Shown: positions 1-62,009 of the stretch, piece after piece
How positions within the stretch are numbered: position 1 is the first letter of the stretch
Layout: the number at the start of each line of letters is the position of its first letter
Origin: Mollicutes bacterium
Lineage (GTDB): Bacteria; Bacillota_I; Bacilli_A; Izemoplasmatales; Izemoplasmataceae
DNA length: 62,009 bases
Assembly: GCA_003551005.1 (NCBI GenBank)
Contig: PULR01000024.1
Coordinates: 1 to 62,009 of the forward strand
Direction of reading: 5' to 3'
Made by a program: the position numbers and the translations under genes
The notes under the pieces: generated by a model
Databases searched by the model: none
What the model was told of the DNA's origin: nothing
What the model saw: the letters and a program-made list of their open reading frames with translations, nothing else

Positions 1-471
1 ACAAACCGTATATCCAAGGCGACCACAATTATCGGTCTCGTCTTCGAAGGCCTTTCGCTCGCAGCGATTGCCTTCGCGACAAGCCTGCTGGCGATCCTTT
101 ACCGTGCCGATAAAGCCGATGTTGAAGAGATATTGGTTGATGCCAATCTTACGACCGCTGAAATCGAAGAGTTCATGGACCTCTTTGGAACCTTCCAGGG
201 GTGGATACCGTTCTTGCTGGTGCCGATGATTGTTTTCGGCCTCGTGCTGTTTGTCATCTTTCTTGTGAATCTCGTGCTCTTCACAGGCGTGTTGCGGAGC
301 AGGTACAGTGTTGACAAGGCCGGCAAGATCTATCTTTATCAGGCCATCTGGGGAGCCATCAATCTCTTGTTCAACCAACTGCTCGGCATTCTCTACCTTG
401 TGAGCGGGATTCAGGGACGTTCACAGATGAACGAAGAACGACGGAAAACCGGAAAAGACACCGGATTGTAG
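1..471 (+). CDS. membrane protein, 5' end cut by window
   Basis: The frame is open from the first base and ends with TAG at 469-471, so the true start lies upstream or at the very edge; an internal TTG at 133 is not a convincing start. About 156 residues are visible. Two hydrophobic stretches can be seen, one at about residues 8-29 and a longer one at about residues 63-92 (rich in Val, Phe and Leu), which suggests a small integral membrane protein with a charged C-terminal tail. It resembles small DUF4064-type membrane proteins in general layout, but I do not recognise the family. It converges on mgsA with only 45 bases between the two stop codons and no clear terminator. Confidence 0.65.
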   Translation, partial: TNRISKATTIIGLVFEGLSLAAIAFATSLLAILYRADKADVEEILVDANLTTAEIEEFMDLFGTFQGWIPFLLVPMIVFGLVLFVIFLVNLVLFTGVLRSRYSVDKAGKIYLYQAIWGAINLLFNQLLGILYLVSGIQGRSQMNEERRKTGKDTGL

Positions 472-516
472 ACTCAGATGAACATAGGAAAGAACGGTCC
501 GACGGAGATCAGATTG

Positions 517-897
517 TTATTCTCCCGAGGATTGTTTTTTCATTGCAGCTATCAACAGTTCCGCCGTCGCCCGGTTCGACGCCATCGGGATGCCGTAGAC
601 ATCGCTGAGGCGGAAGAGGGCGGATACATCGGGCTCATGAGGTTGAGGCGTGAGCGGATCGCGGAAGAAGAACACCATGTCGACTTTCCCTTGTGCGATG
701 CGCGCCCCGATTTCCTGGTCCCCTCCCAGTGGACCGGACTTGAAAGTTCTCACGTGCAGCTTTGTCGACTCTGCTACGCGTTGTCCGGTTGTCCCGGTCG
801 CGACCAGCGTGTGTGCCATCAGCACATCCTCATGCGCTTTTACGAAATCGACCATGTCATTTTTCTTCTTGTCGTGTGCGATCAGTGCGATGTTCAT
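517..897 (-). CDS. mgsA: methylglyoxal synthase
   Basis: MgsA converts dihydroxyacetone phosphate to methylglyoxal plus phosphate, a cytosolic bypass of lower glycolysis used when sugar phosphates accumulate. The 126-residue protein begins [12 protein letters not shown], carries the phosphate-binding ATGTTG segment near residue 33 and the SGPLGGDQ motif near residue 54 (Gly-Gly-Asp with the catalytic Asp), and has a family-typical length. The ATG at 897 follows a purine-rich ribosome site (AAAGGGGG at 907-914 on the minus strand). It is transcribed away from the thioesterase gene from a shared intergenic promoter region. The assignment is secure from the motifs. Confidence 0.95.
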
Positions 898-923
898 GGG
901 CTAACGCCCCCTTTCTACGCCCC

Positions 924-955
924 ATTATACATGAAATGACAGCATATGGTATAAT
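924..955. promoter_or_regulatory. divergent promoter pair mgsA / thioesterase
   Basis: Two perfect -10 hexamers face away from each other: TATAAT on the plus strand at 950-955 and TATAAT on the minus strand at 929-924. No good -35 box is visible for either. The plus-strand start point would fall at about 961-963, only a few bases before the thioesterase ATG. Confidence 0.6.
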
Positions 956-965
956 GCTTTCGGTG

Positions 966-1691
966 ATGCAGATGTTCAGACAGAAAAAGATAATCACACC
1001 CCGGGAGACGAGTGATGGGGTCTTGACAGTTTCCGCGCTCGGTAGGCACCTCAACGACATCATGGAGGCGAATGCGGAAAGTCTCGGGGCCGGCACGGAC
1101 TATCATCTATCCCGTCGACTGGCATGGGTCCTCACGGAGTATCAGCTTCTTATCGACAGGCTGCCCCGTGTCGATGAAGAAGTCCAATTCGGCACCGAAC
1201 CCTATGCTTTCAAGCGTATGTTCGGCTATCGCCGCTACCGCATCGAGACTTTGGATGGTTCCGTTCTTCTTGAGGGGAAAGGAAAATTCGTCCTCATGGA
1301 CATCGACCGAAAACGGCCTGTTCGCCCCAGCGAAGAACTGCTTGCGAAATTCGAGGGGGCCCGCATCGGAGAAACGCTGGATTTTCCGAAATGGGAATCA
1401 CCCCAGAGCGCCGAACCCCTCCGCTCCCAATTGACCATCACCCGCGAAGACATTGATGTGAATGGTCATGTGAACAACGCCCGCTACATCCACCACGCCT
1501 CCGAACTGCTCGAGCGGACGGCGGGCGATTCCCGCGAGGGACTTCGTCAGTTGAATGTCCGTTACCGGAAGGAACTTCTTGAGGGTGATCAAGTCGAGCT
1601 GCAGTTACATCGCGGGAATGATTCCTGCTCTGTATTGTTTTTCAGGGAGCAGGAAAAAGTTGCTGACATTGTGTTTTTCTACCGCCCGTAG
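966..1691 (+). CDS. acyl-ACP thioesterase (hotdog fold)
   Basis: A hydrolase that releases fatty acids from acyl carrier protein in the cytosol. The 241-residue protein has a double hotdog arrangement: the first half opens with a Val-Ser-Ala-Leu-Gly-Arg-His segment, and the second half holds the diagnostic DVNGHVNNARY motif (Asn, His and Asn-Asn of the FatA-like active site) near residue 165. A frame extension to 762 exists but runs into mgsA on the other strand and has no ribosome site. ATGs at 954, 966 and 972 are possible. The -10 box overlaps 954, so 966 or 972 is preferred, leaving a leader of only a few bases and no Shine-Dalgarno. Family assignment is firm; the start is uncertain. Confidence 0.85.
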   Translation: MQMFRQKKIITPRETSDGVLTVSALGRHLNDIMEANAESLGAGTDYHLSRRLAWVLTEYQLLIDRLPRVDEEVQFGTEPYAFKRMFGYRRYRIETLDGSVLLEGKGKFVLMDIDRKRPVRPSEELLAKFEGARIGETLDFPKWESPQSAEPLRSQLTITREDIDVNGHVNNARYIHHASELLERTAGDSREGLRQLNVRYRKELLEGDQVELQLHRGNDSCSVLFFREQEKVADIVFFYRP

Positions 1692-1704
1692 GGCGGTTTT
1701 TTTA
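1681..1704 (+). terminator. rho-independent terminator
   Basis: A 7-bp stem ACCGCCC/GGGCGGT with a 3-base loop is followed by seven T. The thioesterase stop codon (1689-1691) sits in the loop. Confidence 0.85.
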
Positions 1705-1728
1705 TGTGTTCCTGAGCAGGCATATTCC

Positions 1729-1757
1729 TTGACCGGAATATAACAGGCAAATATAAT
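1729..1757 (+). promoter_or_regulatory. promoter of arsR-copA operon
   Basis: TTGACC (1729-1734), 17-base spacer, TATAAT (1752-1757). The ribosome site of the regulator gene follows at once (AAGGAGGA near 1768). An ArsR dimer would be expected to bind around this spacer, but no clean inverted repeat is obvious. Confidence 0.75.
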
Positions 1758-1779
1758 GATTTTGCAAAGGAGGAAGACC

Positions 1780-2151
1780 ATGGACGATATTGAAACGCTC
1801 AGTCTGTTAGGAAACGTCAGCCGATTACGCATTGTGGCTTTGCTTGTGGATTCTGAACTGTGTGTCTGTGAACTTGAAGAAATCACCGGCATTCGCCAGG
1901 TGAACATATCGAAGCACCTGCATCGTCTGCGACAAGCAGGCGTTGTCTCTTCTCGCAGAGAAAAGCAGCGTGTCTTCTATTATCTTACGGAGACATTTCT
2001 CTCCAGGGAAGCGCTGCTCTCCCATATCGTCAATCTCGTCTCTGAGATCCCGCAGTTGAGGACGGACCGGGAACGTTTTCTTGCACACGAGCAGGATAAG
2101 GACGAGCAGGTCTATGTATGCAACGTCTTCAAAAAGGAGAATCTGTCATGA
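1780..2151 (+). CDS. ArsR-family metalloregulator
   Basis: A 123-residue winged-helix repressor of the ArsR/SmtB family, probably sensing a thiophilic metal and controlling the ATPase that follows. The N-terminal half has the ELCVCELEEIT segment near residue 24, the Cys-x-Cys site of the alpha-3 metal-binding type, followed by the recognition helix region (RQVNISKHLHRLRQAG). A Cys also lies near the C-terminus. The ATG at 1780 has AGGAGG seven bases upstream and lies behind a near-consensus promoter; the longer frame from 1756 overlaps the -10 box. The stop overlaps the ATPase start (ATGA at 2148), so the two are cotranslated. An ArsR, rather than CopY or CsoR, next to a Cu+ pump is less usual. 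Confidence 0.9.
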   Translation: MDDIETLSLLGNVSRLRIVALLVDSELCVCELEEITGIRQVNISKHLHRLRQAGVVSSRREKQRVFYYLTETFLSREALLSHIVNLVSEIPQLRTDRERFLAHEQDKDEQVYVCNVFKKENLS

Positions 2152-4541
2152 TCAAGAAAAAAACCATACGGGTCGAAGGCATGACTTGCGCCATGTGCGC
2201 GAAAACCATCGAGAACAGTTTCGAGGATTTCAGCGGCGTCGATGTACGGGTGAACGTCGGCGCGAACCAGGTGGTCGTCCGCTACGACGACGAGTACACA
2301 CGGCTGACCGATATCGCCCAGCGCATCGACGACGCTGGATATAAGGCGGTCCTTGATGCATCCTTTAAAGATGAGAAGGATGTCCGTCAACGCATGAAAC
2401 GAGAAGTCTTCCTCGCTATCGGTCTGTCCCTGCCGTTGTTGTGGGCGATGTTCGGACATCTCGCATGGTTCGATTTCCTCTATGTCCCCTCGCTTTTCAT
2501 GGATGGGCGTTTCCAGCTTGTCCTGGCCGGCGTGGTTCAGTTCTACATCGGCAAACGATTCTACGTCGGGGCCTTCAACTCGCTGAAGCACAAAACACTG
2601 GGAATGGACATTCTCGTGGTGCTCGGCACCACGAGTGCCTATCTTTACAGCGTATATTTGCTGCTCGACCATTTGATAGCCGGCGGGGCTCATCAACCGG
2701 AGTACTTCTTTGAAATCAGCGCATTGATTATCACAATGGTCCTCGTGGGGAACTACTTTGAGCATCTTGCCAAGGAGAGGACCACGGATGCGCTGGTGGA
2801 ACTTGTCAACCTCGGGGCAAAGGAAGCGCGCCGACTTAAAGATGGACAAGAAGAAAAAGTTCCCATCGAAGCTGTCGAGGTCGGCGACCGCCTCGTCGTG
2901 CATGCGCATGAGAAGATTCCGACTGACGGCGTCATTGTCGAAGGGGAGACCTATATCGACGAATCGATGCTGACGGGAGAAAGCGTTCCAGTTGAGAAGG
3001 CTGTTGGCGAAGAGGTCATCGGTGCGACGTTGAATGATCAGGAGCGTATTGTTATTGAAGCGACCAAGGTAGGAAGCGACACGATGCTCTCCAAGATCAT
3101 CGAGACGGTCGAGGAGGCCAGCGCTCACAAGCCACCCATCCAGCGGACCGCGGACCGTGTGTCTGCGTTCTTTGTTCCGTTGGTGGTGCTCATCGCCCTT
3201 GGCAACTTTCTGGTTCACTATTTCCCCTTGGACTATCCGTTTACAGTATCGTTCACGCGTAGCGTCGCCATCCTCGTCATCAGCTGTCCCTGCGCGCTCG
3301 GGCTCGCGACACCGACCTCCATATTAGTCGGAAACGCCAAGGCTGCACGCAACCATGTTCTCTACAAGGGCGGAGAGTTCTTTGAACGTGCCAACGCCAT
3401 CGAGGCCATTGCTTTCGACAAAACCGGGACGCTGACCGAAGGAAAACCGCAGGTCACGGATTATGAAGGCGATTCTGATGTCCTGGATTATCTGTATAGC
3501 ATTGAACAAGAATCCACCCATCCGATTGCCACGGCAGTTGCGGAATATGCCGAAACCCAAGGCGCTTCGCCGCTTCCCGTGAAGGGTCTGGAAACCCATA
3601 AGGGCAAAGGCGTCGAGGCGGAGGTCGACGGTGTCCATGTGGCTGTGGGTAATCAGCGCTTGATGGCGACCATCGACGCAGACCATTCTGAATTTGACAA
3701 CCGGGCGGAGACATGGCTTTCACAGGCTAAAACGGTAAACTACGTCGCCCTGGATGGAAAAGTCCGGGCGGGCTATGCGGTTCGCGACGAAATCAAGCCG
3801 ACATCGCGTTCGGTCATTCAGTCCATGCACGCAAGAGGTTTAAAAGCGATCATGGTGACGGGCGACCATCAACGGGTCGCTGATGCGATTGCTGGAGAAC
3901 TTGGCATTGATGAAGTCTATGCCGAGGTCCTGCCACATGAAAAAGCGGAAATTGTCCAAACCATCCAGCAAGACGGCACCGTCGTCGCCTTTGTCGGGGA
4001 CGGCATCAACGACGCACCCGCTCTCAAGCTTGCGGACATCGGCATCGCGATGGGCTATGGTACCGATGTCGCCATTGAATCCAGCGACGTTACCATCATG
4101 AGTCAGAATCTGGGCCTCGTGCTCAAAGCTATCGCGATGAGCAAGGCTACGCTTAGAAACATCCGCCAGAATTTCTTCTGGGCCTTCTCCTATAATCTGG
4201 TCGCCATCCCGCTGGCCGCGACTGGAAGACTTTCGATGCTGCTTGCCGCTGTCGCCATGGCATTCAGCTCGATTATGGTTGTTCTTAATGCGTTGCGACT
4301 CAAGACGACGAAACTGCCCGAATTCTCCATAGCATCCAAAGAAGGAGGTGACAGGATGGATTTCAAAGTTCCCGATATGAGCTGCGGTCATTGCAAGATG
4401 ACCATTGAGCAGGCCTTGACCGCTGCCGGTTATAAACAGGTACAGATTGACCTTGAGCGTGGAATCGTATCTGTTGAGACTGAAGACGAAGCCGCTGTAC
4501 GTAAGATTATCGAGGATAATGGCTACGCAGTGAGTGATTAG
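2148..4541 (+). CDS. copA: Cu(+)-exporting P1B-type ATPase, with fused C-terminal HMA domain
   Basis: A 797-residue membrane pump that exports Cu+. An N-terminal heavy-metal domain carries GMTCAMC (Cys14, Cys17); eight membrane helices follow, with the ion-binding CPC in SCPCALGLATP near residue 380, the phosphorylation site DKTGT near residue 425 and the GDGIND hinge. The last helices contain SYN and MAFSS, the signature of the Cu+ (P1B-1) class. Unusually, a second HMA domain (DMSCGHC) is fused at the C-terminus, after residue 736. It starts by an ATGA overlap with the ArsR gene. The join to the C-terminal domain encodes a perfect Shine-Dalgarno (see the nested copZ entry), as if an ancestral copA-copZ pair became one frame. 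No other function fits. Confidence 0.95.
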   Translation: MIKKKTIRVEGMTCAMCAKTIENSFEDFSGVDVRVNVGANQVVVRYDDEYTRLTDIAQRIDDAGYKAVLDASFKDEKDVRQRMKREVFLAIGLSLPLLWAMFGHLAWFDFLYVPSLFMDGRFQLVLAGVVQFYIGKRFYVGAFNSLKHKTLGMDILVVLGTTSAYLYSVYLLLDHLIAGGAHQPEYFFEISALIITMVLVGNYFEHLAKERTTDALVELVNLGAKEARRLKDGQEEKVPIEAVEVGDRLVVHAHEKIPTDGVIVEGETYIDESMLTGESVPVEKAVGEEVIGATLNDQERIVIEATKVGSDTMLSKIIETVEEASAHKPPIQRTADRVSAFFVPLVVLIALGNFLVHYFPLDYPFTVSFTRSVAILVISCPCALGLATPTSILVGNAKAARNHVLYKGGEFFERANAIEAIAFDKTGTLTEGKPQVTDYEGDSDVLDYLYSIEQESTHPIATAVAEYAETQGASPLPVKGLETHKGKGVEAEVDGVHVAVGNQRLMATIDADHSEFDNRAETWLSQAKTVNYVALDGKVRAGYAVRDEIKPTSRSVIQSMHARGLKAIMVTGDHQRVADAIAGELGIDEVYAEVLPHEKAEIVQTIQQDGTVVAFVGDGINDAPALKLADIGIAMGYGTDVAIESSDVTIMSQNLGLVLKAIAMSKATLRNIRQNFFWAFSYNLVAIPLAATGRLSMLLAAVAMAFSSIMVVLNALRLKTTKLPEFSIASKEGGDRMDFKVPDMSCGHCKMTIEQALTAAGYKQVQIDLERGIVSVETEDEAAVRKIIEDNGYAVSD
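4356..4541 (+). CDS. nested in-frame CopZ-like copper chaperone (internal start in copA)
   Basis: An in-frame ATG at 4356 is preceded by AAGGAGGTG (4342-4350) with five bases between, better than most ribosome sites in this window. Initiation there would give a free 61-residue heavy-metal-associated domain beginning MDFKVPDMSCGHC, the size of a stand-alone CopZ chaperone, which hands Cu+ to the ATPase. The linker read from the ribosome site in the long protein is Lys-Glu-Gly-Gly-Asp-Arg. That the domain exists is clear; that it is made separately is an inference from the ribosome site. Confidence 0.55.
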   Translation: MDFKVPDMSCGHCKMTIEQALTAAGYKQVQIDLERGIVSVETEDEAAVRKIIEDNGYAVSD

Positions 4542-4559
4542 GCTCCCGGCTATTGGATG

Positions 4560-4588
4560 TTGATTTATGCAGACCGCTTTGTTATAAT
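4560..4588 (+). promoter_or_regulatory. promoter of tRNA-Tyr/Trp
   Basis: TTGATT (4560-4565), 17-base spacer, TATAAT (4583-4588), about 29 bases before the tRNA-Tyr gene. Confidence 0.75.
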
Positions 4589-4616
4589 ACAGTAGCGCCG
4601 TTTGGGAGTTATGCGT

Positions 4617-4703
4617 GGAGGGGTAGCGAAGTTGGCCAAACGCGGCAGACTGTAAATCTGCTCCCTCTCGGGTTCGGCGGTTCGAATCCGTCCCCCTCCA
4701 CCA
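4617..4703 (+). tRNA. tRNA-Tyr (GTA)
   Basis: A class II tRNA of 87 bases with acceptor stem GGAGGGG/CCCCTCC, anticodon GTA at 4652-4654, a long variable arm, TTCGAAT T-loop and encoded CCA at 4701-4703. Confidence 0.96.
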
Positions 4704-4710
4704 CTCACAC

Positions 4711-4785
4711 AGGGGTGTGGTGTCAATGGTAGCACAGCGGTCTCCAAAACCGCTGGTCCGGGTTCGAATCCTGGCACCCCTGCCA
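4711..4785 (+). tRNA. tRNA-Trp (CCA)
   Basis: Acceptor stem AGGGGTG/CACCCCT, anticodon CCA at 4744-4746, T-loop TTCGAATC and encoded CCA end. It starts seven bases after tRNA-Tyr and is surely cotranscribed. The anticodon reads UGG only, in line with UGA being a stop codon. Confidence 0.96.
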
Positions 4786-4888
4786 TTTAATGTTATCTCC
4801 CTGCATCCTGTTTGCAGGCCATCCCCAAGATATATTAACAGAATCCGTGAATTATTCTCATGTTTTCCTCTACTTCTCTTCTTAAAGT

Positions 4889-4916
4889 GCTCCCTGTTCA
4901 CAGGGAGCTTTTCTTT
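4889..4916 (+). terminator. terminator of tRNA-Tyr/Trp unit
   Basis: An 8-bp perfect stem GCTCCCTG/CAGGGAGC with TTCA loop is followed by TTTTCTTTT. Confidence 0.85.
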
Positions 4917-5100
4917 TGTCTGCAGGCGCCCTGCTATCTGTATACGGCTGCCCATGTCAGGGTCGGCGACAGGAAAGTTGTTCTTCCTAGGCCGCTACGT
5001 TGTTTATTTACTTGTTATAAAGCACAAAGAGTATCAGCAACCCTTCTGACAGGCTCTGCTTCAGAAACGGACATTCCGCCTTGAGAGGGCGTTGGAATGG

Positions 5101-5138
5101 TGTAAACGCTTTAAGAAGCGATGTGTTTGTGCTATGAT
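5101..5138 (+). promoter_or_regulatory. cre-like site and promoter of hut operon
   Basis: TGTAAACGCTTTAA (5101-5114) matches the CcpA cre consensus TGWAANCGNTNWCA at all but one key position and overlaps where the -35 box would be. The -10 is TGC-TATGAT (5133-5138, extended type). CcpA bound here would block polymerase, giving carbon catabolite repression as known for hut in Bacillus. Confidence 0.55.
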
Positions 5139-5174
5139 GGAAGTGGTGTTCATGACTGTCTTCAGGAGGCGTAT

Positions 5175-6704
5175 ATGGTCACACTCAACGGAAACAGCCT
5201 CTCCCTCGAAGAGCTTGTTGCTGTCGCCCGGAGAGGCGCTCATGTCGAACTGTCCGATGATGCGCGCGAGCGGGTCCGCCGCTCGCGAGAGGTTATCGAG
5301 TCCACTATCAAAGAGCGGGAAGTCGTCTACGGTGTCAACACAGGTTTCGGACGTCTCTCGGAAGTCCGTATTGCCGACAGCGATATACATGAAGTTCAGA
5401 AAAACCTTTTGTTTTCTCATGCTTGCGGCTCAGGCGAGTCATTTCCCGTGGATGTGGTTCGTGCGATGATGGTTCTAAGAATCAATGCGCTGGCCAAAGG
5501 ACACAGCGGCATCCGCGAAGTGACGATCGAGACGATGGTCGAGATGTTGAACGCAGACTTGATTCCAGTGGTTTTTGAGCAGGGTTCGCTTGGAGCAAGC
5601 GGCGATTTGGTCCCTCTTGCCCATATGGCGCTGCCGCTTCTTGGCGAAGGAGAAGTCACCTTCGAAGGAAAAAGACTCTCAAGCGCCGAAGGGCTCAAGC
5701 GAGCCGGCGTTGATCCTTTGAACGACTTGCAGGCAAAAGAATGCCTGGCACTCATCAACGGTACTCAGGCGATGACGGCAGTCGGGGCGCTGACTGTCTA
5801 CGATCTGTATAAGACGCTTTACTACGCCTCGCTTTCAGGAGCCTTGAGCTTCGAAGCCCTGCAAGGCGTCTCCGATGTTTTCGACAAACGTATTCACGAA
5901 GCCCGCAACCACGAAGGACAGCTGAGAGTCGCGTCTTTGATGCAGCGACTGCTTGATGGCAGCAACAACACCTCAAGACAAGGAGAAGTTCGCATCCAGG
6001 ATGCCTACAGCCTTCGTTGTCTGCCACAAGTACATGGTGCGGTGCTTTCTGCCTTAAGACATGTCATGGATGTCATCGAAAAGGAGATCAATGCTGCGAC
6101 CGACAATCCACTGATTTTTGAAGAGAACCCACAAGCCCTCAGCGCAGGAAATTTCCACGGTCAGCCCGTTGCCATGCCGATGGATTATCTGGCCATCGCG
6201 GCAACGGAAATGTCGAGCATTTCCGAGCGCCGGCTTGAACGTCTCGTCAACCATGAGCTGAACGGTCGTTTCCCGGGCTTTCTGGCAAAAGACCCCGGCA
6301 AGCATTCCGGATTCATGATTGTGCAATACGTCGCTGCCTCGCTTGTCAGCGAAAACAAAACGCTCTCCCACCCTGCGAGTGTGGATTCAATTCCTTCAAG
6401 CGCCAATCAGGAAGATCACGTTTCGATGGGGACCATCGCCGCCCGTAAAGCACAGAAGATTGCCGCACACACACGTCGGGTCGTAGCCTTGGAGATGTTC
6501 TGCGCCGCTCAAGCCGTCGATTTTATCGGAAACCGTCGTCTCTCCCCCATCAGCAGACGCACCTATGAAGTCATCCGAAAGCGTGTGCCTTTCTTAGAAG
6601 GGGACGCGATCATGAAACCGTACATGGATGCTATTGAGGAATTGCTGATCGAGGGCGCACTCGATGATTCTGAGCTGGAGGCGATGTTATGGAACGAACG
6701 GTGA
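5175..6704 (+). CDS. hutH: histidine ammonia-lyase
   Basis: HutH deaminates L-histidine to urocanate, the first step of histidine use. The 509-residue protein has the conserved Ala-Ser-Gly triad at residues 141-143 (GSLGASGDL) that cyclises to the MIO prosthetic group, plus YGVNTGFG near residue 52 and the GNFHGQP segment. The ATG at 5175 has AGGAGG five bases upstream; the frame from 5121 would start before the promoter's likely transcript start. The coding region overlaps hutU by 16 bases, so the operon is translationally coupled. The cre-like site upstream suggests repression by preferred carbon sources. Confidence 0.97.
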   Translation: MVTLNGNSLSLEELVAVARRGAHVELSDDARERVRRSREVIESTIKEREVVYGVNTGFGRLSEVRIADSDIHEVQKNLLFSHACGSGESFPVDVVRAMMVLRINALAKGHSGIREVTIETMVEMLNADLIPVVFEQGSLGASGDLVPLAHMALPLLGEGEVTFEGKRLSSAEGLKRAGVDPLNDLQAKECLALINGTQAMTAVGALTVYDLYKTLYYASLSGALSFEALQGVSDVFDKRIHEARNHEGQLRVASLMQRLLDGSNNTSRQGEVRIQDAYSLRCLPQVHGAVLSALRHVMDVIEKEINAATDNPLIFEENPQALSAGNFHGQPVAMPMDYLAIAATEMSSISERRLERLVNHELNGRFPGFLAKDPGKHSGFMIVQYVAASLVSENKTLSHPASVDSIPSSANQEDHVSMGTIAARKAQKIAAHTRRVVALEMFCAAQAVDFIGNRRLSPISRRTYEVIRKRVPFLEGDAIMKPYMDAIEELLIEGALDDSELEAMLWNER

Positions 6705-8701
6705 CACTGCGTGAAATTTTCGGGTCTTTACCGGACCACCCAGGCATCGGAAAAGACGTGCGACGGGCGCCAAAACGTGAAGCGACCTTATCTGAGGGCG
6801 ACATTGAACTCGCCTTGTCTAACGCCCTTCGGTATGTTCCCGAGGAGTGGCAGGATACCCTCAGGGATGAGTTTGTCGAGGAAATCATGACCACCGGCAG
6901 GATTTATGGATACCGTTTCCGTCCCAAGGGCCGTATCAAGGGATTACCCATTGATGAATACGAAGGGCGGACGCTTGAAGGACGAGCCCTGCAGGTGATG
7001 ATCGACAACAATCTCGCACACGAGGTGGCCTTGTATCCTTATGAACTCGTCACTTACGGTGAGAGTGGCCAGGTGTTCCAGAACTGGATGCAGTATCGTC
7101 TGACTAAGCGTTATCTGCAGATTATGGAGGATGACGAGACGCTGGTGCTTGCAAGCGGTCATCCACTCGGTCTGTTCAAGAGCTCGCCGGAGGCGCCACG
7201 TGTCACCTTGACCAACGGCCTCATGGTCGGCATGTATGACCATCCGGAATCTTTTGCCCGTGCTCAGGCTCTCGGGGTTTCGAACTATGGACAGATGACG
7301 GCCGGCGGATGGATGTATATCGGTCCTCAGGGCATTGTACACGGCACGTATTCGACACTGTTGAATGCCGGCCGGATGCAGCTTGGCATTGGCGAAGAGG
7401 GAGATCTCCGTGGTGTGTTGTTCCTCTCGAGCGGACTCGGAGGCATGAGCGGGGCGCAGGCGAAAGCGGCGAAGATCGCCGGCGGCGTCGGCCTCATCGC
7501 CGAAGTCGACCCCTCCCGCATCCAGACGCGTTATGAACAGGACTGGGTGGATGAAATCGAAAAGACACCCCAAGGAGCTTTCAACCGTGCCCTGCAAGCG
7601 AAGAAAAGCGGGAAACCGCTTGGGCTGGCTTACGAGGGTAACGTGGTGGATTTGCTAGAATATGCTGTGCAACACGACATCGACGTTGAGCTGCTCAGCG
7701 ATCAGACCAGCTGCCATAATGTCTATGACGGTGGCTACACCCCCTGCACGTTGAGTTTCGAAGAACGGACGCGCCTTTTAAAAACCGACCGGGAACAGTT
7801 CACCAGGGAAGTCGACAAGGGATTGTTAAGACATTACCGGGCGATCCGCGCGCTCACCGACCGCGGGACATACTTTTTCGACTACGGAAACAGCTTCATG
7901 AAGGCAGTCTATGATGCGGGTGTTCGTGACATCTGCAAGAATGGAGAAAACGACGTTGACGGATTTATCTGGCCAAGCTACGTGGAGGACATCATGGGAC
8001 CGCTGTTGTTCGATTACGGCTATGGACCGTTCCGCTGGGTCTGTTTATCCGGAAAGGAAAACGACCTGCGCCAAACGGATGAGGCTGCGATGGAAGCAAT
8101 GCCAGTAAGACGATTCCAGGATAGGGATAACTACGAGTGGATCAAGGATGCCGAATCGAACAACCTGGTGGTCGGCACCAAGGCCCGTATCCTTTATCAG
8201 GATGCCTGGGGCCGTCGGAACATCGCCTTGAAATTCAACGACCTGGTACGCCAGGGAAAAATCGGTCCCGTGCTGATCGGTCGCGACCACCACGACACCG
8301 GCGGCACCGATTCTCCCTTCCGGGAAACCGCCAATATAAGGGATGGATCGAACATTACCGCGGATATGTCCACATTGCTCTATGCGGGGAATGCCGCCCG
8401 CGGGATGAGTCTCATCGCCCTTCACAACGGAGGTGGCGTCGGGATTTCCAAGGCCCAGAATGGCGGCTATGGACTGGTTCTGGATGGATCGAAGCGCGTG
8501 GACGCCATCATCGAGCGCGCCGTCATGTGGGACGTGATGGGCGGGGTCGCCCGACGAGCCTGGGCGATGAATCCGCATGCCATCGAGGTTAGCAACACCT
8601 ACAACCGCTCGGGTGAGGGGTCCATCACGCTGCCCCACCAAAGTGATCGCCAAAAAAATCAAGCCGCCATCGAGCGGTGGAAAAACAAGGAGGCAGAATG
8701 A
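6689..8701 (+). CDS. hutU: urocanate hydratase, long form
   Basis: HutU hydrates urocanate to imidazolone propionate using tightly bound NAD+. At 670 residues it belongs to the longer type found in animals and in Clostridia and relatives, not the roughly 555-residue Pseudomonas/Bacillus type. The NAD-binding core (SSGLGGMSGAQ near residue 249), the QTSCHN segment and the catalytic Asp-containing GRDHHDTG near residue 531 can all be seen. The start overlaps the last codons of hutH. The end is an ATGATG overlap with the formimidoyltransferase gene. Confidence 0.96.
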   Translation: MERTVTLREIFGSLPDHPGIGKDVRRAPKREATLSEGDIELALSNALRYVPEEWQDTLRDEFVEEIMTTGRIYGYRFRPKGRIKGLPIDEYEGRTLEGRALQVMIDNNLAHEVALYPYELVTYGESGQVFQNWMQYRLTKRYLQIMEDDETLVLASGHPLGLFKSSPEAPRVTLTNGLMVGMYDHPESFARAQALGVSNYGQMTAGGWMYIGPQGIVHGTYSTLLNAGRMQLGIGEEGDLRGVLFLSSGLGGMSGAQAKAAKIAGGVGLIAEVDPSRIQTRYEQDWVDEIEKTPQGAFNRALQAKKSGKPLGLAYEGNVVDLLEYAVQHDIDVELLSDQTSCHNVYDGGYTPCTLSFEERTRLLKTDREQFTREVDKGLLRHYRAIRALTDRGTYFFDYGNSFMKAVYDAGVRDICKNGENDVDGFIWPSYVEDIMGPLLFDYGYGPFRWVCLSGKENDLRQTDEAAMEAMPVRRFQDRDNYEWIKDAESNNLVVGTKARILYQDAWGRRNIALKFNDLVRQGKIGPVLIGRDHHDTGGTDSPFRETANIRDGSNITADMSTLLYAGNAARGMSLIALHNGGGVGISKAQNGGYGLVLDGSKRVDAIIERAVMWDVMGGVARRAWAMNPHAIEVSNTYNRSGEGSITLPHQSDRQKNQAAIERWKNKEAE

Positions 8702-9672
8702 TGAAGCCCATTGTCCAATGCGTCCCGAATTTTTCAGAAGGACGCGACCGGGAACGAATCGAAACTATCATCGAACCATTGCGTGAACAGAAAGGATTCA
8801 CACTCGTCAGCTATGAACCGGACCCGGATTATAATCGTACGGTTGTCACCTTGATTGGTGACCCTGAAGCCATGCAGAAGCCGTTGCTGAAGTTCGTCGA
8901 CCGTGCCGTCGAGCTGATCGATATGAACCAGCACAAAGGCGAACATCCGCGGATGGGCGCTGTTGATGTGATGCCCTTCATTCCCATTCGTGATATTGAC
9001 ATGGACGCCTGCGTTGAGCTGGCCCATGATATGGCCTCGCGTATCGCCGATCAGTTCGCACTTCCGGTCTTCACTTATGGAGAAGCCGCCCGCGAGAATA
9101 AGCGTAAACGGCTTCCGAACATCCGGAAAGGCGAATTTGAGGGTATGCATGAAAAGATCCAGGAAGAAGGCTGGCATCCCGATTATGGACAACCTTCCCT
9201 CCACCGAACCGCCGGAGCGACCGCAGTCGGTGCAAGGCTGCCATTGATCGCCTATAACATCGACTTGAAGACGGAGGACATGGATATCGCCAAACGGCTG
9301 GCCCGGGCCATTCGCGGTTCGAGCGGCGGATTCCGCCACATTCAGGCGGGACCGGTGTATCTAGAAGAGAGGGGGCATGCCCAGGTGACCATGAACATCC
9401 TGAATTATCAGAAGAACCCGATCTATCGCATCCTCGAGACCGTCAGGATGGAAGCTGCTCGTTATGGAGTTGAAGCACCGACATCGGAAGTTGTCGGTCT
9501 GCTTCCCCGTGAAGCTGTGGATCGCTCCTTGGCCTATTACTACGAACGGGACAACCGGACATGGACAGCTGACGTCCCTCTCGAGAAGACGGTCGAGGCG
9601 GCCCGTGAGACACTCGGTTTCCGGGATTTCGATGCGTCTAAAATCATCGAATATCATATCGAGGAGGGTTGA
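8701..9672 (+). CDS. ftcD: glutamate formimidoyltransferase
   Basis: This enzyme moves the formimino group of N-formimino-glutamate to tetrahydrofolate, so histidine carbon enters the one-carbon pool and glutamate is released. The 323-residue protein starts MKPIVQCVPNFSEGRD, the hallmark of the FTCD N-terminal domain, and has HKGEHPRMGAVDV (catalytic His) near residue 79. ATGs at 8698 and 8701 are both possible; AAGGAGG at 8687-8693 is seven bases from 8701, which I prefer. In vertebrates this domain is fused to the cyclodeaminase; here the two are separate genes in one operon. The pathway needs no HutG or HutF. Confidence 0.95.
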   Translation: MKPIVQCVPNFSEGRDRERIETIIEPLREQKGFTLVSYEPDPDYNRTVVTLIGDPEAMQKPLLKFVDRAVELIDMNQHKGEHPRMGAVDVMPFIPIRDIDMDACVELAHDMASRIADQFALPVFTYGEAARENKRKRLPNIRKGEFEGMHEKIQEEGWHPDYGQPSLHRTAGATAVGARLPLIAYNIDLKTEDMDIAKRLARAIRGSSGGFRHIQAGPVYLEERGHAQVTMNILNYQKNPIYRILETVRMEAARYGVEAPTSEVVGLLPREAVDRSLAYYYERDNRTWTADVPLEKTVEAARETLGFRDFDASKIIEYHIEEG

Positions 9673-9675
9673 AAC

Positions 9676-10947
9676 ATGGTCGCCGATCTGATCGTTCACA
9701 ACATCGGCACGTTATGGACCCCCAAGCCCAACGCCCGTCCGGCTTTCGGGAGCGAGATGTCGGATATCCGTGAATACACGAATGCTTTCATCGCTGTCAA
9801 GGATGGAAAGATTCTGGCCTTGGGAGAGAGCGATTATTCACCATATGTCGGGCCAAGCACACATATGCATGACGCACAGCGACGTCTGGTGACTCCGGGT
9901 CTCGTCGATTCCCATACCCACGTCGTCCATTATGGTTCGCGTGAACACGAGTTCGATAAACGTCTGCGCGGCGTACCTTACTTGAAAATCCTCGAGGAAG
10001 GCGGGGGCATCCTCAGCACCGTGCGCTCGACGAAGGAAGCTAGCTACGAGGACCTTTTCGACCAGTCCAAGCAGGGGCTTGAGCGATTGATGCTGCATGG
10101 TGTGACCACGGTTGAAGGGAAAAGCGGTTATGGGCTGGATGAAGAGAACGAACTGAAACAGCTCCGTGTCCAGAAGGCTCTCAATTATGCGCATCCATTG
10201 GACATTGTGGGCACCTACCTCGGCGCCCATGCCTTACCTAAAGCATATGAGGATGACCGGACAGCATTTCTGGAACAGGTCGTCTCCACGATGGACGTTG
10301 TCAAGAAAGAAGCGCTGGCTGAATTCGTCGACGTGTTCTGTGAGAAAGGTGTCTTCACCGTCGAAGAGAGCGAATACATTCTGAAGGAAGCCAAGGACAG
10401 GGGTTTTTTGCTGAAGATCCATGCGGACGAGATGGAGCCTCTCGGCGGTACAGAGATGGCGGCCCGACTAGGCGCCGTCTCTGCCGATCATCTGATGGCC
10501 GTGACGGAATCGGGCATTGATGCCTTAGCGTCTCAGGGCACGATCGCCACAGTGCTTCCCAGCACCGCCTTCAATCTTGGCAGCGATTATGCCCCCGCCA
10601 GAAAGATGGTAGACGCCGGTGTCGCATTGGCTGTGTCGACGGATTACAATCCCGGCAGCAGCCCTTCTGAGAATTTCCTCTTCGCGCTCAGCCTGGCTGC
10701 GATCCATATGAAACTCTCACCCAAGGAAGTACTGACAGCCGCGACGCTCAACGGCGCCCACAGCTTGAACCGGGGTTCTGAGCGTGGCGTGCTGGATGAA
10801 GGGTATGCGGCCGATTTTATCATCTACGAGGCGGATAACTTCCCCTATGTTCTTTATCATTTTGCCATCAACCACGTCAATGACGTCTTCAAGGATGGCC
10901 GGATGGTCGTCCGTGACAAACAATCTATCTGGGAGGCGAAACCATGA
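9676..10947 (+). CDS. hutI: imidazolonepropionase
   Basis: HutI opens the imidazolone ring to N-formimino-L-glutamate, the third step of the pathway. The 423-residue metal-dependent amidohydrolase shows the VDSHTHVV metal-binding motif near residue 77, KIHADE near residue 249, ADHLM near residue 272 and STDYNPGSS (the late Asp ligand) near residue 320. GAGGAGGG sits eight bases before the ATG. It starts four bases after ftcD and its last codons overlap the cyclodeaminase start by four bases. It completes the route from histidine to formimino-glutamate. Confidence 0.96.
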   Translation: MVADLIVHNIGTLWTPKPNARPAFGSEMSDIREYTNAFIAVKDGKILALGESDYSPYVGPSTHMHDAQRRLVTPGLVDSHTHVVHYGSREHEFDKRLRGVPYLKILEEGGGILSTVRSTKEASYEDLFDQSKQGLERLMLHGVTTVEGKSGYGLDEENELKQLRVQKALNYAHPLDIVGTYLGAHALPKAYEDDRTAFLEQVVSTMDVVKKEALAEFVDVFCEKGVFTVEESEYILKEAKDRGFLLKIHADEMEPLGGTEMAARLGAVSADHLMAVTESGIDALASQGTIATVLPSTAFNLGSDYAPARKMVDAGVALAVSTDYNPGSSPSENFLFALSLAAIHMKLSPKEVLTAATLNGAHSLNRGSERGVLDEGYAADFIIYEADNFPYVLYHFAINHVNDVFKDGRMVVRDKQSIWEAKP

Positions 10948-11585
10948 AACTAATCGATTTGTCCGTGCAGGAGTTCATCCGCGATCTCGATTCCCCGAAA
11001 CCGGCTCCGGGTGGCGGCTCCTCCAGCGCCGTCGCGGCGGCGATGGGGATCGGACTCGCGCGCATGGTCGGACACCTCACGATACCCAAGAAAAAATTCA
11101 AGCGTCTCGATGAATCCATCCAGGATGAAGTGGTCGGCATCCACGAACGCATCCGCGAACAGGAAAAACGGCTCCTCGAGCTTGTCGATGAGGACACACA
11201 AGCCTTCAACGCCATCATGTCCGCCTTCAAGATGCCGAAGGATACTGAAAAGCAGCAGCGCGAACGCAAAGAGGCCATTCAGAAAGCGACGTATCGGGCG
11301 GCGGAAGTCCCCCTCGAGATCGCTTCGCTCGCTCATGAAGTTCTCACCAGCATCACACCCCTGCTTGAACACGGCAACAAACATGCCATCAGTGATATCG
11401 GCGTCGGCGCGCTCATGCTTTATAGCGGTCTTGAAGGAGCGGCGTTGAATGTGCGGATCAACCTCGCTTCACTCGACGATGCGTCATATCGTGAAGAGCT
11501 CGAGGGACGTCTCTCACGCTACCTCGAGGAGGGCCGTTCCCACCGGGATTCGATTCTCGAGAAGGTGAACGAGGAGATCGGATGA
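10944..11585 (+). CDS. fchA: formimidoyltetrahydrofolate cyclodeaminase
   Basis: This enzyme releases ammonia from 5-formimino-tetrahydrofolate to form 5,10-methenyl-tetrahydrofolate. The 213-residue all-helical protein carries the PAPGGGSSSA folate-binding motif near residue 20 and the usual Asp-x-x-Ala-Phe segment near residue 89. It starts inside the end of hutI and stops inside the start of the glycosyltransferase gene (ATGA), so it is fully within the operon. Its pairing with ftcD shows histidine nitrogen leaves as ammonia and its carbon goes to folate. Confidence 0.95.
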   Translation: MKLIDLSVQEFIRDLDSPKPAPGGGSSSAVAAAMGIGLARMVGHLTIPKKKFKRLDESIQDEVVGIHERIREQEKRLLELVDEDTQAFNAIMSAFKMPKDTEKQQRERKEAIQKATYRAAEVPLEIASLAHEVLTSITPLLEHGNKHAISDIGVGALMLYSGLEGAALNVRINLASLDDASYREELEGRLSRYLEEGRSHRDSILEKVNEEIG

Positions 11586-12610
11586 GCGGACGCTACGCCT
11601 ACGTCACGTTCATCATCCGTAACGATTCCTTCCTCCCGGGGGCGCTGGTCTTCGCCTTCGCGCTCAGGAGGCAGAATACCCCGCATGATCTGCTCTGCAT
11701 TGTTTCAAGCAATGTCCGCGCCAAGAGCATCCAGGCGCTTAGAGTCCTCTTTGATGATGTGCTTGTCCTTGATGAGCTCTATGTAAAGCATGAACACCGG
11801 CAGGAACGGCAGGACAGGCCGTTCCTGTTCTCCCGTTTCCATGCCTTGCGCCTGGGTGCGGACGGCGATCTTGGCAAGGCTTATGAAAAGGTGCTCGTGT
11901 GTGATGCCGACGTACTACCGCTACGGGATTACGATCGGTTGTTTTCTGTGCCGGCTCCGGCGGGCATACTTAACGAGAAGAAATCGTATTGCATGGAATA
12001 TGAGGACGGCGCCTACATCATCCCCGATTCGGTCTACGAGGATGGAACGTGGAAATGGCACCGTATCTACCGCGATTATCCGATGGGATCGAAGATCCCC
12101 TATTCAATCACGGACCGTGTGCTTGATGATGCGAACAACATGGGCATCAACGCCGCTTTGTACCTTTTCGAACCCTCGATGTCGCTCTTTGAATCCATCC
12201 TTTCAGATACCGAAGAAGAGAAGACACAGCGGCGGATCGCCTCCCTCCCCTGGCCGGAGATGCAATACATCACCGCCAAGCTGAGCGGGATGTGGCACAA
12301 TCTGGACCTCCGCTATGCCAGTTTCAACGGATACCCAATGATCGATGTTCTCTATGGAATCCATTATGCGGGCATCAAGCCCTGGCAGATGCGTCACCGC
12401 TCGGTGCGTCATTTCTCGAAGTTCGAGGATTATCGCCTCTGGCATTCCGTTTTCTTGGAACTTACCACAGCCTACCCGGATACGCTCATCTCGCCCAAGG
12501 TCCGCAAACTACGCAACCAGATCCAGGAACTACGCAAGGACCCGCTTTATACGTTCGACCGCAAGGAGCTTCCCGCTGTGGCGCATCTTTTCCAGAAGCG
12601 AAACGATTAG
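11582..12610 (+). CDS. family 8 glycosyltransferase
   Basis: A 342-residue glycosyltransferase of the GT8 (glycogenin-like, GT-A fold) type. The nucleotide-sugar and metal site CDADVLP (DxD motif) is near residue 109, followed by the acceptor-site region NMGINAALYLFEPS near residue 182, and HYAGIKPW near residue 261, which matches the His and KPW close of the GT8 domain. There is no signal peptide or membrane segment, so it acts in the cytosol. It overlaps the cyclodeaminase gene by ATGA, making it the last cistron of the hut operon, although no link to histidine degradation is known. Donor and acceptor cannot be predicted. Confidence 0.8.
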   Translation: MSGRYAYVTFIIRNDSFLPGALVFAFALRRQNTPHDLLCIVSSNVRAKSIQALRVLFDDVLVLDELYVKHEHRQERQDRPFLFSRFHALRLGADGDLGKAYEKVLVCDADVLPLRDYDRLFSVPAPAGILNEKKSYCMEYEDGAYIIPDSVYEDGTWKWHRIYRDYPMGSKIPYSITDRVLDDANNMGINAALYLFEPSMSLFESILSDTEEEKTQRRIASLPWPEMQYITAKLSGMWHNLDLRYASFNGYPMIDVLYGIHYAGIKPWQMRHRSVRHFSKFEDYRLWHSVFLELTTAYPDTLISPKVRKLRNQIQELRKDPLYTFDRKELPAVAHLFQKRND

Positions 12611-12618
12611 CTATTACC

Positions 12619-12647
12619 TTGACACGCATAGTAATTTCTGGTATGCT
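12619..12647 (+). promoter_or_regulatory. promoter of hemolysin III gene
   Basis: TTGACA (12619-12624), 17-base spacer, TATGCT (12642-12647). It lies just after the hut operon and no terminator separates them. Confidence 0.75.
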
Positions 12648-12682
12648 TTGACCACACTTGAGGGATGAAGGAGAGACCGCCG

Positions 12683-13327
12683 TTGCCTGGCAGAGAACTG
12701 AGAAACAAAAGGGATGTCGAACTGCGCGAGATTCTCGCCAACAGCATCAGCCACGGCCTCGGGGTCGTCTTCGCCATCGTGGCGCTGGTGATTCTCGCCG
12801 CTGCCGCCCAGGGCTTTCGCGACACGCTCGCGTGTGTCATCTTCGGCGGGACGCTGATTCTTTTATACACCTGCAGCACACTGTATCACGCCTTCCCCCG
12901 GTCGATGAATCGTGTAGTCAGCCTTTTTCGACGATTCGATCATTCGGCTGTCTATCTCCTCATCGCCGGCACCTATACGCCCTTCGTCGTGCTGCTCGCC
13001 CCTTCGACGTCCGGGTACGCCCTGCTGATCGCCTTGTGGGTCGCCGCCATCGTGGGGGTCATCCTCAAGCAGCTCTGGATTGATCGGTTCCGGGTCGTGC
13101 ACGTTGTCATCTTCCTGATCATGGGCTGGAGCGTGCTGGTCATCTGGGAGGATGTGTACGCCACCATCCCCGGCCCCTCGTTGTGGCTGCTGCTGGGTGG
13201 CGGGCTGTCTTATACCCTGGGGGTGGCGTTCTTCGCCGTCCCGCTTCCGTTCTTCCACATGGTGTGGCACGTGTTCGTGCTGGGCGGGTCGATTACGCAT
13301 TTCCTCTCGATCCTGTATATACTTTGA
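12683..13327 (+). CDS. hemolysin III family (PAQR) membrane protein
   Basis: A seven-helix membrane protein of the bacterial hemolysin III/PAQR group, related to adiponectin receptors and probably a zinc-dependent hydrolase of unknown substrate. The family markers are visible: NSISHGLG near the N-terminus, STLYHAFP near residue 72, DHSAVYLLIAGTYTP near residue 93, and the paired C-terminal His residues in FHMVWHVFVLGGSITH. I chose TTG 12683 because GAAGGAG lies eight bases upstream and the leader suits the promoter; ATG 12665 (six residues longer) is the alternative. The name hemolysin is historical and does not imply toxicity here. Confidence 0.88.
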   Translation: MPGRELRNKRDVELREILANSISHGLGVVFAIVALVILAAAAQGFRDTLACVIFGGTLILLYTCSTLYHAFPRSMNRVVSLFRRFDHSAVYLLIAGTYTPFVVLLAPSTSGYALLIALWVAAIVGVILKQLWIDRFRVVHVVIFLIMGWSVLVIWEDVYATIPGPSLWLLLGGGLSYTLGVAFFAVPLPFFHMVWHVFVLGGSITHFLSILYIL

Positions 13328-13362
13328 AGATTACCGAATACTTCTAAAAAGGAGCTCCCGAC

Positions 13363-14211
13363 ATGGAAAAGACTGGACTCATCATCGACAGCACGGTCTA
13401 CCTTCCCGAAAACGTCATCAAGGAACGGAATATCGCCGTCGTCCCGCTGAACGTCATTGAAGGCGAGAACGTGTACAAGGAGACTGACATCACCCCGCAG
13501 TTCGTCTATGACGAACTCGACGCCGGCAGGAAACTCTCGACTTCCCAACCCTCGCCGGAGCAATTCCGCGAAGCTTATGCACGCATGTTCGAAAAAGGGT
13601 ATGAGAAGCTGGTCGTCATCACCATCTCGAACGGGCTTTCGGGGACCTATCAGAGCGCTCTGCTTGCGAAAGAGCTGATCGACCGCGCGAGCGATGTCCA
13701 TGTCTTTGATACCCAGAACGCAGGGTTCGGCAACGAGCTGCTCGCTTTGGAGTTTCTGCGTTTCCTCGATGGGGCCGAGAGCTTACAAGAGGCCATCAGG
13801 CGCACCGAGGAAGTGATCAGGAAAACCCAGCTCTTCTTCACGGTTGAGAACCTCTTCTCCTTGCAGAAGGGCGGACGTCTCTCGAAACGCAGCGCGTTGC
13901 TCGGCACCGTCCTGCGCATCCGGCCCATCATCCGCCTCGTCGATGGTGAATTGGTGCTCGTCCACAAGGAACGCACCACGAAACGGCTTCAGCGCTACAT
14001 TCTGAAGATGATCAAGGACGATGCCCAGGATGCGGAGGAGGTTCGTGTCCGCATGGTGCATCGGCGCTCCCCCGACATGGTCGAGTCTCTCAAATCGATG
14101 ATTGAGGAGACGTTCCGCAAGGTCGAGGTCACGATTACCGACTACATCGGTCCAGTCTTCGCGATCCACATCGGAAAGAAGGGTTTCGGCGTCGTCTGGT
14201 ACGCGGTTTAG
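13363..14211 (+). CDS. DegV family fatty-acid-binding protein
   Basis: A 282-residue cytosolic protein of the DegV family (FakB in Staphylococcus), which holds a fatty acid so that a kinase (FakA) can phosphorylate it for phospholipid synthesis. The N-terminal domain has IIDSTVYLP and the STSQPSP motif near residue 61, the conserved Thr/Ser that contacts the carboxylate, and ISNGLSGTYQSA near residue 88. The C-terminal domain has the KGGRLSKRSALLGTVL segment. AAAAAGGAG lies nine bases before the ATG. No fakA homologue is in the window. A second DegV lies at 17879; the two differ widely, so they may bind different lipids. Confidence 0.92.
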   Translation: MEKTGLIIDSTVYLPENVIKERNIAVVPLNVIEGENVYKETDITPQFVYDELDAGRKLSTSQPSPEQFREAYARMFEKGYEKLVVITISNGLSGTYQSALLAKELIDRASDVHVFDTQNAGFGNELLALEFLRFLDGAESLQEAIRRTEEVIRKTQLFFTVENLFSLQKGGRLSKRSALLGTVLRIRPIIRLVDGELVLVHKERTTKRLQRYILKMIKDDAQDAEEVRVRMVHRRSPDMVESLKSMIEETFRKVEVTITDYIGPVFAIHIGKKGFGVVWYAV

Positions 14212-14228
14212 ACTTTACAGCCACGAAA

Positions 14229-14262
14229 AATGCCCGGCCTTGATCAAGGCCGGGCATTTTTT
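14229..14262. terminator. bidirectional terminator degV / ltaS
   Basis: A perfect 26-base palindrome (14231-14256) beginning TGCCCGGCC is flanked by A5 on one side and T6 on the other, so it can end both convergent transcripts. Confidence 0.92.
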
Positions 14263-14285
14263 ATGTGGGGCTCCGAATGCACGCA

Positions 14286-16280
14286 TCACTCCGCGTCCTG
14301 TCGACCGAAGTAATCGGTGTTGAGGATGTAGCGGCTCATCTGCAGTTTATGGATGAGCCGGTTGTGCATGAACTCGATGGTCTCATCGGGTATGTCCGCG
14401 CCTTCCTTGCGGATGATGCGCTCGTCTTTGGAAAGGTCGTAGATGAACTCGCGACGGATGAAGTCCGAATCGACGAACAGCGCCGTGGTACCGGAGGGGT
14501 CGAAGATGTCGCCGCCCATGATGTAGTTGTGGTCGATCTCAAGATTGAAGAGATTCGCGGTGGTCGGAAGGATGTCCACACTGGAGGATATCTCCTCGAA
14601 ATGCTGTTGCTCGAAGTCCGGATGGTAGATGAAGAAGGGGACCTTGTGCATGTTCAACGGACTTTCGTCGAGGTCCTTGTCCTGATCATAGTGATGAACA
14701 TCGTCGCGAGGAATACCGTAGGCGAAATGGTCGCTCATGACCATGACGACGGTGTCCTCGTTACGTCCGGAATCCTCGAGTCGATGCATGAGCTCCCCCA
14801 TGGCCTGGTCGAACTCGTAATGCGCGGCGTGGAAATATGTCATCGTCTCCTGCTGGGCTTCGCTCATCTCGTCGAAGGCGTCCTGGAAGCGGATGTCCTC
14901 TTCTTCAATAATGGTTTCGATGGTTTCGTAGTGGCGCACGGCCTGGGGATTGTTCTCGTCATAGGGGAGATGGCCGGAGACCGTGAGGTAGTAGGCGAAG
15001 AAATCGTCGTGCTGCAGTACGTTATCAAGGCTTACTTCCATCATTTCCTTATCACTCGGCCAAGGGTGGCCGGCGTAGTCGTCGAGTTCTTCATCGTCCA
15101 TCTCCTCCCCCGGGTCGAAATCTTCGGGGAGCAGACCCATGTCGATGGCTCCGTGGTATTCGTCAAAACCGGTGGTGTTTTCGTGGAAGTCTTCGCGAGG
15201 ATAGAAATGGTCGGTATAGTTGTGATGGGCGAGGGTATGATAGCCGGCGTCGTTGAAGATGCCGGGGAGCGTGTAGGGGAACGTGTTGTCGAGGACGCTG
15301 TACATGGAGAGGTTCTGTTCAGCATCCGGGGTCGGATAGTAGGAGGTGTGGATCATGAACTCCGTATCCGCCGTGTAGCGATAATACGGAGGGGCGTAAT
15401 GGTTTTCGAATACCCAGGAGCTCTCAAGCATCTCGGATGTGTAGGGCATGAGATGTTCGTCGATCGAGTAGGTATCCAGACTCTCGGCGAGAACAAGAAT
15501 TAAGTTCTTGTCTTCAAAGGCCCCGCTTTTCTGATTCGGCACTTGCTGAGTCCGGTCGTCAAGGAAACGCTCGACCAGATTGTCCATCTCGTCCTGGCGG
15601 TCGGTCTGCGGGGTGATCATCTGCCGGAGGTTGACCTGGGCGTAGGTCAACAGGCCGAAACGGTCGATGGTGAGCCGGGGGCTGTAGAACAAGTCGTAGA
15701 GGTCCCGGTCGGCATAATTGTAGTCGTATTGTCCCTCAGTAAGCGGCTGGGAGCTGATCGTCTGGACGGAGGTGAACATGAGCAGCACACCCAGCAGCAG
15801 GAGATACACCGGGACTACGGGTCTGCGGTAGCGGATATCGAACCATTCGCGGTCGCTTTTTCTCTTGGTGAGACGGATGGTGACAAGGACAAAAAGCAAG
15901 GGCAAAAAGAAGATCGCCTGCGACCAATGGAGGTTCATCAGCACCCGTCTGGCGAAATCGATGCCCTGCCCCGCTTCGACAATGACACGCAGCGAGAAGA
16001 AATTGCTCATGATGATGTAATAGATTGTCTGTGCGAAATAGAAGATGGACATCGCCAGCAAAAGAAGCGGAAGCAGAATCTTGACGCCCCGGGGCTTGAA
16101 GAAGCGAAGGAGAAACACGAAAAAGACCGTATAGGTGAAGGAGAACAGGACGATTCTCAGGAAATGGATGTTCAGCACCCTGTTCAACGTGACAATACGG
16201 AAGACGCCTTCCAGCAGGAGTATGCTTCCGAGAATCAACAGGAATATGAACGTCAGGTTTTTGATCCGCTGTTTTTCCAT
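14286..16280 (-). CDS. LTA synthase-like sulfatase-fold membrane protein
   Basis: A 664-residue protein of the LtaS/phosphoglycerol transferase group, which polymerises glycerol phosphate onto a lipid anchor outside the cell membrane. Five hydrophobic helices fill residues 10-180; the extracellular alkaline-phosphatase-like domain follows, with the first metal ligand in LAESLDT (Glu266) and the putative nucleophile Thr303 in YRYTADTEF. Later metal and substrate residues appear in VSGHLPY and MSDHFAYG. The GTG at 16292 overlaps the ribosome site, so ATG 16280 after AAAGGAGG is chosen. It is a single gene between two terminators or promoters. Its presence indicates a monoderm envelope with glycerol-phosphate polymers. 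Exact activity (synthase or primase) is open. Confidence 0.88.
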   Translation of the reverse strand: MEKQRIKNLTFIFLLILGSILLLEGVFRIVTLNRVLNIHFLRIVLFSFTYTVFFVFLLRFFKPRGVKILLPLLLLAMSIFYFAQTIYYIIMSNFFSLRVIVEAGQGIDFARRVLMNLHWSQAIFFLPLLFVLVTIRLTKRKSDREWFDIRYRRPVVPVYLLLLGVLLMFTSVQTISSQPLTEGQYDYNYADRDLYDLFYSPRLTIDRFGLLTYAQVNLRQMITPQTDRQDEMDNLVERFLDDRTQQVPNQKSGAFEDKNLILVLAESLDTYSIDEHLMPYTSEMLESSWVFENHYAPPYYRYTADTEFMIHTSYYPTPDAEQNLSMYSVLDNTFPYTLPGIFNDAGYHTLAHHNYTDHFYPREDFHENTTGFDEYHGAIDMGLLPEDFDPGEEMDDEELDDYAGHPWPSDKEMMEVSLDNVLQHDDFFAYYLTVSGHLPYDENNPQAVRHYETIETIIEEEDIRFQDAFDEMSEAQQETMTYFHAAHYEFDQAMGELMHRLEDSGRNEDTVVMVMSDHFAYGIPRDDVHHYDQDKDLDESPLNMHKVPFFIYHPDFEQQHFEEISSSVDILPTTANLFNLEIDHNYIMGGDIFDPSGTTALFVDSDFIRREFIYDLSKDERIIRKEGADIPDETIEFMHNRLIHKLQMSRYILNTDYFGRQDAE

Positions 16281-16365
16281 GGCTGGGCCCACCTCCTTTC
16301 CTTTGCACGTGATATTGGAGGGCTTTTCCTGCAGGCGATATACGGGGATAAGCCGATTACAACAT

Positions 16366-16394
16366 ATTATACTAGATAATGAGTATTATGAAAA
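16366..16394 (-). promoter_or_regulatory. promoter of LTA synthase-like gene
   Basis: On the minus strand TTTTCA (16394-16389), 17-base spacer, TATAAT (16371-16366). Confidence 0.6.
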
Positions 16395-16450
16395 CCACGT
16401 GGCTTATATTTAAAGGTCGACTGGGAGTTTGGGAGTTCGCTCCGCCAGGC

Positions 16451-16479
16451 TTGACAATCCGGGCTGAATCTCATAGAAT
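16451..16479 (+). promoter_or_regulatory. promoter of tRNA-His/Gln/Leu cluster
   Basis: TTGACA (16451-16456), 17-base spacer, TAGAAT (16474-16479), about 29 bases before tRNA-His. Confidence 0.8.
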
Positions 16480-16507
16480 AGTTGTAGCCTTTAGAAGGCC
16501 CGCATAT

Positions 16508-16584
16508 GGCGGCTGTGGCGAAGCGGTTAACGCACCGGATTGTGGCTCCGGCATCCGCGGGTTCAAATCCCGTCAGTCGCCCCA
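16508..16584 (+). tRNA. tRNA-His (GTG)
   Basis: Acceptor stem GCGGCTG/CAGTCGC with the extra G(-1) at 16508 opposite C73, the identity element of tRNA-His. Anticodon GTG at 16542-16544 and encoded CCA at 16582-16584. Confidence 0.95.
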
Positions 16585-16587
16585 TAC

Positions 16588-16662
16588 TGGGCTATAGCCA
16601 AGTGGTTAAGGCATCGGACTTTGACTCCGACACCGGTGGTTCGAATCCACCTAGCCCAGCCA
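16588..16662 (+). tRNA. tRNA-Gln (TTG)
   Basis: Acceptor stem TGGGCTA/TAGCCCA, anticodon TTG at 16621-16623, discriminator G and encoded CCA at 16660-16662. It begins three bases after tRNA-His. Confidence 0.95.
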
Positions 16663-16673
16663 CTTTTCTTTTT

Positions 16674-16756
16674 GCGGGTGTGGCGGAACTGGCAGACGCG
16701 CTAGATTTAGGATCTAGTTCTTCGGAGTGCAGGTTCGAATCCTGTCACCCGCACCA
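16674..16756 (+). tRNA. tRNA-Leu (TAG)
   Basis: A class II tRNA with acceptor stem GCGGGTG/CACCCGC, anticodon TAG at 16708-16710, a short variable arm, discriminator A and encoded CCA at 16754-16756. Confidence 0.95.
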
Positions 16757-16766
16757 TCGGCACTGC

Positions 16767-16795
16767 AACGCAGCTCTTCGGGCTGCGTTTTATTT
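16767..16795. terminator. terminator of tRNA cluster
   Basis: An 8-bp stem AACGCAGC/GCTGCGTT with a seven-base loop is followed by TTTATTTTG. The convergent exporter-like gene stops within the T-rich tail (TTA at 16790-16792). Confidence 0.85.
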
Positions 16796-17782
16796 TGCTT
16801 CGCGCCGTCTTTTGGCATAGTCCGCATGCTCCGCGTGGAAGTTGATCTTGACACTCAGAAACGCCTCGAGTTCGAAAAGCATCTGAAAGAGCACGGCACG
16901 GGCTTCAAACGAGGCACGGTCCTCGGGGAGCGGTTTTTCGCGATATGTTTGCAGAAGTTCCCGCAAGGCTTTCAACCTCGGCGTCGCCCGGTCCTCGAGC
17001 CCGATGTCCTCGGCAAGCCCCTCGAGATAATCGGCGATGGGAGTTGCGTAGGCATGGGGTTCATTGAGTTTTTCGGCCAGTTCGAACAATCGGGTGAGGC
17101 GCTCCGATTGGGCCTTACGCATGTAGAGATAATCCACATGCGACCGTCCTCGGTCGAAGAGGATGTCTTTTTCAAGCAGCTCGGCTTCGTTCAGAGTCTT
17201 CTCAACCTCCAGCTTCATGCCTTCGTGTGACCGTTGGCAGACAGCCGTGACATTCGGTTCCCTCAAACACCTGGCAAGCTGGAGGATTTCTTTTCGCAGG
17301 AGTTCATCAAGGTGCGCCGTATGCTTGATGAGGACTTTGTGGGTGTTCAGCGGATAAAGAAGGTTCAGCGCCAGAGAAACAGCCACGGCGAGTGCGATGA
17401 TGGCGGCGCTGTTAAACAAGGTCCACAGATCGAAACCGCCTGCGAGCAGAAGATGGCTCGCCAGCACGAGGCTGGGAACGATGCCGGCTTCAATCTTCAG
17501 AATGAAGCTCATGGCTGCAAATGCAAAGGTAAAGGGAAAGAACACCCAGACGTCATAACCGAACACAAGAAAGAACCCCGTCCCCATAAGAAGCGCAAGC
17601 AAGGCGTTGGCAAGCCGTTTCCCGGCCAGAATGAAGGAGTCTTTGCGGGTCAGCTGGATGCTGAGGACTGCGAGAATACCGGCGGTGATGGTCTGGTCCA
17701 GCCGCAGCGCCATCGCCAGCGCTGTCGTAATCGTGGCGGCGATGGTCATCTTGATTGCAGTATGGAATTGACGTCTGTCCAT
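16790..17782 (-). CDS. aromatic acid exporter-like membrane protein (FUSC/DUF939 type)
   Basis: A 330-residue protein with an N-terminal membrane half and a cytosolic helical half, the layout of the aromatic acid exporter family (ArAE, DUF939) seen in Bacillus YgaE-like proteins. Four to six hydrophobic segments lie within residues 7-140 (for example TIAATITTALAMAL and the GILAVLSIQLTRKDS motif near residue 35). Residues 150-320 are charged, helical and coiled-coil-like. AAAGAGGTG precedes the ATG. Substrate is unknown; the family name comes from relatives that export hydroxybenzoates. It is transcribed divergently from the second degV. Confidence 0.8.
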   Translation of the reverse strand: MDRRQFHTAIKMTIAATITTALAMALRLDQTITAGILAVLSIQLTRKDSFILAGKRLANALLALLMGTGFFLVFGYDVWVFFPFTFAFAAMSFILKIEAGIVPSLVLASHLLLAGGFDLWTLFNSAAIIALAVAVSLALNLLYPLNTHKVLIKHTAHLDELLRKEILQLARCLREPNVTAVCQRSHEGMKLEVEKTLNEAELLEKDILFDRGRSHVDYLYMRKAQSERLTRLFELAEKLNEPHAYATPIADYLEGLAEDIGLEDRATPRLKALRELLQTYREKPLPEDRASFEARAVLFQMLFELEAFLSVKINFHAEHADYAKRRREAK

Positions 17783-17806
17783 ATGCCTGACACCTCTTTC
17801 GTAACA

Positions 17807-17835
17807 TTGTAAAAGCGGACTGTCGGTGCTATAAT
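17807..17835 (+). promoter_or_regulatory. promoter of second degV
   Basis: TTGTAA (17807-17812), 17-base spacer, TATAAT (17830-17835), the latter preceded by TGC, an extended -10. Confidence 0.78.
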
Positions 17836-17878
17836 GTCAATTGAGTGCAACCACGGGAAAAGACGAGGAGAATGGTTT

Positions 17879-18727
17879 ATGGCTGGACTTCAGCTAATCA
17901 GCGACAGCACGTGCGATCTCTCAAAGACGTTGCTCGAGCAGTACAACATCGACACGATTCCGCTTTATGTGACATTCGGGGATGCGTATTACCGTGACGG
18001 CGTGGACATGACCCCCGATGATCTCTATCGCAAGGTCGTGGAGGTCGGGGATGTCCCGAAGACCGCCGCCGCGGGACCCGCTGATTTCGAGTCGGTCTTC
18101 AAGAAGCACCTCGATGAAGGGAAACAAGTTCTTTATCTGGGGATTGGTTCAAAGTTCTCCGCGTCTTTGCAGAATGCGATGGTCGCCAAGCAGAATCTCG
18201 GAAGCGACGACATCTTCCTCGTCGATTCCGAGAATCTTTCTTCCGGTTCGGGGTTGCTGTTGCTCAAAGCCGCCAAGTGGCGGGATGAAGGATACGGCCC
18301 AAAAGACATCCGCTCGTGGCTTCGGGAACTGATTCCCAAGGTCCGCACGCAGTTCGTCATCGACACCCTGGAATATCTGCACAAAGGCGGTCGGATTAAA
18401 GCCATCAGCCGTTTCGTGGGAACCCGTCTGAAACTGAAACCCATCATCAAGGTCGTCGATGGGGAGATGACGGTAGGGAAGAAACCCCGGGGCAACATGC
18501 GGATTGCAATCAAACGTATGCTCGAGGACGTTTTTAAAGACGTTGAAGCCATCGACCCCGAGTTTGTCATGATTACGCACTCCCATGCCGATGATTCCGT
18601 GAAATACATCAAGCAAGAGCTCTCCGCAAAGCTAGATGTGCAGCATCTTCTCGAAACACACGCAGGCTGCGTGATCTCCACTCATTGCGGTCCCGGGACT
18701 GTCGGCGTCCTCTATATCGAGAAATGA
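17879..18727 (+). CDS. DegV family fatty-acid-binding protein
   Basis: A 282-residue DegV/FakB-type lipid carrier. It begins MAGLQLISDSTCDLS, with the DST lipid-carboxylate loop, and has the GDVPKTAAAGPADF segment near residue 56 in place of the usual TSQPS loop, GIGSKFSASLQNA near residue 94, and HKGGRIKAISRFVG near residue 168. The C-terminal THCGPGTVG motif is typical. The frame extends upstream to 17834, but that start lies inside the -10 box; ATG 17879 has GAGGAG eight bases upstream. It is probably monocistronic, closed by a terminator. The loop difference from the degV at 13363 suggests a different ligand. Confidence 0.92.
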   Translation: MAGLQLISDSTCDLSKTLLEQYNIDTIPLYVTFGDAYYRDGVDMTPDDLYRKVVEVGDVPKTAAAGPADFESVFKKHLDEGKQVLYLGIGSKFSASLQNAMVAKQNLGSDDIFLVDSENLSSGSGLLLLKAAKWRDEGYGPKDIRSWLRELIPKVRTQFVIDTLEYLHKGGRIKAISRFVGTRLKLKPIIKVVDGEMTVGKKPRGNMRIAIKRMLEDVFKDVEAIDPEFVMITHSHADDSVKYIKQELSAKLDVQHLLETHAGCVISTHCGPGTVGVLYIEK

Positions 18728-18739
18728 GCAGGAAAGGAA

Positions 18740-18766
18740 AGCCCGTACTCGGTACGGGCTTTTTTA
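18740..18766. terminator. bidirectional terminator degV / metK
   Basis: A 9-bp stem AGCCCGTAC/GTACGGGCT with a TCG loop is followed by T6. The metK stop codon (TTA on the plus strand, 18764-18766) lies in the tail. Confidence 0.9.
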
Positions 18767-19915
18767 TAAACGGCGTCTGATTTCCTCGACCTTGTCGAGG
18801 CGCTCCCAGGGAAGGTCGAGGTCGTCACGTCCGAAATGGCCGTAGGCTGCAGTCTGTAGATAGATGGGACGTTTGAGGTCGAGCGTGCGGATAATCGCTC
18901 CGGGACGGAGGTCGAAGACTGAGCGGATGAGTGTAATCATCTCGTCGTTGGTAATCTTGCCGGTGTTGAAGCTGTCGACGCCGACGCTGATCGGCTCGGT
19001 GACCCCGATTGCGTAGGAGAGCTGGACTTCAAGCCGTTCGGCGAGCCCGGCGGCGACGAGGTTCTTGGCGACGTAGCGGGCGGCATATGCCGCGCTACGG
19101 TCGACTTTGGAAGGATCTTTACCGCTGTAGGCACCCCCGCCGTGACGGGATTGGCTTCCATACGAATCGACGACAATCTTTCGCCCGGTCAGTCCGGCGT
19201 CTCCTTTCGGGCCGCCGGTGACGAATTTTCCGGTGGGGTTGATGTAGTAGCGGGTCCGCTCGTCGATGAGCGTGTCGGGAAGCACGACGTTGAAAACGTG
19301 TGTCTCGATGTCGGAATAGATGTCTTCTTGTTTGACATTCGGCGCGTGCTGTGTCGAGAGGACGACGCTGTGGATGCGCAGGGGGGTGTCGTCTTCATCG
19401 TACTCGATGGTGATTTGTGTCTTGCCATCAGGGCGCAGGTAGGGGAGCGTCCGGTCCTTGCGGACCGCGCTCAGCCGTCGGGCGAGTTTCTGTGCCAGAT
19501 CGTGCGTCAAGGGCATGTAGTTGGCCGTCTCGTTCGTGGCGTAGCCGATCATCACCCCTTGGTCGCCGGCGCCGATCTCGTCGTTTTTATCCACCCCGCG
19601 GGCTATGTCGGGGGATTGTTCGTCGATGGAGACGAGTACGCCCATTGTTTCGGCATCGAAACCGTATTTACCACGGTTGTAGCCGATGGCGTCGACCGTC
19701 TCCCGGACGGTCTTCTGGATGTCGACATAGGTGGTGGTTGTGATTTCACCGGTGACGAGAATGAACCCGGTCGTCGCGGAGGTCTCGCAGGCGACGCGGG
19801 CGTCCGGGTCTTCGGCAAGGATGGCGTCGAGGATGGCGTCGGAGACTTGATCGCAGATCTTGTCCGGATGGCCTTCGGTGACGGCCTCCGAGGTGAACAG
19901 TTTACGGTTTTTCAT
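18764..19915 (-). CDS. metK: S-adenosylmethionine synthetase
   Basis: MetK makes S-adenosylmethionine from ATP and methionine in the cytosol. The 383-residue protein has the family start [17 protein letters not shown] (His and Asp of the active site), the [12 protein letters not shown] motif near residue 116, and [13 protein letters not shown] near residue 234 with the P-loop-like [19 protein letters not shown] downstream. It overlaps the end of yidD by 14 bases and so forms an operon with it. I see no SAM riboswitch in the leader. No other function fits. Confidence 0.97.
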
Positions 19916-20174
19916 GGTCTGATGACCTCGCTTTTCTTCTGGTTTTGTCTTGCTTCAATCGGGGCACGGGATCGTAGCCGCCTTTGGAGAAGGGATTGCA
20001 GCGCAGGATGCGGTAGAGGGAAAGCCAGGATGCGTAAAAGAAATTGTGTGTTTCAAAGGCTTCCTTGGCATATTGGCTGCAGGAAGGGTGGTAGCGACAG
20101 GTCGGATTCTGATGTCTCGATGTCCGCTGGTATAAGGAGATGAGCTTCAAAATGAATCGTTTCAAGGCGACCAC
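19902..20174 (-). CDS. yidD: membrane protein insertion efficiency factor YidD
   Basis: A small, basic, membrane-associated protein that assists YidC-dependent insertion. The 90-residue frame has the hallmark [18 protein letters not shown] motif near residue 23 and [19 protein letters not shown] near residue 51, which identify the family. GTG at 20174 and TTG at 20165 are both possible starts; relatives begin close to the Met-Lys-Arg-Phe sequence read from 20165. In most bacteria yidD sits with rnpA and yidC; here it is instead upstream of metK and overlaps it. Confidence 0.93.
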
Positions 20175-20191
20175 CCCGCATATTCACACTA

Positions 20192-20220
20192 ATCATACCA
20201 AAACGACCTTGCTCCCGCAA
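20192..20220 (-). promoter_or_regulatory. promoter of yidD-metK
   Basis: On the minus strand TTGCGG (20220-20215), 17-base spacer, TATGAT (20197-20192). Confidence 0.65.
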
Positions 20221-20251
20221 TAGATGTACAGGCTGTGCGTCGCCATAATCG

Positions 20252-20280
20252 TGGACAAAGGCGGGGGCGTCTGATACAAT
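20252..20280 (+). promoter_or_regulatory. promoter of ytxK-ackA
   Basis: TGGACA (20252-20257), 17-base spacer, TACAAT (20275-20280). It places the transcript start after the ATG at 20282, which supports the ATG at 20297 as the real start. Confidence 0.65.
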
Positions 20281-20296
20281 AATGAACGGTGGTTCA

Positions 20297-21244
20297 ATGG
20301 CGAATGACAAGCAGGTCGAGACCTTCTACGACTACGTGGAGGTTGTTGCGGATACGCTGTACCGTGAACAGAAGACCCCCTATCTCACATCCATCAAGCG
20401 GGCCTTGGATATCCTGCTCGATGAAGATTACGGCGACGAGCTGGGTAAAGAGGCGCGTAGACGCCTCGAGTCGGCTCGAAACAGTGTGACGGACGAACCG
20501 TTTGCACGCGAGAACGTGCGCAAGGCGATTCAGCTTTCCTTGCTCAAGGCTTTCAAGCACGAGCGGATCACGAACGCGATGGTCACGCCCGATTCCATCG
20601 GCATGTTCATGGCCTATTTGTTGAAAAAACTCTACGATGACAAACCGGCGACTTCCATCCTCGATCCGCTCGCGGGAACGGGAAATCTCTTGGCGACGCT
20701 GCACAACCATTATCGCGACGACGTGGTGTACTACGGTATCGATAGCGACGCCCTGCTTTGTGAAGTTGCACGAAATCTGCTGGATGCGATGGAGGCCGAC
20801 CATCAGATTTTCCATCAGGACACGCTCACCTATCAAGGTCCAATCGTGGACGTCATCGTAACGGATTTCCCTGTCGAGGATGTGTCGAGACGGCATGCGT
20901 ACTTCCCCTACGACGTCATTCTCCATCATATCCAGCATCTGCAGCCCGGCGGATTTTTCATGGGATTGATCGAGAACGACTTCTTCGATCAGCCCGAGCA
21001 GAAAAAATTCCGGGAGAGACTGCTCGAGCAGGCGCATCTCTTCGGCTTGCTCAAGCTTGATGAGGGCCTTTTCGACAACCACCCCCAAAGCATTCTCCTC
21101 CTGCAGAAAAAGCTCCGGAAAGATGAAGCCCACCGCGAGGATTTCCTGATTGCCGACCTCCCGCCCTTCCGGGACGAGCAACGCTTCCAACAAGCATTAC
21201 ACAAGATAGAAAACTGGTTCGCCAAGAAGAGAGGAAGATTTTAA
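20297..21244 (+). CDS. YtxK-like class I SAM-dependent methyltransferase
   Basis: A 315-residue protein of the YtxK group, related to the N6-adenine methyltransferase (HsdM-like) fold. [16 protein letters not shown] near residue 93 is followed by the SAM-binding [13 protein letters not shown] motif near residue 126, and VTDFPVED near residue 191 takes the place of the NPPY catalytic motif of DNA methyltransferases, so DNA methylation is doubtful. ATG 20297 is chosen over 20282, which lies between the -10 box and the likely transcript start. The stop shares a base with the ackA start. The ytxK-ackA order is the same as in Bacillus subtilis. Its substrate is unknown. Confidence 0.85.
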
Positions 21245-22428
21245 TGAAAATCATCGCAGTCAACGCTGGCAGTTCGTCTTTGAAATTCCAACTGCTCAAG
21301 ATGCCCGAAGAAAACACGATCGCCAGCGGCGTGGTCGAACGCATCGGGCTCGAGGACGGCAAGTTCTCCATCAAGCAAGATGGTGAGAAGCACGAGGAGA
21401 CTCTGGATGTCCCCGACCACAACGTTGCGGTTGAGACGCTGCTGAAGCGTCTGGTCGAATTCGGCATCGTGAAGAGTTATGAAGAGATCGCCGGGGTCGG
21501 TCATCGTGTCGTCCACGGCGGCGAGCGATTCAGCGATTCTGTCCGCATCGATGACGATGTCATCGATGCCATCGAGGAGGTCAGCGACCTCGCACCGTTA
21601 CATAATCCCGCGAACCTCACCGGTATCCGGGCCTTTCAGGAGGCATTGCCCGATAAGCCGATGGCCGCCGTCTTCGACACAGCCTTCCATCAGACCATGG
21701 ATGAGGATGTGTACATGTATTCCACGCCTTATTCATGGTATGAAAAGCACGGCGTCCGTAAATACGGCTTCCATGGAACCTCTCATAAATATGTCTCGAA
21801 CCGTGCCGCGGAGATTCTCGGTCGCGACGTAGAAGATCTCCGCACCATCGTTTTGCACATCGGCAACGGCGCCAGCTTGTGCGCGGTTGACGGTGGCCGC
21901 AGTGTCGACACTTCGATGGGCTTCACCCCGCTGGCTGGTATTGCGATGGGAACCCGCAGCGGCGACATCGACCCGGCCATCATCGAGTTTATCGCGCAGA
22001 AGGAAGAAAAGACGGTCCAGGAAGTCATGAATGATTTGAACAAGAAATCCGGTTATCTCGGTATCAGCGGTGTCTCTTCCGATTCCCGCGACCTCTGGTC
22101 CGCGGCGGATGAAGGTAACGAACGTGCGCTGCTTGCGATTCGCAAGCAGACGAAGATGATTGCCGATTATATCGGTGCTTACTTCGTCGAGATGGGCGGC
22201 GTCGATGCCATCGTATTCACGGCCGGCGTGGGCGAGAATGCACCCCGCACCCGCAGACTGGTTGTCGAGAGGCTGCGGGCGCTTGGAGCGAAACTTGATG
22301 AGCAAGCCAACGAGGTACATGGAGAGGAGCGCGTCATCTCGACATCCGATTCCGCTATCGACGTGCTTGTCGTACCCACCAATGAAGAGCTGATGATCGC
22401 CCGGGACACGGTCCGCTTGATCGGCTGA
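21244..22428 (+). CDS. ackA: acetate kinase
   Basis: AckA interconverts acetyl phosphate plus ADP and acetate plus ATP, the ATP-yielding end of acetate fermentation. The 394-residue protein starts [18 protein letters not shown], with the acetate-kinase signature, and has GHRVVHGGE near residue 87, the catalytic Asp in FDTAFHQTM near residue 144, [11 protein letters not shown] near residue 205 and [10 protein letters not shown] near residue 325. AGAGGAAG precedes the start, inside the end of the methyltransferase gene. No pta gene is in the window. Downstream, a hairpin at 22468-22526 may end this transcript. Confidence 0.97.
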
Positions 22429-22467
22429 GTTTCTCTTAAAACGCACACTCGCATTTCTTCAAAAGAA

Positions 22468-22526
22468 AAAAGCAGTCTCATCCGTACCATACTTTACGAG
22501 GAGGTATGATGATGAAGACTGCTTTT
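22468..22526 (+). promoter_or_regulatory. hairpin enclosing a ribosome site and start codon
   Basis: An 11-base perfect inverted repeat AAAAGCAGTCT (22468-22478) / AGACTGCTTTT (22516-22526) encloses the GAGGAGG ribosome site (22498-22504) and the ATGs of the next gene, and is followed by a T-rich stretch. An inner CATAC/GTATG pair adds to it. It could be a terminator for ackA that overlaps the next gene, or a structure that hides the ribosome site. Confidence 0.55.
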
Positions 22527-23738
22527 GTTTTTGTTTTGTTTCTGCTTGTGTATGTCGCGACGCCGCTTGATGTCCATGCAGATGCAGAGGCCGATGTCGA
22601 GCTGCACGTCGACGGCCCTCTGTTCACAGTTGAAGGCGGGACGTTCACCCATGAAGTGGAACTGCCGGATGAGGCCGGTGAGTTAGGGATGTTGAAGGCT
22701 CCTGAAGGGTACGTCGTCTTCGGCGACATCGTGAGACGGTCACTGCAGACGTATGATGGGTATTTGCTGTGGCTGGATCCACAGGGGAATGTCGTCCGCG
22801 AAGAGCTTTACGACTGGGGTGGCTATGAATCTGTCCGGGAGGTTTTGTTTCTTGATGGAAACTTGGTCGCGCAGATCGACCAAAGACAAGCTCCTGGAAG
22901 AACTTGGCAGGATTTCGCCTACGGTCATGTCCATCTTTATTCTGCGGATTCGCTTATCCGTTCCATTGACACCGATGCGGAGGTGGACATTCATTTAGAG
23001 CAAGGGGTTGTGAATATTGAAGGAAGGAACCCCGAACGCAGTTATGATCATGTGCTGCTGCCCACTGGGGAGCTCTTGATTGAAGCCCTGCTTTATGGCG
23101 TCGAAGACGGTGGCGAGTACAATTCAGAAGTCACTTTGCATGTCCATCGTTGGGCGGAACTTAATGGAGAGCGTATTGAAGGGATTTCCCAGTTACGATA
23201 TCCCGGGCATTATCGACTTGAGACACATACCCGGCTTCGAGAATTCACGCTTCACGCTGAGCTTGAGGGTGTAGAGCCGGAGGGTACCTATGATTCGGGT
23301 GTCGAAGTCACGCTTGCAAAAGGGAAACTGTCCTTGAATGGCGAACCGCAGCCGGACTCATTCACCATCGAGGATCCCGGGAACCATGTTCTCACCATTG
23401 AAGGGGTCGGAGGCTATGAAGAAGAAGTATTTTTCACAGTTCGTTCGGAACTCGATGCGGAAACCTTTGAAGAGCCGCTCGAGGTTCCCTATACCCTGGA
23501 ATTCAGCGGCATCGGTCATCTGAACAATCACAGGATCGATTCGGGTGAGATTATCAGCGATCCCGGGGATTACACGCTGATCATCACCGGCGAAGGTGAC
23601 TACGAAGAGGTGCATCGTTTCACCCTCTTCGAGGAGAGTGAGTCGCTTCCCCGTTTCCTCAGACTTGAATTTGGCATCCTCGCGATTGTTTCAGTCGTTG
23701 TGGGTAGTATGATCATCTGGCGATTCTTCAGACACTGA
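22512..23738 (+). CDS. secreted, membrane-anchored repeat protein of unknown function
   Basis: A protein of about 408 residues that I do not recognise. It has a signal peptide (Lys, then FVFVLFLLVYVATPL, cleavage near Ala-Asp-Ala at residue 24) and one C-terminal membrane helix (LAIVSVVVGSMIIWRF) with a short basic tail, so most of it lies outside the cell. Residues 30-200 are acidic. Residues 210-385 hold three diverged repeats of about 75-85 residues, each with the pattern Leu-Asn-(Gly/Asn), then Pro-Gly-x-Tyr/His-x-Leu and an aromatic-Glu-Glu step, such as ILTIEGVGGYEEE-like and LIITGEGDYEE strands, suggestive of beta-sandwich domains. ATGs at 22506, 22509 and 22512 are possible; 22512 is seven bases from the ribosome site. 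Confidence 0.75.
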   Translation: MKTAFVFVLFLLVYVATPLDVHADAEADVELHVDGPLFTVEGGTFTHEVELPDEAGELGMLKAPEGYVVFGDIVRRSLQTYDGYLLWLDPQGNVVREELYDWGGYESVREVLFLDGNLVAQIDQRQAPGRTWQDFAYGHVHLYSADSLIRSIDTDAEVDIHLEQGVVNIEGRNPERSYDHVLLPTGELLIEALLYGVEDGGEYNSEVTLHVHRWAELNGERIEGISQLRYPGHYRLETHTRLREFTLHAELEGVEPEGTYDSGVEVTLAKGKLSLNGEPQPDSFTIEDPGNHVLTIEGVGGYEEEVFFTVRSELDAETFEEPLEVPYTLEFSGIGHLNNHRIDSGEIISDPGDYTLIITGEGDYEEVHRFTLFEESESLPRFLRLEFGILAIVSVVVGSMIIWRFFRH

Positions 23739-23743
23739 AGATG

Positions 23744-23780
23744 AAACCGCACCGGCCCTTCGGGGTTGGGTGCGGTTTTT
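23744..23780 (+). terminator. terminator after repeat protein gene
   Basis: A 10-bp stem AAACCGCACC/GGTGCGGTTT with a C+G-rich loop is followed by TTCTC. The dnaE -10 box (TATAAT 23794-23799) follows closely. Confidence 0.85.
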
Positions 23781-23793
23781 CTCTGCCATGTGT

Positions 23794-23799
23794 TATAAT
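23794..23799 (+). promoter_or_regulatory. -10 box of dnaE
   Basis: Perfect TATAAT 22 bases before the dnaE ATG. A -35 box is not clear because that stretch forms the 3' arm of the upstream terminator. Confidence 0.55.
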
Positions 23800-23820
23800 C
23801 GCCTTATAGGAGGTGAAGCC

Positions 23821-26811
23821 ATGCCCTTTCCGCTGTTTTTAGAAACCGTCTATAGTTTCCGAGGGTCGAACATCACCATTGATGCGTTGCTTGAAAGAGC
23901 TCGTGAAGAGGGTATGGAACATCTGTCCCTGACCGACAGCACGTTGCACGGAGCCCATAAATTCCTCCAGGCATGCCGGCTTCACGACATTCATCCGATT
24001 ATCGGTCTGCAGGTCGAGATGGAAGGCTTCATCAGGCCCGAACGTCTCCACGCCATTCTGTTTGCGAAAGGCATGAATGGCTTCCAAGCGCTCATGGAGA
24101 TCGCAAGCTGGGAGTCCCCGCTGTCGTTTGAACATCTGCGGGATGTCGGGGATGATTTGACTCTCGTCCTCGATACCGGCCGGGGTGAGCTTTCGGCATT
24201 GCTTGCCGATCATGCCGCTGCAGATGTCCGCCGCATTGCAGGAGAGTTTGATTCGCTTCCTTGTGAAGTGGTCATCGGTCTGGACCCACAAGCGCCCAAA
24301 CTTTTAGAACTGCCTTCTATTTTGCTTGAACGGGCTCTTTACCTCGATAAAGAGGATGTGAAAGTGCATCGGGTGCTCACACAGCTTCGCCAGTCACAGA
24401 CTGCGTGGGAAGCACTCGATTCGCAACATCTCAGAGAAACTGGTAAATCGCCTCATGAAGGGACGAATATAAAATCGGAAAGCGTGCAATCCTTTTTGGA
24501 CCGGCACGCGATTGAATACAGCCCGCCCGCACCAAAGCTGCCTGCATACCCGACGCCTGATGGGGTGGATGCGCAGCGATACCTGCGTGCGCTCTCGAAA
24601 AAAGGCCTCAGCAAACGCCTCGAGGGAAGAAACGTCGATGCCTCCCCTTATCAAGACCGACTCGATAAAGAACTCCGGACTATCCATGAACTAGGATATG
24701 ACGATTATTTTCTCATCGTCTGGGATGTGGTCCGGGAGGCCCGGAGTCGGAATATCCTCGTCGGCCCCGGTCGTGGCAGCGCCCCGGGCAGTCTGGTCGC
24801 TTACACCCTGGGTATCACGGCGGTCGACCCCATCCGACATGGGTTGTTGTTTGAACGATTCTTGAACAAGGCCAGGGCGAGCATGCCGGACATCGACATC
24901 GATTTTCCCGATAACGCCCGCGATGAGATGATACAGTACATGCAGTCACGCTGGGGGAAGGACAAAGTCGCGCTGATCTGCACGTTTGGAAGTTTCCTCA
25001 AGCGAAGCGCCTTGCGGGATACCGCCCGGGTGTTGAAGATCGACGATGAGTATGTCGAGGAGATGGTGCGCCGCAGTGAAGCATATGATTCCTTGCAGGA
25101 GATGATTGAAACGGATCCGGATGTCCACAACCGGATGCAGGATGCCCACCTCAAGGAGTGGCTCCGGATCGCCGAACGCATCAGCGGACTTCCAAGAAAC
25201 GTTTCGACCCATGCGGCAGGGCTCATTGTCTCGGATGCGCCGCTCATCCGATTCACCCCGTTGCAGGATGGGTTGCTTGGACTTTATCAGACACAATATG
25301 AGATGCACGATCTCGAAGAGCTCGGACTGTTGAAAATCGATTTTCTGGGCCTTGCGAACCTGACGATGATTGAAGAGGTCCGTGAGCGCATCGAGGCCGA
25401 ACAAAACACCCACGTCTCCATTCTGGATATCCCCCTCGACGATGCGCCGACCTATCGATTGCTCAGCGAAGGCTCGACGACCGGCATTTTCCAGCTGGAG
25501 TCCCGGGGGATGCGCAAGCTGGTACGAAATCTGCGTCCGAAAGAATTCGGCGATATCGCGACCGCCCTCGCCCTGTACCGTCCGGGCCCGATGGCGAGCA
25601 TCCCCGAGTATCTTTCCCGTCGCCAGGAGAATAAGCGCCCTCCCAGCGTAGCGCAGTCGATCGATTCCATCCTGGCACCGACCGAGGGGATTCTGTTGTA
25701 TCAGGAACAGATTATGGCCATTGCTCATCGGTTTGCCGGGTATTCCCTTAACGAAGCGGATATTCTCCGTCGGGCCGTCTCGAAGAAAGAACGTGATGTT
25801 CTGGAAGAGGAACGCCGCTCTTTCGTCGAGAAAGCGAAACAGAACGGGAAGGATGCAAAACTGGCGAACCGTATCTACGATTACATCATCAAGTTTGCCG
25901 ATTACGGCTTCAATAAATCCCATTCCGTCGCTTATGGCCTGGTGGCCTACTGGATGGCCTACCTCAAGGCCAATCACCCCGCCCCTTTCCTGGCGGTACT
26001 GATGCAGCGGGCCCTCGGCAATGAACCTTCCATGCGTCAATACATCAAGGAGGCCGCCGAACACGGCCTGAGCGTTTCTTCGCCGGATATCCGCCAAAGC
26101 ACCGCACGTGTGGTCAGCACTTCACGGTCTCTGCTGTATCCGTTGAGCGGTGTCAAACAGATCAGCGGCGGAAGCGCCGCAGATTTCGCTTCAAAGCGGC
26201 AAACCGAGCGTATGACGTCGTTCGTCTCCGCCGCGGTCGAGGCAAACCGGGTGTTCAACCAAAGACAGCTCGTGAACCTGGTGCATGCTGGCGCGTTCGA
26301 TACCTACGAGGAGAATCGGCAGACAATGGTGAAGAATCTTCCAGCCATCGTCGAGGCGGCCCAGTATGAAGAACTCATTGATTTCGATGAATTCGTGCTG
26401 GATGCCTACGATGAATACGGATTTGAACTGCTGCGATCGCTCGAGAGGGATGTGCTCGGCCTCAACTTGCGATACACCCGGCTCAAGCCCTGTGCAAAGA
26501 AGATTCAGGAGGCGTCCCTCCTCGTCCCTCACGAGGTCATCAATTGCGGCGCCGACCGCCGGGTGAAGCTTGCCGCCGCCCTGAGCAGCATCAAGGAGAT
26601 CACCACAAAGAAAGGGAACAGAATGGCCTTTCTCAGGCTTGAAGATGAACTGGATGAAATCGAGGGCGTGGTGTTTCCCAAAGTTTATGACGAGGTGAAA
26701 CAGATTCTAAAGACGGACCGGATTTTTCACATCGAGGGCAAGACGCAACGTCGGAAAGGGCGTGACGAGCTGCAGATTATCGTGGACCGACTTTCTTTAA
26801 TGAATTGTTAA
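23821..26811 (+). CDS. dnaE: DNA polymerase III subunit alpha
   Basis: The 996-residue replicative-type polymerase (DnaE class; in low-GC Gram-positives it works with PolC, which is not in this window). The polymerase core has GRGSAPGSLVAYTLGI near residue 319 and the catalytic MPDIDIDFPDNARDEM with the two Asp ligands near residue 358; RPGPMASIP near residue 591, YGFNKSHSVAYG near residue 698, a helix-hairpin-helix zone, and a C-terminal OB fold (after about residue 910) follow. The N-terminal PHP domain is degraded: it reads FLETVYSF and LTDSTLHG where active PHP domains have clustered His residues, so no metal-dependent proofreading is expected. AGGAGG lies nine bases before the ATG. Confidence 0.95.
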   Translation: MPFPLFLETVYSFRGSNITIDALLERAREEGMEHLSLTDSTLHGAHKFLQACRLHDIHPIIGLQVEMEGFIRPERLHAILFAKGMNGFQALMEIASWESPLSFEHLRDVGDDLTLVLDTGRGELSALLADHAAADVRRIAGEFDSLPCEVVIGLDPQAPKLLELPSILLERALYLDKEDVKVHRVLTQLRQSQTAWEALDSQHLRETGKSPHEGTNIKSESVQSFLDRHAIEYSPPAPKLPAYPTPDGVDAQRYLRALSKKGLSKRLEGRNVDASPYQDRLDKELRTIHELGYDDYFLIVWDVVREARSRNILVGPGRGSAPGSLVAYTLGITAVDPIRHGLLFERFLNKARASMPDIDIDFPDNARDEMIQYMQSRWGKDKVALICTFGSFLKRSALRDTARVLKIDDEYVEEMVRRSEAYDSLQEMIETDPDVHNRMQDAHLKEWLRIAERISGLPRNVSTHAAGLIVSDAPLIRFTPLQDGLLGLYQTQYEMHDLEELGLLKIDFLGLANLTMIEEVRERIEAEQNTHVSILDIPLDDAPTYRLLSEGSTTGIFQLESRGMRKLVRNLRPKEFGDIATALALYRPGPMASIPEYLSRRQENKRPPSVAQSIDSILAPTEGILLYQEQIMAIAHRFAGYSLNEADILRRAVSKKERDVLEEERRSFVEKAKQNGKDAKLANRIYDYIIKFADYGFNKSHSVAYGLVAYWMAYLKANHPAPFLAVLMQRALGNEPSMRQYIKEAAEHGLSVSSPDIRQSTARVVSTSRSLLYPLSGVKQISGGSAADFASKRQTERMTSFVSAAVEANRVFNQRQLVNLVHAGAFDTYEENRQTMVKNLPAIVEAAQYEELIDFDEFVLDAYDEYGFELLRSLERDVLGLNLRYTRLKPCAKKIQEASLLVPHEVINCGADRRVKLAAALSSIKEITTKKGNRMAFLRLEDELDEIEGVVFPKVYDEVKQILKTDRIFHIEGKTQRRKGRDELQIIVDRLSLMNC

Positions 26812-26829
26812 GAGCCTTTGAATATATGC

Positions 26830-26835
26830 TATAAT
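26830..26835 (+). promoter_or_regulatory. extended -10 of pfkA-pyk
   Basis: TGC-TATAAT, an extended -10, 25 bases before the pfkA ATG. A weak TTGTTA (26805-26810) lies 19 bases further up. Confidence 0.65.
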
Positions 26836-26859
26836 GTTCGAAAGAAGAAGGTGTTAATG

Positions 26860-27819
26860 ATGTGCAAAATCGCAATTCTGACCTCGGGCGGGGATGCTCC
26901 CGGGATGAACGCCGCCATACGGGCGGCGCAGCGGAGCGCGCTGCACCACAACTGCAAGCTGTTCGCTGTACAGGATGCCTTCAAGGGGCTTGTTGATGGG
27001 AAGATACGTCCTTTTTCGAGAGATGATGTCGCTCGCATCATCAATCGCGGGGGCACAATTCTTGGCAGCGTCCGTTATCCGGAGTTCAAGCGAAAGGATG
27101 TTCAGAAGCTCGCCGCACAGAGAATGAAGAGCTTCGGTATTGACAAGCTCATTATTATCGGCGGCGGTGGATCCTTCCGAGGTGGGCGCGAACTTGTCAA
27201 CGACGACATAGAAGTCGTCGGCATACCGGCGACGATCGACAACGACGTGCCTTCAACGGATTACGCGATTGGTTTCCACACTGCTGTAAACACGGCTGTT
27301 CAATCCATTGACAGACTGAGGGATACCTCGGATTCACACCAGCGCTGCAGCGTGGTCGAAGTCATGGGGAGGGACTGTGGTGATTTGGCACTGTTCTCCG
27401 GAATCGCGAGCGGCAGTGAAATCGTCGTCACTCCCGAGACCGGCTACGATGAGGCGGGGATTATCGAGAATGTGAAGGAAGCTTTCAAACGGAACAAGCG
27501 TCACGCCATCGTCGTGATTACCGAGAACATGACCGATGTGGGAAGCCTGGCACGTAAAATCGAGGACCGATCCGGATTTGAGACACGAGCGACCGTGCTT
27601 GGTCATGTCCAGCGCGGAGGCTCTCCGGATGCTTTTGATAGAGTGCTGGCTACCCGGATGGCCCACCAGGCGGTAGCGAACCTTAAACATGGACAAGGCA
27701 GCGCCGTCCTCGGACTCAAGGGCAACGATATCATCACGCATGCCTTCCAGGATGCGCTAGATATGGAGAAAGAACCGCTGGACGAGCATTTCACACTGAT
27801 ACGCGAACTCAAGGAGTGA
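26860..27819 (+). CDS. pfkA: ATP-dependent 6-phosphofructokinase
   Basis: Pfk phosphorylates fructose 6-phosphate with ATP, the committing step of glycolysis. The protein from ATG 26860 has 319 residues, the standard length for bacterial PfkA. Visible motifs are LTSGGDAPGMNAAIRA (ATP site) at the start, IIGGGGSFRGG near residue 98, the catalytic TIDNDVP near residue 125 and MGRDCGDLA near residue 169. The glycine-rich ATP motifs match the ATP- rather than the pyrophosphate-dependent group. AAGAAGGTG is the ribosome site; a start at 26857 is also possible. It is followed after eight bases by pyk, the common Bacillota pfkA-pyk operon. Confidence 0.97.
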   Translation: MCKIAILTSGGDAPGMNAAIRAAQRSALHHNCKLFAVQDAFKGLVDGKIRPFSRDDVARIINRGGTILGSVRYPEFKRKDVQKLAAQRMKSFGIDKLIIIGGGGSFRGGRELVNDDIEVVGIPATIDNDVPSTDYAIGFHTAVNTAVQSIDRLRDTSDSHQRCSVVEVMGRDCGDLALFSGIASGSEIVVTPETGYDEAGIIENVKEAFKRNKRHAIVVITENMTDVGSLARKIEDRSGFETRATVLGHVQRGGSPDAFDRVLATRMAHQAVANLKHGQGSAVLGLKGNDIITHAFQDALDMEKEPLDEHFTLIRELKE

Positions 27820-27827
27820 GGACGAAC

Positions 27828-29255
27828 ATGATGCCTCCGTTCAACCAGACGAAGATTGTGTGCACCATCGGTCCCGCGACCGACAGCGAAGAAAGCATCC
27901 GTGAGTTGATTCTCAACGGCATGGATGTCATGCGCCTAAACTTTTCACATTCTCATTATGCGGAGCACAAGAAACGTCTTGAGTCTCTCAAGCGCCTGAA
28001 CGAGGAACTAGGTTCCTGCGTGGCCTCTCTGCTCGACACCAAGGGACCTGAAATCCGCACCCACGATTTCAAGGACGGATCGGCGACGATTCGGGTCGGG
28101 ACTGAAGTCGACATACATATGGACCCGATCGAGGGGGATTCCTTCTGTTTCTCCATGACCTATCCGGATTTATACAAGGACATCAAGGAAGGTGCGATCA
28201 TCATCGTCGATGATGGGTATCTGACTCTGAAAGTCAAAGATATCGACCATGAGCGCAAGGTTGTCAGAACAACGGCTCTCAACACCCATACCATCAAGAA
28301 CAAGCGGGGGATCAATGTCCCCGGCATGACGCTCAACCTTGATTTTGTCAGCGAGAAGGATGAACAGGACATCATCTGGGCGTGTAAAAACGACATTGAT
28401 TTCATCGCGGCCAGTTTCGTCCGGCGGAAAGCCGATGTGGTGGCGATCCGTGACATTGTCAAGCGTAACTGCGACCGCTATATCCCCATTATCGCCAAGA
28501 TTGAGAACCAGGAGGGCGTCAACAACATCGACGCGATCATCGAAGAAGCCGACGGCGTCATGATCGCCAGAGGGGATTTAGGAGTCGAGGTGCCCCCCGA
28601 AGAAGTCCCGGTCATTCAAAAAGACATAATCAAGCGCTGCCACAAGGTGGGAAAAGTCACCATCACCGCCACGCAGATGCTCGAGAGCATGCAGGAGAAT
28701 CCCAAGCCTACGCGAGCGGAAGTCAGCGACGTCGCCAATGCCATTTTGGATGGTGCGGATGCGACCATGCTCAGTGGAGAGAGCGCGATCGGCAAGTATC
28801 CGATTGAATCCGTCCGCTTGATGCGCAACATCGCCAAACGGATGGAGCACGAACTCGAACGTGGCCAGTTCATCACGCGCGCGAACCCCTCCAGTTCGAA
28901 AGATATCCCCAGCAACGTGGCGATGAGCACTGCCCACGCGGTGCTCCAGGGCCAGGCGGACCTGGTCATCGCCCCGACGGTAAGCGGGGATACTGCCCGT
29001 CTCCTTTCAAAGAACCGACCCAACACCATGGTTCTCGCGCTTGTGCCGACCGCCGAGAAAGCCCGGAGTCTCGCGTTGAACCATGGCGTCTTCGCCGTCC
29101 CCTTCGAGCTGGGCAGCGACACGGAGGACTTGATCCGACGCAGCATCGAATTCGTCAAGGAGAAACAGCTTGTCCAGCCAGGCGGAAGAGTCATCGTGAC
29201 CGGCGGGTTCCCCCTCGGCACGACGACGAACAGCCTGCGGATTCTGAATATCTAA
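27828..29255 (+). CDS. pyk: pyruvate kinase
   Basis: Pyk converts phosphoenolpyruvate and ADP to pyruvate and ATP. The 475-residue protein shows TKIVCTIGPA at the start, MRLNFSHS (substrate site) near residue 37, LLDTKGPEIRT near residue 68, the signature IIAKIENQEG near residue 221 and MIARGDLGVE near residue 244. At this length it lacks the extra C-terminal phosphohistidine-like domain found in Bacillus and Geobacillus enzymes. The ATG pair at 27828 and 27831 follows GGAGTGAGG, which overlaps the pfkA stop. The operon ends at the terminator immediately after the stop codon. Confidence 0.97.
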   Translation: MMPPFNQTKIVCTIGPATDSEESIRELILNGMDVMRLNFSHSHYAEHKKRLESLKRLNEELGSCVASLLDTKGPEIRTHDFKDGSATIRVGTEVDIHMDPIEGDSFCFSMTYPDLYKDIKEGAIIIVDDGYLTLKVKDIDHERKVVRTTALNTHTIKNKRGINVPGMTLNLDFVSEKDEQDIIWACKNDIDFIAASFVRRKADVVAIRDIVKRNCDRYIPIIAKIENQEGVNNIDAIIEEADGVMIARGDLGVEVPPEEVPVIQKDIIKRCHKVGKVTITATQMLESMQENPKPTRAEVSDVANAILDGADATMLSGESAIGKYPIESVRLMRNIAKRMEHELERGQFITRANPSSSKDIPSNVAMSTAHAVLQGQADLVIAPTVSGDTARLLSKNRPNTMVLALVPTAEKARSLALNHGVFAVPFELGSDTEDLIRRSIEFVKEKQLVQPGGRVIVTGGFPLGTTTNSLRILNI

Positions 29256-29278
29256 GCGCCCGATCGGGCGCTTTTTTA
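29254..29278 (+). terminator. terminator of pfkA-pyk
   Basis: A perfect 20-base palindrome starting AAGCGCCCGA is followed by T7 overall. The pyk stop codon is part of the left arm. Confidence 0.9.
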
Positions 29279-29298
29279 TGGCTCTTAGTGTTTTATAG

Positions 29299-29327
29299 GT
29301 GACTTTTCCATCGGGATATGGTATATT
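29299..29327 (+). promoter_or_regulatory. promoter of RND-tetR operon
   Basis: GTGACT (29299-29304), 17-base spacer, TATATT (29322-29327), directly ahead of the operator palindrome. Confidence 0.65.
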
Positions 29328-29333
29328 GACACA

Positions 29334-29359
29334 GACCCGACCGAACGTTCGGTCGGGTC
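29334..29359 (+). promoter_or_regulatory. TetR-type operator palindrome
   Basis: A perfect 26-bp palindrome with the core GACCGAACGTTCGGTC, the sequence style of TetR-family operators at efflux genes. It begins six bases after the -10 box and covers the transcript start, so bound repressor would block initiation. The TetR gene at the end of the operon is the obvious ligand. Confidence 0.85.
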
Positions 29360-29386
29360 GATTGCCAGTGGATGGAGTGAACGCTC

Positions 29387-32300
29387 ATGAAGCAACTCGT
29401 AAGATTTTCCGTTGAAAAACTTGTCACCATCATCATGGTCGTCCTTGCGGTCGTCGTCTTCGGTGTCGTTTCGTTCAACCGCTTGACGACGGATCTGTTC
29501 CCCGATGTGAACATTCCCTTTGCCGTCGTGTTGACCACTTATCCGGGCGCGACCCCCGACGAGGTTGAACAGGAAGTTTCTGTTCCTCTTGAAGAGGTCT
29601 TCTCCACGACAGCGAACGTGAATGAGATGACGACGCAGTCACAGGAGAACTTTTCCATGGTGATGCTCGAGTTCGAGCAGGATGCGGATATGGACACGGC
29701 GCTTGTGGACATGCGCGAGGCCATCAATCAAGCTGTGGACAACCTCCCGGATGAAGCGTCGAACCCGGCTATCATGCGGTTGAACCCGGAGATGCTGCCG
29801 GTGATGAACTTCAGTGTCTCCTATGAGGGTAAAGATATAGAAGAGCTGACTGAATGGGTCGATGACACACTCCGTCCGCGAATCGAACGCATCAGCGGCG
29901 TGGGGAACGTCGGAATCAGCGGCGGTTATGAATCCGAGGTGCGTGTCACACTCGACCAGGAGAAGATAGATGAAGCGAACGACGAGATAGCGACCTTGCT
30001 TGAGTTGGCCGGTCAAGAAGATTTGATTGATGAAGTCCAGATGGACAAGGAATTCATCAGCAATGTTCTCATGGCGCAGAACTTCGCTTTCCCGGCTGGG
30101 TTCGTCGACGTCGGCGGGACGGAGTACATGGTCCGTGTAGGCGATGATATCGAGGACCTTGACGAGCTGAGGAACCTGAAGATCTTCGGTCCGGAGGCAC
30201 CGGGCGTCCCGCTGCAAATCCCCAATTACCGTGTCGAGGATTTGGCGGAAGTGGATTTCGCGGAAGCGGGTGAACGTCGCTATTCCAAAGTGGACGGTCA
30301 GGATGCCATCACGGTGAACATCCAGCGTTCGAGTGGATACGCGACCACCGAAGTGACCGAGGAAGTTCATCAAGCCCTCGATGAGCTTCAGGAGGAGGAA
30401 GCGTTCACCATCACCACCCTCCTCGATCAGGGAGAATACATCAACATGGCCACGAGCAACGTCCTTCAGAATCTAATCATCGGAGGCTTGCTCGCCATTG
30501 CCGTTCTCCTCGTGTTCCTCCGCAGCATCAAGATGACCTTCATTGTCGGCGTGGCGATTCCGATCAGCCTTACCGCAGCGATCATCATGATCTATCTCGC
30601 CGGCATCACGCTGAATATCGTCTCCCTGGGTGGATTGGCGCTAGGCATCGGCATGCTGGTCGACAACAGCATCGTGGTGATTGAAAACATTTTCCGCATG
30701 AAGCGTGAGGGGGCTACCAACAAGGATGCCTCCATCCATGGCGCCCAGCAGGTCGCCGGTGCCATCTTCGCGAGCACGCTGACGACGGTGAGCGTGTTCC
30801 TCCCCATCATGTTCATCGAGGATTTCATCCGTGAAATATTCTTCCAGCTGGCGTTGACCATCACGTTCTCCCTGCTGGCTTCGCTGCTGATCGCCTTGAC
30901 GTTCGTGCCGACGGTCGCGACCCGGATCATGAGCGGCGCCGATACTTCCGGACTGAGGAAAACCCCGGATAGAAAGCCGTTCATCGAAACCATCAAGAAT
31001 CTATACGGACGCATTCTTCATCGTCTGTTCAAACTCAAGCCGATTGTTCTCGGCGGTGTTCTCGTGCTGTTCGGACTGACCTTCTTCCTTGCGATATCCC
31101 GCGGCTTCGAGTTCTTCCCGCCCACCGACGAGGGGACGGTCCGGGTGACGCTCGAGCCGGACCCTGAAGACCCGATTGACTTCGAGACCTTCACGGATTA
31201 TCTTGATCAGTTCCATGAGGATGTGCGTGCGTTCGAGGATGTAGAATCCGTCGGCATCACTCTCGGCGGCGACATGGCGATGCTTGGCTTCACGGGTGCG
31301 GGCGGGGGTGAGAGCGCGACCGCGAACATCGTGCTCAGAGAAGACCGTGAGCAGTCCACCGTCGAGGTCGCCGATGCGATCGCCGCGTTGCTTGAAGCGG
31401 ACTATGACCGTTTCGAAAGCGAGGTGACCGGGACGGAGACCGACGCCTCCGCACTCATCGGAGAAGGCATCCAGATCCAACTCAAAGGAACCGACCTTGA
31501 CGTCCTTCGGGAAGAAGCATTGAAAGTCGCGGACGAGCTCGAGGACATCGATGGCCTGCGCAACATCGACCCGGGTCTGGGGCGGCCCCAGCAGGAGGTC
31601 CGGGTGAGCGTGGACAAGGATGTGGCCATGAGCAAGGGACTCACCGTCGCACAGGTGCTTGAAGCCGTGTCCGATTATCTTGAGGGTCCCCGGAGCGCGA
31701 CCAGCATACGCATGGACGGAAGAAGCTTTGACGTCTATGTCTATGACGAAGAGGAAACCCGGCGGACGGCCGTCGCGGATCTGGATGAACTCCGGGCGCT
31801 GGAGATTGGCGAGGATTTCCTCAGCGGAGATGCCATCACCCTGGATTCCGTTGCGGATGTAAACTACGATGCTGGATTCCAGCGCATCACGCGTGTCGAT
31901 GGAGCTCGCAGCGTGACCGTCAGTGCGGATTATGAGACCGGTGTCAACACCACCCGGGTCGCCCGGGAGGTCGAGGACACGATGGAAGCTTACGATCTGC
32001 CCGGCGGGTATGCATACGAAACGCTTGGTGAAGATGAGGAGATCCAGGCCGCCATCGACACCCTGCTGCTTGTCGGGGCTTTGGGCATCATGCTTGTCTA
32101 CATGGTCATGGCCAGCCAGTTCCAATCCTTTGCCTATCCCCTGATTATCATGGTGACGATTCCCCTGGCGTTTACAGGCGGATTCGGCATCCTCTATCTC
32201 TCCGGCAACCCCGTCAGCATCGTCGCCATCATCGGGTTGATCATTCTCGCCGGGGTGGTCGTCAACAACGGCATTGTCCTGGTGGATTACATCAATCAGC

Positions 32301-32725
32301 TGCGCGCCCGTGGATACGCACTCCAGGATGCTATCATAGAAGCCGGGAAAATCCGGCTGCGCCCGATCTTCATGACGGCGATCACGACGATTCTGGCCTT
32401 GACAGTACTGGCGATCGGCATCGGGGAAGGTACGGAATTGACGCAGCCCATGGCCTTGACCGCGATTGGCGGGCTCGTCTACGCGACGTTCCTGACAATC
32501 TTCGTCGTTCCCATCATGTATGACGTGCTGACCCGCTACAACCGCATCACCCTCGCCGCCTCCGTCGTGCTCATCGGTCTCGGTTTCGGGCTGTACTACT
32601 CGCTGGTGGAATGGTCCCCGCTATTTATCGCGCTGGCTGCCGGCCTCATTGTCGGCGCCATCCTGATAGCCGTATTCTTTCCGGAAACCCGCGAGGCATC
32701 CGGGGAGGTGGAGCATGATGCGTGA
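29387..32725 (+). CDS. RND-family efflux transporter (SwrC/YerP-like)
   Basis: A 1112-residue proton-driven transporter of the RND superfamily in the form known from Gram-positives (SwrC/YerP). It has the family start (residues 1-40, ending in DLFPDVNIP), a membrane helix at residues 10-30, large outside loops after helices 1 and 7, GGLALGIGMLVDNSIVVIEN near residue 415 with the Asp of the proton relay, and FLPIMFIEDF near residue 470. The C-terminal half repeats the pattern (VVVNNGIVLVDYINQLR). Two extra helices close the protein. It has no membrane-fusion or outer-membrane partner, as expected in a monoderm. Likely substrates are amphiphiles or drugs. It overlaps the TetR gene. Confidence 0.93.
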   Translation: MKQLVRFSVEKLVTIIMVVLAVVVFGVVSFNRLTTDLFPDVNIPFAVVLTTYPGATPDEVEQEVSVPLEEVFSTTANVNEMTTQSQENFSMVMLEFEQDADMDTALVDMREAINQAVDNLPDEASNPAIMRLNPEMLPVMNFSVSYEGKDIEELTEWVDDTLRPRIERISGVGNVGISGGYESEVRVTLDQEKIDEANDEIATLLELAGQEDLIDEVQMDKEFISNVLMAQNFAFPAGFVDVGGTEYMVRVGDDIEDLDELRNLKIFGPEAPGVPLQIPNYRVEDLAEVDFAEAGERRYSKVDGQDAITVNIQRSSGYATTEVTEEVHQALDELQEEEAFTITTLLDQGEYINMATSNVLQNLIIGGLLAIAVLLVFLRSIKMTFIVGVAIPISLTAAIIMIYLAGITLNIVSLGGLALGIGMLVDNSIVVIENIFRMKREGATNKDASIHGAQQVAGAIFASTLTTVSVFLPIMFIEDFIREIFFQLALTITFSLLASLLIALTFVPTVATRIMSGADTSGLRKTPDRKPFIETIKNLYGRILHRLFKLKPIVLGGVLVLFGLTFFLAISRGFEFFPPTDEGTVRVTLEPDPEDPIDFETFTDYLDQFHEDVRAFEDVESVGITLGGDMAMLGFTGAGGGESATANIVLREDREQSTVEVADAIAALLEADYDRFESEVTGTETDASALIGEGIQIQLKGTDLDVLREEALKVADELEDIDGLRNIDPGLGRPQQEVRVSVDKDVAMSKGLTVAQVLEAVSDYLEGPRSATSIRMDGRSFDVYVYDEEETRRTAVADLDELRALEIGEDFLSGDAITLDSVADVNYDAGFQRITRVDGARSVTVSADYETGVNTTRVAREVEDTMEAYDLPGGYAYETLGEDEEIQAAIDTLLLVGALGIMLVYMVMASQFQSFAYPLIIMVTIPLAFTGGFGILYLSGNPVSIVAIIGLIILAGVVVNNGIVLVDYINQLRARGYALQDAIIEAGKIRLRPIFMTAITTILALTVLAIGIGEGTELTQPMALTAIGGLVYATFLTIFVVPIMYDVLTRYNRITLAASVVLIGLGFGLYYSLVEWSPLFIALAAGLIVGAILIAVFFPETREASGEVEHDA

Positions 32726-33311
32726 GGATAACTCCCGCAAAGAAACCATCATGCACATCGTTTTAGAGATTCTCATGGACAAGGATACCGGGCGGCTGAC
32801 TTTGGCGGATGTTGCGGATAAGCTATCCATGGCGAAGAGCACGCTGTATGAATACTTCGACAGCAAAGAGACGATGATCGCCAACGCGCTGTATTTCCTG
32901 GTCGAGCAGCATGAGAAGCAGTTGCTGGATGTACCGGTGGAGACGGGGAAGGATTTTGAAGCGACGTTTCTCGATCACATGCGAAAACTCGTCGAACTTA
33001 CCGAACGCCACCGCTCACTGCAGGATTTGACGCATCACCCGGAGGTGGCCGCACTTCCCAGGACACAGAAAAAGCGGCTCGAAGCCCGGTTGCGCAAAGG
33101 GATGGAGGCCTTTGAAGCCCGTCTTGATACCATCCTTGACAAGGGCGTCGCGCAGGGGGTCCTTTCTCCGGTCCAAAACCTCCAAAGACAAAAAACCATC
33201 CACGCCTACATCCTGGGTGCCGTCATGGCCCTCACCGACCCCTTCAACAACTGGGATGTCGATGCGTTCCTGCAGGATGTCTGCGAGGGGTTGAAAAGGC
33301 TGCATCAATAA
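32715..33311 (+). CDS. TetR family repressor of the RND operon
   Basis: A 198-residue TetR-type regulator. The N-terminal helix-turn-helix (LTLADVADKLSMAKSTLYEYF, recognition helix at about residues 38-50) is followed by a helical ligand domain that would bind a substrate of the pump. It starts at ATG 32715 (or 32718) inside the end of the transporter gene, after GGGGAGGTGG. With the operator at 29334-29359 covering the operon's start point, the simplest reading is autoregulated, substrate-induced efflux. The palindrome's perfect symmetry fits a dimer or pair of dimers. Confidence 0.9.
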   Translation: MMREDNSRKETIMHIVLEILMDKDTGRLTLADVADKLSMAKSTLYEYFDSKETMIANALYFLVEQHEKQLLDVPVETGKDFEATFLDHMRKLVELTERHRSLQDLTHHPEVAALPRTQKKRLEARLRKGMEAFEARLDTILDKGVAQGVLSPVQNLQRQKTIHAYILGAVMALTDPFNNWDVDAFLQDVCEGLKRLHQ

Positions 33312-33312
33312 A

Positions 33313-33338
33313 ACAGCCCCGTCAATCGACGGGGCTTA
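33313..33338. terminator. bidirectional terminator tetR / radical SAM gene
   Basis: Stem AGCCCCGTC/GACGGGGCT with an AAT loop, flanked by AAAAC and TTAAT. The stop codon of the convergent radical SAM gene (33322-33324) lies inside the hairpin. Confidence 0.8.
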
Positions 33339-34968
33339 ATTCATGAATTGCGACGTGTTCGCCGTCATAGTAGGCGACGAGGAAGCCCTCCTTGTAATGG
33401 ATGCAGACAGCGTGCTTGAACGCGTCGTTGACGTTCAGTCCGACGTCTTGGTTGAGACGCTGGAAAAGTCTCTGCCGGAGGGGCTTGTTTCGGATTTTCG
33501 GGAAGTAGCCCTTCGGCTTGGTCTTGAATTGTTCGAGATAGGTGCGTTTCAAATCATCAAGCCGGTCCTCTTCAACCCCTCGCGCCGCTAGGAAGCGATG
33601 GACGAAATCGTAGAGGGTCTCCAGCTGATAGCCCTTTTCCGGCAGCCCTTCCTCCCGGTACGTCCGGATCATCGAAAGCAACCCCTCATAGGGACTCTCG
33701 AAGGTCTCCATCAGGATGCCGTGCAGCGTGCCTTCGAAATAGCCGCGGTTGTGGAAGCGATCAAGCGCGGCCTCGACCTCCTTCAGCTCCGCAAAATCCC
33801 TTTCGTCCATGGCGTCGCTTTTCTGGACTTCGTAGGGCGGATGCTGGTCGAAAAGGTAGCCCATCCGGGGTGCCAATCGGCGAAGCGCGGTGCCACGGAG
33901 CAGTTTGAGGAACCCGAGCTGGATCTCTTTCGCTCCGAGGTCGAATGTCGCATTGAAGCCCTCCTTGAAGCGTTCGAGCGATTCGCCGGGCAGTCCGGCG
34001 ATCAAGTCGAGGTGAAGATCCACGACGTTGGCCGAGATGATTTTCCTTAGCGTGCGGAAGAGGCTCTCGGTGTCCTGTCTGCGTCCGACCTTGCGGTTGA
34101 CGTCGTCATGGATGGACTGGATGCCGACTTCAAAACGGAAGAGCCCCGGTGGTGCTGTGCGGTGTATGTGTTCGACGAGCTCCAAAGGCAGATTGTCTCC
34201 CGTCATCTCGAACTGGAAGACGCTTTCTTCCGTGTGGTGGGCGACGATGTAATCCACGATGGTGCAGGCATGTTTCGAGACGTCGAAGGAACGGTCGAGG
34301 AAACGGAATGTGCGCGCCCCGCGCTTAAGCAGATAATCGATGTCTGCGAGGACGGTTTCTACCGGAAAGAAACGCACGGATTGTTCAAGACTCGAGAGAC
34401 AGTAGGTGCAACGGTGCGGACAGCCCCGCGAGCTTTCGATGTAATGGATTCGATGCGGACGCTCGTGCTCGTCGAAGGCGAAGCGATGAGGGCTTTCAAT
34501 AATTGAGAGGTCGTCGATCTCTTTTATCGGGCGTTCGATGATTTCGCCATTATCGCTTCGATAGGCAAGATTGGGCAGATCAGCTAAAGACTGTCCCGAT
34601 CGGTAGTGCTCGATTACGGCATCGAACACGTGCTCCCCTTCGCCCCGGATAATCAAATCCGCGCCGCTTTCAAGGAAGGGACGGGGCTCGTAGCTCACTT
34701 CAGGACCGCCGAGAACAACAGCCGGGCCGTCCTGGTTCTTTAGCCGGCGGGTGAGGAACCGGACCGTTTCGACATTCCAGATATAGGTCGAGAATCCCAC
34801 GAAAAGGGGGTCCGCTTGTCGGATGGCCTGCAGGATCTTTAAAGGATCGTCCTTGATCGTATAGCACAGGAGGTCCACCGGGTGCTTGCTGTTTGCCTTG
34901 AGCAGCCGGACGGCGTTGTTCGTGTGGATATATTTCGCGTCGATGGCGACGAGCAGGGGACTTTTCAT
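33322..34968 (-). CDS. B12-binding domain/radical SAM protein, DUF4080 C-terminus
   Basis: A 548-residue protein with three parts. Residues 1-130 form a cobalamin-binding-like domain (DAKYIHTNNAVRLLKANS at the start, VVLGGPEVSYEP near residue 86). Residues 170-390 are the radical SAM barrel with the cluster motif CPHRCTYC (three Cys near residue 186) and GIQSIHDDVNRKVGR and HLDLIAGLPGES later. The rest matches the DUF4080 tail. Such proteins occur widely in Firmicutes; their reaction is not known. The ATG at 34968 follows AGGAGGTG; the longer frame to 34992 starts before this site. It is transcribed divergently from uvrB. The presence of B12 supply cannot be judged here. Confidence 0.88.
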   Translation of the reverse strand: MKSPLLVAIDAKYIHTNNAVRLLKANSKHPVDLLCYTIKDDPLKILQAIRQADPLFVGFSTYIWNVETVRFLTRRLKNQDGPAVVLGGPEVSYEPRPFLESGADLIIRGEGEHVFDAVIEHYRSGQSLADLPNLAYRSDNGEIIERPIKEIDDLSIIESPHRFAFDEHERPHRIHYIESSRGCPHRCTYCLSSLEQSVRFFPVETVLADIDYLLKRGARTFRFLDRSFDVSKHACTIVDYIVAHHTEESVFQFEMTGDNLPLELVEHIHRTAPPGLFRFEVGIQSIHDDVNRKVGRRQDTESLFRTLRKIISANVVDLHLDLIAGLPGESLERFKEGFNATFDLGAKEIQLGFLKLLRGTALRRLAPRMGYLFDQHPPYEVQKSDAMDERDFAELKEVEAALDRFHNRGYFEGTLHGILMETFESPYEGLLSMIRTYREEGLPEKGYQLETLYDFVHRFLAARGVEEDRLDDLKRTYLEQFKTKPKGYFPKIRNKPLRQRLFQRLNQDVGLNVNDAFKHAVCIHYKEGFLVAYYDGEHVAIHELSPVD

Positions 34969-35045
34969 GGGCGCACCTCCTATTTTAAGCATTGTACCAT
35001 AACCGTTCTGGTCTGTGTTAAAATGAATGTCATAAGAGGTGATCG

Positions 35046-37022
35046 ATGGTGTCTGGATACAAACTGATGACCGAATACGAACCCAAGGGCGACCAGGCTA
35101 AAGCAATCCGCACACTGGCGCAGAACATCATTGAAGGCATCAAGGAGCAGGTGCTGCTTGGCGCCACGGGCACGGGCAAGACCTTCACGATGAGCAACGT
35201 CATCAAGGATCTGGACAAGCCGGTGCTCGTGCTCGCCCACAACAAGACCCTGGCCGGTCAGCTGTATTCGGAGTTCAAGGAATTCTTCCCAAAAAACCGG
35301 GTGGAATATTTTATATCGTATTACGATTACTACCAGCCGGAGGCCTATGTGCCGAGCCGGGACCTTTATATCGAGAAGGACGCGCAGACGAACGACGAGA
35401 TCGACGAGCTAAGACACAGCGCGACGGCCAGTCTGCTCGAAGAGCGGAACGTGATCGTCGTCGCCAGCGTCAGCTGCATCTACGGCATCGGCGACCCCGA
35501 GGACTACAAGGAGGCCACACTGACGCTCCGGCAGGGGGATACCCTCGATAGGGATCGATTCCTCGATTATCTCGTCGACATGCTTTTCGAGCGTAACGAC
35601 ATCGATCTGCAGCGCGGAACGTTCACGGTCAAGGGCGATACTGTCGAGGTTCTGCCGACCTACCAGAAGCAACGCGGCATCCGTTTCGAGTTCTTCGACG
35701 ACGAGATTGAACGCATCCGCTCTTTCGACACGGTGACGGGCGAAGTCCTTGAAGATTACAGTGTCATCACCCTCTTTCCCGCTACGCAGTTCGTGACGAA
35801 CAAGGACAAGCTCGAAGAGGGCATCCGGCGGATCGAGGCGGAACTCGAGGAACGTTTGAAAGAATTCGAGGCCGAAGGGAAGCTCGTCGAGGCGGAACGG
35901 CTGAAGCAGCGCACCCGCTACGATCTGGAGATGCTGCGCGAGGTCGGCACCTGCAAGGGCGTGGAGAACTATTCCCGGCATCTTTCGCTCCGGGAGGCGG
36001 GCGAGACACCTTCGACGCTGATGGATTTCTTCGGTGATGATTATCTGCTCATCGTGGATGAGAGCCATGTCACCCTGCCGCAGGTCCGGGGTATGTACAA
36101 CGGGGACAGGGCCCGCAAGCAGACGCTCGTCGACTACGGCTTTCGTCTGCCGAGCGCTTTGGACAACCGCCCCCTCGACTTCGAGGAATTCAATCAGAAA
36201 CTTGATCAGGTCGTCTACGTCAGTGCGACCCCGGGGGATTACGAACTGAACCGCACCGATCATGTCATCGAGCAGATCATCCGTCCTACGGGGCTGCTGG
36301 ATCCCTATGTCGAGGTCCGGGGCAAACAAGGCCAGATCGACGATCTGGTCGCCGAGGTCGAGAAGCGAAGCGCTCGCGGGGAGCGGACATTGGTTACGAC
36401 TTTGACGATCAAGATGTCGGAGGATCTGACGAGTTATTTCAAGGAGCTCGGCATCAAGGTCGCCTATCTCCACTCCGAGATTGATTCGCTCGAGCGTGTC
36501 GAAATCATCCGCGATCTTCGTCTCGGTGTCTACGATGTGCTGGTGGGGATCAATCTGCTGCGCGAAGGGCTCGACCTTCCGGAGGTTTCCTTGATCGCCA
36601 TCCTCGATGCTGACAAGGAGGGATTCCTGAGGAGTTCGACGAGCCTCATCCAGACCATCGGGCGGGCGGCCCGCAATGAGAACGGACATGTCATCATGTA
36701 CGCCGAGCGGACCAGCGCGGCCATGCAGGAGGCCATCGACGAGACCTTCCGCCGCCGAGCCATCCAGCAGGAGCACAATGAACGCTTCGGTATCGTGCCG
36801 CAGACCATCAAGAAGGCCGTCCGGGACCCCATCCGCATCAAACTGGACAGTGAATCAGACGAGGAGGCGACTAAGAACCTCAGCGACATGGACCGAGAAG
36901 AGCGAGCCCAGATGGTCGAAGATCTTGAGAAGGACATGCGCAAAGCCGCGAAGAATCTTGATTTCGAGAAGGCGGCCGAGCTTCGTGATTTAATCATAGA
37001 AATCAAGGCGACGCTCCATTGA
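35046..37022 (+). CDS. uvrB: excinuclease ABC subunit B
   Basis: UvrB is the damage-verifying helicase of nucleotide excision repair. The 658-residue protein has the Walker [14 protein letters not shown] near residue 39, the beta-hairpin region ([15 protein letters not shown]) near residue 93, the DESHVTLPQ motif, [12 protein letters not shown] near residue 395, motif [11 protein letters not shown] near residue 539 and the UVR motif at the C-terminus that contacts UvrC. A ribosome site AAGAGGTGA precedes the ATG. Unlike many Bacillota, uvrA does not follow; an ABC exporter gene starts 22 bases later. Confidence 0.97.
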
Positions 37023-37044
37023 GCGTGGCGAAGGCGGGGTGACG

Positions 37045-37905
37045 ATGAAGTCTGTTTTTGACATCGAGGACCTGGGTTTCACCTATCGAAAAGGCGTGCG
37101 TGCCGTGGACGGCGTTTCCTTCACCGTCCAGAAAGGAGAGATATTCGGGCTGCTCGGTCCAAGTGGAGCCGGCAAGTCGACCACACAGAAGATTCTCACG
37201 AGACTTCTGCACCGTTTTGAAGGAACCGTCCGTTTCGAGGGGCGCGATCTTCGCTCCTACGGCAACGAGTTCTACGAACGGATAGGTGTCGGCTTCGAGC
37301 TGCCGGTGCATTTTTCCAAGCTGACGGGCAAGGAGAACATGGAGTTCTTCGCGCGGCTTTATTCGAAGACAGCGGACATTGATTCGCTTTTGCAGCGTGT
37401 AGGGCTGTTCGAGGACCGCGACCGTCTCGTCGGTGAATACAGCAAGGGCATGAAGATGCGTCTCAATTTCGTGCGGGCGATGCTCAACGACCCCGAAGTC
37501 CTCTTTTTGGATGAAGCGACGAACGGCCTTGACCCCAAGAATGCCCGTATCATCAAGGACTTGATCCGTGAGTTCCAGTCCTCGGGCGGCACCGTGCTGC
37601 TTTCAACCCACCTGATGGGTGATGTGGAGGAATTGTGCGACCGGGTCGGATTCATTACGGATGGGCGGATCCGGGAAATCGCCAGCCCGAGAGATCTCAA
37701 GCTCCGACATGGCCGCCGCGAGCTGGTGGTGGAATATCGCGAGGGAAAGACGCAGCACACCGAACGTTTCAATCTGGATACCATCGGCGAGGACGAACGG
37801 TTCTTCGAGTTGGTCCGCAACAAGGACATCGAGACCATGCATAGCGGTGAGACGACGCTGGAGGAGATTTTCATCAAGGTCACGGGAGAGACGGTCGATG
37901 CGTAA
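37045..37905 (+). CDS. ABC transporter ATP-binding protein
   Basis: A 286-residue ATPase subunit of an exporter. Walker A GPSGAGKST is near residue 40, the Q-loop region follows, the signature motif is the variant YSKGMKMRL near residue 139, and Walker B VLFLDEATNGLD is near residue 157 (Glu as catalytic base). The C-terminal quarter is an extension typical of two-permease multidrug exporters such as the Mycobacterium Rv2688c-Rv2686c type. ATG 37045 after GGGGTG is chosen over GTG 37039. It overlaps the first permease by eight bases. The substrate is unknown. Confidence 0.92.
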   Translation: MKSVFDIEDLGFTYRKGVRAVDGVSFTVQKGEIFGLLGPSGAGKSTTQKILTRLLHRFEGTVRFEGRDLRSYGNEFYERIGVGFELPVHFSKLTGKENMEFFARLYSKTADIDSLLQRVGLFEDRDRLVGEYSKGMKMRLNFVRAMLNDPEVLFLDEATNGLDPKNARIIKDLIREFQSSGGTVLLSTHLMGDVEELCDRVGFITDGRIREIASPRDLKLRHGRRELVVEYREGKTQHTERFNLDTIGEDERFFELVRNKDIETMHSGETTLEEIFIKVTGETVDA

Positions 37906-38614
37906 CCTCGGACTGCTTTTGAAGGGCGAGGTGCAGAGGCTTTTGAAATACAACATCGTACAGGTCGGCTTCGGAGTCACCATGCTGTGGGTGCTTGTGA
38001 TGTTCCTGCTGGGTCGCGAGGAAGCGGGATTCTTCGTTCCGTTGTTCGTCTTCATGGATGCCGCGCTGATGAGCGTGCTGCTCATGGGGGCGGGCTTGAT
38101 CTACGAGAAGCAGGAAAATACGGTGAAGTCCATGCTTGTGGCGCCTGTGGGACTTCCCCATGTCATCGCCTCGAAATTGATCAGTGCGGTCTACGTCGCG
38201 CTTCAGTCCGCGCTATTCATCGGATTGGTCGCCTTTTTCTTTTTCGATGTCACTGTCCGCTTTCACATCCTGTTGCCTGTGGTCGCCCTCGTGGCTCTCG
38301 TTCATGCGGCGATCGGATTCGCACTGACGCTGGTGACGGACGATTTCACCTCCTTTATCGCTCTTCTCGCCGTCTACATGATTGTCTTCACCTTCCCGAG
38401 CATCTTCTATGCGCTTGATCTGACCGGCGAAATACTTGAGATGCTCCTGATCATTTCACCGGCGCATGCTTCGATGCTCTGGATCGAGACGGCCTTCGAT
38501 GAAGCCGCCAGGACAGTGTTGTTGGTGCTGGGGAGTGTTTATCTGCTGATCCTCTCTGCCGCTTTGATCTGGTTTGTCGGGCGGAAATACCCTGAGTCCG
38601 CCATCCGGGAGTGA
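37898..38614 (+). CDS. ABC transporter permease
   Basis: A 238-residue membrane subunit with six predicted helices, beginning MRNLGLLLKGEVQRL. It has the ABC-2 style loop EKQENTVKSMLVAPVG near residue 72, where the coupling helix meets the ATPase. Although the frame stays open upstream to 37619, that stretch is the shadow of the ATPase gene; ATG 37898 with GGGAG upstream gives a normal N-terminus. It sits between the ATPase and a second permease, so the exporter is probably a heterodimer. Confidence 0.88.
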   Translation: MRNLGLLLKGEVQRLLKYNIVQVGFGVTMLWVLVMFLLGREEAGFFVPLFVFMDAALMSVLLMGAGLIYEKQENTVKSMLVAPVGLPHVIASKLISAVYVALQSALFIGLVAFFFFDVTVRFHILLPVVALVALVHAAIGFALTLVTDDFTSFIALLAVYMIVFTFPSIFYALDLTGEILEMLLIISPAHASMLWIETAFDEAARTVLLVLGSVYLLILSAALIWFVGRKYPESAIRE

Positions 38615-38619
38615 TTGAC

Positions 38620-39405
38620 ATGAAATATATACGGCTTCTCAAGTTCGAGTTCAAGAACATCCTCCGCGACCCGATGACGTTGTTGCTGCTGGTCTACCCG
38701 TTGATGATCATCGGTATCGGAGCGTTCATCATCCCGACGCTCATCGATGAGTACGGTGAGACCCCAGGCGGGCAGGAAACCGCCTCGCTGGTTGTCATCA
38801 TTGTCTTTGCGAGCCTCGCGTCGTTTGTGACCGCGGCGCTTCTTGGTTTCAATCTGCTCAACCACCGGGACGAGAACACGCTCGAGACTCTGCGGGTCAC
38901 CCCGATGTCCTTGCGCGGGTATGTGGCGTTCAAGTCCATCTATGCCTACGTCCTTGCCGTGAACGCCTCTTTCTGGGTGCTTTTCGGTGTCAAGCATTTA
39001 AGCGGAGAGGGATACACCTTCCATGGCGTCAACCTCTGGGATTCCTTCGAATGGCCTATGATGCTGCTTTTTGCACTGATCGCCGGGCTCTTCACACCGG
39101 CGTTCGCCCTACTGCTATCAGCCTTGTCGAAGAACAAGATTGAAGGATTCGCCTATATGAAGATAACTGGTATTGTCGCCCTTCTGCCTGCGTTGGTCGT
39201 CATCGAGGCTCTACAGGATTTCAAACAGTATTTTCTCGGTATTTTTCCGGTATTCTGGCCTATCAAGGCCATGCTGGTCGATGCAGGGATGCTCGAGCAT
39301 GAACACAATCTGCCGGTTGCCGGATATCTGGTCATTGGAGTCCTCTACACATTGTTGTTGATTATCGGGATGTATCGTCTTTTCGAACACAAGATACAAG
39401 GTTAG
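38620..39405 (+). CDS. ABC transporter permease
   Basis: A 261-residue second membrane subunit with six helices. It begins MKYIRLLKFEFKNILRDPM, a typical ABC-2 permease N-terminus, and carries HRDENTLETLRVTPMS near residue 86, the counterpart of the coupling loop in the first permease. ATG 38620 follows GGGAGTGA; GTG 38611 is an alternative. It is the last gene of the three-gene exporter operon and is followed by a strong terminator. Confidence 0.88.
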   Translation: MKYIRLLKFEFKNILRDPMTLLLLVYPLMIIGIGAFIIPTLIDEYGETPGGQETASLVVIIVFASLASFVTAALLGFNLLNHRDENTLETLRVTPMSLRGYVAFKSIYAYVLAVNASFWVLFGVKHLSGEGYTFHGVNLWDSFEWPMMLLFALIAGLFTPAFALLLSALSKNKIEGFAYMKITGIVALLPALVVIEALQDFKQYFLGIFPVFWPIKAMLVDAGMLEHEHNLPVAGYLVIGVLYTLLLIIGMYRLFEHKIQG

Positions 39406-39421
39406 AAAGAAAAGGGAAGTT

Positions 39422-39453
39422 AAAAAACGCTCCGCACACGGAGCGTTTTTTAA
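39422..39453 (+). terminator. terminator of ABC exporter operon
   Basis: A 12-bp stem with arms AAAAAACGCTCC and GGAGCGTTTTTT around a GCACAC loop, ending in the T run. Confidence 0.92.
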
Positions 39454-39593
39454 TAAAATAAATCCAAAAATAAAAATAATTAAATTAAAGGTTGACATAA
39501 TTAATAAAATAAATATAATAAAAGTATAGATAAAATATATTCATATATAAATTTAAAATAATTAGTAATAGTTTTATATAATGGAGGTGCGTC
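39454..39593 (+). promoter_or_regulatory. AT-rich island with strong promoter
   Basis: About 140 bases that are almost pure A+T in a G+C-rich chromosome. Inside is TTGACA (39492-39497), a 16-base spacer and TATAAT (39514-39519), both perfect. Further -10-like boxes follow, and the strand asymmetry (A-rich runs) resembles an UP element. The stretch ends in the ribosome site GGAGGTG (39583-39589) of a micro-ORF. Confidence 0.75.
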
Positions 39594-39671
39594 ATGCTTA
39601 TTCCTTTGATGCTCTACGAAGAGTGCAAATGCCAGGCCGCCAATGGACCGAACCGCAAACCTCGCCTGTAA
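39594..39671 (+). CDS. 25-residue micro-ORF with Cys-x-Cys
   Basis: ATG 39594 lies four bases after GGAGGTG and reads MLIPLMLYEECKCQAANGP plus a basic tail to TAA at 39669-39671. The product would have a hydrophobic N-terminus, Cys11 and Cys13, and Arg/Lys near the end. No family is recognised. The strong promoter, ribosome site and following terminator argue it is expressed, either as a short peptide or as a leader peptide on a small RNA. Confidence 0.5.
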   Translation: MLIPLMLYEECKCQAANGPNRKPRL

Positions 39672-39673
39672 GG

Positions 39674-39739
39674 ATGAACAGCTCCTACGGATGTCGTATC
39701 CATATGTCGGCCCTGTGTGTGGATCACCGTTGGACGTAG
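39674..39739 (+). CDS. 21-residue micro-ORF, coupled to the previous one
   Basis: An ATG two bases after the stop of the first micro-ORF opens a 21-residue frame (starts MNSSYGCRIHMS, two Cys). Its only ribosome site is the TAAGG at the preceding stop, so it would depend on translational coupling. It may also be chance. Confidence 0.25.
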   Translation: MNSSYGCRIHMSALCVDHRWT

Positions 39740-39746
39740 AAACCGA

Positions 39747-39782
39747 AAGAAAAGAGGGGAAGGCCTTCCCTCTTTTCTTTAG
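39747..39782 (+). terminator. terminator of the micro-ORF transcript
   Basis: A near-perfect inverted repeat (arms AAAGAAAAGAGGG and CCCTCTTTTCTTT around AAGGCCTT-like centre) ends in a T-rich arm. With the promoter at 39492 it defines a transcript of roughly 250 bases. Confidence 0.8.
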
Positions 39783-39786
39783 AACA

Positions 39787-39795
39787 TGTTATAAT
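39787..39795 (+). promoter_or_regulatory. extended -10 of DUF3137-lemA
   Basis: TGT-TATAAT, an extended -10 box, 33 bases before the TTG start. The -35 position falls within the upstream terminator. Confidence 0.6.
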
Positions 39796-39827
39796 TAAAT
39801 AAACTTTGTTTAAGAAGGGGTGGAACA

Positions 39828-40805
39828 TTGGCTTCGACCTTGCAGAAATACCAGGACCGAAAAAGCCGTGCGGAAAAGTTTCTTCTAGCCGGCTTCATTC
39901 TGGTCGCACTTGCTTTTGTCGCTTTAATTCTCATTATTTTCAATGTCCTTCCCGAGGATTCGATGTGGCTCTTTCCATCGCTGTTGGTCATCGGTGGTAT
40001 TGTTATACTTATTGGCACGGTGCTTTTCAACCGTGTGCAAAAAGCTTTCAAACATGGCTTTTTGAGAGACTACCTGAGTGACAAGATTGAAGATGGCGAA
40101 TTCATCCCGAAGAAAGGTTTCAAACGTAAGCAAGGCCTTCAGCCGGATGAAGTATATGCGTGTGAATTTCTACCTAAAGCGGATAGGTTCTACAGCTTTG
40201 ACCGCTTGAGGGGAACGATTGACGGAGTCCGTTTTGATTCTAGCGATATCAAGCTTCAGCACATCGAATATCGCACTGTCCGCCGTGGCGGCAAGACCCG
40301 TCGCAAACGGGAAGTCATCACGTATTTCTATGGGCGGATGTTCGAGTTCGACTTCAATAAGAATTTTGAAGGTAGTCTGCAGGTGCTCGAGCCGAAAATG
40401 CCTCCGAGAACGAAGGGCGCGATGTTCGGCAAGAATTTTGGCTGGGGTCCGAAAGCCAAACCGCAGAGTAGCCGCGGCTTTGATTCCGTGGAGCTGGAAT
40501 CTGTCGAGTTCAACGAGACCTTCAATACGTTTGCGACGAAGGAACACACGGCTTTCTATGTGTTGACTCCGCATTTCATGGAATCTTTGATGAAACTCGA
40601 GAAACAGCACCCGGGGAAAGTCTATTTCTCCTTTATTGACAACCGCCTGCACATGGCTATTCACAACGGGCGACCGACATTCAGTCTGAAACCGTTCCGC
40701 AAGCTTGATGAATCGTATCTTGAAACCTTCAAGCAGGATATTGACATCATCTACGACGTCGTCGACGAACTGAAATTGAATCGCAACATATTTAAGGAGG
40801 AGTAA
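39828..40805 (+). CDS. DUF3137 family membrane protein
   Basis: A 325-residue protein with two N-terminal membrane helices (residues 20-40 and 48-65) and a large cytosolic or surface domain of the DUF3137 type. The pattern VLTPHFMESLMKLE and FIDNRLHMAIHNGR near residue 270 is typical of that family. The start is TTG 39828 with GGGGTGG upstream. It lies three bases before lemA, a pairing common in Bacillota and other phyla. The function is not known; it probably works with LemA at the membrane. Confidence 0.82.
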   Translation: MASTLQKYQDRKSRAEKFLLAGFILVALAFVALILIIFNVLPEDSMWLFPSLLVIGGIVILIGTVLFNRVQKAFKHGFLRDYLSDKIEDGEFIPKKGFKRKQGLQPDEVYACEFLPKADRFYSFDRLRGTIDGVRFDSSDIKLQHIEYRTVRRGGKTRRKREVITYFYGRMFEFDFNKNFEGSLQVLEPKMPPRTKGAMFGKNFGWGPKAKPQSSRGFDSVELESVEFNETFNTFATKEHTAFYVLTPHFMESLMKLEKQHPGKVYFSFIDNRLHMAIHNGRPTFSLKPFRKLDESYLETFKQDIDIIYDVVDELKLNRNIFKEE

Positions 40806-40808
40806 CGC

Positions 40809-41375
40809 ATGAATGCATTCCAGATCATCCTGATCATTCTTGCCGTAGTGCTGGTCATCGTCATTATCTGGTTCATCGCAACCATGAACAGTTTGAGGAG
40901 GCTGAAGGTCAAGGTCCAAGAAGCCGAGTCGGGAATCGATGTCGCCTTGACCAAACGGTTTGATACCCTCTCGAAGATGGTCGAGACCGTCAAGGGTTAT
41001 ACCAAACATGAAGCCGAGACCTTTGAGAAGGTCGTCAAATGGCGTCAAAACATGCCGGATGAGTTGACGGTCGAACAAAAAGAGGAGTTTCTCGAGAAAA
41101 TGAACAGCGTACAGTCCGAAATCGACGTGGCAGTGGAGAACTATCCCGACTTGAAGGCTGAGAAAGTCTACACGAATCTTCAGCAGTCCATCGCCGATGT
41201 GGAGGAGCATCTCCAGGCTTCCCGCCGGATGTACAACGCGAACGTCTCGAGACTCAACTCCCGCATTGTGTCGTTTCCGACAAGCTTGGTCGCCGCGAAG
41301 ATCAATATGGAGCGTCAGCCATTTTTCGAAGCCGAACCGTCCAAGCGTGCCGACGTCGAGATGGATTTTTCCTGA
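40809..41375 (+). CDS. lemA: LemA family protein
   Basis: A 188-residue protein anchored by one N-terminal helix (residues 4-24, Ile/Val-rich) with an alpha-helical bundle after it. LemA hallmarks are NSLRRLKVKVQEAESGIDVALTKR at residues 28-51 (Asn and Val-Ala-Leu pattern) and the YNANVSRLNSRIVSFPTSLVA segment near residue 142. AAGGAGG precedes the ATG. The role of LemA is unsettled; its neighbour DUF3137 suggests a shared membrane task. A terminator follows. Confidence 0.93.
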   Translation: MNAFQIILIILAVVLVIVIIWFIATMNSLRRLKVKVQEAESGIDVALTKRFDTLSKMVETVKGYTKHEAETFEKVVKWRQNMPDELTVEQKEEFLEKMNSVQSEIDVAVENYPDLKAEKVYTNLQQSIADVEEHLQASRRMYNANVSRLNSRIVSFPTSLVAAKINMERQPFFEAEPSKRADVEMDFS

Positions 41376-41394
41376 GTTCAACACAAAGAATACC

Positions 41395-41424
41395 GGCGCC
41401 CCACCTTCCGGGGCGCCTTTTTCT
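41395..41424 (+). terminator. terminator of DUF3137-lemA
   Basis: An 8-bp stem GGCGCCCC/GGGGCGCC with a seven-base loop, followed by TTTTTC. Confidence 0.88.
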
Positions 41425-41494
41425 TGCCTGGAGGCCGAGCAGGCAGCCTCAAGTGTGGTATAATGATAATAGCGACGTTTAGACGAGGGATTTC

Positions 41495-42685
41495 ATGAAA
41501 ACTATCAAAGAGCTTTACAAAATCGGTAAAGGGCCTTCCAGCTCGCATACCATGGGGCCGGAAAAAGCCTGTCGGGATTTTCAGCAAAGGCACCCGGCTG
41601 ACGCCTACCGAGCGGTTCTCCATGGTTCTTTGAGCATGACGGGTCGTGGCCATTTGACCGATCGGATCATAAAAGAGACGCTTGTGAACGTGGAGGTTGT
41701 CTTCAGCGATGCCTTCGCCGAAGAACACCCCAACACACTCGATCTCTTCGCTTTTGACAATGACCGGGAAATCGCTTCAGATCGGTATTTTAGCATTGGT
41801 GGCGGGGATATCCTCCGGGCGGGAGAAGCGTCGGTTGAATCACAGCCGATCTACCCCCACCGGACCTTTGAGGAGATTGTCGAATACTGTCGTGATGAAG
41901 GTCTGGACTATGCCGGCTATATCAGGCGACATGAAGGACCTTCTATCGATGAATTCCTGCAAACGGTTTTCGAGGCGATGGAGACAGCCGTCGATGAAGG
42001 TCTGCACAAGCAGGGCGAGCTTCCCGGAGCCTTGGCTTTGAAACGCAAGGCCAGAAGCCTGCACGAGCGAGCCCGGCGCGAAACGGACCCTTCCGACAAA
42101 AGAATCGCCATTCTCGGGGCTTATGCTTTTGCCGTTGGTGAGGAGAACGCCTCCGGAGGGACGATTGTCACAGCACCGACCTGCGGAGCCAGCGGGGTTC
42201 TCCCGGCAGTTCTCCTCTATGCCCGTCGCCACCAAGGTTACAGCGTCGGAAAACTGGTGGATGCTTTGGCTGTCGCGGGTCTGTTCGGCAATTTCATCAA
42301 GACACATGCTTCAATCAGTGGCGCGGAAGCCGGCTGCCAGGCAGAAGTCGGCAGTGCCTGCGCAATGGCTGCTGCGGCCCATGCGCATCTTCGCGGCCAT
42401 GATCTTTCGGCGATCGAGTATGCGGCGGAAGTCGCGCTCGAGCATCATCTGGGCCTGACGTGCGACCCAGTCATGGGATATGTTCAGATTCCGTGTATCG
42501 AACGCAATGCCGCAGCTGCTTTGCGTGCGGTCGATGCTAGCCGTTTGGCCGCTCATCTGAGCGATTTCCGTAAGATCACCTTCGATTATGTCGTTGAAAC
42601 CATGTATGAGACCGGGCGGGACTTACCGGCCCATTACCGGGAGACCGGCATGGGAGGACTCGCCAAGCGCTACAAGCTCAAATGA
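41495..42685 (+). CDS. sdaA: L-serine ammonia-lyase, iron-sulfur type, single chain
   Basis: This enzyme deaminates L-serine to pyruvate with a [4Fe-4S] cluster. The 396-residue chain has the beta domain first (KIGKGPSSSHTMGP near residue 10, SMTGRGHLTD near residue 47) and the alpha domain next (ENASGGTIVTAPTCGASG near residue 216, GAEAGCQAEVGSACAM near residue 275, LTCDPVMG near residue 325), so all four candidate cluster Cys residues are kept. It is shorter than the E. coli single-chain enzyme (about 454) because of a compact beta domain. It ends with an ATGA overlap with the RlmD-like gene. Confidence 0.95.
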   Translation: MKTIKELYKIGKGPSSSHTMGPEKACRDFQQRHPADAYRAVLHGSLSMTGRGHLTDRIIKETLVNVEVVFSDAFAEEHPNTLDLFAFDNDREIASDRYFSIGGGDILRAGEASVESQPIYPHRTFEEIVEYCRDEGLDYAGYIRRHEGPSIDEFLQTVFEAMETAVDEGLHKQGELPGALALKRKARSLHERARRETDPSDKRIAILGAYAFAVGEENASGGTIVTAPTCGASGVLPAVLLYARRHQGYSVGKLVDALAVAGLFGNFIKTHASISGAEAGCQAEVGSACAMAAAAHAHLRGHDLSAIEYAAEVALEHHLGLTCDPVMGYVQIPCIERNAAAALRAVDASRLAAHLSDFRKITFDYVVETMYETGRDLPAHYRETGMGGLAKRYKLK

Positions 42686-44040
42686 AAGAAGGGGTTGGAT
42701 TGGTCGAGAAAAATTCGTATCACGATGTCACCTTCGTCGACATGACGCATGACGCCATGGGCGTCTGCCGTGTCGAAGGTTTCCCTTTGTTTGTGAAGGG
42801 CGCCTTGAAGGGTGAGAAGGCAACCATCAAGGTCATCAAGGTGAATAAGAACTTCGGTTTCGGCCGGTTGATTGAACTGAAGGAGGCCTCCCCCTTCCGC
42901 AAACAACCGATCTGTGATCATTTTGCTGCTTGCGGTGGCTGCGACACTATGCACATGAGTTATGAGATGCAGCTGCAATTCAAGCGTCATCGTGTCCAGG
43001 AGACGCTGCGCAAGCTTGGCGGCATTGAGGTTGAAGTCGAAGACACCATTCCGATGACCAATCCCTACTATTATCGAAACAAGGCTCTCGTTCCTTTTGG
43101 TGTCCGGGGTGGGCGGACGGTCGCCGGACTTTATCGCCCCCGCTCGCATGACATTGTCGATATCCAGCGATGCCATATCTACCCGAGGGTCTTCACCGAC
43201 ATCATTCGTTTCGTCCGCAATGTTCTTCAGGAGCAGTCCACGCCCATCTATCAGGGCGGCAAGGGTCCCGCCTTTCGTGGTTTAATGTTGCGCAGAAGCG
43301 CACAATATGGCGAAATTTCAATTGTTTTAATCGCCACCCGGGAGATGTTCCCGGGCCGGGATGTTCTCGTCAAGCGACTGCTTGATGCATACCAGAAAAT
43401 CGTCTCCATCGTGGTCAGTGTCAATCCTGACAAGACGAATGTCATGCTGGGTAAAAAAAGCCGGACGCTGCACGGAAAGGATAACATCCGCGACCGTCTC
43501 TTCGGTTTTGAATACAACATCTCGCACCGGTCTTTCTATCAGGTGAATCCTACCCAGACAGAGGCTCTCTACCGCCTCGCGCTCGAGTTCGCATCCCTCC
43601 ATGGTGAAGAATTCGCCGTGGATGTCTACTCAGGCATCGGCACATTGACCCTGCCCATCTCCAGGCGGGTCAGGGAAGCGCACGGTATCGAAAGTGTCCC
43701 GGAAGCGACGCAGGATGCGAGACGCAACGCAGAAGCGAACCAAGTCGAGAACGTCACATTCCACACGGGTCAGGCGAAGGATCTTCTACCGACCTTGGTT
43801 AGGAAGGCTGACGTCGTTTTCCTTGATCCGCCCAGGAAAGGATGTGAGCGTGAAGTTCTCGATGCCATCATCGACAGCAACATATCAAGGGTTGTTTATG
43901 TTTCCTGCAACGTCTCGACCCAAGCGCGGGATGCCGCCCGTCTTGTCGATGCCGATTACCGTGTCCGCAAAGTGAGGCCCGTCGACATGTTTCCGCAGAC
44001 AAGCCACATCGAGACCGTGATGCTTCTGGAAAAAGAATAG
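42682..44040 (+). CDS. 23S rRNA (uracil-5-)-methyltransferase, RlmD/TrmA family
   Basis: A 452-residue RNA methyltransferase that transfers methyl from SAM to uracil C5. An N-terminal TRAM domain (residues 10-70) is followed by the iron-sulfur motif CDHFAACGGC (near residue 75) with a fourth Cys in QRCHIYPR. The SAM domain has VDVYSGIGTLTLP near residue 314, DPPRKGC near residue 382 and the catalytic Cys in VYVSCNVST near residue 407. ATG 42682 overlaps the serine dehydratase stop; TTG 42700 with GAAGGGG upstream is an equal candidate. A second homologue lies at 46788; which one modifies U1939, U747 or tRNA U54 cannot be told. Confidence 0.92.
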   Translation: MKEGVGLVEKNSYHDVTFVDMTHDAMGVCRVEGFPLFVKGALKGEKATIKVIKVNKNFGFGRLIELKEASPFRKQPICDHFAACGGCDTMHMSYEMQLQFKRHRVQETLRKLGGIEVEVEDTIPMTNPYYYRNKALVPFGVRGGRTVAGLYRPRSHDIVDIQRCHIYPRVFTDIIRFVRNVLQEQSTPIYQGGKGPAFRGLMLRRSAQYGEISIVLIATREMFPGRDVLVKRLLDAYQKIVSIVVSVNPDKTNVMLGKKSRTLHGKDNIRDRLFGFEYNISHRSFYQVNPTQTEALYRLALEFASLHGEEFAVDVYSGIGTLTLPISRRVREAHGIESVPEATQDARRNAEANQVENVTFHTGQAKDLLPTLVRKADVVFLDPPRKGCEREVLDAIIDSNISRVVYVSCNVSTQARDAARLVDADYRVRKVRPVDMFPQTSHIETVMLLEKE

Positions 44041-44055
44041 TTGACCTCATGAAAA

Positions 44056-44092
44056 AGACGCCCGCTTTTGACAACCAAGCGGGCGTCTCTTT
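44056..44092. terminator. bidirectional terminator rlmD-like / arsR
   Basis: A 12-bp stem AGACGCCCGCTT/AAGCGGGCGTCT around a nine-base loop, with A-rich and T-rich flanks on the two sides. Confidence 0.9.
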
Positions 44093-44103
44093 AGGAATCG
44101 TGG

Positions 44104-44418
44104 TTACTTCTTTTGTTCTTTGCAGCAATCGTCGTCCTTCTCGCAGGGCTCAGGCTCCGTTTCGGAAAGAGCGATAAGATCCTCTCCCATTTTCCGCAAG
44201 GCATCGCGTTTAGCCTTGTAGTGCTGGAAATGTCCACTGCGCTCATTTTCAACTAAACCTTGCTGCTTGAGAATCCTCAGGTGTTGGGAAATAGCGGATT
44301 CCGTCACCTGAAAATGTTCGGCAAGACCTTTGACGCAATAGGATTTCTTCAGCAATAACTGAATGATATTGTATCGAGTCTTTTCTCCAATCGCTGTAAA
44401 GCGTTTGACTTCTTCCAT
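44104..44418 (-). CDS. ArsR-family regulator with Cys-rich tail, divergent from heliorhodopsin
   Basis: A 104-residue winged-helix regulator. It begins MEEVKRFTAIGEKTRYNII, has the recognition helix region VTESAISQHLRILKQQGLV near residue 38, a Cys in the preceding helix (KSYCVKGLA), and an unusual acidic tail CEKDDDCCKEQKK with three Cys that could bind metal or sense redox state. ATG 44418 is nine bases after GGAGG; TTG 44439 is less likely. Its gene faces away from the heliorhodopsin gene with 161 bases between, so it may control itself and the rhodopsin. The ligand is unknown. Confidence 0.88.
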   Translation of the reverse strand: MEEVKRFTAIGEKTRYNIIQLLLKKSYCVKGLAEHFQVTESAISQHLRILKQQGLVENERSGHFQHYKAKRDALRKMGEDLIALSETEPEPCEKDDDCCKEQKK

Positions 44419-44579
44419 ATGATTCAACCTCCAATCCAATATATTAAGTTTAAGCTAAAATAATTATAACGTGTTGGATTAAGCTTGTCAATGACCATGC
44501 TCAGTTGTATTTTTTTAGGATTTACATCAGAAGGCGTGGTATAATGCAATAAATTGATAACAAACAGGGAGGGTTTTAA
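44419..44579. promoter_or_regulatory. divergent promoter region arsR / heliorhodopsin
   Basis: For arsR the promoter is perfect: TTGACA (44491-44486, minus strand), 17-base spacer, TATAAT (44468-44463). For the rhodopsin a TATAAT lies at 44540-44545 without a clear -35. Between arsR's -10 and its start an AT-rich stretch (44440-44462) holds TTAAGTTTAAGCTAAAATAA, an imperfect dyad in the style of ArsR operators, and TCCAAT/ATTGGA-like repeats flank it. Confidence 0.6.
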
Positions 44580-45371
44580 TTGAAAGCATTAACGCATGAA
44601 CGGCTCCGACGTTTCAACAAGATCATGGGCGGGCTGCATCTGGTGCAGGGTCTGCTCATGCTCATTCTGGCGACGACTGTGATTCAGACCATCGGGGAGT
44701 TCACACCGACCATCACGCTGTTCTATCTGGAGTTCGACCAGATGGAGCAGACGCTGGTGCTGGCTAGCGACGAGTTGTTCGAACTGCCTTTTGGTATCTT
44801 TGTGGCGCTGTTTTTGTTGCTATCGGCCGGTGCGCACGCGCTCATTGCTTTTCCGGAGCGGACGAACCGCATCTACCGAGAAGATCTTGAGAACGGCGTC
44901 AACAAGTTCCGCTGGTTCGAGTATGCGCTCAGTTCCTCGATCATGATCGTGCTGATCGCGACGCTGTTCGGCATCTACGATCTGGCTTCCTTGCTGCTGA
45001 TCTTCGTTCTCAATGCCTCGATGAACCTCTTCGGGCTGGTGATGGAACAGCTCAATGCGGGACGCGAAAAGAAAGACGTGCGCTGGGGCCCCTTCATCTA
45101 TGGTTCGATTGCCGGAATCGCACCGTGGGTCGTGATCCTGATGTACATGTTCGGCACCGGCGAGTTTGACATGGTACCCTGGTTCGTGTGGGCCATTGTG
45201 GGGACATATTTCGTGGCTTTCAACACCTTCCCGGTGAACATGGTCCTGCAGTACAAGGGTGTGGGACGCTGGTCCGATTATGTCTATGGAGAACGGGTCT
45301 ATATCATCCTCAGCCTGGTGGCCAAGAGCGTCCTGGCCTGGCTGGTCCTCTTCGGAGCGATGCAGCCTTAA
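44580..45371 (+). CDS. heliorhodopsin
   Basis: A 263-residue seven-helix retinal protein of the heliorhodopsin family, which binds retinal as a light sensor with inverted membrane topology (N-terminus inside). It matches the 48C12 type closely by eye: WFEYALSSSIMIVLIA at residues 112-127 with the counterion Glu114, NASMNLFG at 145-152, and the last-helix segment GERVYIILSLVAKSVLAW with the Schiff-base Lys249 and Ser245. His20 and His86 fit the two conserved His residues. The start is TTG 44580, six bases after AGGGAGGG. The gene stands alone between a divergent ArsR gene and a fluoride riboswitch; no retinal-synthesis gene is in the window. The family call is secure; the signalling role is unknown. 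Confidence 0.95.
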   Translation: MKALTHERLRRFNKIMGGLHLVQGLLMLILATTVIQTIGEFTPTITLFYLEFDQMEQTLVLASDELFELPFGIFVALFLLLSAGAHALIAFPERTNRIYREDLENGVNKFRWFEYALSSSIMIVLIATLFGIYDLASLLLIFVLNASMNLFGLVMEQLNAGREKKDVRWGPFIYGSIAGIAPWVVILMYMFGTGEFDMVPWFVWAIVGTYFVAFNTFPVNMVLQYKGVGRWSDYVYGERVYIILSLVAKSVLAWLVLFGAMQP

Positions 45372-45378
45372 GTTTTTT

Positions 45379-45407
45379 TTGCCACTTAGAATGCTCTGTG
45401 CTATATT
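45379..45407 (+). promoter_or_regulatory. promoter of fluoride-riboswitch unit
   Basis: TTGCCA (45379-45384), 17-base spacer, TATATT (45402-45407) preceded by TGC (extended -10). It lies just after the heliorhodopsin stop; a T8 run there has no stem. Confidence 0.75.
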
Positions 45408-45418
45408 AAAGAGGATTG

Positions 45419-45488
45419 AGTGGCGATGGCGTTCGCCGAAACCGCCGAAAGGCTGATGACGCCTGCGTGTTTTTTGCGCAGGTTTTTT
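45419..45488 (+). ncRNA. fluoride riboswitch (crcB motif) with terminator
   Basis: The transcript from 45421 reads TGGCGATGGCGTTCGCC, then GAAACC, a GCC-GAAA-GGC hairpin and TGATGACGCC, which is the crcB consensus: P1 and the pseudoknot pieces GGCGATGG...ATGACGCC. The 3' side merges into a terminator, CCTGCG/CGCAGG (45462-45481) followed by T6. Fluoride binding should stabilise the aptamer and let transcription go on into the antiporter gene. Confidence 0.88.
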
Positions 45489-45528
45489 GATGCGCTATTC
45501 CCGGTGTAAAACGAAGGAGTGTCTGTGA

Positions 45529-46719
45529 GTGTTGTTCAGTGCGGCCAGCGTCTTGTTCTTTGGTTTTCTAGGGGGTTTCCTCTTTGAGAAGATGAAGCTT
45601 CCCCCGTTAATCGGGATGCTGCTTGCGGGGATCGTCATCGGCCCGTCCGGGTTCGATCTGCTCAGTGACGCCCTGCTCGAGGTGGCGCACGATCTGCGGG
45701 TAGTGGCGCTGATCATCATTCTGCTGCGGGCGGGGCTCGGGTTGGATCGTTCACGACTCGGGGAGACCGGAAAGCGTTCGTTGCCGCTCGCGATCATTCC
45801 GAATCTTCTGGAAGGCTTGTCGCTGGCGGTGCTTGCCATGTGGTTCTTTGAGTTCACGTTCGTCCAGGGGGCGATTCTGGGGTTCATTGTTGCGGCCGTC
45901 TCCCCAGCTGTGGTGGTGCCGGCGATGCTGAATCTGATGGACCGCAAAATCGGTATGAAACGCAAGCTTCCGGTTGTGGTGCTGACAGCGGCTTCGCTGG
46001 ACGATGTTTTCGCCATTGCGTTGTTCTCTTCCTTTCTTGGACTCTATCTGGGCACGCAGAGCAGCTTCGGTCTGCAGCTTTTCAATGTACCGCTGGCGAT
46101 TTTCCTAGGTGTATTGCTAGGCCTGTTGGTCGGGCTTGTGCTGCTCGTGTTCTTTCGGCGCTTTCGTATCCGGGATAGCCGCAAGGTAGTGCTGCTTTTG
46201 GCGGTGTCGATGTTTCTGGTCACCCTGGAAGAGAGACTCGAGGATGTCGTCATGGTCTCCGCCTTTCTCGGGGTGATGGCGATCGGGGTCGTGATCGCGG
46301 AAGGGAAATCCCCCTTGGCGACTCGCTTGTCGATCAAACTCTCGAAGGTCTGGGTTTTTGCGCAGATTCTGTTATTCGTGCTGGTTGGCGCCGCGGTCGA
46401 TGTCTCCATCGCTTTAGAGGCCGGCCTGCTGGGAATCGGGTTCGTCTTCTTTGGGCTTTTCATGCGCAGTATCGGGGTGCTGATCGCCACCTCGCGCAGT
46501 CGGCATCCCTGGCGGGAGCGGCTGTTCATCGTCGCCTCCTATTGGCCGAAGGCCACGGTCCAGGCCGCGGTCGGTGCGGTGCCGCTCGCCATGGGGGTCG
46601 CCGGAGGGGAGCTGATTCTGGCGATTTCGGTGCTGAGCATCCTGCTGAGTGCTCCGCTTGGCGCTTTCGCCATCAAACGCCTCACCCCGTTCTGTCTGGA
46701 CCATCCTAGTGAAGCTTGA
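45529..46719 (+). CDS. cation/proton antiporter under fluoride riboswitch control
   Basis: A 396-residue membrane antiporter of the monovalent cation:proton (CPA) superfamily with about 12 helices. It starts MLFSAASVLFFGFLGG, has LPPLIGMLLAGIVIGP near residue 26, VSPAVVVPAML near residue 125 and the acidic SLDDVFAIALFSS near residue 154, where the ion-binding Asp pair sits. GTG 45529 is nine bases after AAGGAG. Fluoride riboswitches often control CrcB, CLC-F or Na+/H+ antiporter-like genes, so this gene probably answers fluoride stress, either by exporting fluoride or by managing the proton load. Its true ions are not known. Confidence 0.85.
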   Translation: MLFSAASVLFFGFLGGFLFEKMKLPPLIGMLLAGIVIGPSGFDLLSDALLEVAHDLRVVALIIILLRAGLGLDRSRLGETGKRSLPLAIIPNLLEGLSLAVLAMWFFEFTFVQGAILGFIVAAVSPAVVVPAMLNLMDRKIGMKRKLPVVVLTAASLDDVFAIALFSSFLGLYLGTQSSFGLQLFNVPLAIFLGVLLGLLVGLVLLVFFRRFRIRDSRKVVLLLAVSMFLVTLEERLEDVVMVSAFLGVMAIGVVIAEGKSPLATRLSIKLSKVWVFAQILLFVLVGAAVDVSIALEAGLLGIGFVFFGLFMRSIGVLIATSRSRHPWRERLFIVASYWPKATVQAAVGAVPLAMGVAGGELILAISVLSILLSAPLGAFAIKRLTPFCLDHPSEA

Positions 46720-46787
46720 GTCGTACCGTTTCTGTGCATGTGTTACACTATTTTTAAAGACATCCATTGAAAAAAGGAGGGCGGCCC

Positions 46788-48155
46788 ATGGAATCTCAAC
46801 TGGAAATCGGCCAGGAAGTTCTCGTGACCATTAAGTCGATCGGCATTAACGGCGAAGGCGTGGGCTTCTACAAGCGACAGGTTGTCTTCGTGACCGATGC
46901 CATTCCGCCCGAGCAGGTCGTCGTCCGTGTCGTAGACCTCAAGAAAGGCTACGCCGTGGGAGAGCCGGTTCGCTTCAAGAAACACGCCTATTACCGGCGA
47001 CGTCCTTTCTGCAGGCATTACGGAACGTGCGGCGGTTGTCAGCTTCAGCACGCCGATTATGAGGAACAGCTCCGGCTGAAGCAGGAACTTCTCAAACAGA
47101 CCATCGAACGCTATGCAGACCTGCAGCCTGGGGATTACCGGTTGCACCGCTACGAACCGCCCCTGAATCCACGGGCTTATCGACACAAGGCCCAGATGCC
47201 GGTGGAAAACACTTCGGATGGTCTGCAGACCGGATTGTACGCTCGCGGCGGCAAGGAATTCGTCCCGGTCGCTGCCTGTCCCGTGCAGCATCCTCGCATC
47301 AACGAGACGAACCAGGCGGTACTCGAGATTCTCGACCGCTATCGGGTCTACGCTTTCGATCCTTCCCGTATGCGGGGGATGCTCCGCTATATCGTGACCC
47401 GTATCGGTTCTTCACGCGACGAGATTCAGGTGACCCTGGTCGTCACCCTCTTCAACAAGTTTCTCCACAAGGTCGCAAGAGAGATTCTCGAACTGCCCAA
47501 CGTCGTGGGGGTCGCCGTTTCCAAGAATCATGATGCGGCGAATCCGAACGTCTTCGGCGAGACCTATGAAGTGCTGGCCGGCAGGGAGGTCATCGACGAG
47601 CGTCTCGGCGGTGTCCGGTATGCGTTGAACCCGAAGGCGTTCTTTCAGCTGAACCCCCCTGAAGCCAAAAGGATGTACGATTATGTCGGCTCGTTGCTGC
47701 CGCGGGGTGAGAGCCTGCTGGATCTGCACACCGGAAGCGGAGGAATGGCGCTTTATTTCGCGGATCGGTTCAAGCAGGTCGTCGGCATCGACAGCGACCC
47801 CTCCTCGATCAGCAGCGCGGAGGCGAATGCCAGGGCCAACGGTATGGAAGGGGCGACCTTCCGGGTCTTCGATGCCGGGAGGTATCTTAAACGCACACCG
47901 GGTGCATCGTTTGATGTCGTGGTGATGGATCCGCCACGTTCCGGTCTCGACCGCGAGACCATCTCCGGACTGCTTGCCTCCCCGCCGCAGACACTCATCT
48001 ATGTCTCCTGCAACCCGAGCACCCTGGCGAAGGATCTCGGACGCTTGAAAAAACAGTTTTGCATCGAGTCCATCAAGCCCTTCGATATGTTCCCCCAGAC
48101 GTCCCAGGTTGAATCCGTGACGCATTTGAGTAGGCGCAAGGAGACTCCGTCATGA
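46788..48155 (+). CDS. 23S rRNA (uracil-5-)-methyltransferase, RlmD/TrmA family
   Basis: A 455-residue second member of the family at 42682. It has the TRAM domain (residues 1-62), the cluster motif CRHYGTCGGC near residue 78, ACPVQHPRINE with the fourth Cys, LLDLHTGSGGMAL near residue 310, MDPPRSGLD near residue 384 and the catalytic Cys in IYVSCNPST near residue 406. ATG 46788 has AAAGGAGGG eight bases upstream; the frame from 46767 covers that site. It overlaps the next gene by ATGA. Two homologues six kilobases apart suggest division of rRNA targets, as for RlmCD-like enzymes in Bacillota. Confidence 0.92.
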   Translation: MESQLEIGQEVLVTIKSIGINGEGVGFYKRQVVFVTDAIPPEQVVVRVVDLKKGYAVGEPVRFKKHAYYRRRPFCRHYGTCGGCQLQHADYEEQLRLKQELLKQTIERYADLQPGDYRLHRYEPPLNPRAYRHKAQMPVENTSDGLQTGLYARGGKEFVPVAACPVQHPRINETNQAVLEILDRYRVYAFDPSRMRGMLRYIVTRIGSSRDEIQVTLVVTLFNKFLHKVAREILELPNVVGVAVSKNHDAANPNVFGETYEVLAGREVIDERLGGVRYALNPKAFFQLNPPEAKRMYDYVGSLLPRGESLLDLHTGSGGMALYFADRFKQVVGIDSDPSSISSAEANARANGMEGATFRVFDAGRYLKRTPGASFDVVVMDPPRSGLDRETISGLLASPPQTLIYVSCNPSTLAKDLGRLKKQFCIESIKPFDMFPQTSQVESVTHLSRRKETPS

Positions 48156-48754
48156 AAAGACCAGATCAGGAAAAGGATACTTTTTTTCGGATAAACCGCC
48201 GAAAGAATCGTAAGGCGTCGACCATCCGCAAACTTCTCTTGTTCACTCTACGGTCGCTTATCCTCGCCAGTCTGCCGCTGATCGCCTTCGCACTGGCGGC
48301 GATGGTTCTCTTCTGGCGCGGGAACCTGCCGGCGGCTTTGGTTGCTGCCTCCTTGATGGTCCACACGCCGTTTTTATTCCTCGGGTCGCTGCGCAACCGT
48401 TTGCGAAACATCCTGCCCGTGCTTTTTGCACAGGTGTATGTGTTCCTGTCCTTGCTGGAAGGAGATTTTGCCCGCTACCAGCCCCTTTTCACGCTTCTGC
48501 CGTTCACGGCATACATTTTGCGCAAGCGCCGTCGCCTCGTGCACCATCTTGTCCTGGGCGTCTCCGTCGTCTGGCTGTTTAGCGGGTTGGCGCTGGATCG
48601 GTGGTGGCCCTCCGGTCTGCGGGCGACGCTGATTGTGACGATGTATCTCGTGTTCCTGCCGCCGATGCTCCTGAACGCACTCGAACGTCCTCTGGAAAAG
48701 TTTTATTCGGTGTGCCGCGCCTTCAAGAAACGGCTTCCCTTTGTCCGTCGTTGA
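48152..48754 (+). CDS. hypothetical membrane protein
   Basis: A 200-residue basic membrane protein I do not recognise. The first 28 residues are highly charged and cytosolic (RINRRKNRKAS). Helices can be seen at about residues 30-55, 58-75, 85-97, 103-117, 125-145 and 155-175. It starts inside the end of the RlmD-like gene, so the two are cotranscribed, and a terminator follows. Nothing in it hints at an enzyme; it could be a small integral envelope protein. Confidence 0.7.
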   Translation: MKRPDQEKDTFFRINRRKNRKASTIRKLLLFTLRSLILASLPLIAFALAAMVLFWRGNLPAALVAASLMVHTPFLFLGSLRNRLRNILPVLFAQVYVFLSLLEGDFARYQPLFTLLPFTAYILRKRRRLVHHLVLGVSVVWLFSGLALDRWWPSGLRATLIVTMYLVFLPPMLLNALERPLEKFYSVCRAFKKRLPFVRR

Positions 48755-48761
48755 GTTATCG

Positions 48762-48784
48762 CCCGCCTTTCGGCGGGTTTTTCT
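48762..48784 (+). terminator. rho-independent terminator
   Basis: Stem CCCGCC/GGCGGG with a TTTC loop, followed by TTTTTC. Confidence 0.85.
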
Positions 48785-48850
48785 TGCGTCAAAGACATGC
48801 TTTTTTATCCTTCTTGATAGAATGAACATAGATCGGTTAAGGAGGATTTG

Positions 48851-49804
48851 ATGATGCAACCAGTAGGCATCCACCACATCACGGCTCTGTCCGGGGATCC
48901 CCAGGCGACCCTGGACTTCTATGCAGGGGTTCTGGGTTTGCGTTTAACCAAGCGGACGGTGAACCACGACGACCCCGGTACATATCACTTGTATTTCTCG
49001 AACCAGGCTGCCGAAGTCGGTACGCACCTGACGTTCTTTCCCCAATCGAACGCTCCACGGGGCAAACGCGGCGGTGGACAGGTAGGCGATGTGGTCTTCG
49101 CCGTCCCACCTCGCTCGATGGCATTCTGGAAGCGTCGCCTGATTGAACACGGCACAAAGTATCATGTCGAACAGCGTCTGGGCGAGAGCGTGCTTTGGTT
49201 CAAGGACTCGTTCGGGTTGTCGCTGGGGATTGTTGAACGGGATGTCGAAGGGGGGAATGCCTGGGATGGTATCGTCGAAAGTCAATACGCCATCACAGGT
49301 ATCGCGTTTGCTACGCTGCTCTCTATGTTCCCGGATCACTCCAAGCAGCATCTGAAACGAACCTTCGGCTTCAAGCTGGAAGATTCGGACGCGGCGTTCT
49401 ACCGGTTGAACGGTACGGTTGAAACGGGTGGCGAGCTTCACCTATCGCGCACTGTCCACGGGCGCGGTATCGAAGGGGCCGGCACCGTCCATCACATCGC
49501 CTTTAGAGCCGCAAATGATGATCATCAGCGGGAAATCCTGCATGCACTTGACGGACAGAATTACCGGACGACGCAGATCATCGACCGGACGTATTTCCGT
49601 TCCGTCTATTATCGCGAATGCGGGTTCATCCTTTTCGAAGTGGCCACCGACGGGCCGGGATTCACTGTCGACGAAGCGTTCGACCAGCTGGGAGCGAAGC
49701 TGACGCTTCCCGCTCATCTGGAAAAGAAACGGCAGCGGATTCAAAGCGCTCTTCGCTCGCTCGAGATCCAGAAAGGCTACCTGGAGAAGCCTTCGCAGCC
49801 ATGA
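48851..49804 (+). CDS. ring-cleaving (glyoxalase/VOC) dioxygenase, MhqO-like
   Basis: A 317-residue vicinal-oxygen-chelate protein with two tandem glyoxalase modules, resembling the MhqO group of Bacillus that handles quinones and catechols. The first module opens with GIHHITALSGDPQ (metal His near residue 8) and the second with AGTVHHIAFRAAND near residue 212; the third metal ligand is the Glu in FILFEVATDGPG near residue 260. ATG 48851 and 48854 are both possible after AGGAGG. The stop overlaps the hydrolase start, a pairing that matches MhqO and MhqD. Detoxification of electrophiles is the likely role. Confidence 0.85.
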   Translation: MMQPVGIHHITALSGDPQATLDFYAGVLGLRLTKRTVNHDDPGTYHLYFSNQAAEVGTHLTFFPQSNAPRGKRGGGQVGDVVFAVPPRSMAFWKRRLIEHGTKYHVEQRLGESVLWFKDSFGLSLGIVERDVEGGNAWDGIVESQYAITGIAFATLLSMFPDHSKQHLKRTFGFKLEDSDAAFYRLNGTVETGGELHLSRTVHGRGIEGAGTVHHIAFRAANDDHQREILHALDGQNYRTTQIIDRTYFRSVYYRECGFILFEVATDGPGFTVDEAFDQLGAKLTLPAHLEKKRQRIQSALRSLEIQKGYLEKPSQP

Positions 49805-50403
49805 AGCATGTTTATGAACCCGGGGATGTCGAACGGACCCTGGTGCTGCTTCATGGGACCGGTGGTTCGATGGCGGATCTTAAACCTCTTGCCGCGTCGA
49901 TTGATCCAGATGCCGGTGTGCTCATGTTAGAAGGGGATGTCCTTGAAGGCGACAACCGACGGTTTTTCAAACGTCTGCGCGCTGGCGTTTTTGATGAGGC
50001 GGATCTGAATACCCGGGCCGATGCCTTTGTGGATCGTCTCACGCGACTCGCTGTCCGATATGGGCTGAATTGGAATGGGATTGTACCCCTTGGGTATTCC
50101 AATGGTGCGAATCTGGTTCTCGCGGCGTTTTATCGACAAGGGCCTTTTGTCTCCCGCGCCCTGCTCCTTCATCCGATGCCTCCTTACGCCTACGGTCCCG
50201 TTCAATCCCTTCAGGGACTGCGTCTGTTCGTCACGTTTGGCTCCGACGACCCTTTCGTCGAAGCGGATGCATTCGAGCGGCTGGTGCGTGAGTGTCAGGA
50301 AAGCCAAGCCCAGGTAGAAACGTATCGGCATGCTCATGCCCACCGCCTGACAAAAGCGGAACAACAGCAGGCCCGAAATTTCTACTGGGGGGGTAACGTT
50401 TGA
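49801..50403 (+). CDS. alpha/beta hydrolase, MhqD-like carboxylesterase
   Basis: A 200-residue serine hydrolase of the phospholipase/carboxylesterase type. It has LVLLHGTGGS near residue 14 (oxyanion hole), the nucleophile in GYSNGANL near residue 98, the acid in FGSDDPFVE near residue 148 and the His in HAHRLTKAE near residue 178, giving a complete triad. ATG 49801 overlaps the dioxygenase stop; the longer frame to 49618 lies within that gene and is a shadow. In Bacillus the matching MhqD is induced by quinones along with MhqO, so the pair may share that role here. No MarR-type (MhqR) regulator is nearby. Confidence 0.87.
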   Translation: MKHVYEPGDVERTLVLLHGTGGSMADLKPLAASIDPDAGVLMLEGDVLEGDNRRFFKRLRAGVFDEADLNTRADAFVDRLTRLAVRYGLNWNGIVPLGYSNGANLVLAAFYRQGPFVSRALLLHPMPPYAYGPVQSLQGLRLFVTFGSDDPFVEADAFERLVRECQESQAQVETYRHAHAHRLTKAEQQQARNFYWGGNV

Positions 50404-50426
50404 AATAAAGGCTCTGTTTGGCGGTT

Positions 50427-50456
50427 TTGACATTCATGTGGCCTTTCGTGTACAAT
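50427..50456 (+). promoter_or_regulatory. promoter of small membrane protein gene
   Basis: TTGACA (50427-50432), 18-base spacer, TACAAT (50451-50456). Confidence 0.75.
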
Positions 50457-50479
50457 AAGGCGCAAGAGGGGTGAGCCCC

Positions 50480-50941
50480 ATGAGAAATGAATTCTCTAAG
50501 AAATACATGCCCGTCATCATCTTTTTCTGGAGCGTCGTCGCGACGTTGATGATCTTCGCTCCGGCTTTAAGCTACAACGAGGTGAGTGTCACCGGCGTCG
50601 AGATTGCTTTCGGTACCGACCTCGCTGAAGATTTCATCCAAGGCGAGCTCGAGCTCAACTCCTATGCCGTCGTCGCCTATTTCTCCCCGCTAGCCGCCGG
50701 GCTGCTGACGCTTATCATGCGACAGGGGAACATGTTCTCTTTGGCGATGTTCGTGCTTGCTGCGGTGCTTTTCTTCCTGATGCCCAACTACATCGAGGTT
50801 GTCAACAACGGCGGAGAAGTCGCTAACGACGTGGACTGGAACCATTCCTTCGGTGTGATTCTTGCCGCTTTCGCCTCCGTGCTTGCGGCATTAGGCGAGA
50901 TGCTTCACATTTCCATGGAAGACATGGAAGGCAACTATTGA
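50480..50941 (+). CDS. hypothetical membrane protein
   Basis: A 153-residue protein with four hydrophobic segments (about residues 10-28, 60-77, 83-97, 121-138) and an acidic outside loop between the first two. I do not recognise the family. The GTG at 50471 lies inside the ribosome site, so ATG 50480 is preferred. It is a single gene between its own promoter and a weak terminator. Its layout resembles small stress-type membrane proteins, but there is no motif to support a function. Confidence 0.72.
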   Translation: MRNEFSKKYMPVIIFFWSVVATLMIFAPALSYNEVSVTGVEIAFGTDLAEDFIQGELELNSYAVVAYFSPLAAGLLTLIMRQGNMFSLAMFVLAAVLFFLMPNYIEVVNNGGEVANDVDWNHSFGVILAAFASVLAALGEMLHISMEDMEGNY

Positions 50942-50952
50942 CGCGTGAATCG

Positions 50953-50980
50953 AGGCTCCGGTGAAACGGGGCTTTTCTTT
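50953..50980 (+). terminator. rho-independent terminator
   Basis: An imperfect 8-bp stem AGGCTCCG/CGGGGCTT (two G-U pairs) is followed by TTCTTTTC. Confidence 0.65.
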
Positions 50981-51015
50981 TCTTGATGAGTGGTTTCTGT
51001 GGGGGGTGCAATCAC

Positions 51016-51609
51016 ATGAAACGGGGTCTTTTCAGTTCCATCGCGCCGCTTTATGGCTGCTTCTTTCAATTCCAGCTGCGAATGTATCGAAAATTCTTGT
51101 TGTTGCCTTCCCTGGAGCGTGTAGTGGGAAGCCGGGCCAAGGTGCTGGACGTTGGTTTCGGAACGGGGGCCTTGATGCAGGCCCTTCTTGAACAGGGGCA
51201 TGATGTGGCCGGGGTCGATTATTCCACGGGTATGCTACGGGTGGCGCGGAAGAAGTTGAAAACCGGGGGCGCCCTTCTCTTCCACGAGGATGTGAGGGAG
51301 GGCCTGTCATTTGAAACGGACAGCTTCGATGTTGTCTTTGCCGCCTATGTCGTGCATGGTCTGTCCAGTTATGCTCGCAGGGTTGCTCTTGAAGAGATGG
51401 CGCGCGTCGCCCGTAAAGCTGTCATTCTCTTTGAGCACAGCGATTCTCCCGGGTTGATGGTCAATGCGGTGGAGTGGCTTGAAGGCAATCACTTCGCAAC
51501 GTTTAAAAAGGAGCGGGCGGCGCTTTTGGCATCCATTTTTGATTGGTGTGAGACGATTCCTTTCTCGAAACGCTCCGTTGTGTATGTCTGTCAGCAGGAC
51601 ATCTTGTGA
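51016..51609 (+). CDS. class I SAM-dependent methyltransferase
   Basis: A 197-residue cytosolic methyltransferase of the UbiE/Methyltransf_11 type. Motif I is VLDVGFGTGALMQALL near residue 38, the acidic end of strand 2 is VAGVDYSTGML near residue 59, and motif II/post-II lies in FDVVFAAYVVHGL near residue 97. It starts MKRGLFSSIAPLYGCFF, which resembles UbiE-like start regions. ATG 51016 is preceded by GGGGGGTG; the frame extends to 50983 (adding a Cys-x-x-Cys), but without a ribosome site. The substrate is not evident. Confidence 0.82.
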   Translation: MKRGLFSSIAPLYGCFFQFQLRMYRKFLLLPSLERVVGSRAKVLDVGFGTGALMQALLEQGHDVAGVDYSTGMLRVARKKLKTGGALLFHEDVREGLSFETDSFDVVFAAYVVHGLSSYARRVALEEMARVARKAVILFEHSDSPGLMVNAVEWLEGNHFATFKKERAALLASIFDWCETIPFSKRSVVYVCQQDIL

Positions 51610-51665
51610 AGGGAATTCTCTGAAGGTATAATACATGTGGATAGTCTTTAAGGGAGGTTGGTATC

Positions 51666-52415
51666 ATGAACCTTGAGAACCGGGTCATTATCGTCACAGG
51701 GGCCGCAAGTGGCGTCGGTCGTGAAAGCGTCAAACTGCTGCTCGAAGCCGGCGCTCGTGTGATGGCTTGCGACATAGACGAAACGGGACTGCGCAGCCTT
51801 GAAGAGGAATGCAGGGATACTAGCGCTCACTTGCGGACGAAAGTTGTCGATGTTTCGAAAGCGGAGGCCGTCAAGGAACTCATTGACTCGACGCTCGAGA
51901 CATTCGGAACCTTGAACGGCATGTTCAACAATGCCGGCATCCGTGATGGGACACACTTTGATTCGCTTGATCCGGATCTGTATCACGAGCATCTCGACAC
52001 CAATCAACACAGCGTCTTCTATGGTATGCACTACGCCGCCCGGGCGATGCAGAGGCTTGGTGTCGAAGGGACGATTGTCAATACCGCTTCCATCCGCAGC
52101 TATTTCGGCGCTCAGAAAAGTTTTCGCTACAGCGCCGCCAAGGCTGCCGTCGTCTCAATGACGAAATCCGGCGCGGACGCACTGGCGAAAGACAACATCC
52201 GCGTAGTCGGCGTCGCTCCGGCTTTCATCGACACCGGATTGCTTGAATCCGTTCCCGAAGAACGCCGGGAACGCCTGAAAGGCCGTCACCTGCGCGGCAA
52301 ACTTCTAGAAGCCGAAGAAGTCGCCCGTGTGGTCCGCTTCCTCTTCAGCGACGAAAGCGTGGCGATCAACGGCGCAACGATTCTCGCTGATGATGGATAC
52401 CTCGCTGTTCGCTGA
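51666..52415 (+). CDS. short-chain dehydrogenase/reductase
   Basis: A 249-residue NAD(P)-dependent oxidoreductase of the classical SDR family. The cofactor motif TGAASGVG (residues 11-18), FNNAG near residue 88, the catalytic Ser in NTASIRSYF near residue 141 and Tyr-x-x-x-Lys in YSAAKAA near residue 158 are all present. CDID at the end of strand 2 (Asp37) suggests NAD(H) rather than NADP(H). AGGGAGGTTGG precedes the ATG. The tail of this gene, from about 52387 on, has been duplicated downstream with the two-peptide module. The substrate is not known. Confidence 0.92.
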   Translation: MNLENRVIIVTGAASGVGRESVKLLLEAGARVMACDIDETGLRSLEEECRDTSAHLRTKVVDVSKAEAVKELIDSTLETFGTLNGMFNNAGIRDGTHFDSLDPDLYHEHLDTNQHSVFYGMHYAARAMQRLGVEGTIVNTASIRSYFGAQKSFRYSAAKAAVVSMTKSGADALAKDNIRVVGVAPAFIDTGLLESVPEERRERLKGRHLRGKLLEAEEVARVVRFLFSDESVAINGATILADDGYLAVR

Positions 52416-52427
52416 ATGCACCAATAC

Positions 52428-52454
52428 GCCGACCTCGATGGGGGTCGGCTTTTA
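52428..52454 (+). terminator. terminator of SDR gene (unit 1)
   Basis: Stem GCCGACC/GGTCGGC with an eight-base loop, followed by TTTTAA. Confidence 0.8.
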
Positions 52455-52467
52455 ACTAGTGGTTAAT

Positions 52468-52496
52468 TTGACATGAAAACGTCTTGCATTTTAGCA
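52468..52496 (+). promoter_or_regulatory. decayed promoter of unit 1
   Basis: TTGACA (52468-52473) is kept, but 17 bases later the -10 reads TTAGCA, against TATATT in unit 2. The palindrome seen in unit 2 is broken here. Confidence 0.5.
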
Positions 52497-52551
52497 TGAA
52501 AATGGAAGGGGACAGCCAGTGACTAGTCCAACCGACTGGGAAGTGATAATT

Positions 52552-52653
52552 ATGAAAGCCACAAGAAAGTAGTAAAAAGCTCATCAGGACCCGACATTTC
52601 CGATGCACTTTCATCAAGTTCTACTTACAAGGTTTGACATTGTCACGTCAGTA
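52552..52653 (+). pseudogene. decayed copy of peptide A
   Basis: From ATG 52552 the frame reads Met-Lys-Ala-Thr-Arg-Lys and then two stops (TAG TAA). The same frame goes on to end in HFHQVLLTRFDIVT, which aligns with HFDQMLRTRFDIVT of the intact peptide A at 52993. Position and frame both match, so this is a disabled paralogue. Confidence 0.7.
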
Positions 52654-52690
52654 GACACCTGGAGAAGCCTGTTTTCCAGGGGGTGAAAGT

Positions 52691-52825
52691 ATGTTGAAAC
52701 TTATTGACAGAATCACAGCATTGAACCAGATTCTGAAGGACCAGCATAAGGAGCAGAACATGCAGGTGGAAAGTTTTGTCGAACAGGCAGTGAAGGTCAA
52801 GCTGAATCCCCTGACCCGTAACTGA
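52691..52825 (+). CDS. peptide B, copy 1 (44 residues)
   Basis: A 44-residue peptide starting MLKLIDRITALNQ and ending VKVKLNPLTRN. It is a clear paralogue of copy 2 at 53130, with the same length and near-identical C-terminus (QAVKVKLNP). GGGGGTG lies four to six bases before the ATG. Although its upstream partner and promoter have decayed, the reading frame is kept and most changes are conservative (Ile/Leu/Val, Asp/Glu), which points to coding constraint. There is no signal peptide or Cys. It could form an amphipathic helix. No known family. Confidence 0.65.
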   Translation: MLKLIDRITALNQILKDQHKEQNMQVESFVEQAVKVKLNPLTRN

Positions 52826-52861
52826 TGATGGATATCCCGCTGTTCGCTGCATGCCTCAATA

Positions 52862-52890
52862 CGCCGACCTCGATCGAGGTCGGCGTTTTA
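52862..52890 (+). terminator. terminator hairpin of unit 1/2 junction
   Basis: A perfect 24-base palindrome from 52862 (arms CGCCGACCTCGA and its complement), then TTTTA. It ends the peptide B copy 1 transcript and is homologous to the SDR terminator at 52428. Confidence 0.85.
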
Positions 52891-52906
52891 AATAGAAGTG
52901 GCCCAC

Positions 52907-52935
52907 TTGACATGAAAAATATTTTCATGTATATT
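52907..52935 (+). promoter_or_regulatory. promoter with operator palindrome, two-peptide unit 2
   Basis: TTGACA (52907-52912), 17-base spacer, TATATT (52930-52935). The spacer is filled by an inverted repeat, ACATGAAAA / TTTTCATGT with an ATA centre (52910-52930), which overlaps both hexamers. A dimeric repressor bound there would exclude polymerase; its identity is unknown. Confidence 0.75.
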
Positions 52936-52992
52936 ATGTAAACGCAAGAGGCTGGTTAGCGTCCCAACCCACAGACAATAAGGAGTGATGAC

Positions 52993-53091
52993 ATGAAACG
53001 CATTAAAAAGCAGAAATCGACACTCAAGACACTTGAGCAGCATTTCGATCAGATGCTGCGCACACGGTTCGACATTGTCACACGCAAGTGA
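52993..53091 (+). CDS. peptide A (32 residues, strongly basic)
   Basis: A 32-residue peptide starting MKRIKKQKSTLK and ending RTRFDIVTRK, with about ten Lys/Arg against three acidic residues. AAGGAG lies seven to eight bases before the ATG (AGGAGTGATGAC). The C-terminal half could form an amphipathic helix. It has a disabled paralogue at 52552. No secretion signal or double-glycine leader is seen. Charge and size would suit a membrane-active peptide, an RNA- or DNA-binding peptide or an antitoxin-like partner, but no family is recognised. Confidence 0.65.
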   Translation: MKRIKKQKSTLKTLEQHFDQMLRTRFDIVTRK

Positions 53092-53111
53092 GCTTTGTGA
53101 CCGGTTTGAAT

Positions 53112-53128
53112 CTATCAGGAGGTGATAG
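53112..53128 (+). promoter_or_regulatory. hairpin presenting the ribosome site of peptide B
   Basis: CTATCA/TGATAG stem with the loop GGAGG: the Shine-Dalgarno of peptide B copy 2 lies exactly in a hairpin loop, two to four bases before the start codon. Confidence 0.55.
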
Positions 53129-53129
53129 C

Positions 53130-53264
53130 ATGATGAAGCTTATCGAAATGGTAACCGCATTGAACATGACTTATGAAGATACACGCAAAAGTGAAAACAA
53201 GCAAATCGATAGCTATGTCGATCAAGCGGTGAAGGTCAAGCTGAATCCCTTGAGCCGGAACTAA
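53130..53264 (+). CDS. peptide B, copy 2 (44 residues)
   Basis: A 44-residue peptide starting MMKLIEMVTALN and ending VDQAVKVKLNPLSRN. It shares its length and C-terminus with copy 1 at 52691. The middle (EDTRKSENKQ) is highly polar, and the net charge is near zero. It follows peptide A by 38 bases on the same transcript. The ribosome site AGGAGGTGATAG sits in a small hairpin. A weak TGTTGT/ACAACA stem follows the stop. Conservation between copies implies the peptide product, not only the RNA, matters. The function is unknown. Confidence 0.7.
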   Translation: MMKLIEMVTALNMTYEDTRKSENKQIDSYVDQAVKVKLNPLSRN

Positions 53265-53296
53265 TGTTGTATTTTACAACAAATTGGTTGTTCCTA

Positions 53297-53325
53297 TTGA
53301 AATATCATGCCTTATACGTTACTAT
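53297..53325 (+). promoter_or_regulatory. promoter of M-box/mgtE
   Basis: TTGAAA (53297-53302), 17-base spacer, TACTAT (53320-53325), about 35 bases before the aptamer. Confidence 0.65.
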
Positions 53326-53354
53326 ACATAAGGTTACGATACATATGCATAACA

Positions 53355-53567
53355 AGAGTGCTTACGTTAGGTGAGGCTCCTATACAGATAGACGCTGCTG
53401 CCCGGAAATGTCGAAAGATGCCAACGGGTCAACAGACACTGCCGACTTAAGGCTTGTCTAATGCAGCTGGCGGAAGCCAACGCTGTATAGTGCCAAAACT
53501 CAACGAAGGTAAGATGGTTATCTGAGGTTTTGGATAATCTGAGCCTGCCGTTGAGGCAGGCTTTTTT
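53355..53567 (+). ncRNA. M-box magnesium riboswitch (ykoK leader)
   Basis: The aptamer carries the conserved ykoK blocks GTTAGGTGAGGCTCCTATA (53366-53384), ACGCTGCTGCCC, GCCAACGGGTCAACAG, TAATGCAGCTGG and TGTATAGTGCCAAAACTC, in the right order and spacing; CTTAC/GTAAG close the P1 helix (53361-53365 with 53509-53513). The expression platform ends in a terminator, GCCTGCC/GGCAGGC (53543-53561) with T6. High Mg2+ should favour the terminator and shut off mgtE. Confidence 0.95.
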
Positions 53568-53592
53568 GATAGTCAGCCAAAGGAGGTGTGGT

Positions 53593-53670
53593 ATGGACAG
53601 TAGTCATTATCCGCTCGAGTCGTCGAGGGTTGCACGTTTGTATCTTGTCCTGTATCGCTTGCTTGTGTGA
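53593..53670 (+). CDS. 25-residue micro-ORF between M-box and mgtE
   Basis: ATG 53593 lies six bases after AAAGGAGGTG and opens a 25-codon frame (MDSSHYPLESSRVARL, then a hydrophobic Tyr/Leu-rich end) that stops at 53670, 30 bases before mgtE. Its ribosome site is stronger than that of many real genes here. It could be a leader peptide that adds a translation-based check on mgtE, or a small membrane peptide. There is no known family. Confidence 0.45.
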   Translation: MDSSHYPLESSRVARLYLVLYRLLV

Positions 53671-53700
53671 GAAACATGAAAACCCAAAGGAGGAAACACC

Positions 53701-55098
53701 ATGCTTAAAGAGAACATGAGAATCGTGAACGAAATCCGTGAAATGATCAACGAAAGCGAGACCAGAAAGCTCAAGGAAGTCATCAATGAAATCGAGGACT
53801 ACAATCTAGCGGACTTGATTGAAATCCTGGAGCCAAAGTACCAAGTGGTCGTGTTCCGCCTGCTGGAAAAAGACAAGGCCATCGAGGTCTTCGAGCACAT
53901 TGAACCGGAAGTCCAGCAGGATCTTTTGCAAAACTTCACCGACGAGAAAGCCGTGGAGTTTTTCAAGGGATTGGAACCGGACGACCGCGCCAAATTGATG
54001 GACGAGCTCCCCGCCAAGGTGGCCAAGCGCCTGCTCGCCTCCCTCTCGAATGAGGAGCGGGAATACACGAACCTTGTCATGGGTTATGACACCGGGACCG
54101 CCGGCAACATCATGACTCCCAAGTACATCCGGTTCAAGGAGAACCTGACCGTCGAAGAAGGGTTGAAGAGGCTCCGCGAGGTCGGCTCCGGCTATGAAAA
54201 CCTCTATCAGATCTATGTGACCGATAACAGCCGTCGCTTGATCGGGACTATCGAGCTGACGTCGCTGGTGACAGCCGATCCCAAGCAGAAAGTCTCCGAG
54301 GTCATGGTCACGGACCCCATCAGCGTCACCTACGACGTCCACGACGAAGTCGTCTCGAAGATGCTGCAGGAATCCGACCTGCTCTCCATCCCCGTCATCG
54401 ACAAGGAGAACCGTCTGCTGGGCGCCGTCACGGTTGACGACGCCATTGACGTGCTGGAAGAAGAAGCTCGCGAACAAGCGCTCAGCAACGCCGGTTTCGC
54501 GGACGTGGGCAAGCTGGAGATCGACCGCAGCCGCGTGCTGACCACCGGAAGCCTGCCCTGGGTCTGGCGCATCCGCATGCCCTATCTCATGCTGGCCATG
54601 GCCGGCGGATTGATGGCCGGGTTCTTCATCGAACGCTTCGAGGATACCCTGGCGCAATTCTATGCGCTGGCCTTCTTCATTCCCGTGATCATGGACATGG
54701 GCGGAAATGTCGGCACCCAGTCGTCGACCATTTTCACCCGGGCTGTCGTGCTTGGACAGATTGATTTCAAGCGTTTCCTCAAGCAATGGGGAAGGGAAAT
54801 CGCCATCGGGTTCACGATGGGCGTCATGACCGGCATCCTCGCCGGTGCGATTGTCTATCTCTGGCAGGGTTTCTTCGCAGGTTTCGAATATCCCATACAG
54901 CTGGCGCTCGTCATCGCGGGGGCCCTGGTCGTGACCATCACGGTCGCGAGCGCTGTGGGATTCATCGTCCCCTTTCTTCTCGTGAAACTCGGATTCGACC
55001 AGGCCGCCGGTTCCGTCCCCTTCATCACGACCATCAAGGACATCACCGGCATCCTGATCTATTTCTTGCTCGCGAACATGATTCTGCCCGTGATATGA
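53701..55098 (+). CDS. mgtE: magnesium transporter MgtE
   Basis: A 465-residue Mg2+ channel/transporter. The N domain (helical superhelix, residues 20-130, with LEPDDRAKLMDELP near residue 89), two CBS domains (IMTPKYIRFKENLTVEEGL near residue 139; VMVTDPISV near residue 202), the plug helix, and five membrane helices from about residue 285 can be seen; MDMGGNVGTQSSTIFTRA near residue 336 holds the pore motif. AAAGGAGG precedes the ATG. Expression is placed under Mg2+ control by the M-box upstream. The small membrane protein downstream is probably cotranslated. Confidence 0.97.
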   Translation: MLKENMRIVNEIREMINESETRKLKEVINEIEDYNLADLIEILEPKYQVVVFRLLEKDKAIEVFEHIEPEVQQDLLQNFTDEKAVEFFKGLEPDDRAKLMDELPAKVAKRLLASLSNEEREYTNLVMGYDTGTAGNIMTPKYIRFKENLTVEEGLKRLREVGSGYENLYQIYVTDNSRRLIGTIELTSLVTADPKQKVSEVMVTDPISVTYDVHDEVVSKMLQESDLLSIPVIDKENRLLGAVTVDDAIDVLEEEAREQALSNAGFADVGKLEIDRSRVLTTGSLPWVWRIRMPYLMLAMAGGLMAGFFIERFEDTLAQFYALAFFIPVIMDMGGNVGTQSSTIFTRAVVLGQIDFKRFLKQWGREIAIGFTMGVMTGILAGAIVYLWQGFFAGFEYPIQLALVIAGALVVTITVASAVGFIVPFLLVKLGFDQAAGSVPFITTIKDITGILIYFLLANMILPVI

Positions 55099-55113
55099 TT
55101 GGAGGTGTGTGCA

Positions 55114-55323
55114 TTGAAGGATAAGATGGACCCTCGAAAACAGCTTCACCTACGGATCTGGGGCCCGGGCGTCCTGGCCGCCGTCATCTTTGTGTTTTTC
55201 AACTGGCTGATGACCCCGGATTTCAGTCTCCGTGAAGGCATTCTCCTTTTTGTGGTCTTCTATGCTGTCTGGGTTGTGCTTCACTACATCATGTTGCGCA
55301 AGAAATTCAAGGAATTCTCCTGA
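55114..55323 (+). CDS. small membrane protein downstream of mgtE
   Basis: A 69-residue protein with two hydrophobic segments (about residues 17-33 and 45-60) and basic ends. The start is TTG 55114, six bases after GGAGGTG, with ATG 55126 as another choice; the frame to 55099 would begin at the mgtE stop. It lies 15 bases after mgtE, so it may be part of the magnesium unit, for instance as a small regulator of the transporter. I do not recognise the family. Confidence 0.68.
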   Translation: MKDKMDPRKQLHLRIWGPGVLAAVIFVFFNWLMTPDFSLREGILLFVVFYAVWVVLHYIMLRKKFKEFS

Positions 55324-55435
55324 GGCGCCCTTTATGTGGCGCCTTTTTCATAGATGGTGGCGAATGGTTGTCCGCTGATGTATAATGAAGATACAATCCA
55401 TGGTATAGATACGCGTTTTCAGGGGAGGGGCAAGT

Positions 55436-57439
55436 TTGTTCAGAAGGTTCAGACAGATTCATTTTCCCGTTGTTGGCGCCGTCGTCGTCATGGTCGGCCT
55501 GATGTGGGTCGTCTATGCTTCGGGAGCGTCGAGGCTGTGGATCGCATTGGCGGGGACTTTGTTCGTGCTCGCCGCGTCGCTCCTTTTTGCGCTCGCGGTG
55601 AAAACGCATGGAACTCACAACCCTACCTCCCTTGATGGACAATCCGGGCCGTTTTCCTATCATGCCCGCTACGAACGATTTGTCAGAAACAGCGCAACCA
55701 TGATCTGGGAGATCGACGCCGAAGGGACCTTCACCTATCTCTCGCCGAATGCCCGTCAGCTCATCGGTTATCGTCCCGACGAGGTCGTGGGTTCGATGAA
55801 AGCCTGGGATTTTCATCCTCGGGGAGGGGACTCGCATATCAAACGGTTCCTCCTCGACGCTATGGAAGAAGAACGCGCCTTTACGTCCCTCGAGAATCCG
55901 CTGGCGGCCAAGGATGGCAGGATTATCTGGGTTTTGAGCGCCGGGATGCCGCTTTATAATGCGCAAGGACTGTTGATCGGCTATCAGGGCTGGGATATGG
56001 ATATCACCCGTCAGAAGCGTTCCGAGCGTCGTCTGCAGGAAAGCGAAGCGAAGTACCGCCGCCTCTTCGAGAACATGCAGGAAGGGGTCTCGATCAACGA
56101 ACTGGTCTATGATGAGAACGGCAACCTTGTCAATTACCGGATTACCGAAGCCAACCCCGCCTATGAACGGATATTCGGCGTCACACTCGAAGAAATCGAG
56201 GGGAAACTTGCGGATGAGGCTTTTCAGCTTGAGAAACCGCCCTTCTTCGATGTACACCGACGCGTTGCGGAAACTCACGAGCCGGAATCTTTCGAGTGGT
56301 ATTTCTCCGCGCTCGATCAGACGTTCCGACTTTCGGTCTTCCCGCATCGGAAGGATGCGCTCGCCACACTCTACACCGATGTGAGTCGCGAGAAGGACAT
56401 CAAGGAGACGATTGATGCGCTGAGTTATCGGGATAAGCTGACGAAACTTCACAACCGACGCTATTATGAAGAGAGCATCCCCTTTGTCACCCGCAGAGGC
56501 AAGCTCCCCTTGAGTATCATCCTCTGCGATATGAACGCCCTCAAGATCGCCAACGATGCCTTCGGCCACCAAGTCGGCGATGAAATTCTCGTCGAGACCG
56601 CACGAATACTTTCTAGCTACGCCAGGGAGCAGGATGTCCTTGCGCGGATCGGCGGGGACGAATTCATTCTGCTGATGCCCAACACGACCCGTGAGAAGGC
56701 GAAACGGATCATGCTGGATGTCAAGCAGGCATCGCGCAAACAGAACGTCCAGGGCGTTGATCTCTCCTTGTCGTTCGGATTGGCGGTCATGCACTCGGTC
56801 GATGAAGATTTCGATGTTGTCTATCGCCGTGCCGAATCCGCCCTCTATCGTTACAAGCTCAATGAAGGCCCACGTGTCCGGATGCGCATGCTTGACACCA
56901 TCGAGCGCACTCTGGAGACGTCGTATTCGTTCGAGAAGGACCATGGCCGCAACACGAAGTTCTACGCTCTCGAACTCGGAAAGGCGCTCGGACTTTCCGA
57001 CCAGGAGCTTCAAAAACTCGAATATGCAGCTCGCTATCACGATATCGGAAAAGTCGCCCTGCCAAGGGATACCTTGAGCCGCAAGGGACCGCTCCGGGAG
57101 GGTGAATGGCTTGATGTCGTCCGCCACAGCGAGATCGGCTACCGTATTCTCACTAGTATTCCCTCGTTGGCCGATATCGGCGAATATGTGCTGTCGCACC
57201 ATGAAAATTTCGATGGCAGTGGCTATCCGCAAGGTCTCAAGGGAGAAACGATTCCCCTTATCTCACGGATTCTGCGCATCGTGGATTCCTTCGATGCGAT
57301 GACGAGTCCCCGCTCTTATCAAAAGACCCATTCCGAGGCGGAAGCCCTAGCGGAGCTCAAGGCCAAAACAGGCACCCTCTACGACCCTGAACTCGTGGAT
57401 CGGTTCGTGGAAACCAGACGCGACGAGGCTTCATCATGA
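55436..57439 (+). CDS. PAS-PAS-GGDEF-HD-GYP signalling protein
   Basis: A 667-residue membrane protein with two helices (residues 10-30 and 36-55), then PAS domain 1 (near 75-195), PAS domain 2 (near 200-315), a GGDEF domain (RIGGDEF near residue 404) and an HD-GYP domain (YHDIGKVALP near residue 534, HHENFDGSGYPQGLKG near residue 588). GGDEF makes cyclic di-GMP and HD-GYP degrades it; both motifs look intact, although in such fusions the GGDEF part may only bind GTP. The start is TTG 55436 after AGGGGAGGGG. It overlaps the MGMT gene by ATGA. The input signal is unknown. Confidence 0.93.
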   Translation: MFRRFRQIHFPVVGAVVVMVGLMWVVYASGASRLWIALAGTLFVLAASLLFALAVKTHGTHNPTSLDGQSGPFSYHARYERFVRNSATMIWEIDAEGTFTYLSPNARQLIGYRPDEVVGSMKAWDFHPRGGDSHIKRFLLDAMEEERAFTSLENPLAAKDGRIIWVLSAGMPLYNAQGLLIGYQGWDMDITRQKRSERRLQESEAKYRRLFENMQEGVSINELVYDENGNLVNYRITEANPAYERIFGVTLEEIEGKLADEAFQLEKPPFFDVHRRVAETHEPESFEWYFSALDQTFRLSVFPHRKDALATLYTDVSREKDIKETIDALSYRDKLTKLHNRRYYEESIPFVTRRGKLPLSIILCDMNALKIANDAFGHQVGDEILVETARILSSYAREQDVLARIGGDEFILLMPNTTREKAKRIMLDVKQASRKQNVQGVDLSLSFGLAVMHSVDEDFDVVYRRAESALYRYKLNEGPRVRMRMLDTIERTLETSYSFEKDHGRNTKFYALELGKALGLSDQELQKLEYAARYHDIGKVALPRDTLSRKGPLREGEWLDVVRHSEIGYRILTSIPSLADIGEYVLSHHENFDGSGYPQGLKGETIPLISRILRIVDSFDAMTSPRSYQKTHSEAEALAELKAKTGTLYDPELVDRFVETRRDEASS

Positions 57440-57858
57440 TCGATGCGCTCACGGTAGCGGCCATTGAACGCTTCGCGTACGTGATCGGCACCGGTGCGAA
57501 GCGCCTGGGCGGCGAAGCTTATGCCGAGCAGGTCCACCGGGAGCTCGGGGAGTATTTCTGCGGTAAGCGTCGCAAGTTCACCCACCCGCCCGACTTAAGC
57601 GGCACGCCGTTCGAGCGGCAGGTCTATGCCGCTCTGCTGGAGATTCCTTTCGGACAGATAGAGACTTACGGGACCCTGGCTAAAAGACTTGGACGTCCTG
57701 GCGGGGCGCGGGCTGTGGGCAACGCACTTGCCAAGAATCCGCTGCCGATCGTCATTCCTTGTCACCGGGTGGTCGCTACGGGAAATATCGGCGGCTTCAC
57801 CGGCGGTCTGGATGTGAAACGGGCCTTGCTTGCACATGAGGATATCAAACTTCCCTGA
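57436..57858 (+). CDS. ogt: methylated-DNA-[protein]-cysteine S-methyltransferase
   Basis: A 140-residue suicide DNA-repair protein that removes the methyl group from O6-methylguanine. The active-site motif IPCHRVV has Cys109, preceded by the helix-turn-helix GTLAKRLGRPGGARAVGNALAKN. It is shorter than E. coli Ogt (171) because the N-terminal domain is reduced, as in many Bacillota forms. It starts inside the end of the GGDEF/HD-GYP gene. A hairpin at 57883 closes the operon. Confidence 0.95.
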   Translation: MIDALTVAAIERFAYVIGTGAKRLGGEAYAEQVHRELGEYFCGKRRKFTHPPDLSGTPFERQVYAALLEIPFGQIETYGTLAKRLGRPGGARAVGNALAKNPLPIVIPCHRVVATGNIGGFTGGLDVKRALLAHEDIKLP

Positions 57859-57882
57859 ACGGCCCGGAATGCCCGCCATGAA

Positions 57883-57925
57883 AACGCCTCCCCCATATCC
57901 CGAGGGAAAGGGGGAGGCGTTGTTT
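57883..57925 (+). terminator. strong hairpin after ogt
   Basis: A 12-bp stem AACGCCTCCCCC/GGGGGAGGCGTT around a 15-base loop, then TGTTTG. The T run is poor, but the stem is very stable. Confidence 0.7.
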
Positions 57926-58038
57926 GAGGCGTGAAACGGTTTTAACGACGCGGTCGCGTGTTTTGATACAAAGAAGTGCTCGACGGGAAGCGTGAAGGTC
58001 CTCTCGCTAGGTGATGATGGTGTGGATGGATGGAAACC

Positions 58039-58281
58039 TCAGTGCGCTGTAGCCGGTTTCGCCCAGGAAACGATGCGCAGGGTGGAAGGCTCAAGCTTCT
58101 CCTTGATACGTGCCCGTTTGACGCCTAGACGCATGAAACCAAGCAGTGGCGGGATCGTGGTCGTCTTGTCGGCGTCGTTCGCTGCGGGAGTGCCGAAACC
58201 TCCTGGGATTGACATGGAAGGAGAGGTGGAAGACGCGCTTGACCTTTCCGAGGATTTCCTCAGGTTAGGGACTGCAATCAT
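58039..58281 (-). CDS. possible small hypothetical protein
   Basis: An 80-residue frame from ATG 58281, starting MIAVPNLRKSSERSS, with AGAGG about eight bases upstream. The middle is a Ser/Thr/Pro-rich linker, and the last 30 residues (GFMRLGVKRARIKEKLEP and a Trp-Ala-Lys-Pro end) look protein-like, basic and conserved in style. It does not resemble a known family. It may be a genuine small protein or a remnant; codon use is ordinary for the region. Confidence 0.35.
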   Translation of the reverse strand: MIAVPNLRKSSERSSASSTSPSMSIPGGFGTPAANDADKTTTIPPLLGFMRLGVKRARIKEKLEPSTLRIVSWAKPATAH

Positions 58282-58365
58282 CTTATTGCCTCTTTGTTTT
58301 GCATCGACACCACTATGCATCCCACTCCGTCAGGCAGATTCAACAAAAGAAAAACGGCGTGCACC

Positions 58366-58394
58366 TTTCCACAGAAAGGGAAAAACCGTATAAT
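58366..58394 (+). promoter_or_regulatory. promoter of tetR-SDR-PAP2 group
   Basis: TTTCCA (58366-58371), 17-base spacer, TATAAT (58389-58394). AGGAGG follows at 58401. Confidence 0.65.
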
Positions 58395-58416
58395 GTGCTT
58401 AGGAGGTGGGTGCCGG

Positions 58417-59001
58417 ATGAATAGCAGACAGCGAGAAAGGAAGGCGCTTCACAAGCGGATTCTCGACGCCGCTGAGGACCGTTTTTCCAGCAGGGGCGTA
58501 CGAGGGGCGACGATGAAGGGGATCGCCCGGGAGGCGAACGTCTCGCCGACGACCGTCTACGCACACTTCAAAAGCAAGTCCCATTTGCTTGCAAGGGTGA
58601 TGGAGCGTCTTTATGAACAGTGGACGCGCGCCTATGAAGCGGTCGTCTACGATGCCTCCAAGCCTTTCGACGAAAAGCTCTCGCGGCTTTCCGAACTCGC
58701 TTCCCGGTGGCTGAATGACCTGCCTGGTGACCTCTACGATTCCCTGCTCGCTCCACAGGAGAAGAAACTGGGCGAGTTGGCGGCCTGGTACGCGGAGAAC
58801 CGCTTCGCCGTCGGCCTTGAACATCTGATCCGGGAGGGCCGCAAGGAAGGGCGGGTCTCAATCGCCATTGACGATGCCTCGCTGATAATGTATTTCCGGA
58901 GGGTCGCCGCCGCATTGTTCGCTCCGCCACTGCCCGAGCGTTCGACGCTCGAGGATATGCTGCATCTGTTTATCCACGGCATCACCGGAAAACCCGACTG
59001 A
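58417..59001 (+). CDS. TetR family transcriptional regulator
   Basis: A 194-residue regulator with an N-terminal helix-turn-helix (ILDAAEDRFSSRGVRGATMKGIA, recognition segment NVSPTTVYAHFKSK at residues 45-58) and a helical ligand domain. ATG 58417 is ten bases after AGGAGG; earlier in-frame starts precede the ribosome site or overlap the -10. It is first in a run with the SDR and PAP2 genes (gaps of 46 and 20 bases) and may regulate them. No clear palindrome is seen at its promoter, unlike at the RND operon. Confidence 0.9.
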   Translation: MNSRQRERKALHKRILDAAEDRFSSRGVRGATMKGIAREANVSPTTVYAHFKSKSHLLARVMERLYEQWTRAYEAVVYDASKPFDEKLSRLSELASRWLNDLPGDLYDSLLAPQEKKLGELAAWYAENRFAVGLEHLIREGRKEGRVSIAIDDASLIMYFRRVAAALFAPPLPERSTLEDMLHLFIHGITGKPD

Positions 59002-59047
59002 AAAGCTGTAAGGAGGGCTTTTCGGAGGTTGTTGATTTCCTGGGGGT

Positions 59048-59818
59048 ATGGATATGCGCATCAAGGATTCCGGCATCGTCCTGACCGGCGCATCAAGCGG
59101 CATCGGGAAGGATTTGCTGAAAATGCTTCTCCACGAGGGCGCAAGAGTCTATGCCGTCAGCCGCGAGATTGAAGACACCTTGACTTTCGCCCACAAAAGA
59201 CTCACGACGAAAAATCTCGATGTCTCTTCGGAAGCGTCCCTGGAGTTGCTGTTTCAAGAGGCGGAAGAGGAACTGGGTCGCATCGATGCGTTTATCGCCA
59301 ATGCCGGCTTCAGCTACCATGAATTCCTTGAAGAAGCGGACTGGCAGCACATCGTGGATATCTACGAGACGAACGTCCATAGCGTCATCTACAGCGCAAT
59401 CAAGATGCGGGAGCTTTATGCAGATTCACCGTTTCATTTCATGGCGACGTTGAGCGCGATGAGTTTCCTCTCGCTTCCCGGGAACGCGCTTTATAGTTCA
59501 ACGAAGGCAGCCCTGAGGGGCTTTTTCGATGGTTTCGAACAAGAGCTTCTGCGCAAGGACCAGATTCTCCAGCGTGTCTATCCGGTTGCGACAGAGACGG
59601 AGTTCTTCACCCGCAGCGGACAGATCCGCAAACCGCCCCCGGTTCAATCCGGTTATCACGTGGCGCGCCGGATGCTTGCGGGATTGAAAAAGGACCGTCG
59701 TCACATCTACCCATCAAAACTCTTCAAGTACACCTGGAAGTTCACGCCGTTCTTCTACCGCCTTTATCTGGCAAGGGAGCGGAAGTTTTTCTTCGAATCG
59801 TTGACTAAGGATACTTGA
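59048..59818 (+). CDS. short-chain dehydrogenase/reductase
   Basis: A 256-residue SDR. Cofactor motif TGASSGIG near residue 14, FIANAGFS near residue 81, the catalytic Ser in ATLSAMSF and Tyr-x-x-x-Lys in YSSTKAA near residue 152 are present. The end (LFKYTWKFTPFFYRLY) is hydrophobic and could sit on the membrane, as in lipid-handling SDRs. ATG 59048 and 59054 are possible, after GGGGGT. It lies between a TetR gene and a PAP2 gene, which hints at lipid metabolism. The substrate is unknown. Confidence 0.88.
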   Translation: MDMRIKDSGIVLTGASSGIGKDLLKMLLHEGARVYAVSREIEDTLTFAHKRLTTKNLDVSSEASLELLFQEAEEELGRIDAFIANAGFSYHEFLEEADWQHIVDIYETNVHSVIYSAIKMRELYADSPFHFMATLSAMSFLSLPGNALYSSTKAALRGFFDGFEQELLRKDQILQRVYPVATETEFFTRSGQIRKPPPVQSGYHVARRMLAGLKKDRRHIYPSKLFKYTWKFTPFFYRLYLARERKFFFESLTKDT

Positions 59819-59838
59819 TTTTCTGAGGAAGCGATAGC

Positions 59839-60732
59839 ATGGCAACTTTCAGCTTGGATTTCATTTATTGGATGCAGGAGACGGGAAACGTTGTCACCGA
59901 GACGTTTTTCCGCTTTGTCTCGCTTTTCGGCGAGAAGTATTTTCTCCTTTCCCTCCTCGCCGCCATCTACTGGGCCATCAACAAACGTCTGGGCGAGTTT
60001 CTCGCCGTCACGCTGGGCTTGAGCCTGACACTCGCTCATGTCTTCAAGGGTTTCACTGCCGTCGAACGCCCTTTCGAAGCCGTGGACGGGATCGAGAACC
60101 GTGCCTTGGGCACGGCTGAGGGGAGCGCTTTCCCGAGCGCCCATGTGCAAGGGGCCGCCTCGGTGTTTACGGCGGTTGCGGCGTGGGTCCGGCGACGGGC
60201 AGCCTTCCTCCTCGCCGCCGTCCTGATGCTAGGGATGATGCTTTCCAGGCTCTATCTGGGCGTCAGCGGAGCGGTTGATGTAGTGACTGGCGGTGTGTTC
60301 GGGATCGTCGTCCTCGTGGTGCATGGGCGTCTCTATCGAAGTATGGGGGATGATGCGCTCGCTCTGCGTCGGTATTATTCCATGCTGGCCTTCATCTTTT
60401 TGCTTGGTCTTTTCATTTTCGAGGAACATGCGTTCTACCGGGCCTTCGGCTTGTTTGTCGGTATCCTCGTCGCCGTCTCCCAGGAACGGACACAGCTTGG
60501 ATTCACGACGGATGTTCCCTGGCGGGTCAAGTTGATGCGGGTGTTCGTCGGACTGCTGCTCATCTTTTCCCTGCTGTTCCTCCTGCGGTTTCTCTTCGGT
60601 CTTTTGGGTGCAGCGGAAGGCAGCTGGCTTGAGAACATGCTTGATTTCATCCGTTATCTGATGGTGGCCTACTTCGGCTTCTTCCTCTATCCGAACCTGT
60701 TCACCATCTTTGAGAACCGACGCGAGCAGTGA
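59839..60732 (+). CDS. PAP2-family membrane protein lacking the catalytic His
   Basis: A 297-residue membrane protein of the type 2 phosphatidic acid phosphatase family. The phosphatase motifs are: C1, Lys70 to Arg77-Pro78 (KGFTAVERP); C2, PSAH at 99-102; C3, Ser136-Arg137 with Asp147. In C3 (SRLYLGVSGAVD) the nucleophilic His that should stand at position 143 is Ser. The protein may therefore be inactive or use another residue. About nine membrane helices are seen, more than the usual six, with a C-terminal block of three. It starts 20 bases after the SDR gene and is probably cotranscribed. Confidence 0.85.
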   Translation: MATFSLDFIYWMQETGNVVTETFFRFVSLFGEKYFLLSLLAAIYWAINKRLGEFLAVTLGLSLTLAHVFKGFTAVERPFEAVDGIENRALGTAEGSAFPSAHVQGAASVFTAVAAWVRRRAAFLLAAVLMLGMMLSRLYLGVSGAVDVVTGGVFGIVVLVVHGRLYRSMGDDALALRRYYSMLAFIFLLGLFIFEEHAFYRAFGLFVGILVAVSQERTQLGFTTDVPWRVKLMRVFVGLLLIFSLLFLLRFLFGLLGAAEGSWLENMLDFIRYLMVAYFGFFLYPNLFTIFENRREQ

Positions 60733-60787
60733 ACGCTTTGTTTCCCTTACCACATGTTTTGGTGTATACTGATTTCGAGGTGTTATC

Positions 60788-61087
60788 ATGAGTCGTTTTC
60801 GAGTCTTCAACCGCATGGTCTTCTATATCAACCGCATCCTGTTCGCGGTCTCGCTTTTCGCCTATGCGCTCACGACAGCCATCGGCTCCGACCTCTACCA
60901 CCGCGTTGCGGGTGCGGCGGTCGATGTCACCACGTTGTTACTGGGGGCTGCCGCGCTGCTTTGTTTTGTGGAGTATTTCATCTTGAAGGACGACAGCGAA
61001 CGGGAGCCGATCAAGCTTTTCTATTATCAATTCGCCGGCTTGCTTGTGCTTCTCGTCATGACGTATCTGATTTCTTTTGCAAACTGA
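60788..61087 (+). CDS. small membrane protein
   Basis: A 99-residue protein with three membrane helices (about residues 10-32, 42-62 and 78-96) and a short charged loop (LKDDSEREP) between the last two. GAGGTG lies six bases before the ATG, with a TATACT -10 box at 60765-60770. I do not recognise the family. It is closed by a strong terminator and looks monocistronic. Confidence 0.72.
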   Translation: MSRFRVFNRMVFYINRILFAVSLFAYALTTAIGSDLYHRVAGAAVDVTTLLLGAAALLCFVEYFILKDDSEREPIKLFYYQFAGLLVLLVMTYLISFAN

Positions 61088-61098
61088 ATGCGCCCATG

Positions 61099-61138
61099 AA
61101 AAAACCAGCCCTGGTCTAATCGACCGGGCTGGTTTTTT
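61099..61138. terminator. bidirectional terminator
   Basis: A 13-bp stem AAAAAACCAGCCC/GGGCTGGTTTTTT, A-rich on one side and T-rich on the other, so it serves both convergent genes. Confidence 0.92.
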
Positions 61139-61143
61139 GTAGT

Positions 61144-61884
61144 TCACAGATAGAAGATGTTGTCCTTGAATTTGTTGAAGATCTTCTGGTTGTGTTCGTA
61201 ACCGCCATCGAGATTGGCGCTGTAGAGGATGGGCACGTCGTGCCCATCCTCGAGCAGCCTCCGGCTGAGCTCGACAGTGATGCTGTTGACGATGGCGGCG
61301 CCGATGACTGTGCTCGTGGGGCCGACCTTCTGCTCCATGCCCTCGAGTTTGAGGGCGGCGTCGCCTTTGTCGCCATGATTGTCGATGACGACGTCGCTAA
61401 GCTCGAAGAGACGTTTTCCAGATGGATGGCGACTGTCAACGTTTTTGGAGTAATCAAGGTTCGTGATGCCGATGATCTTGACACCTTTCTCCCTGGCGGT
61501 CTGGACCAGGTCTATCATCACGGTGTTGCGGCCGGATACGGAGTGGGCGAGCAAGACGTCGCCGCGTTTGAAGGGTGTGTTTTCGGCGATCAGTCTGCCG
61601 AATCCTTCGAGACGTTCCATCTGGGAGGTGTAGGTGATCGGCCGGGTGTCGAGCATCAAGTCGGAATCGAAGATCGGGTTGATGGTGGCGAGGCCTCCCG
61701 CCCGGTAGGCGAGTTCCTGCGAGAGGATGCCGGCGTGGGAGGCCCCGAACACGAAGAGGTTGTTCTTGTTGAGGGTGGCTTGATAGAGAAGGTCCACCGC
61801 GGCGTCGATAGCGGACGCTTCTTGTTCAATGAATTCCTTGAGGAGCTTCTCAATGTGGTCGAAGTAGGCACGTGCGCCCTTCAT
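61144..61884 (-). CDS. SIS-domain sugar phosphate-binding protein
   Basis: A 246-residue protein with one SIS domain, of the sugar isomerase domain-containing group. FVFGASHAGILSQELAYRAGG near residue 44 is the phosphosugar-binding loop, and LLAHSVSGRNTVMIDL near residue 111 the second Ser-rich loop; ITNLDYSKNVDSRHPSGKRLF near residue 139 matches that group. The ATG at 61884 lacks a strong ribosome site and lies 15 bases after another gene's stop, so it is probably translated by coupling. The neighbour upstream may be its transport or metabolic partner. Its sugar is unknown. Confidence 0.85.
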   Translation of the reverse strand: MKGARAYFDHIEKLLKEFIEQEASAIDAAVDLLYQATLNKNNLFVFGASHAGILSQELAYRAGGLATINPIFDSDLMLDTRPITYTSQMERLEGFGRLIAENTPFKRGDVLLAHSVSGRNTVMIDLVQTAREKGVKIIGITNLDYSKNVDSRHPSGKRLFELSDVVIDNHGDKGDAALKLEGMEQKVGPTSTVIGAAIVNSITVELSRRLLEDGHDVPILYSANLDGGYEHNQKIFNKFKDNIFYL

Positions 61885-61899
61885 TGTTCAGCTTGCGCC

Positions 61900-62009
61900 T
61901 TAGTTGAAGATGCCTTCGACCAATTCGACAATGCCGCCGGTCACGCTGCCCCAGAGGCTCATGTCGTTTCCACCGAAGATGAGGATCCAATCCTGGATGG
62001 TGTCGCGGA
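61900..62009 (-). CDS. C-terminal fragment of an upstream gene
   Basis: The minus-strand frame runs from the window end to TAA at 61900-61902, giving 36 residues that end IFGGNDMSLWGSVTGG then a short hydrophobic tail ending Phe-Asn. The Gly-rich, weakly hydrophobic tail would suit the end of a membrane protein, perhaps a sugar transporter subunit given the SIS gene behind it, but too little is visible to name it. Confidence 0.55.
   Translation of the reverse strand, partial: RDTIQDWILIFGGNDMSLWGSVTGGIVELVEGIFN

Follow-up and report, generated by a model that had tools for sequence, protein, structure and literature searches.

A putative CopZ start site retained in frame within a fused copA gene of an Izemoplasmataceae genome and its relatives in the Bacilli

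The arsR-copA locus

The window, that is, the whole stretch of DNA analysed here (62,009 nt), corresponds to contig C10 in a genome of 1.35 Mb and 65 contigs. It contains an arsR-copA unit with the following features:

1729..1757, + strand, promoter-like site (TTGACC, 17 nt, TATAAT)
1780..2151, + strand, gene for an ArsR/SmtB-type metalloregulator
2148..4541, + strand, copA, coding for a P1B copper-type ATPase of 797 aa with an HMA domain at its N- and C-terminus
2163..2345, + strand, N-terminal HMA domain of CopA (MTCAMC)
4342..4351, + strand, internal Shine-Dalgarno (SD) sequence AAGGAGGTGA in copA, 4 nt 5′ of the internal ATG
4356..4358, + strand, internal ATG in the copA frame
4356..4541, + strand, putative nested copZ, a 61-residue HMA domain with MSCGHC, in the copA frame

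The product of copA scores 568.5 bits with the copper-ATPase family model TIGR01511 (cut-off 397) and carries the motifs CPCALG (CPC membrane motif), DKTGTLT (DKTG) and GMTCAMC (N-terminal HMA CxxC), its N-terminal HMA domain scoring 58 bits with PF00403; by these matches it is a Cu+ P1B-type ATPase (CopA), predicted to function as a copper-export pump. Its relatives are, by name, Candidatus Izimaplasma/Izemoplasma and other Mollicutes-like metagenome-assembled genomes, with Acholeplasma more distant. The regulator (NCBIfam NF033788, 77.6 bits with a cut-off of 55; Pfam HTH_5) ends in an ATGA overlap with the start of copA (2148-2151), an overlap of the kind that joins copA to copZ in 14 of the 43 relatives whose genes are separate. 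The promoter-like site ahead of the regulator gene matches 11 of 12 consensus positions in a consensus scan, a match that does not by itself amount to function, and is the probable promoter of the arsR-copA unit. Two tRNA genes (4617-4700 and 4711-4782) lie 3′ of copA.

A strong SD and an in-frame start codon inside copA

The sequence AAGGAGGTG occupies positions 4342-4350 and the following base lengthens the match to AAGGAGGTGA, in the codon context AAA GAA GGA GGT GAC AGG ATG. From the ATG at 4356, 61 codons run to the stop codon at 4539-4541 (product MDFKVPDMSCGHCK...AVSD). A preliminary description of this DNA had pointed out the SD, the in-frame ATG and a complete 61-residue HMA domain with CGHC, and all three are confirmed, the anti-SD match being perfect over as many as 10 nt. 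Since the genome carries the 16S 3′ end GGATCACCTCCTTTC (contig C21), the SD inside copA can pair over these 10 nt. With SD energies calculated as those of a simple duplex with ACCUCCUUU, the internal site, at -13.5 kcal/mol, is stronger than that of copA's own start (-8.9 kcal/mol).

Such sites are rare in this genome. The window contains two copies of AAGGAGGTGA (0.14 expected) and two occurrences of AAGGAGGTG N3-6 ATG (0.02 expected), and AAGGAGGTG N3-7 ATG is found four times in the 1.35 Mb of the genome and never in a backwards control; of the three sites besides that in copA, two head long ORFs of 305 and 377 aa and the third a 25-codon ORF. These counts, together with the rates at control ATGs in fused genes given below, rule out a chance SD. 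The accessibility of the site was not unusual (0.50 unpaired, 0.45 in controls) and no special RNA structure was seen around it (fold z-score 0.39). Across related loci, the site was more accessible than controls in 57 of 63 cases, a result of little weight, as the loci had been selected on SD strength and the sequence there is rich in A. A consensus scan found no promoter-like site near 4250-4350 from which a separate copZ transcript could start.

The C-terminal HMA domain is related to CopZ

The nested domain scores 40.8 bits with the Pfam HMA model PF00403 (cut-off 24.8), with MSCGHC as its MxCxxC motif, and its matches in the PDB are 2kyz and 6ff2, the latter a CopZ. It stays below the cut-offs of the NCBIfam CopZ models (chaper_CopZ_Bs, 47.6 versus 91; CopZ_AFE_1862, 43.7 versus 85), and therefore automatic annotation would not call it CopZ. 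We built a tree of 95 HMA domains (33 N-terminal, 27 fused C-terminal and 35 from separate CopZ proteins), of which only the coarse split was used because there are few columns: all 33 N-terminal domains fell on one side of a branch with support 92, and the fused C-terminal domains and separate CopZ proteins interleave. The best scores of the C-terminal HMA domain were with the separate CopZ of two congeners (160 and 158), as against 46 with the N-terminal HMA domain of the same protein. The tree and scores led us to reject a recent duplication of the N-terminal HMA domain as its source, and support the C-terminal domain as a former separate CopZ, orthologous to the copZ found beside copA.

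No other free CopZ of this type was seen in the genome, where the two other HMA matches differ, being an ATPase on contig C62 and an 80-aa protein with CAGC on contig C60. The latter (L005, 21-263, - strand) lies near the contig end and adjoins a two-component system; it matches P0002 with an E-value of 0.0054 only, and its lineage differs from that of the nested copZ.

Separate copZ genes in relatives

We collected 180 copA loci, leaving 143 unique ones after removal of 5 loci without the core or short of the C-terminus and 32 duplicates. In 43 of the 69 non-fused loci, the end of copA is met by an HMA gene, with one doubtful case (L130). Among these 43 separate pairs, 14 show the ATGA overlap and 16 are in frame with only a stop codon in between. 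In two congeners (G002 and G003) copA stops directly after the SD and copZ starts, with ATG or GTG, in another frame; elsewhere, there is an in-frame TAG just 5′ of the SD (G020) or an ATGA overlap of copA and copZ (G025). A plasmid of Staphylococcus warneri has separate copA and copZ genes in one frame, with AAAGGAGGTGA ahead of a TTG start. In many separate pairs the copZ SD lies within or adjoins the last copA codons, which indicates that an SD inside copA is the ordinary state of a separate pair and, therefore, that a lost stop codon or a small indel suffices for fusion.

Retention of the SD and start codon in fused genes

Fusion was called in 74 of the 143 loci; 70 of these entered the counts, after L127 (another domain), L108 (frame breaks), and L157 and L202 (near-copies) had been left out. 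At least 43 rows among the matches listed in one search looked fused and were all taken in; G037 (match to residue 212), from another search, was left aside. A second set comprised 36 further fused genomes among the matches listed and was fixed beforehand, with a predicted frequency of at least 60% for the site and 2% for controls. Altogether there are at least 106 fused loci (70 + 36) in the class Bacilli, from related species and thus not independent samples; one of them, L091, belongs to the cultured strain zrk6. An assembly error was rejected, given that many genomes belonging to several families share the fused gene together with its SD and start codon.

Among the matches listed, 65 of the 70 fused loci have a start codon 6-13 codons 5′ of MxCxxC, and the duplex energy reaches -8 kcal/mol or lower in 53 of the 70 and -6 or lower in 57; other in-frame ATGs of the same 70 reading frames reached these values in 4 and 35 of 796 cases, respectively. 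The second set replicated this result, with -8 or lower in 27 of its 36 loci among the matches listed and in 5 of 223 control ATGs (2.2%, in excess of the predicted 2%, one of the five being an HMA start further upstream). Both sets were scored by a rule that selects the most favourable among several start codons, which introduces a mild bias. When the start was picked without regard to energy, -8 or lower was found in 79 of the 106 fused loci among the matches listed, and in 35 of 49 of a non-redundant set with one locus per group of at least 80% identity; by the same procedure, 10 of the 106 loci among the matches listed had no start codon within the range considered and 21 had no SD at -6 or lower. 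In 48 of 63 loci a spacer of 7 or 8 nt separates AGGAGG from the start codon. Where Met is replaced by Val (L079, L082, L163 and L249) this is coded by GTG, still a start codon. Such a site is not inherent to HMA domains: among 17 internal N-terminal ones, just one has an ATG, and an SD at -6 or lower is absent from all. In short, an SD and a start codon lie within the ORF, in frame and conserved, which is the arrangement of internal in-frame initiation.

One group of fused genes (L218, L219, L220 and L195) has an extended HMA N-terminus; the fixed rule of 6-13 codons undercounts, because L218 has an ATG 17 codons 5′ of MxC with an SD of -11.1. One lineage (L025, L028 and L029), corresponding to one genus of the family, lost both SD and start codon and kept the fusion, from which it follows that the domain can serve a purpose in its tethered form only; here nature has converted a chaperone into a purely tethered domain.

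In 63 loci, the equivalent of AGGAGG is in codon phase 2 in 30, in phase 1 in 28 and in phase 0 in 5, so that its codons spell mainly Lys-Gly-Gly or Lys-Glu-Glu. With expectations from each gene's own codon use and the start chosen without energy, GAG codes for 36 of 49 Glu residues at codon -4 (9.3 expected; 19 of 25 versus 4.9 in the non-redundant set), AAG for 30 of 55 Lys at codon -5 (14.8 expected) and GGA for 28 of 34 Gly at codon -4 (13.0 expected). Outside the SD, at codons -3 and -6 to -10, GAG and AAG were not enriched in this way. The occurrence of the SD in differing codon phases and the enrichment of AAG, GAG and GGA only at SD codons argue for selection on the nucleotides themselves.

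Evolutionary history of the fusion

A tree of 64 full CopA cores was made by a quick method, without inferring the root. The fused or separate state changes five times on it, all five changes being forced by well-supported branches. Most rows of the window's family are fused, and the separate ones (L008 with L009, L023, and L020) lie among them; one clade of the tree comprises 17 fused genes with SD plus one separate pair. On a class-wide tree of about 165 residues there were ten changes, four of them forced, and origins of the fusion were not counted there because of the poor resolution of this tree and a choice of rows based in part on their being fused.

The preliminary description had proposed that a copA-copZ pair lost its stop codon in this genome and fused in frame while keeping the second start, and had looked to relatives with a separate copZ at this site. 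Such relatives exist, as seen above. The origin of the C-terminal domain from a separate CopZ stands, given the HMA tree and the congener scores, and the kept start is borne out by the selection on SD and start in many fused relatives. A simple stop loss in this genome is not supported, since the congener copZ is in another frame and the fused form is found in most of the family. The same offset in frame and the interleaving of fused and separate genes on the tree suggest that the fusion probably predates this genome. Either the fused state is old with several re-splits, or fusion is recurrent. The history looks old and reversible, and the congeners with separate genes may have re-split; under both an old and a recurrent fusion, a working copZ start would have been present before and after the switch.

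One gene for a pump and a free chaperone, and its alternatives

Comparison of the sequences makes it highly probable that this single copA gene gives rise to both the pump and a free CopZ, the latter by internal initiation at 4356 and acting as a Cu+ chaperone. It is the best explanation because the second start has been kept under selection at the nucleotide level. In this model, two genes that usually lie side by side with coupled translation, copA and copZ, would have fused in frame, and selection would have preserved the signals for starting copZ, its ribosome-binding site and its start codon, within the fusion. Ribosomes starting at 2148 would then make the pump with its tethered C-terminal HMA domain, and those starting at 4356 on the same mRNA the free 61-residue CopZ, which would ferry Cu+ to the pump. 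It is also likely that a hidden in-frame copZ exists within copA in dozens of genera of Bacilli, as a selected copper system of two proteins from one gene; the few bases between SD and start would be its evolutionary toggle, where small changes fuse or split the genes again and again and the free chaperone is never lost.

That the SD and ATG are leftovers of a past fusion, no longer used, would fit the ease with which a lost stop or small indel could join the many pairs that are already in frame, as well as the existence of fused genes without SD or start (L111, besides the lineage of L025, L028 and L029), in which the tethered domain manages without. This is improbable, however, because the site is kept over many genera, despite a linker that varies from 15 to 31 codons across 21 close fused relatives, and in differing codon phases with position-specific rare codons. 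We give a very small probability to selection of a Lys/Glu/Gly-rich linker with the SD as its by-product. The amino acids do provide part of the signal, since random synonymous recoding of the linkers is expected to leave 23.5 of 65 at -8 or lower (2.7 when the last 16 codons are shuffled), but 53 were observed; moreover, KGG and KEE are the same nucleotides read in different phases, the enrichment of GAG, AAG and GGA is confined to the SD codons, and the start codon, including GTG, is kept too.

The SD is located directly after the last membrane helix region, as would suit an SD-like stretch that slows ribosomes while the last transmembrane helix folds ahead of the HMA domain, with no initiation involved. 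Pausing needs no start codon at a fixed distance, yet spacing and start codon are both conserved in most of the fused loci, and we regard this explanation as very unlikely. The least probable alternative is a different origin of the free chaperone, such as an internal promoter or a -1 frameshift after the N-terminal HMA domain, for which E. coli provides a precedent (PMC5009743); against it stand the signals conserved at the C-terminal domain and, as far as a consensus scan goes, the lack of a promoter-like site upstream of it.

Comparison with known systems

Meydan et al. and Drees et al., both in 2017 and cited in PMC7558416, reportedly described a chaperone made from E. coli copA by ribosomal frameshifting. 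The 5′ part of that gene encodes the chaperone, which a frameshift releases, and one copA thus yields the pump as well as a free copper chaperone of the HMA type, as is predicted for the present gene (PMC5009743). The E. coli product is the N-terminal HMA domain (70 aa), ended after a -1 frameshift, whereas the candidate product here is the C-terminal HMA domain, made from an internal SD and ATG, in frame, and derived from a fused copZ. Adjacent copA-copZ pairs of Bacilli (Acholeplasma, staphylococcal plasmids) have the same order and domain, often with the SD within or by the end of copA, but a stop codon or a change of frame parts the two proteins, and here the frame is continuous. The CopA of Archaeoglobus fulgidus has metal-binding domains at its N- and C-terminus and resembles the present protein in having HMA domains at both ends; we know of no report of a free product from it. 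PDB chain 3fry, named as a probable copper-exporting ATPase, matches P0002. As for internal starts, an in-frame Met within cas8b of Haloferax volcanii gives Cas11b, a separate C-terminal part of the larger protein (PMC11899642). Cas11 was tested by experiment, whereas the evidence for the nested copZ is comparative, and the proteins and their functions are unrelated.

A survey of titles and the beginnings of abstracts in the open literature, including few subscription journals, found no internal initiation of CopZ in copA. The accessible part of a paper on the cultured Izemoplasma zrk13 (PMC8397711) mentions a transcriptome, and in that part there is no mention of a proteome or of copper genes. 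The copA frameshift chaperone and internal in-frame starts are known, and a copZ that has been fused into copA and retains a conserved start would be a further variant, not found in this survey. If correct, a copper chaperone made from the pump gene itself would have been overlooked by annotation in many Bacilli and, together with the E. coli frameshift, different lineages would have taken opposite routes to a single gene for pump and chaperone. It would also imply that operon neighbours can fuse without loss of the second protein, and that other hidden domain-proteins may be sought by a signature composed of an SD, a spacer and a start codon, all in frame at the edge of a domain and with a codon phase that shifts between genes.

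Other features of the window

The window also contains a fluoride riboswitch aptamer (45413-45472; Rfam, 59.1 bits) and an M-box magnesium riboswitch (53356-53518; Rfam, 147 bits). A near-perfect ribosome-binding site at 53580, 3′ of the M-box, heads only a 25-codon ORF, followed at 53701 by an ORF of 465 aa whose product we take to resemble an MgtE-type Mg transporter; the 25-codon ORF between the M-box and this ORF possibly codes for a leader peptide.

Follow-up and report, generated by a model that had tools for sequence, protein, structure and literature searches.

The locus comprises a heliorhodopsin gene, an arsR-family regulator gene that diverges from it and, behind heliorhodopsin on the same strand, a fluoride riboswitch ahead of a cation:proton antiporter gene, the whole lying within an island flanked by RumA/TrmA-like methyltransferase genes (Table 1). 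It is carried on a contig of 62,009 nucleotides (PULR01000024.1, assembly GCA_003551005.1, positions 1 to 62,009), analyzed at its full length and called the window below, from an Izemoplasmatales-type Mollicutes metagenome-assembled genome (G000; 1.35 Mb, 96.7% complete). Mollicutes are wall-less bacteria, and heliorhodopsins are light-sensing membrane proteins whose cellular role is unsettled, with gene context as the main clue. Computation on the window and its relatives gave the identities of the genes and their residues, the sequences of promoters and riboswitches, and the patterns of conservation and co-occurrence.

Table 1. Features of the heliorhodopsin locus, in window coordinates
Feature	Position	Strand	Details
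L-serine dehydratase	41495-42685	+	outer upstream flank of island
RumA/TrmA-like methyltransferase	42682-44040	+	upstream flank of island
arsR-family regulator	44104-44418	-	104 aa from ATG; Cys28, tail Cys92-x5-Cys98-Cys99; divergent from heliorhodopsin
Putative ArsR operator	44443-44460		ATTAAGT-N4-RCTAAAA, imperfect inverted repeat; in four congeners, over predicted arsR start site
arsR promoter	44463-44491	-	TTGACA 44491-44486, 17-bp spacer, TATAAT 44468-44463; 12/12 consensus matches
Heliorhodopsin promoter	44537-44545	+	extended -10 TGGTATAAT, no good -35
Heliorhodopsin	44580-45371	+	263 aa; Glu114 counterion, Lys249 Schiff base, His20, His86, Ser245
Riboswitch-antiporter promoter	45379-45407	+	TTGCCA-17-TATATT; begins 8 bp past heliorhodopsin stop
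Fluoride riboswitch aptamer	45413-45472	+	RF01734, 59.1 bits (gathering score 34); 41 bp past heliorhodopsin stop
Intrinsic terminator	45461-45483	+	overlaps aptamer 3' end; expected fluoride ON-switch
Cation:proton antiporter	45529-46719	+	PF00999 profile match; gene under riboswitch control
RumA/TrmA-like methyltransferase, second copy	46767-48155		closes island

A genuine heliorhodopsin

The heliorhodopsin gene starts at a TTG codon preceded by GGGAGGG (44567-44573). Its product matches the family profile over its full length (PF18761, 319.7 bits against a cut-off of 26.7, E=1.4e-95) as well as the NCBIfam equivalog NF038020 'HeR' (300.3 bits against 100), and aligns to solved heliorhodopsins with E values down to 4.5e-53. 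An AlphaFold model (pLDDT 88.9) used as a Foldseek query returned 10 matches at E<=0.001, all of them heliorhodopsins (E 4e-17 to 8e-14; the next match lies at 1.3e-3), so that the predicted model has the heliorhodopsin fold, distinct from that of type 1 rhodopsins. Glu114, Lys249, Ser245, His20 and His86 show no variation across 39 homologues. Lysines and arginines counted over hand-set membrane segments number 15 inside, on the N-terminal side, and 0 outside, in agreement with the inverted topology. The frame thus encodes a genuine heliorhodopsin, as the first-pass annotation had proposed from the counterion, the Schiff-base lysine and the two conserved histidines, and the protein would be expected to bind retinal. 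That annotation had also held that an insignificant family match, or loss of the arsR neighbor in all close relatives, would tell against it; the match is significant and the neighbor is kept in close relatives.

The solved heliorhodopsins 48C12 and TaHeR (Thermoplasmatales) share their fold and pocket residues with the window protein at 41-43% identity over the structural alignment, but their hosts and gene neighborhoods differ. The nearest database heliorhodopsins come from records titled Mollicutes bacterium, Candidatus Izimaplasma and Izemoplasmatales, and also from Clostridia, Proteiniclasticum and Trichococcus; Mollicutes bacterium isolates such as T1Sed10_57 presumably derive from soda-lake sediment. 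Within the window's family, 34 genomes carry heliorhodopsin, and in several of them the gene is present two or three times; identity to the window protein is 78% in the congeners G004 and G005 and 61% in G002. G009, G024 and G036, whose genomes measure no more than about 1 Mb, have three heliorhodopsin genes each, one in a deeply separate clade. The window gene is an ordinary heliorhodopsin of a known family, and its neighborhood is what is new.

As had been noted before, no retinal-synthesis gene lies nearby: a PSY-family synthase gene and a CrtI-family desaturase gene sit together on another contig of the host genome (contig 31, L203:7111-10976), divergently oriented and with a TIGR00297-like gene beside them. 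Despite these two genes, an endogenous retinal supply was set aside. No RPE65-type oxygenase was found in 61 genomes including the host's, where the control was positive; the host genome has no PF05834 lycopene cyclase, matches in relatives being mostly short and N-terminal; and a PF15461 search gave no match, with its positive control equally silent, so that this absence is not proven. Since no retinal-forming enzyme was found, the chromophore would either be supplied externally or be made by an enzyme that escaped detection, uptake from neighbors being the likeliest source.

A divergent ArsR regulator with a cysteine tail

The regulator belongs to the ArsR family (NF033788, 77.1 bits against a cut-off of 55; PF01022, E=2.7e-16, 59.6 bits against 22). 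The start codon listed for it, TTG at 44439, is probably wrong: a Shine-Dalgarno sequence, GGAGG, at 44428-44432 on the minus strand fits the ATG at 44418, where we therefore place the start. With this correction the three tail cysteines described in the first-pass annotation are Cys92, Cys98 and Cys99, and the perfect TTGACA-17-TATAAT promoter that it ascribed to arsR is indeed there; similar promoters can be read in G002, G004 and G005.

The protein shows no known ArsR/SmtB metal site, such as a CxC in the DNA-recognition region or the CC-x5-C of AfArsR. Cys28 lies in CVK instead of CVC, and all NCBIfam equivalogs of known metal sensors score below cut-off for this protein. The closest parallel is AfArsR, which has a three-Cys As(III) site (PMC11212059): both are ArsR helix-turn-helix proteins with three clustered C-terminal cysteines, and the cysteine spacing of the AfArsR site CCHGTRDC (CC-x5-C) recurs in the window protein, but reversed (C-x5-CC). 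Unlike the AfArsR type, the window's congeners carry longer Cys/His tails, and no metal-handling gene adjoins the window arsR. Cysteine tails occur in all four arsR orthologues, as C-x5-CC in the window genome, as three CC motifs plus His in G004 and G005 and as CC..C..C..CC in G002, while the protein changes fast, orthologues being 38-44% identical to the window ArsR. The regulator would probably use its Cys tail to sense a metal or metalloid that binds thiols. Elsewhere in the window, a second ArsR-type gene with the motif ELCVCELEE lies directly 5' of an apparent heavy-metal P-type ATPase gene (1756-4541); in contrast to the ArsR at heliorhodopsin, this is the usual metalloregulator-exporter pair.

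Divergent, orthologous arsR genes accompany heliorhodopsin in 4/5 heliorhodopsin-bearing genomes of the genus (G000, G004, G005 and G002). The fifth, G003, has heliorhodopsin without arsR, and neither gene was seen in G001, which is 64% complete. When six-frame open reading frames from ~139 heliorhodopsin loci, duplicates among them, were searched with a profile of 30 ArsR proteins, the divergent gene was absent from the other ~135. An adjacent divergent arsR is therefore confined to this genus among the loci searched, which rules it out as a general heliorhodopsin neighbor.

A putative operator that points to arsR autoregulation

In four arsR leaders we identified, from its conservation, a putative operator lying just downstream of the -10 box and ~80 bp from the heliorhodopsin -10. 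Across the genus the pattern occurs exactly once per genome in the four arsR carriers, always at arsR, and not at all in G001 and G003. Allowing up to one mismatch revealed no further target besides arsR apart from one extra site in G004, while a reversed control pattern gave 0-2 matches per genome. The heliorhodopsin promoter is separate: TG-N-TATAAT precedes the gene in several relatives both with and without arsR, the latter including G003, G007 and G022. No other operator-like element is conserved, and because this one covers the start site of arsR instead of the heliorhodopsin promoter, the conserved signal points to autoregulation. The same is suggested by G002, where ~640 bp and one minus-strand frame separate heliorhodopsin from arsR and where both the operator and the Cys tail are nevertheless kept. 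ArsR thus probably controls mainly its own gene.

The first-pass annotation had proposed that ArsR couples rhodopsin expression to metal or redox state, and that the divergent arrangement be sought in relatives. The arrangement is indeed retained in G004, G005 and G002, yet it is missing from G003 and from all loci examined beyond the genus; and while its retention in most congeners supports the coupling, the operator sits on the arsR start and heliorhodopsin has a promoter of its own. In its strongest form, this idea holds that control of heliorhodopsin through the shared divergent region is the real job of a metal- or redox-responsive ArsR. It finds support in the divergent arrangement, retained in 4/5 congeners, and in the close relatives of this ArsR not being found elsewhere. 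It also draws on the single operator per genome, which in G000, G004 and G005 leaves only the arsR and heliorhodopsin promoters within reach, and on a tail resembling the AfArsR As(III) site in reverse. We nonetheless consider it rather unlikely, given the distance between the operator and the heliorhodopsin -10, the lack of a second site that is conserved, the persistence of operator and tail in G002 across an intervening frame, and the similar promoters that drive heliorhodopsin in relatives devoid of arsR. Overall, metal or redox coupling of heliorhodopsin expression via ArsR is possible, and ArsR control of heliorhodopsin is a weakened, partly supported idea.

A fluoride-switched antiporter behind heliorhodopsin

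The aptamer downstream of heliorhodopsin, missed by the first-pass annotation, scores above the gathering threshold of the RF01734 covariance model and comes with an expression platform in the form of the overlapping terminator. The order heliorhodopsin-riboswitch-antiporter is found in 13 genomes of 5 genera (G000, G004, G005, G007, G012, G017, G019, G022, G028, G032, G034, G038 and G040) among the loci scanned with Rfam, and it extends to heliorhodopsins that share no more than 54-55% identity with the window protein. Relatives also have a TATAAT-like box in the same gap between heliorhodopsin and riboswitch. All 18 further riboswitch sites read out in the order and class precede an antiporter homologue (one, in G028, is also among the 13 genomes), and some of these units occupy the same RumA island although it lacks heliorhodopsin. 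More broadly, 120 related genomes have at most one fluoride riboswitch match each, and every site read out precedes a cation:proton antiporter. A second type of riboswitch is also present in the window, an M-box magnesium riboswitch (RF00380, 147 bits) that precedes the gene of a magnesium transporter, MgtE (53356-55098).

Na+/H+ antiporters are the commonest class linked to fluoride riboswitches after the exporters (PMC11139923), and the window shares with those systems the RF01734 aptamer, the terminator and the PF00999 antiporter. Here, in contrast, the unit stands directly behind heliorhodopsin, and the exporters were not found in the related genomes searched: CrcB is absent from 61 and CLC from 37, with working positive controls. 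The antiporter is therefore the only fluoride-linked transporter seen, making the riboswitch-antiporter unit a candidate fluoride defense that dispenses with the known exporters. No terminator was found in the gap between heliorhodopsin and this unit, so that heliorhodopsin transcripts would run into its riboswitch. Compared with the arsR neighbor, which is evolutionarily shallow and limited to one genus, the fluoride-switched antiporter is the longer-lived partner.

These observations raise the prospect that heliorhodopsin works with the antiporter in light-tuned ion or pH homeostasis, fluoride-dependent read-through linking their expression. A precedent exists in OcHeR, which modulates its neighboring transporter OmrDE (PMC11109279), and the breadth of the shared order, the lack of an intervening terminator and the scattering of the adjacency on the heliorhodopsin tree, where at least four changes are needed, are all in keeping with it. 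Yet the antiporter unit carries a promoter of its own and stands without an adjacent heliorhodopsin in many genomes, the two may be adjacent largely through inheritance of gene order, and riboswitch presence, rejected as a correlate, does not track heliorhodopsin in the window's family (p=1.0). We regard a working partnership of the two as distinctly unlikely.

Two RumA/TrmA-like genes bracket the heliorhodopsin-antiporter pair, and many members of the family retain this island. The neighbors could accordingly be inherited gene order with no functional link, heliorhodopsin alone being of consequence. The succession of serine dehydratase, RumA, antiporter and second RumA is indeed kept whether heliorhodopsin is present between them or absent, but arsR and the riboswitch-antiporter unit each stay at the junction while other flanks change. 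Inheritance as the sole explanation is possible and, on balance, doubtful.

Co-occurrence with class II photolyase

The host genome encodes a class II photolyase on contig 32, away from heliorhodopsin. Its best model is TIGR00591 phr2, which we take to be the class II photolyase model, at 464 bits, below the curated cut-off of 550. Among the 29 genomes of the window's family that are at least 80% complete, 25 have both photolyase and heliorhodopsin, 4 have neither and none has only one of the two (Fisher p=4e-5, uncorrected for kinship). Genes of the photolyase cluster, annotated from one representative, also lie within five genes of heliorhodopsin in 31 examined loci of other bacteria. The photolyase and riboswitch-antiporter associations are deeper than that of arsR in the same bacterial family, although the photolyase co-occurrence could mark no more than light-exposed lineages.

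The heliorhodopsin of Trichococcus flocculiformis, TfHeR (L109), binds a class II photolyase (PMC9769723). TfHeR is 72-73% identical to the window protein, and the window's host likewise encodes a class II CPD photolyase; the TfHeR photolyase is encoded in the same operon, whereas that of the window's host is not. Of three TfHeR residues shown to matter in binding photolyase, Arg162 is kept, Lys227 is replaced by Gly227 (with Lys226 beside it) and Glu97 by Arg97. Two changed residues out of three and the lack of gene adjacency argue against a photolyase partnership.

Recorded neighbors of heliorhodopsins

One survey groups heliorhodopsin neighbors into ten sets, including MerR regulators, photolyase, DUF2177 and DUF2238 (PMC11109279), and another study stresses redox genes (PMC8612252); a small set of recurrent neighbors, regulators among them, is common to these records and the window. 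The main texts of both make no mention of ArsR or antiporters, which their supplementary tables could list, and that of PMC11109279 makes none of riboswitches. In a wider search of the literature available, titles and abstracts, on which the judgment mainly rests, revealed no apparent link between heliorhodopsin and either ArsR or fluoride. An ArsR-like regulator is reported to be bound by Gloeobacter rhodopsin, which is a type 1 pump. A tocopherol-cyclase-like gene (PF14249), outside the ten groups of PMC11109279, lies directly 3' of heliorhodopsin on the same strand in 7/8 loci (L108:6820-7782, L043, L078, L095, L117, L129, L164 and L169).

Discussion

Taken together, our findings are best explained, with a probability that we put at roughly 55%, by a heliorhodopsin that acts as a light sensor with photolyase as its best-supported partner, an ArsR that is a genus-level autorepressor and heliorhodopsin transcription that reads through into the riboswitch. 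The heliorhodopsin gene looks functional and would have an extended -10 promoter of its own for transcription. The protein that it encodes most likely senses light and would act by touching a partner protein on the cytoplasmic side; for this bacterial family the best-supported candidate is the class II CPD photolyase, whose gene lies elsewhere in the genome. ArsR would be an addition made at the level of the genus that represses its own promoter through the 44443-44460 repeat across the start site, any effect on heliorhodopsin being secondary, and heliorhodopsin transcripts may continue into the fluoride riboswitch that precedes the antiporter gene.

A more ambitious proposal would join heliorhodopsin, the ArsR with its Cys tail and the antiporter under fluoride control into one stress module that reads light, thiophilic metal and fluoride at a single locus. 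Heliorhodopsin would directly modulate the antiporter, and fluoride would let the heliorhodopsin transcript reach into the antiporter gene; we find this very improbable.

As a clue to the role of heliorhodopsins the locus is useful, if modest: it names specific partners that can be tested and one exact candidate operator, and it draws attention to bacteria that have a fluoride riboswitch but lack the two known fluoride exporters.

Follow-up and report, generated by a model that had tools for sequence, protein, structure and literature searches.

A fluoride riboswitch ahead of an NHA2-like antiporter gene in Izemoplasmataceae

Riboswitch-linked Na+/H+ antiporters were reportedly described by Baker et al. 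in 2012. Fluoride-riboswitch antiporters are already in print, and in PMC11139923 Na+/H+ antiporters form the next-most common riboswitch class after the exporters and are read as serving pH homeostasis. Section 11 of the same source lists exporter-poor groups and assigns them no other exporter. In the fluoride riboswitch operon of C. difficile, a CLC-type protein and an NhaP-type antiporter occur together (PMC11477304). The window analysed here, a stretch of 62,009 nucleotides from a member of the Izemoplasmataceae, resembles the published cases (Baker et al. 2012; PMC11139923) in that an antiporter gene stands behind a fluoride riboswitch (Table 1). Unlike the published antiporters, which are presented as pH helpers beside exporters, this one is the sole fluoride-riboswitch gene in a family without Fluc or CLC matches and is assigned to an NHA2/SLC9B-like branch. 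CLC-F and Fluc/CrcB are also found under fluoride riboswitches, but they belong to Pfam families unrelated to that of the antiporter, and none was found in 49 Izemoplasmataceae genomes. Neither an NHA2 (or CPA2) protein with a fluoride riboswitch nor such a Fluc-free family setting was met in the literature searched, subscription papers, including the supplement of Baker et al. 2012, lying outside it.

Table 1. Features of the riboswitch-antiporter locus and the adjoining heliorhodopsin gene (window coordinates).
Feature	Position	Strand	Basis
Heliorhodopsin gene; neighbour, not thought part of the system	44580..45371	+	PF18761 E 1.4e-95
Sigma-70-like promoter TTGCCA-17-TATATT	45379..45407	+	10/12 matches; consensus match only
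Fluoride riboswitch aptamer RF01734	45413..45472	+	59.1 bits vs gathering 34
Stem 1	45422-45425 with 45434-45437	+	Read from sequence
5' pseudoknot strand GGCGT, loop 1	45428..45432	+	5/5 pairs with 45459-45463; covariation over 30 aptamers
Stem 2, GCC(GAAA)GGC	45444-45446 with 45451-45453	+	Read from sequence
3' pseudoknot strand ACGCC	45459..45463	+	3/5 bases also paired in terminator hairpin
Intrinsic terminator hairpin and T6 tract	45461..45488	+	Shares bases with pseudoknot
RBS-like AAGGAG, 9 nt 5' of GTG start	45514..45519	+	Read from sequence
NHA2/SLC9B-like cation/proton antiporter, 396 aa, DD motif D158-D159	45529..46719	+	PF00999 E 3.7e-46

Switch architecture

The initial annotation had recognised a crcB-motif core at 45421 that merges with a T6 terminator, and had proposed a covariance search with the fluoride riboswitch model. 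That search returned a match over the full length of RF01734 (model positions 1-64 of 64, E 7.2e-14) with a score above the gathering score, and the core, GGCGATGGCGTTCGCC, begins at 45422, one base from the annotated position. No other RF01734 match occurs in the 1.35 Mb host genome (97% complete, 65 contigs). As in its class, the window copy combines a full-length match with the two stems, a pseudoknot and a terminator that overlaps the aptamer. It departs from the class in the gene controlled, that of an NHA2-like antiporter, and in its host genome, where neither Fluc nor CLC is matched. The merger with the terminator was also borne out, as the terminator scan found a stem of 9 pairs (45461-45483) that starts inside the 3' pseudoknot strand and is followed by Ts. 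Folded alone, this terminator reaches -13.4 kcal/mol (z -3.6).

The same arrangement recurs across the family. At least 4 of the 5 pseudoknot pairs are possible in all 30 Izemoplasmataceae aptamers, and at 26 of the 30 loci the terminator hairpin takes up two or more of the five pseudoknot bases. The automatic structure of our detection model, R1, draws the pseudoknot as a nested stem, and R1 was used for detection only. With the structure written out for the 30 aptamers (alignment A2), 93.9% of the cells are paired, compared with 40.6 to 59.2% when it is slid by 1-3 columns, and compensatory change is seen in 48 cells against a shuffled mean of 19.1, the shuffles ignoring relatedness. The pseudoknot helix is 96.7% paired and contains two covarying pairs, and its middle pair occurs as AU, CG, UA, GU and UG. 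In the AT-rich members of the family the junction insert is enlarged, and the aptamers measure 74-81 nt.

Between the heliorhodopsin gene and the aptamer there is a promoter-like site that ends 14 nt short of the aptamer core. When the sequence preceding the aptamer was shuffled 100 times, no shuffle scored as high as this site, and the best-scoring -10 element is exactly TATAAT at 18 of 30 Izemoplasmataceae loci. Given the position of this site, the riboswitch RNA probably starts near 45414. The T8 run 3' of the heliorhodopsin stop (45373-45380) contributes its end to the promoter-like site. Its description in the initial annotation as a run without a stem is fair, the stem that can be drawn 5 nt 5' of it having no greater stability than shuffled sequences (z -0.19). 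Read-through from the heliorhodopsin gene, suggested in the same place, is possible but not needed, because the promoter-like site sits in the gap. Together with the intact pseudoknot and the terminator that shares its bases, this site leads us to expect a transcription switch turned ON by fluoride. The architecture is that of a transcriptional ON switch, the direction being taken from the riboswitch class; PMC2864571 makes the same statement about overlapping terminators. The aptamer copy of the window presumably binds fluoride.

An NHA2-like antiporter

The gene downstream of the switch encodes a protein with a PF00999 domain (158.1 bits; gathering 26.2), its sole Pfam match at E <= 0.001; neither PF02537 nor PF00654 is matched in it. 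Among proteins of solved structure, human and bison NHA2 come closest to it (phmmer E 1.4e-36, profile E 2.4e-63), with the next solved family, MjNhaP1/PaNhaP, far behind at E about 4e-14. An AlphaFold2 model (mean pLDDT 86) has NHA2 as its top Foldseek match (TM 0.82), whereas VIA-align places MjNhaP1 (Z 45.7) before NHA2 (Z 41.0); thus the fold alone does not choose between the two. In the alignment, E95, D158, D159, R313 and T343 correspond to E214, D277, D278, R431 and T461 of bison NHA2, which PMC8850199 ties to the ion site of an electroneutral exchanger. The likeness to NHA2/SLC9B2 (7b4l, 7p1i) thus comprises about 30% identity, a Foldseek TM of 0.8 and the five conserved ion-site residues; unlike NHA2, the window antiporter is bacterial and fluoride-controlled. 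NHA2 in the strict sense has 14 helices, including an extra N-terminal TM -1. The alignment with the window antiporter starts only at NHA2 residue about 115, and the N-terminal extension is missing, so the protein is best described as an NHA2-like bacterial relative and not as NHA2 itself.

The ion site does not distinguish antiporters with a riboswitch from those without. All 74 riboswitch-linked and all 27 unlinked relatives have E95, D158, R313 and T343 unchanged; D159 is found in every linked protein and in 24 of the 27 unlinked ones. When residues that might mark the fluoride-linked forms were sought between these 74 and 27 proteins, V284 alone differed, and so no specialised site was found in the linked antiporters. 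Since linked and unlinked relatives share the site, the chemistry looks like cation/proton exchange with or without a riboswitch. For the window protein it looks like that of NHA2, exchange of Na+ or Li+ for H+, as judged from the sequence.

Distribution and relation to known exporters

A fluoride riboswitch was found in 32 of 49 Izemoplasmataceae genomes, one in each. All 32 directly precede the antiporter, and no other gene was found behind one, so the initial placement of a fluoride riboswitch ahead of an antiporter extends to the riboswitch-bearing genomes of the family, in which the order aptamer, terminator, antiporter is kept. The antiporter lies next to the riboswitch at all 30 loci that were retrieved, three of which are cut by contig ends, and in G044 and G048 the coordinates place it 39-42 nt downstream of the riboswitch. 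Alignment A1 comprises 26 of the 30 loci and leaves out L006, with an uncertain start codon, and the fragments L019, L027 and L028. The antiporter itself was detected at E <= 1e-40 in 39 of the 49 genomes. Eight of these 39 yielded no riboswitch match, and three of the eight, rechecked with permissive settings, still gave none. Fluc/CrcB (PF02537) and CLC (PF00654) were matched in none of the 49 genomes, 20 of which are at least 90% complete; in 14 control genomes the same searches gave matches in 10 and 12, respectively. The antiporter seems to be the chief or sole transporter that the Izemoplasmataceae dedicate to the fluoride response.

Beyond the Izemoplasmataceae, named genomes were scanned and the best 80 relatives among the matches listed were kept; 51 of these 80 loci have a same-strand riboswitch no more than 400 nt upstream. 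After removal of three family genomes, 48 of 77 relatives have a riboswitch, 27 have none detected and two count as unknown (L087 and L088, with less than 250 nt upstream). Rfam was applied to 53 of the 80 loci, the calls at the other 27 being those of R1; it confirmed the riboswitch at 17 of 17 loci in L033-L049 and at 10 of 36 in a mixed set weighted to loci where R1 had found nothing or little. By record title or label, the linked relatives belong to Bacillota, Fusobacteriota, Elusimicrobiota, Nitrospirota, Thermodesulfobacteriota and Myxococcota, and several are metagenome bins. In a tree of 103 proteins, built without L031, L032 and L034 (family genomes already included), riboswitch linkage needs 12 changes compared with 25.4 in shuffles, and the Izemoplasmataceae fall in two separate places, both riboswitch-linked. 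This coherent antiporter branch, retained behind fluoride riboswitches across six phyla by record title and seldom found with Fluc, bears on how bacteria survive fluoride without Fluc or CLC-F. As bacterial relatives of human NHA2 are often under fluoride control, the linked copies could serve as models for both. Three variants were observed on the side. One Nitrospirae bin carries two equal-scoring fluoride riboswitches on one strand (L055:2223-2290 and 3851-3918), the second of which precedes the antiporter. At L082, two riboswitches lie back to back on opposite strands (3454-3524, minus; 3715-3786, plus), one preceding the antiporter and one facing away. Desulfobacterota-type antiporters (L054, L059, L065, L066, L069, L071, L073, L084, L099) have about 100 extra C-terminal residues (about 494 aa).

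Among the 40 named antiporter-bearing genomes of the best 80 loci, Fluc occurs in 3 and some CLC protein in 22. Acetivibrio mesophilus, for example, has a riboswitch-linked copy and matches neither PF02537 nor PF00654. An even sample of 393 Clostridia genomes allowed a direct comparison. The antiporter is present in 66 of them and Fluc, above cut-off, in 84; both occur in 2 genomes where 14.1 would be expected (Fisher one-sided p 6.4e-6, uncorrected for phylogeny), which corresponds to Fluc in 2 of 66 antiporter-bearing and 82 of 327 other genomes. A riboswitch lies within 500 nt of 53 of the 70 Clostridia antiporter genes, with none in that range for the remaining 17, and within 1000 nt of 32 of 105 Fluc matches (one of them under cut-off). 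Conversely, of 120 Clostridia riboswitch matches, some under cut-off, 53 precede this antiporter and 22 precede Fluc. Among the 45 others, 20 places were read; nine precede CLC-F-type proteins and one lies ahead of a broken antiporter copy. A strong fluoride riboswitch (58 bits) before an apparently broken antiporter gene was noted at L168/L250 (G362:C167).

The expectation that the antiporter would avoid CLC-F as well as Fluc was rejected. CLC-F-like proteins, defined by 250 bits or more and found in 95 Clostridia genomes, occur in 18 of 66 antiporter-bearing and 77 of 327 other genomes. By strict motifs, CLC-F is present in at least 1 of 66 and at least 11 of 327, counts that are lower bounds because motifs were read in 50 loci, fewer than the 95 genomes at or above 250 bits. 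The three CLC-F signatures were found at none of the 22 readable CLC loci among 25 from antiporter-bearing genomes. The CLC proteins of L196-L200 and L206-L225 stand near CLC-F and mostly have GREGA with GEVIP or GEIVP instead of GREGT/V with GEVTP; such GREGA-type proteins are common in Clostridia and may or may not carry fluoride.

Role of the antiporter and of its neighbours

The initial annotation had proposed that the antiporter forms part of fluoride resistance, a view supported by the riboswitch pairing in 48 of 77 outside relatives and by the unmatched Fluc and CLC families in 49 of 49 family genomes. We think it probable, on balance, that a fluoride ON-switch here drives an NHA2-type antiporter which, as a cation/proton exchanger, manages proton load and the pH gradient. 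Without fluoride, the RNA would form the terminator and transcription would stop. With Mg2+-fluoride bound, the pseudoknot that loop 1 forms with the 3' strand would be locked, withholding that strand from the terminator and allowing the antiporter gene to be transcribed. For the ions carried, the direction of exchange and the benefit to the cell we infer the following: the antiporter would most likely swap Na+ (or Li+ or K+) for H+ by NHA2 chemistry, and the exchange would manage the proton load and pH gradient that govern entry and retention of HF/F-. Against this reading, proton export would favour accumulation of F-, while proton import would acidify the cell, and the riboswitch is unmatched in part of the family genomes, Clostridia genes and outside relatives that have the antiporter (8/39, 17/70 and 27/77, respectively). 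In the cells of this family, either cation/proton exchange suffices, for example through its effect on the pH gradient behind HF accumulation, or fluoride itself is carried by the protein.

The second of these options, in which the antiporter itself exports fluoride, coupled to H+ or to a cation, and forms a further bacterial exporter family beside Fluc and CLC-F, would account for a family in which PF02537 and PF00654 are matched nowhere, yet 32 of 49 genomes have the riboswitch before the antiporter. The rarity of Fluc in named antiporter-bearing genomes and in Clostridia (p 6e-6, uncorrected for phylogeny) points the same way, as do the linkage across six phyla by record title and the overlap of the groups having relatives with the exporter-poor Tenericutes, Spirochetes and Fusobacteria listed in PMC11139923. 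However, the cation-site residues of NHA2 are retained and shared by unlinked relatives, CLC-F-like proteins are not avoided, and the C. difficile operon (PMC11477304) pairs its NhaP-type antiporter with a CLC-type protein; fluoride export by the antiporter is unlikely. The wider proposal that NHA2-like riboswitch-controlled antiporters replace Fluc, themselves remove fluoride and explain part of the bacteria without Fluc or CLC-F, including the whole Izemoplasmataceae, is rather doubtful. Pure pH buffering would lead one to expect co-occurrence with fluoride exporters, and the presence of Fluc in just 2 of 66 Clostridia genomes hints at replacement. Still, pH homeostasis or cation exchange remains the most likely chemistry of the window antiporter. 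The protein might also be a general pH/Na+ antiporter for which the fluoride-responsive leader is one stress input, with little role in fluoride tolerance. This is quite improbable. In its favour, the ion site is the same in linked and unlinked forms, and no riboswitch was detected in 27 of 77 outside relatives, but the riboswitch is kept in most members, as in the Clostridia genes, and throughout the Izemoplasmataceae the antiporter is the only gene found behind it.

A very improbable alternative joins heliorhodopsin and antiporter in one light- and fluoride-linked operon. The upstream ORF is a true heliorhodopsin (NF038020 300 bits, cut-off 100; PF18761 as in Table 1), so the adjacency reported in the initial annotation is real, and at 13 of 30 family loci a heliorhodopsin lies upstream of the antiporter on the same strand, with 17-46 nt from its aligned end to the aptamer. 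However, none of the 77 outside loci, among the best relatives kept, has one there, the promoter-like site separates the two genes, and the terminator of the aptamer would also block read-through in the absence of fluoride. The pair is moreover part of a larger kept block: the order SdaA-RlmD1-(HeR)-antiporter-RlmD2 recurs in part among 16 longer loci of the family, and G034 and G035 keep RlmD1-antiporter-RlmD2 with no heliorhodopsin in that place. A functional unit of the two genes was rejected as the main reading for these reasons, and heliorhodopsin is a syntenic, dispensable neighbour of the antiporter. For PMC8612252, the principal paper on the genes that surround heliorhodopsins, a word count gave no occurrence of "antiporter".

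The remaining neighbours were inspected as well. Paralogous RlmD-type 23S rRNA uracil methyltransferases (42682-44040 and 46767-48155) lie on either side of the heliorhodopsin-antiporter pair, a flanking arrangement that several genera retain. Adjoining heliorhodopsin is an ArsR-type metalloregulator (44104-44439, minus strand) with a 12/12 sigma-70 promoter match at 44491-44463; it was dismissed as part of the system, since it faces away, has this promoter of its own and showed no link. Further downstream, 6.6 kb from the antiporter, an M-box Mg2+ riboswitch (53356-53518, 147 bits) precedes an MgtE gene (53701-55098). L049, L052 and L075 likewise have an M-box 2-4 kb beyond the antiporter. 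Because fluoride riboswitches bind a Mg-F complex, the proximity may have a meaning or may be coincidental.
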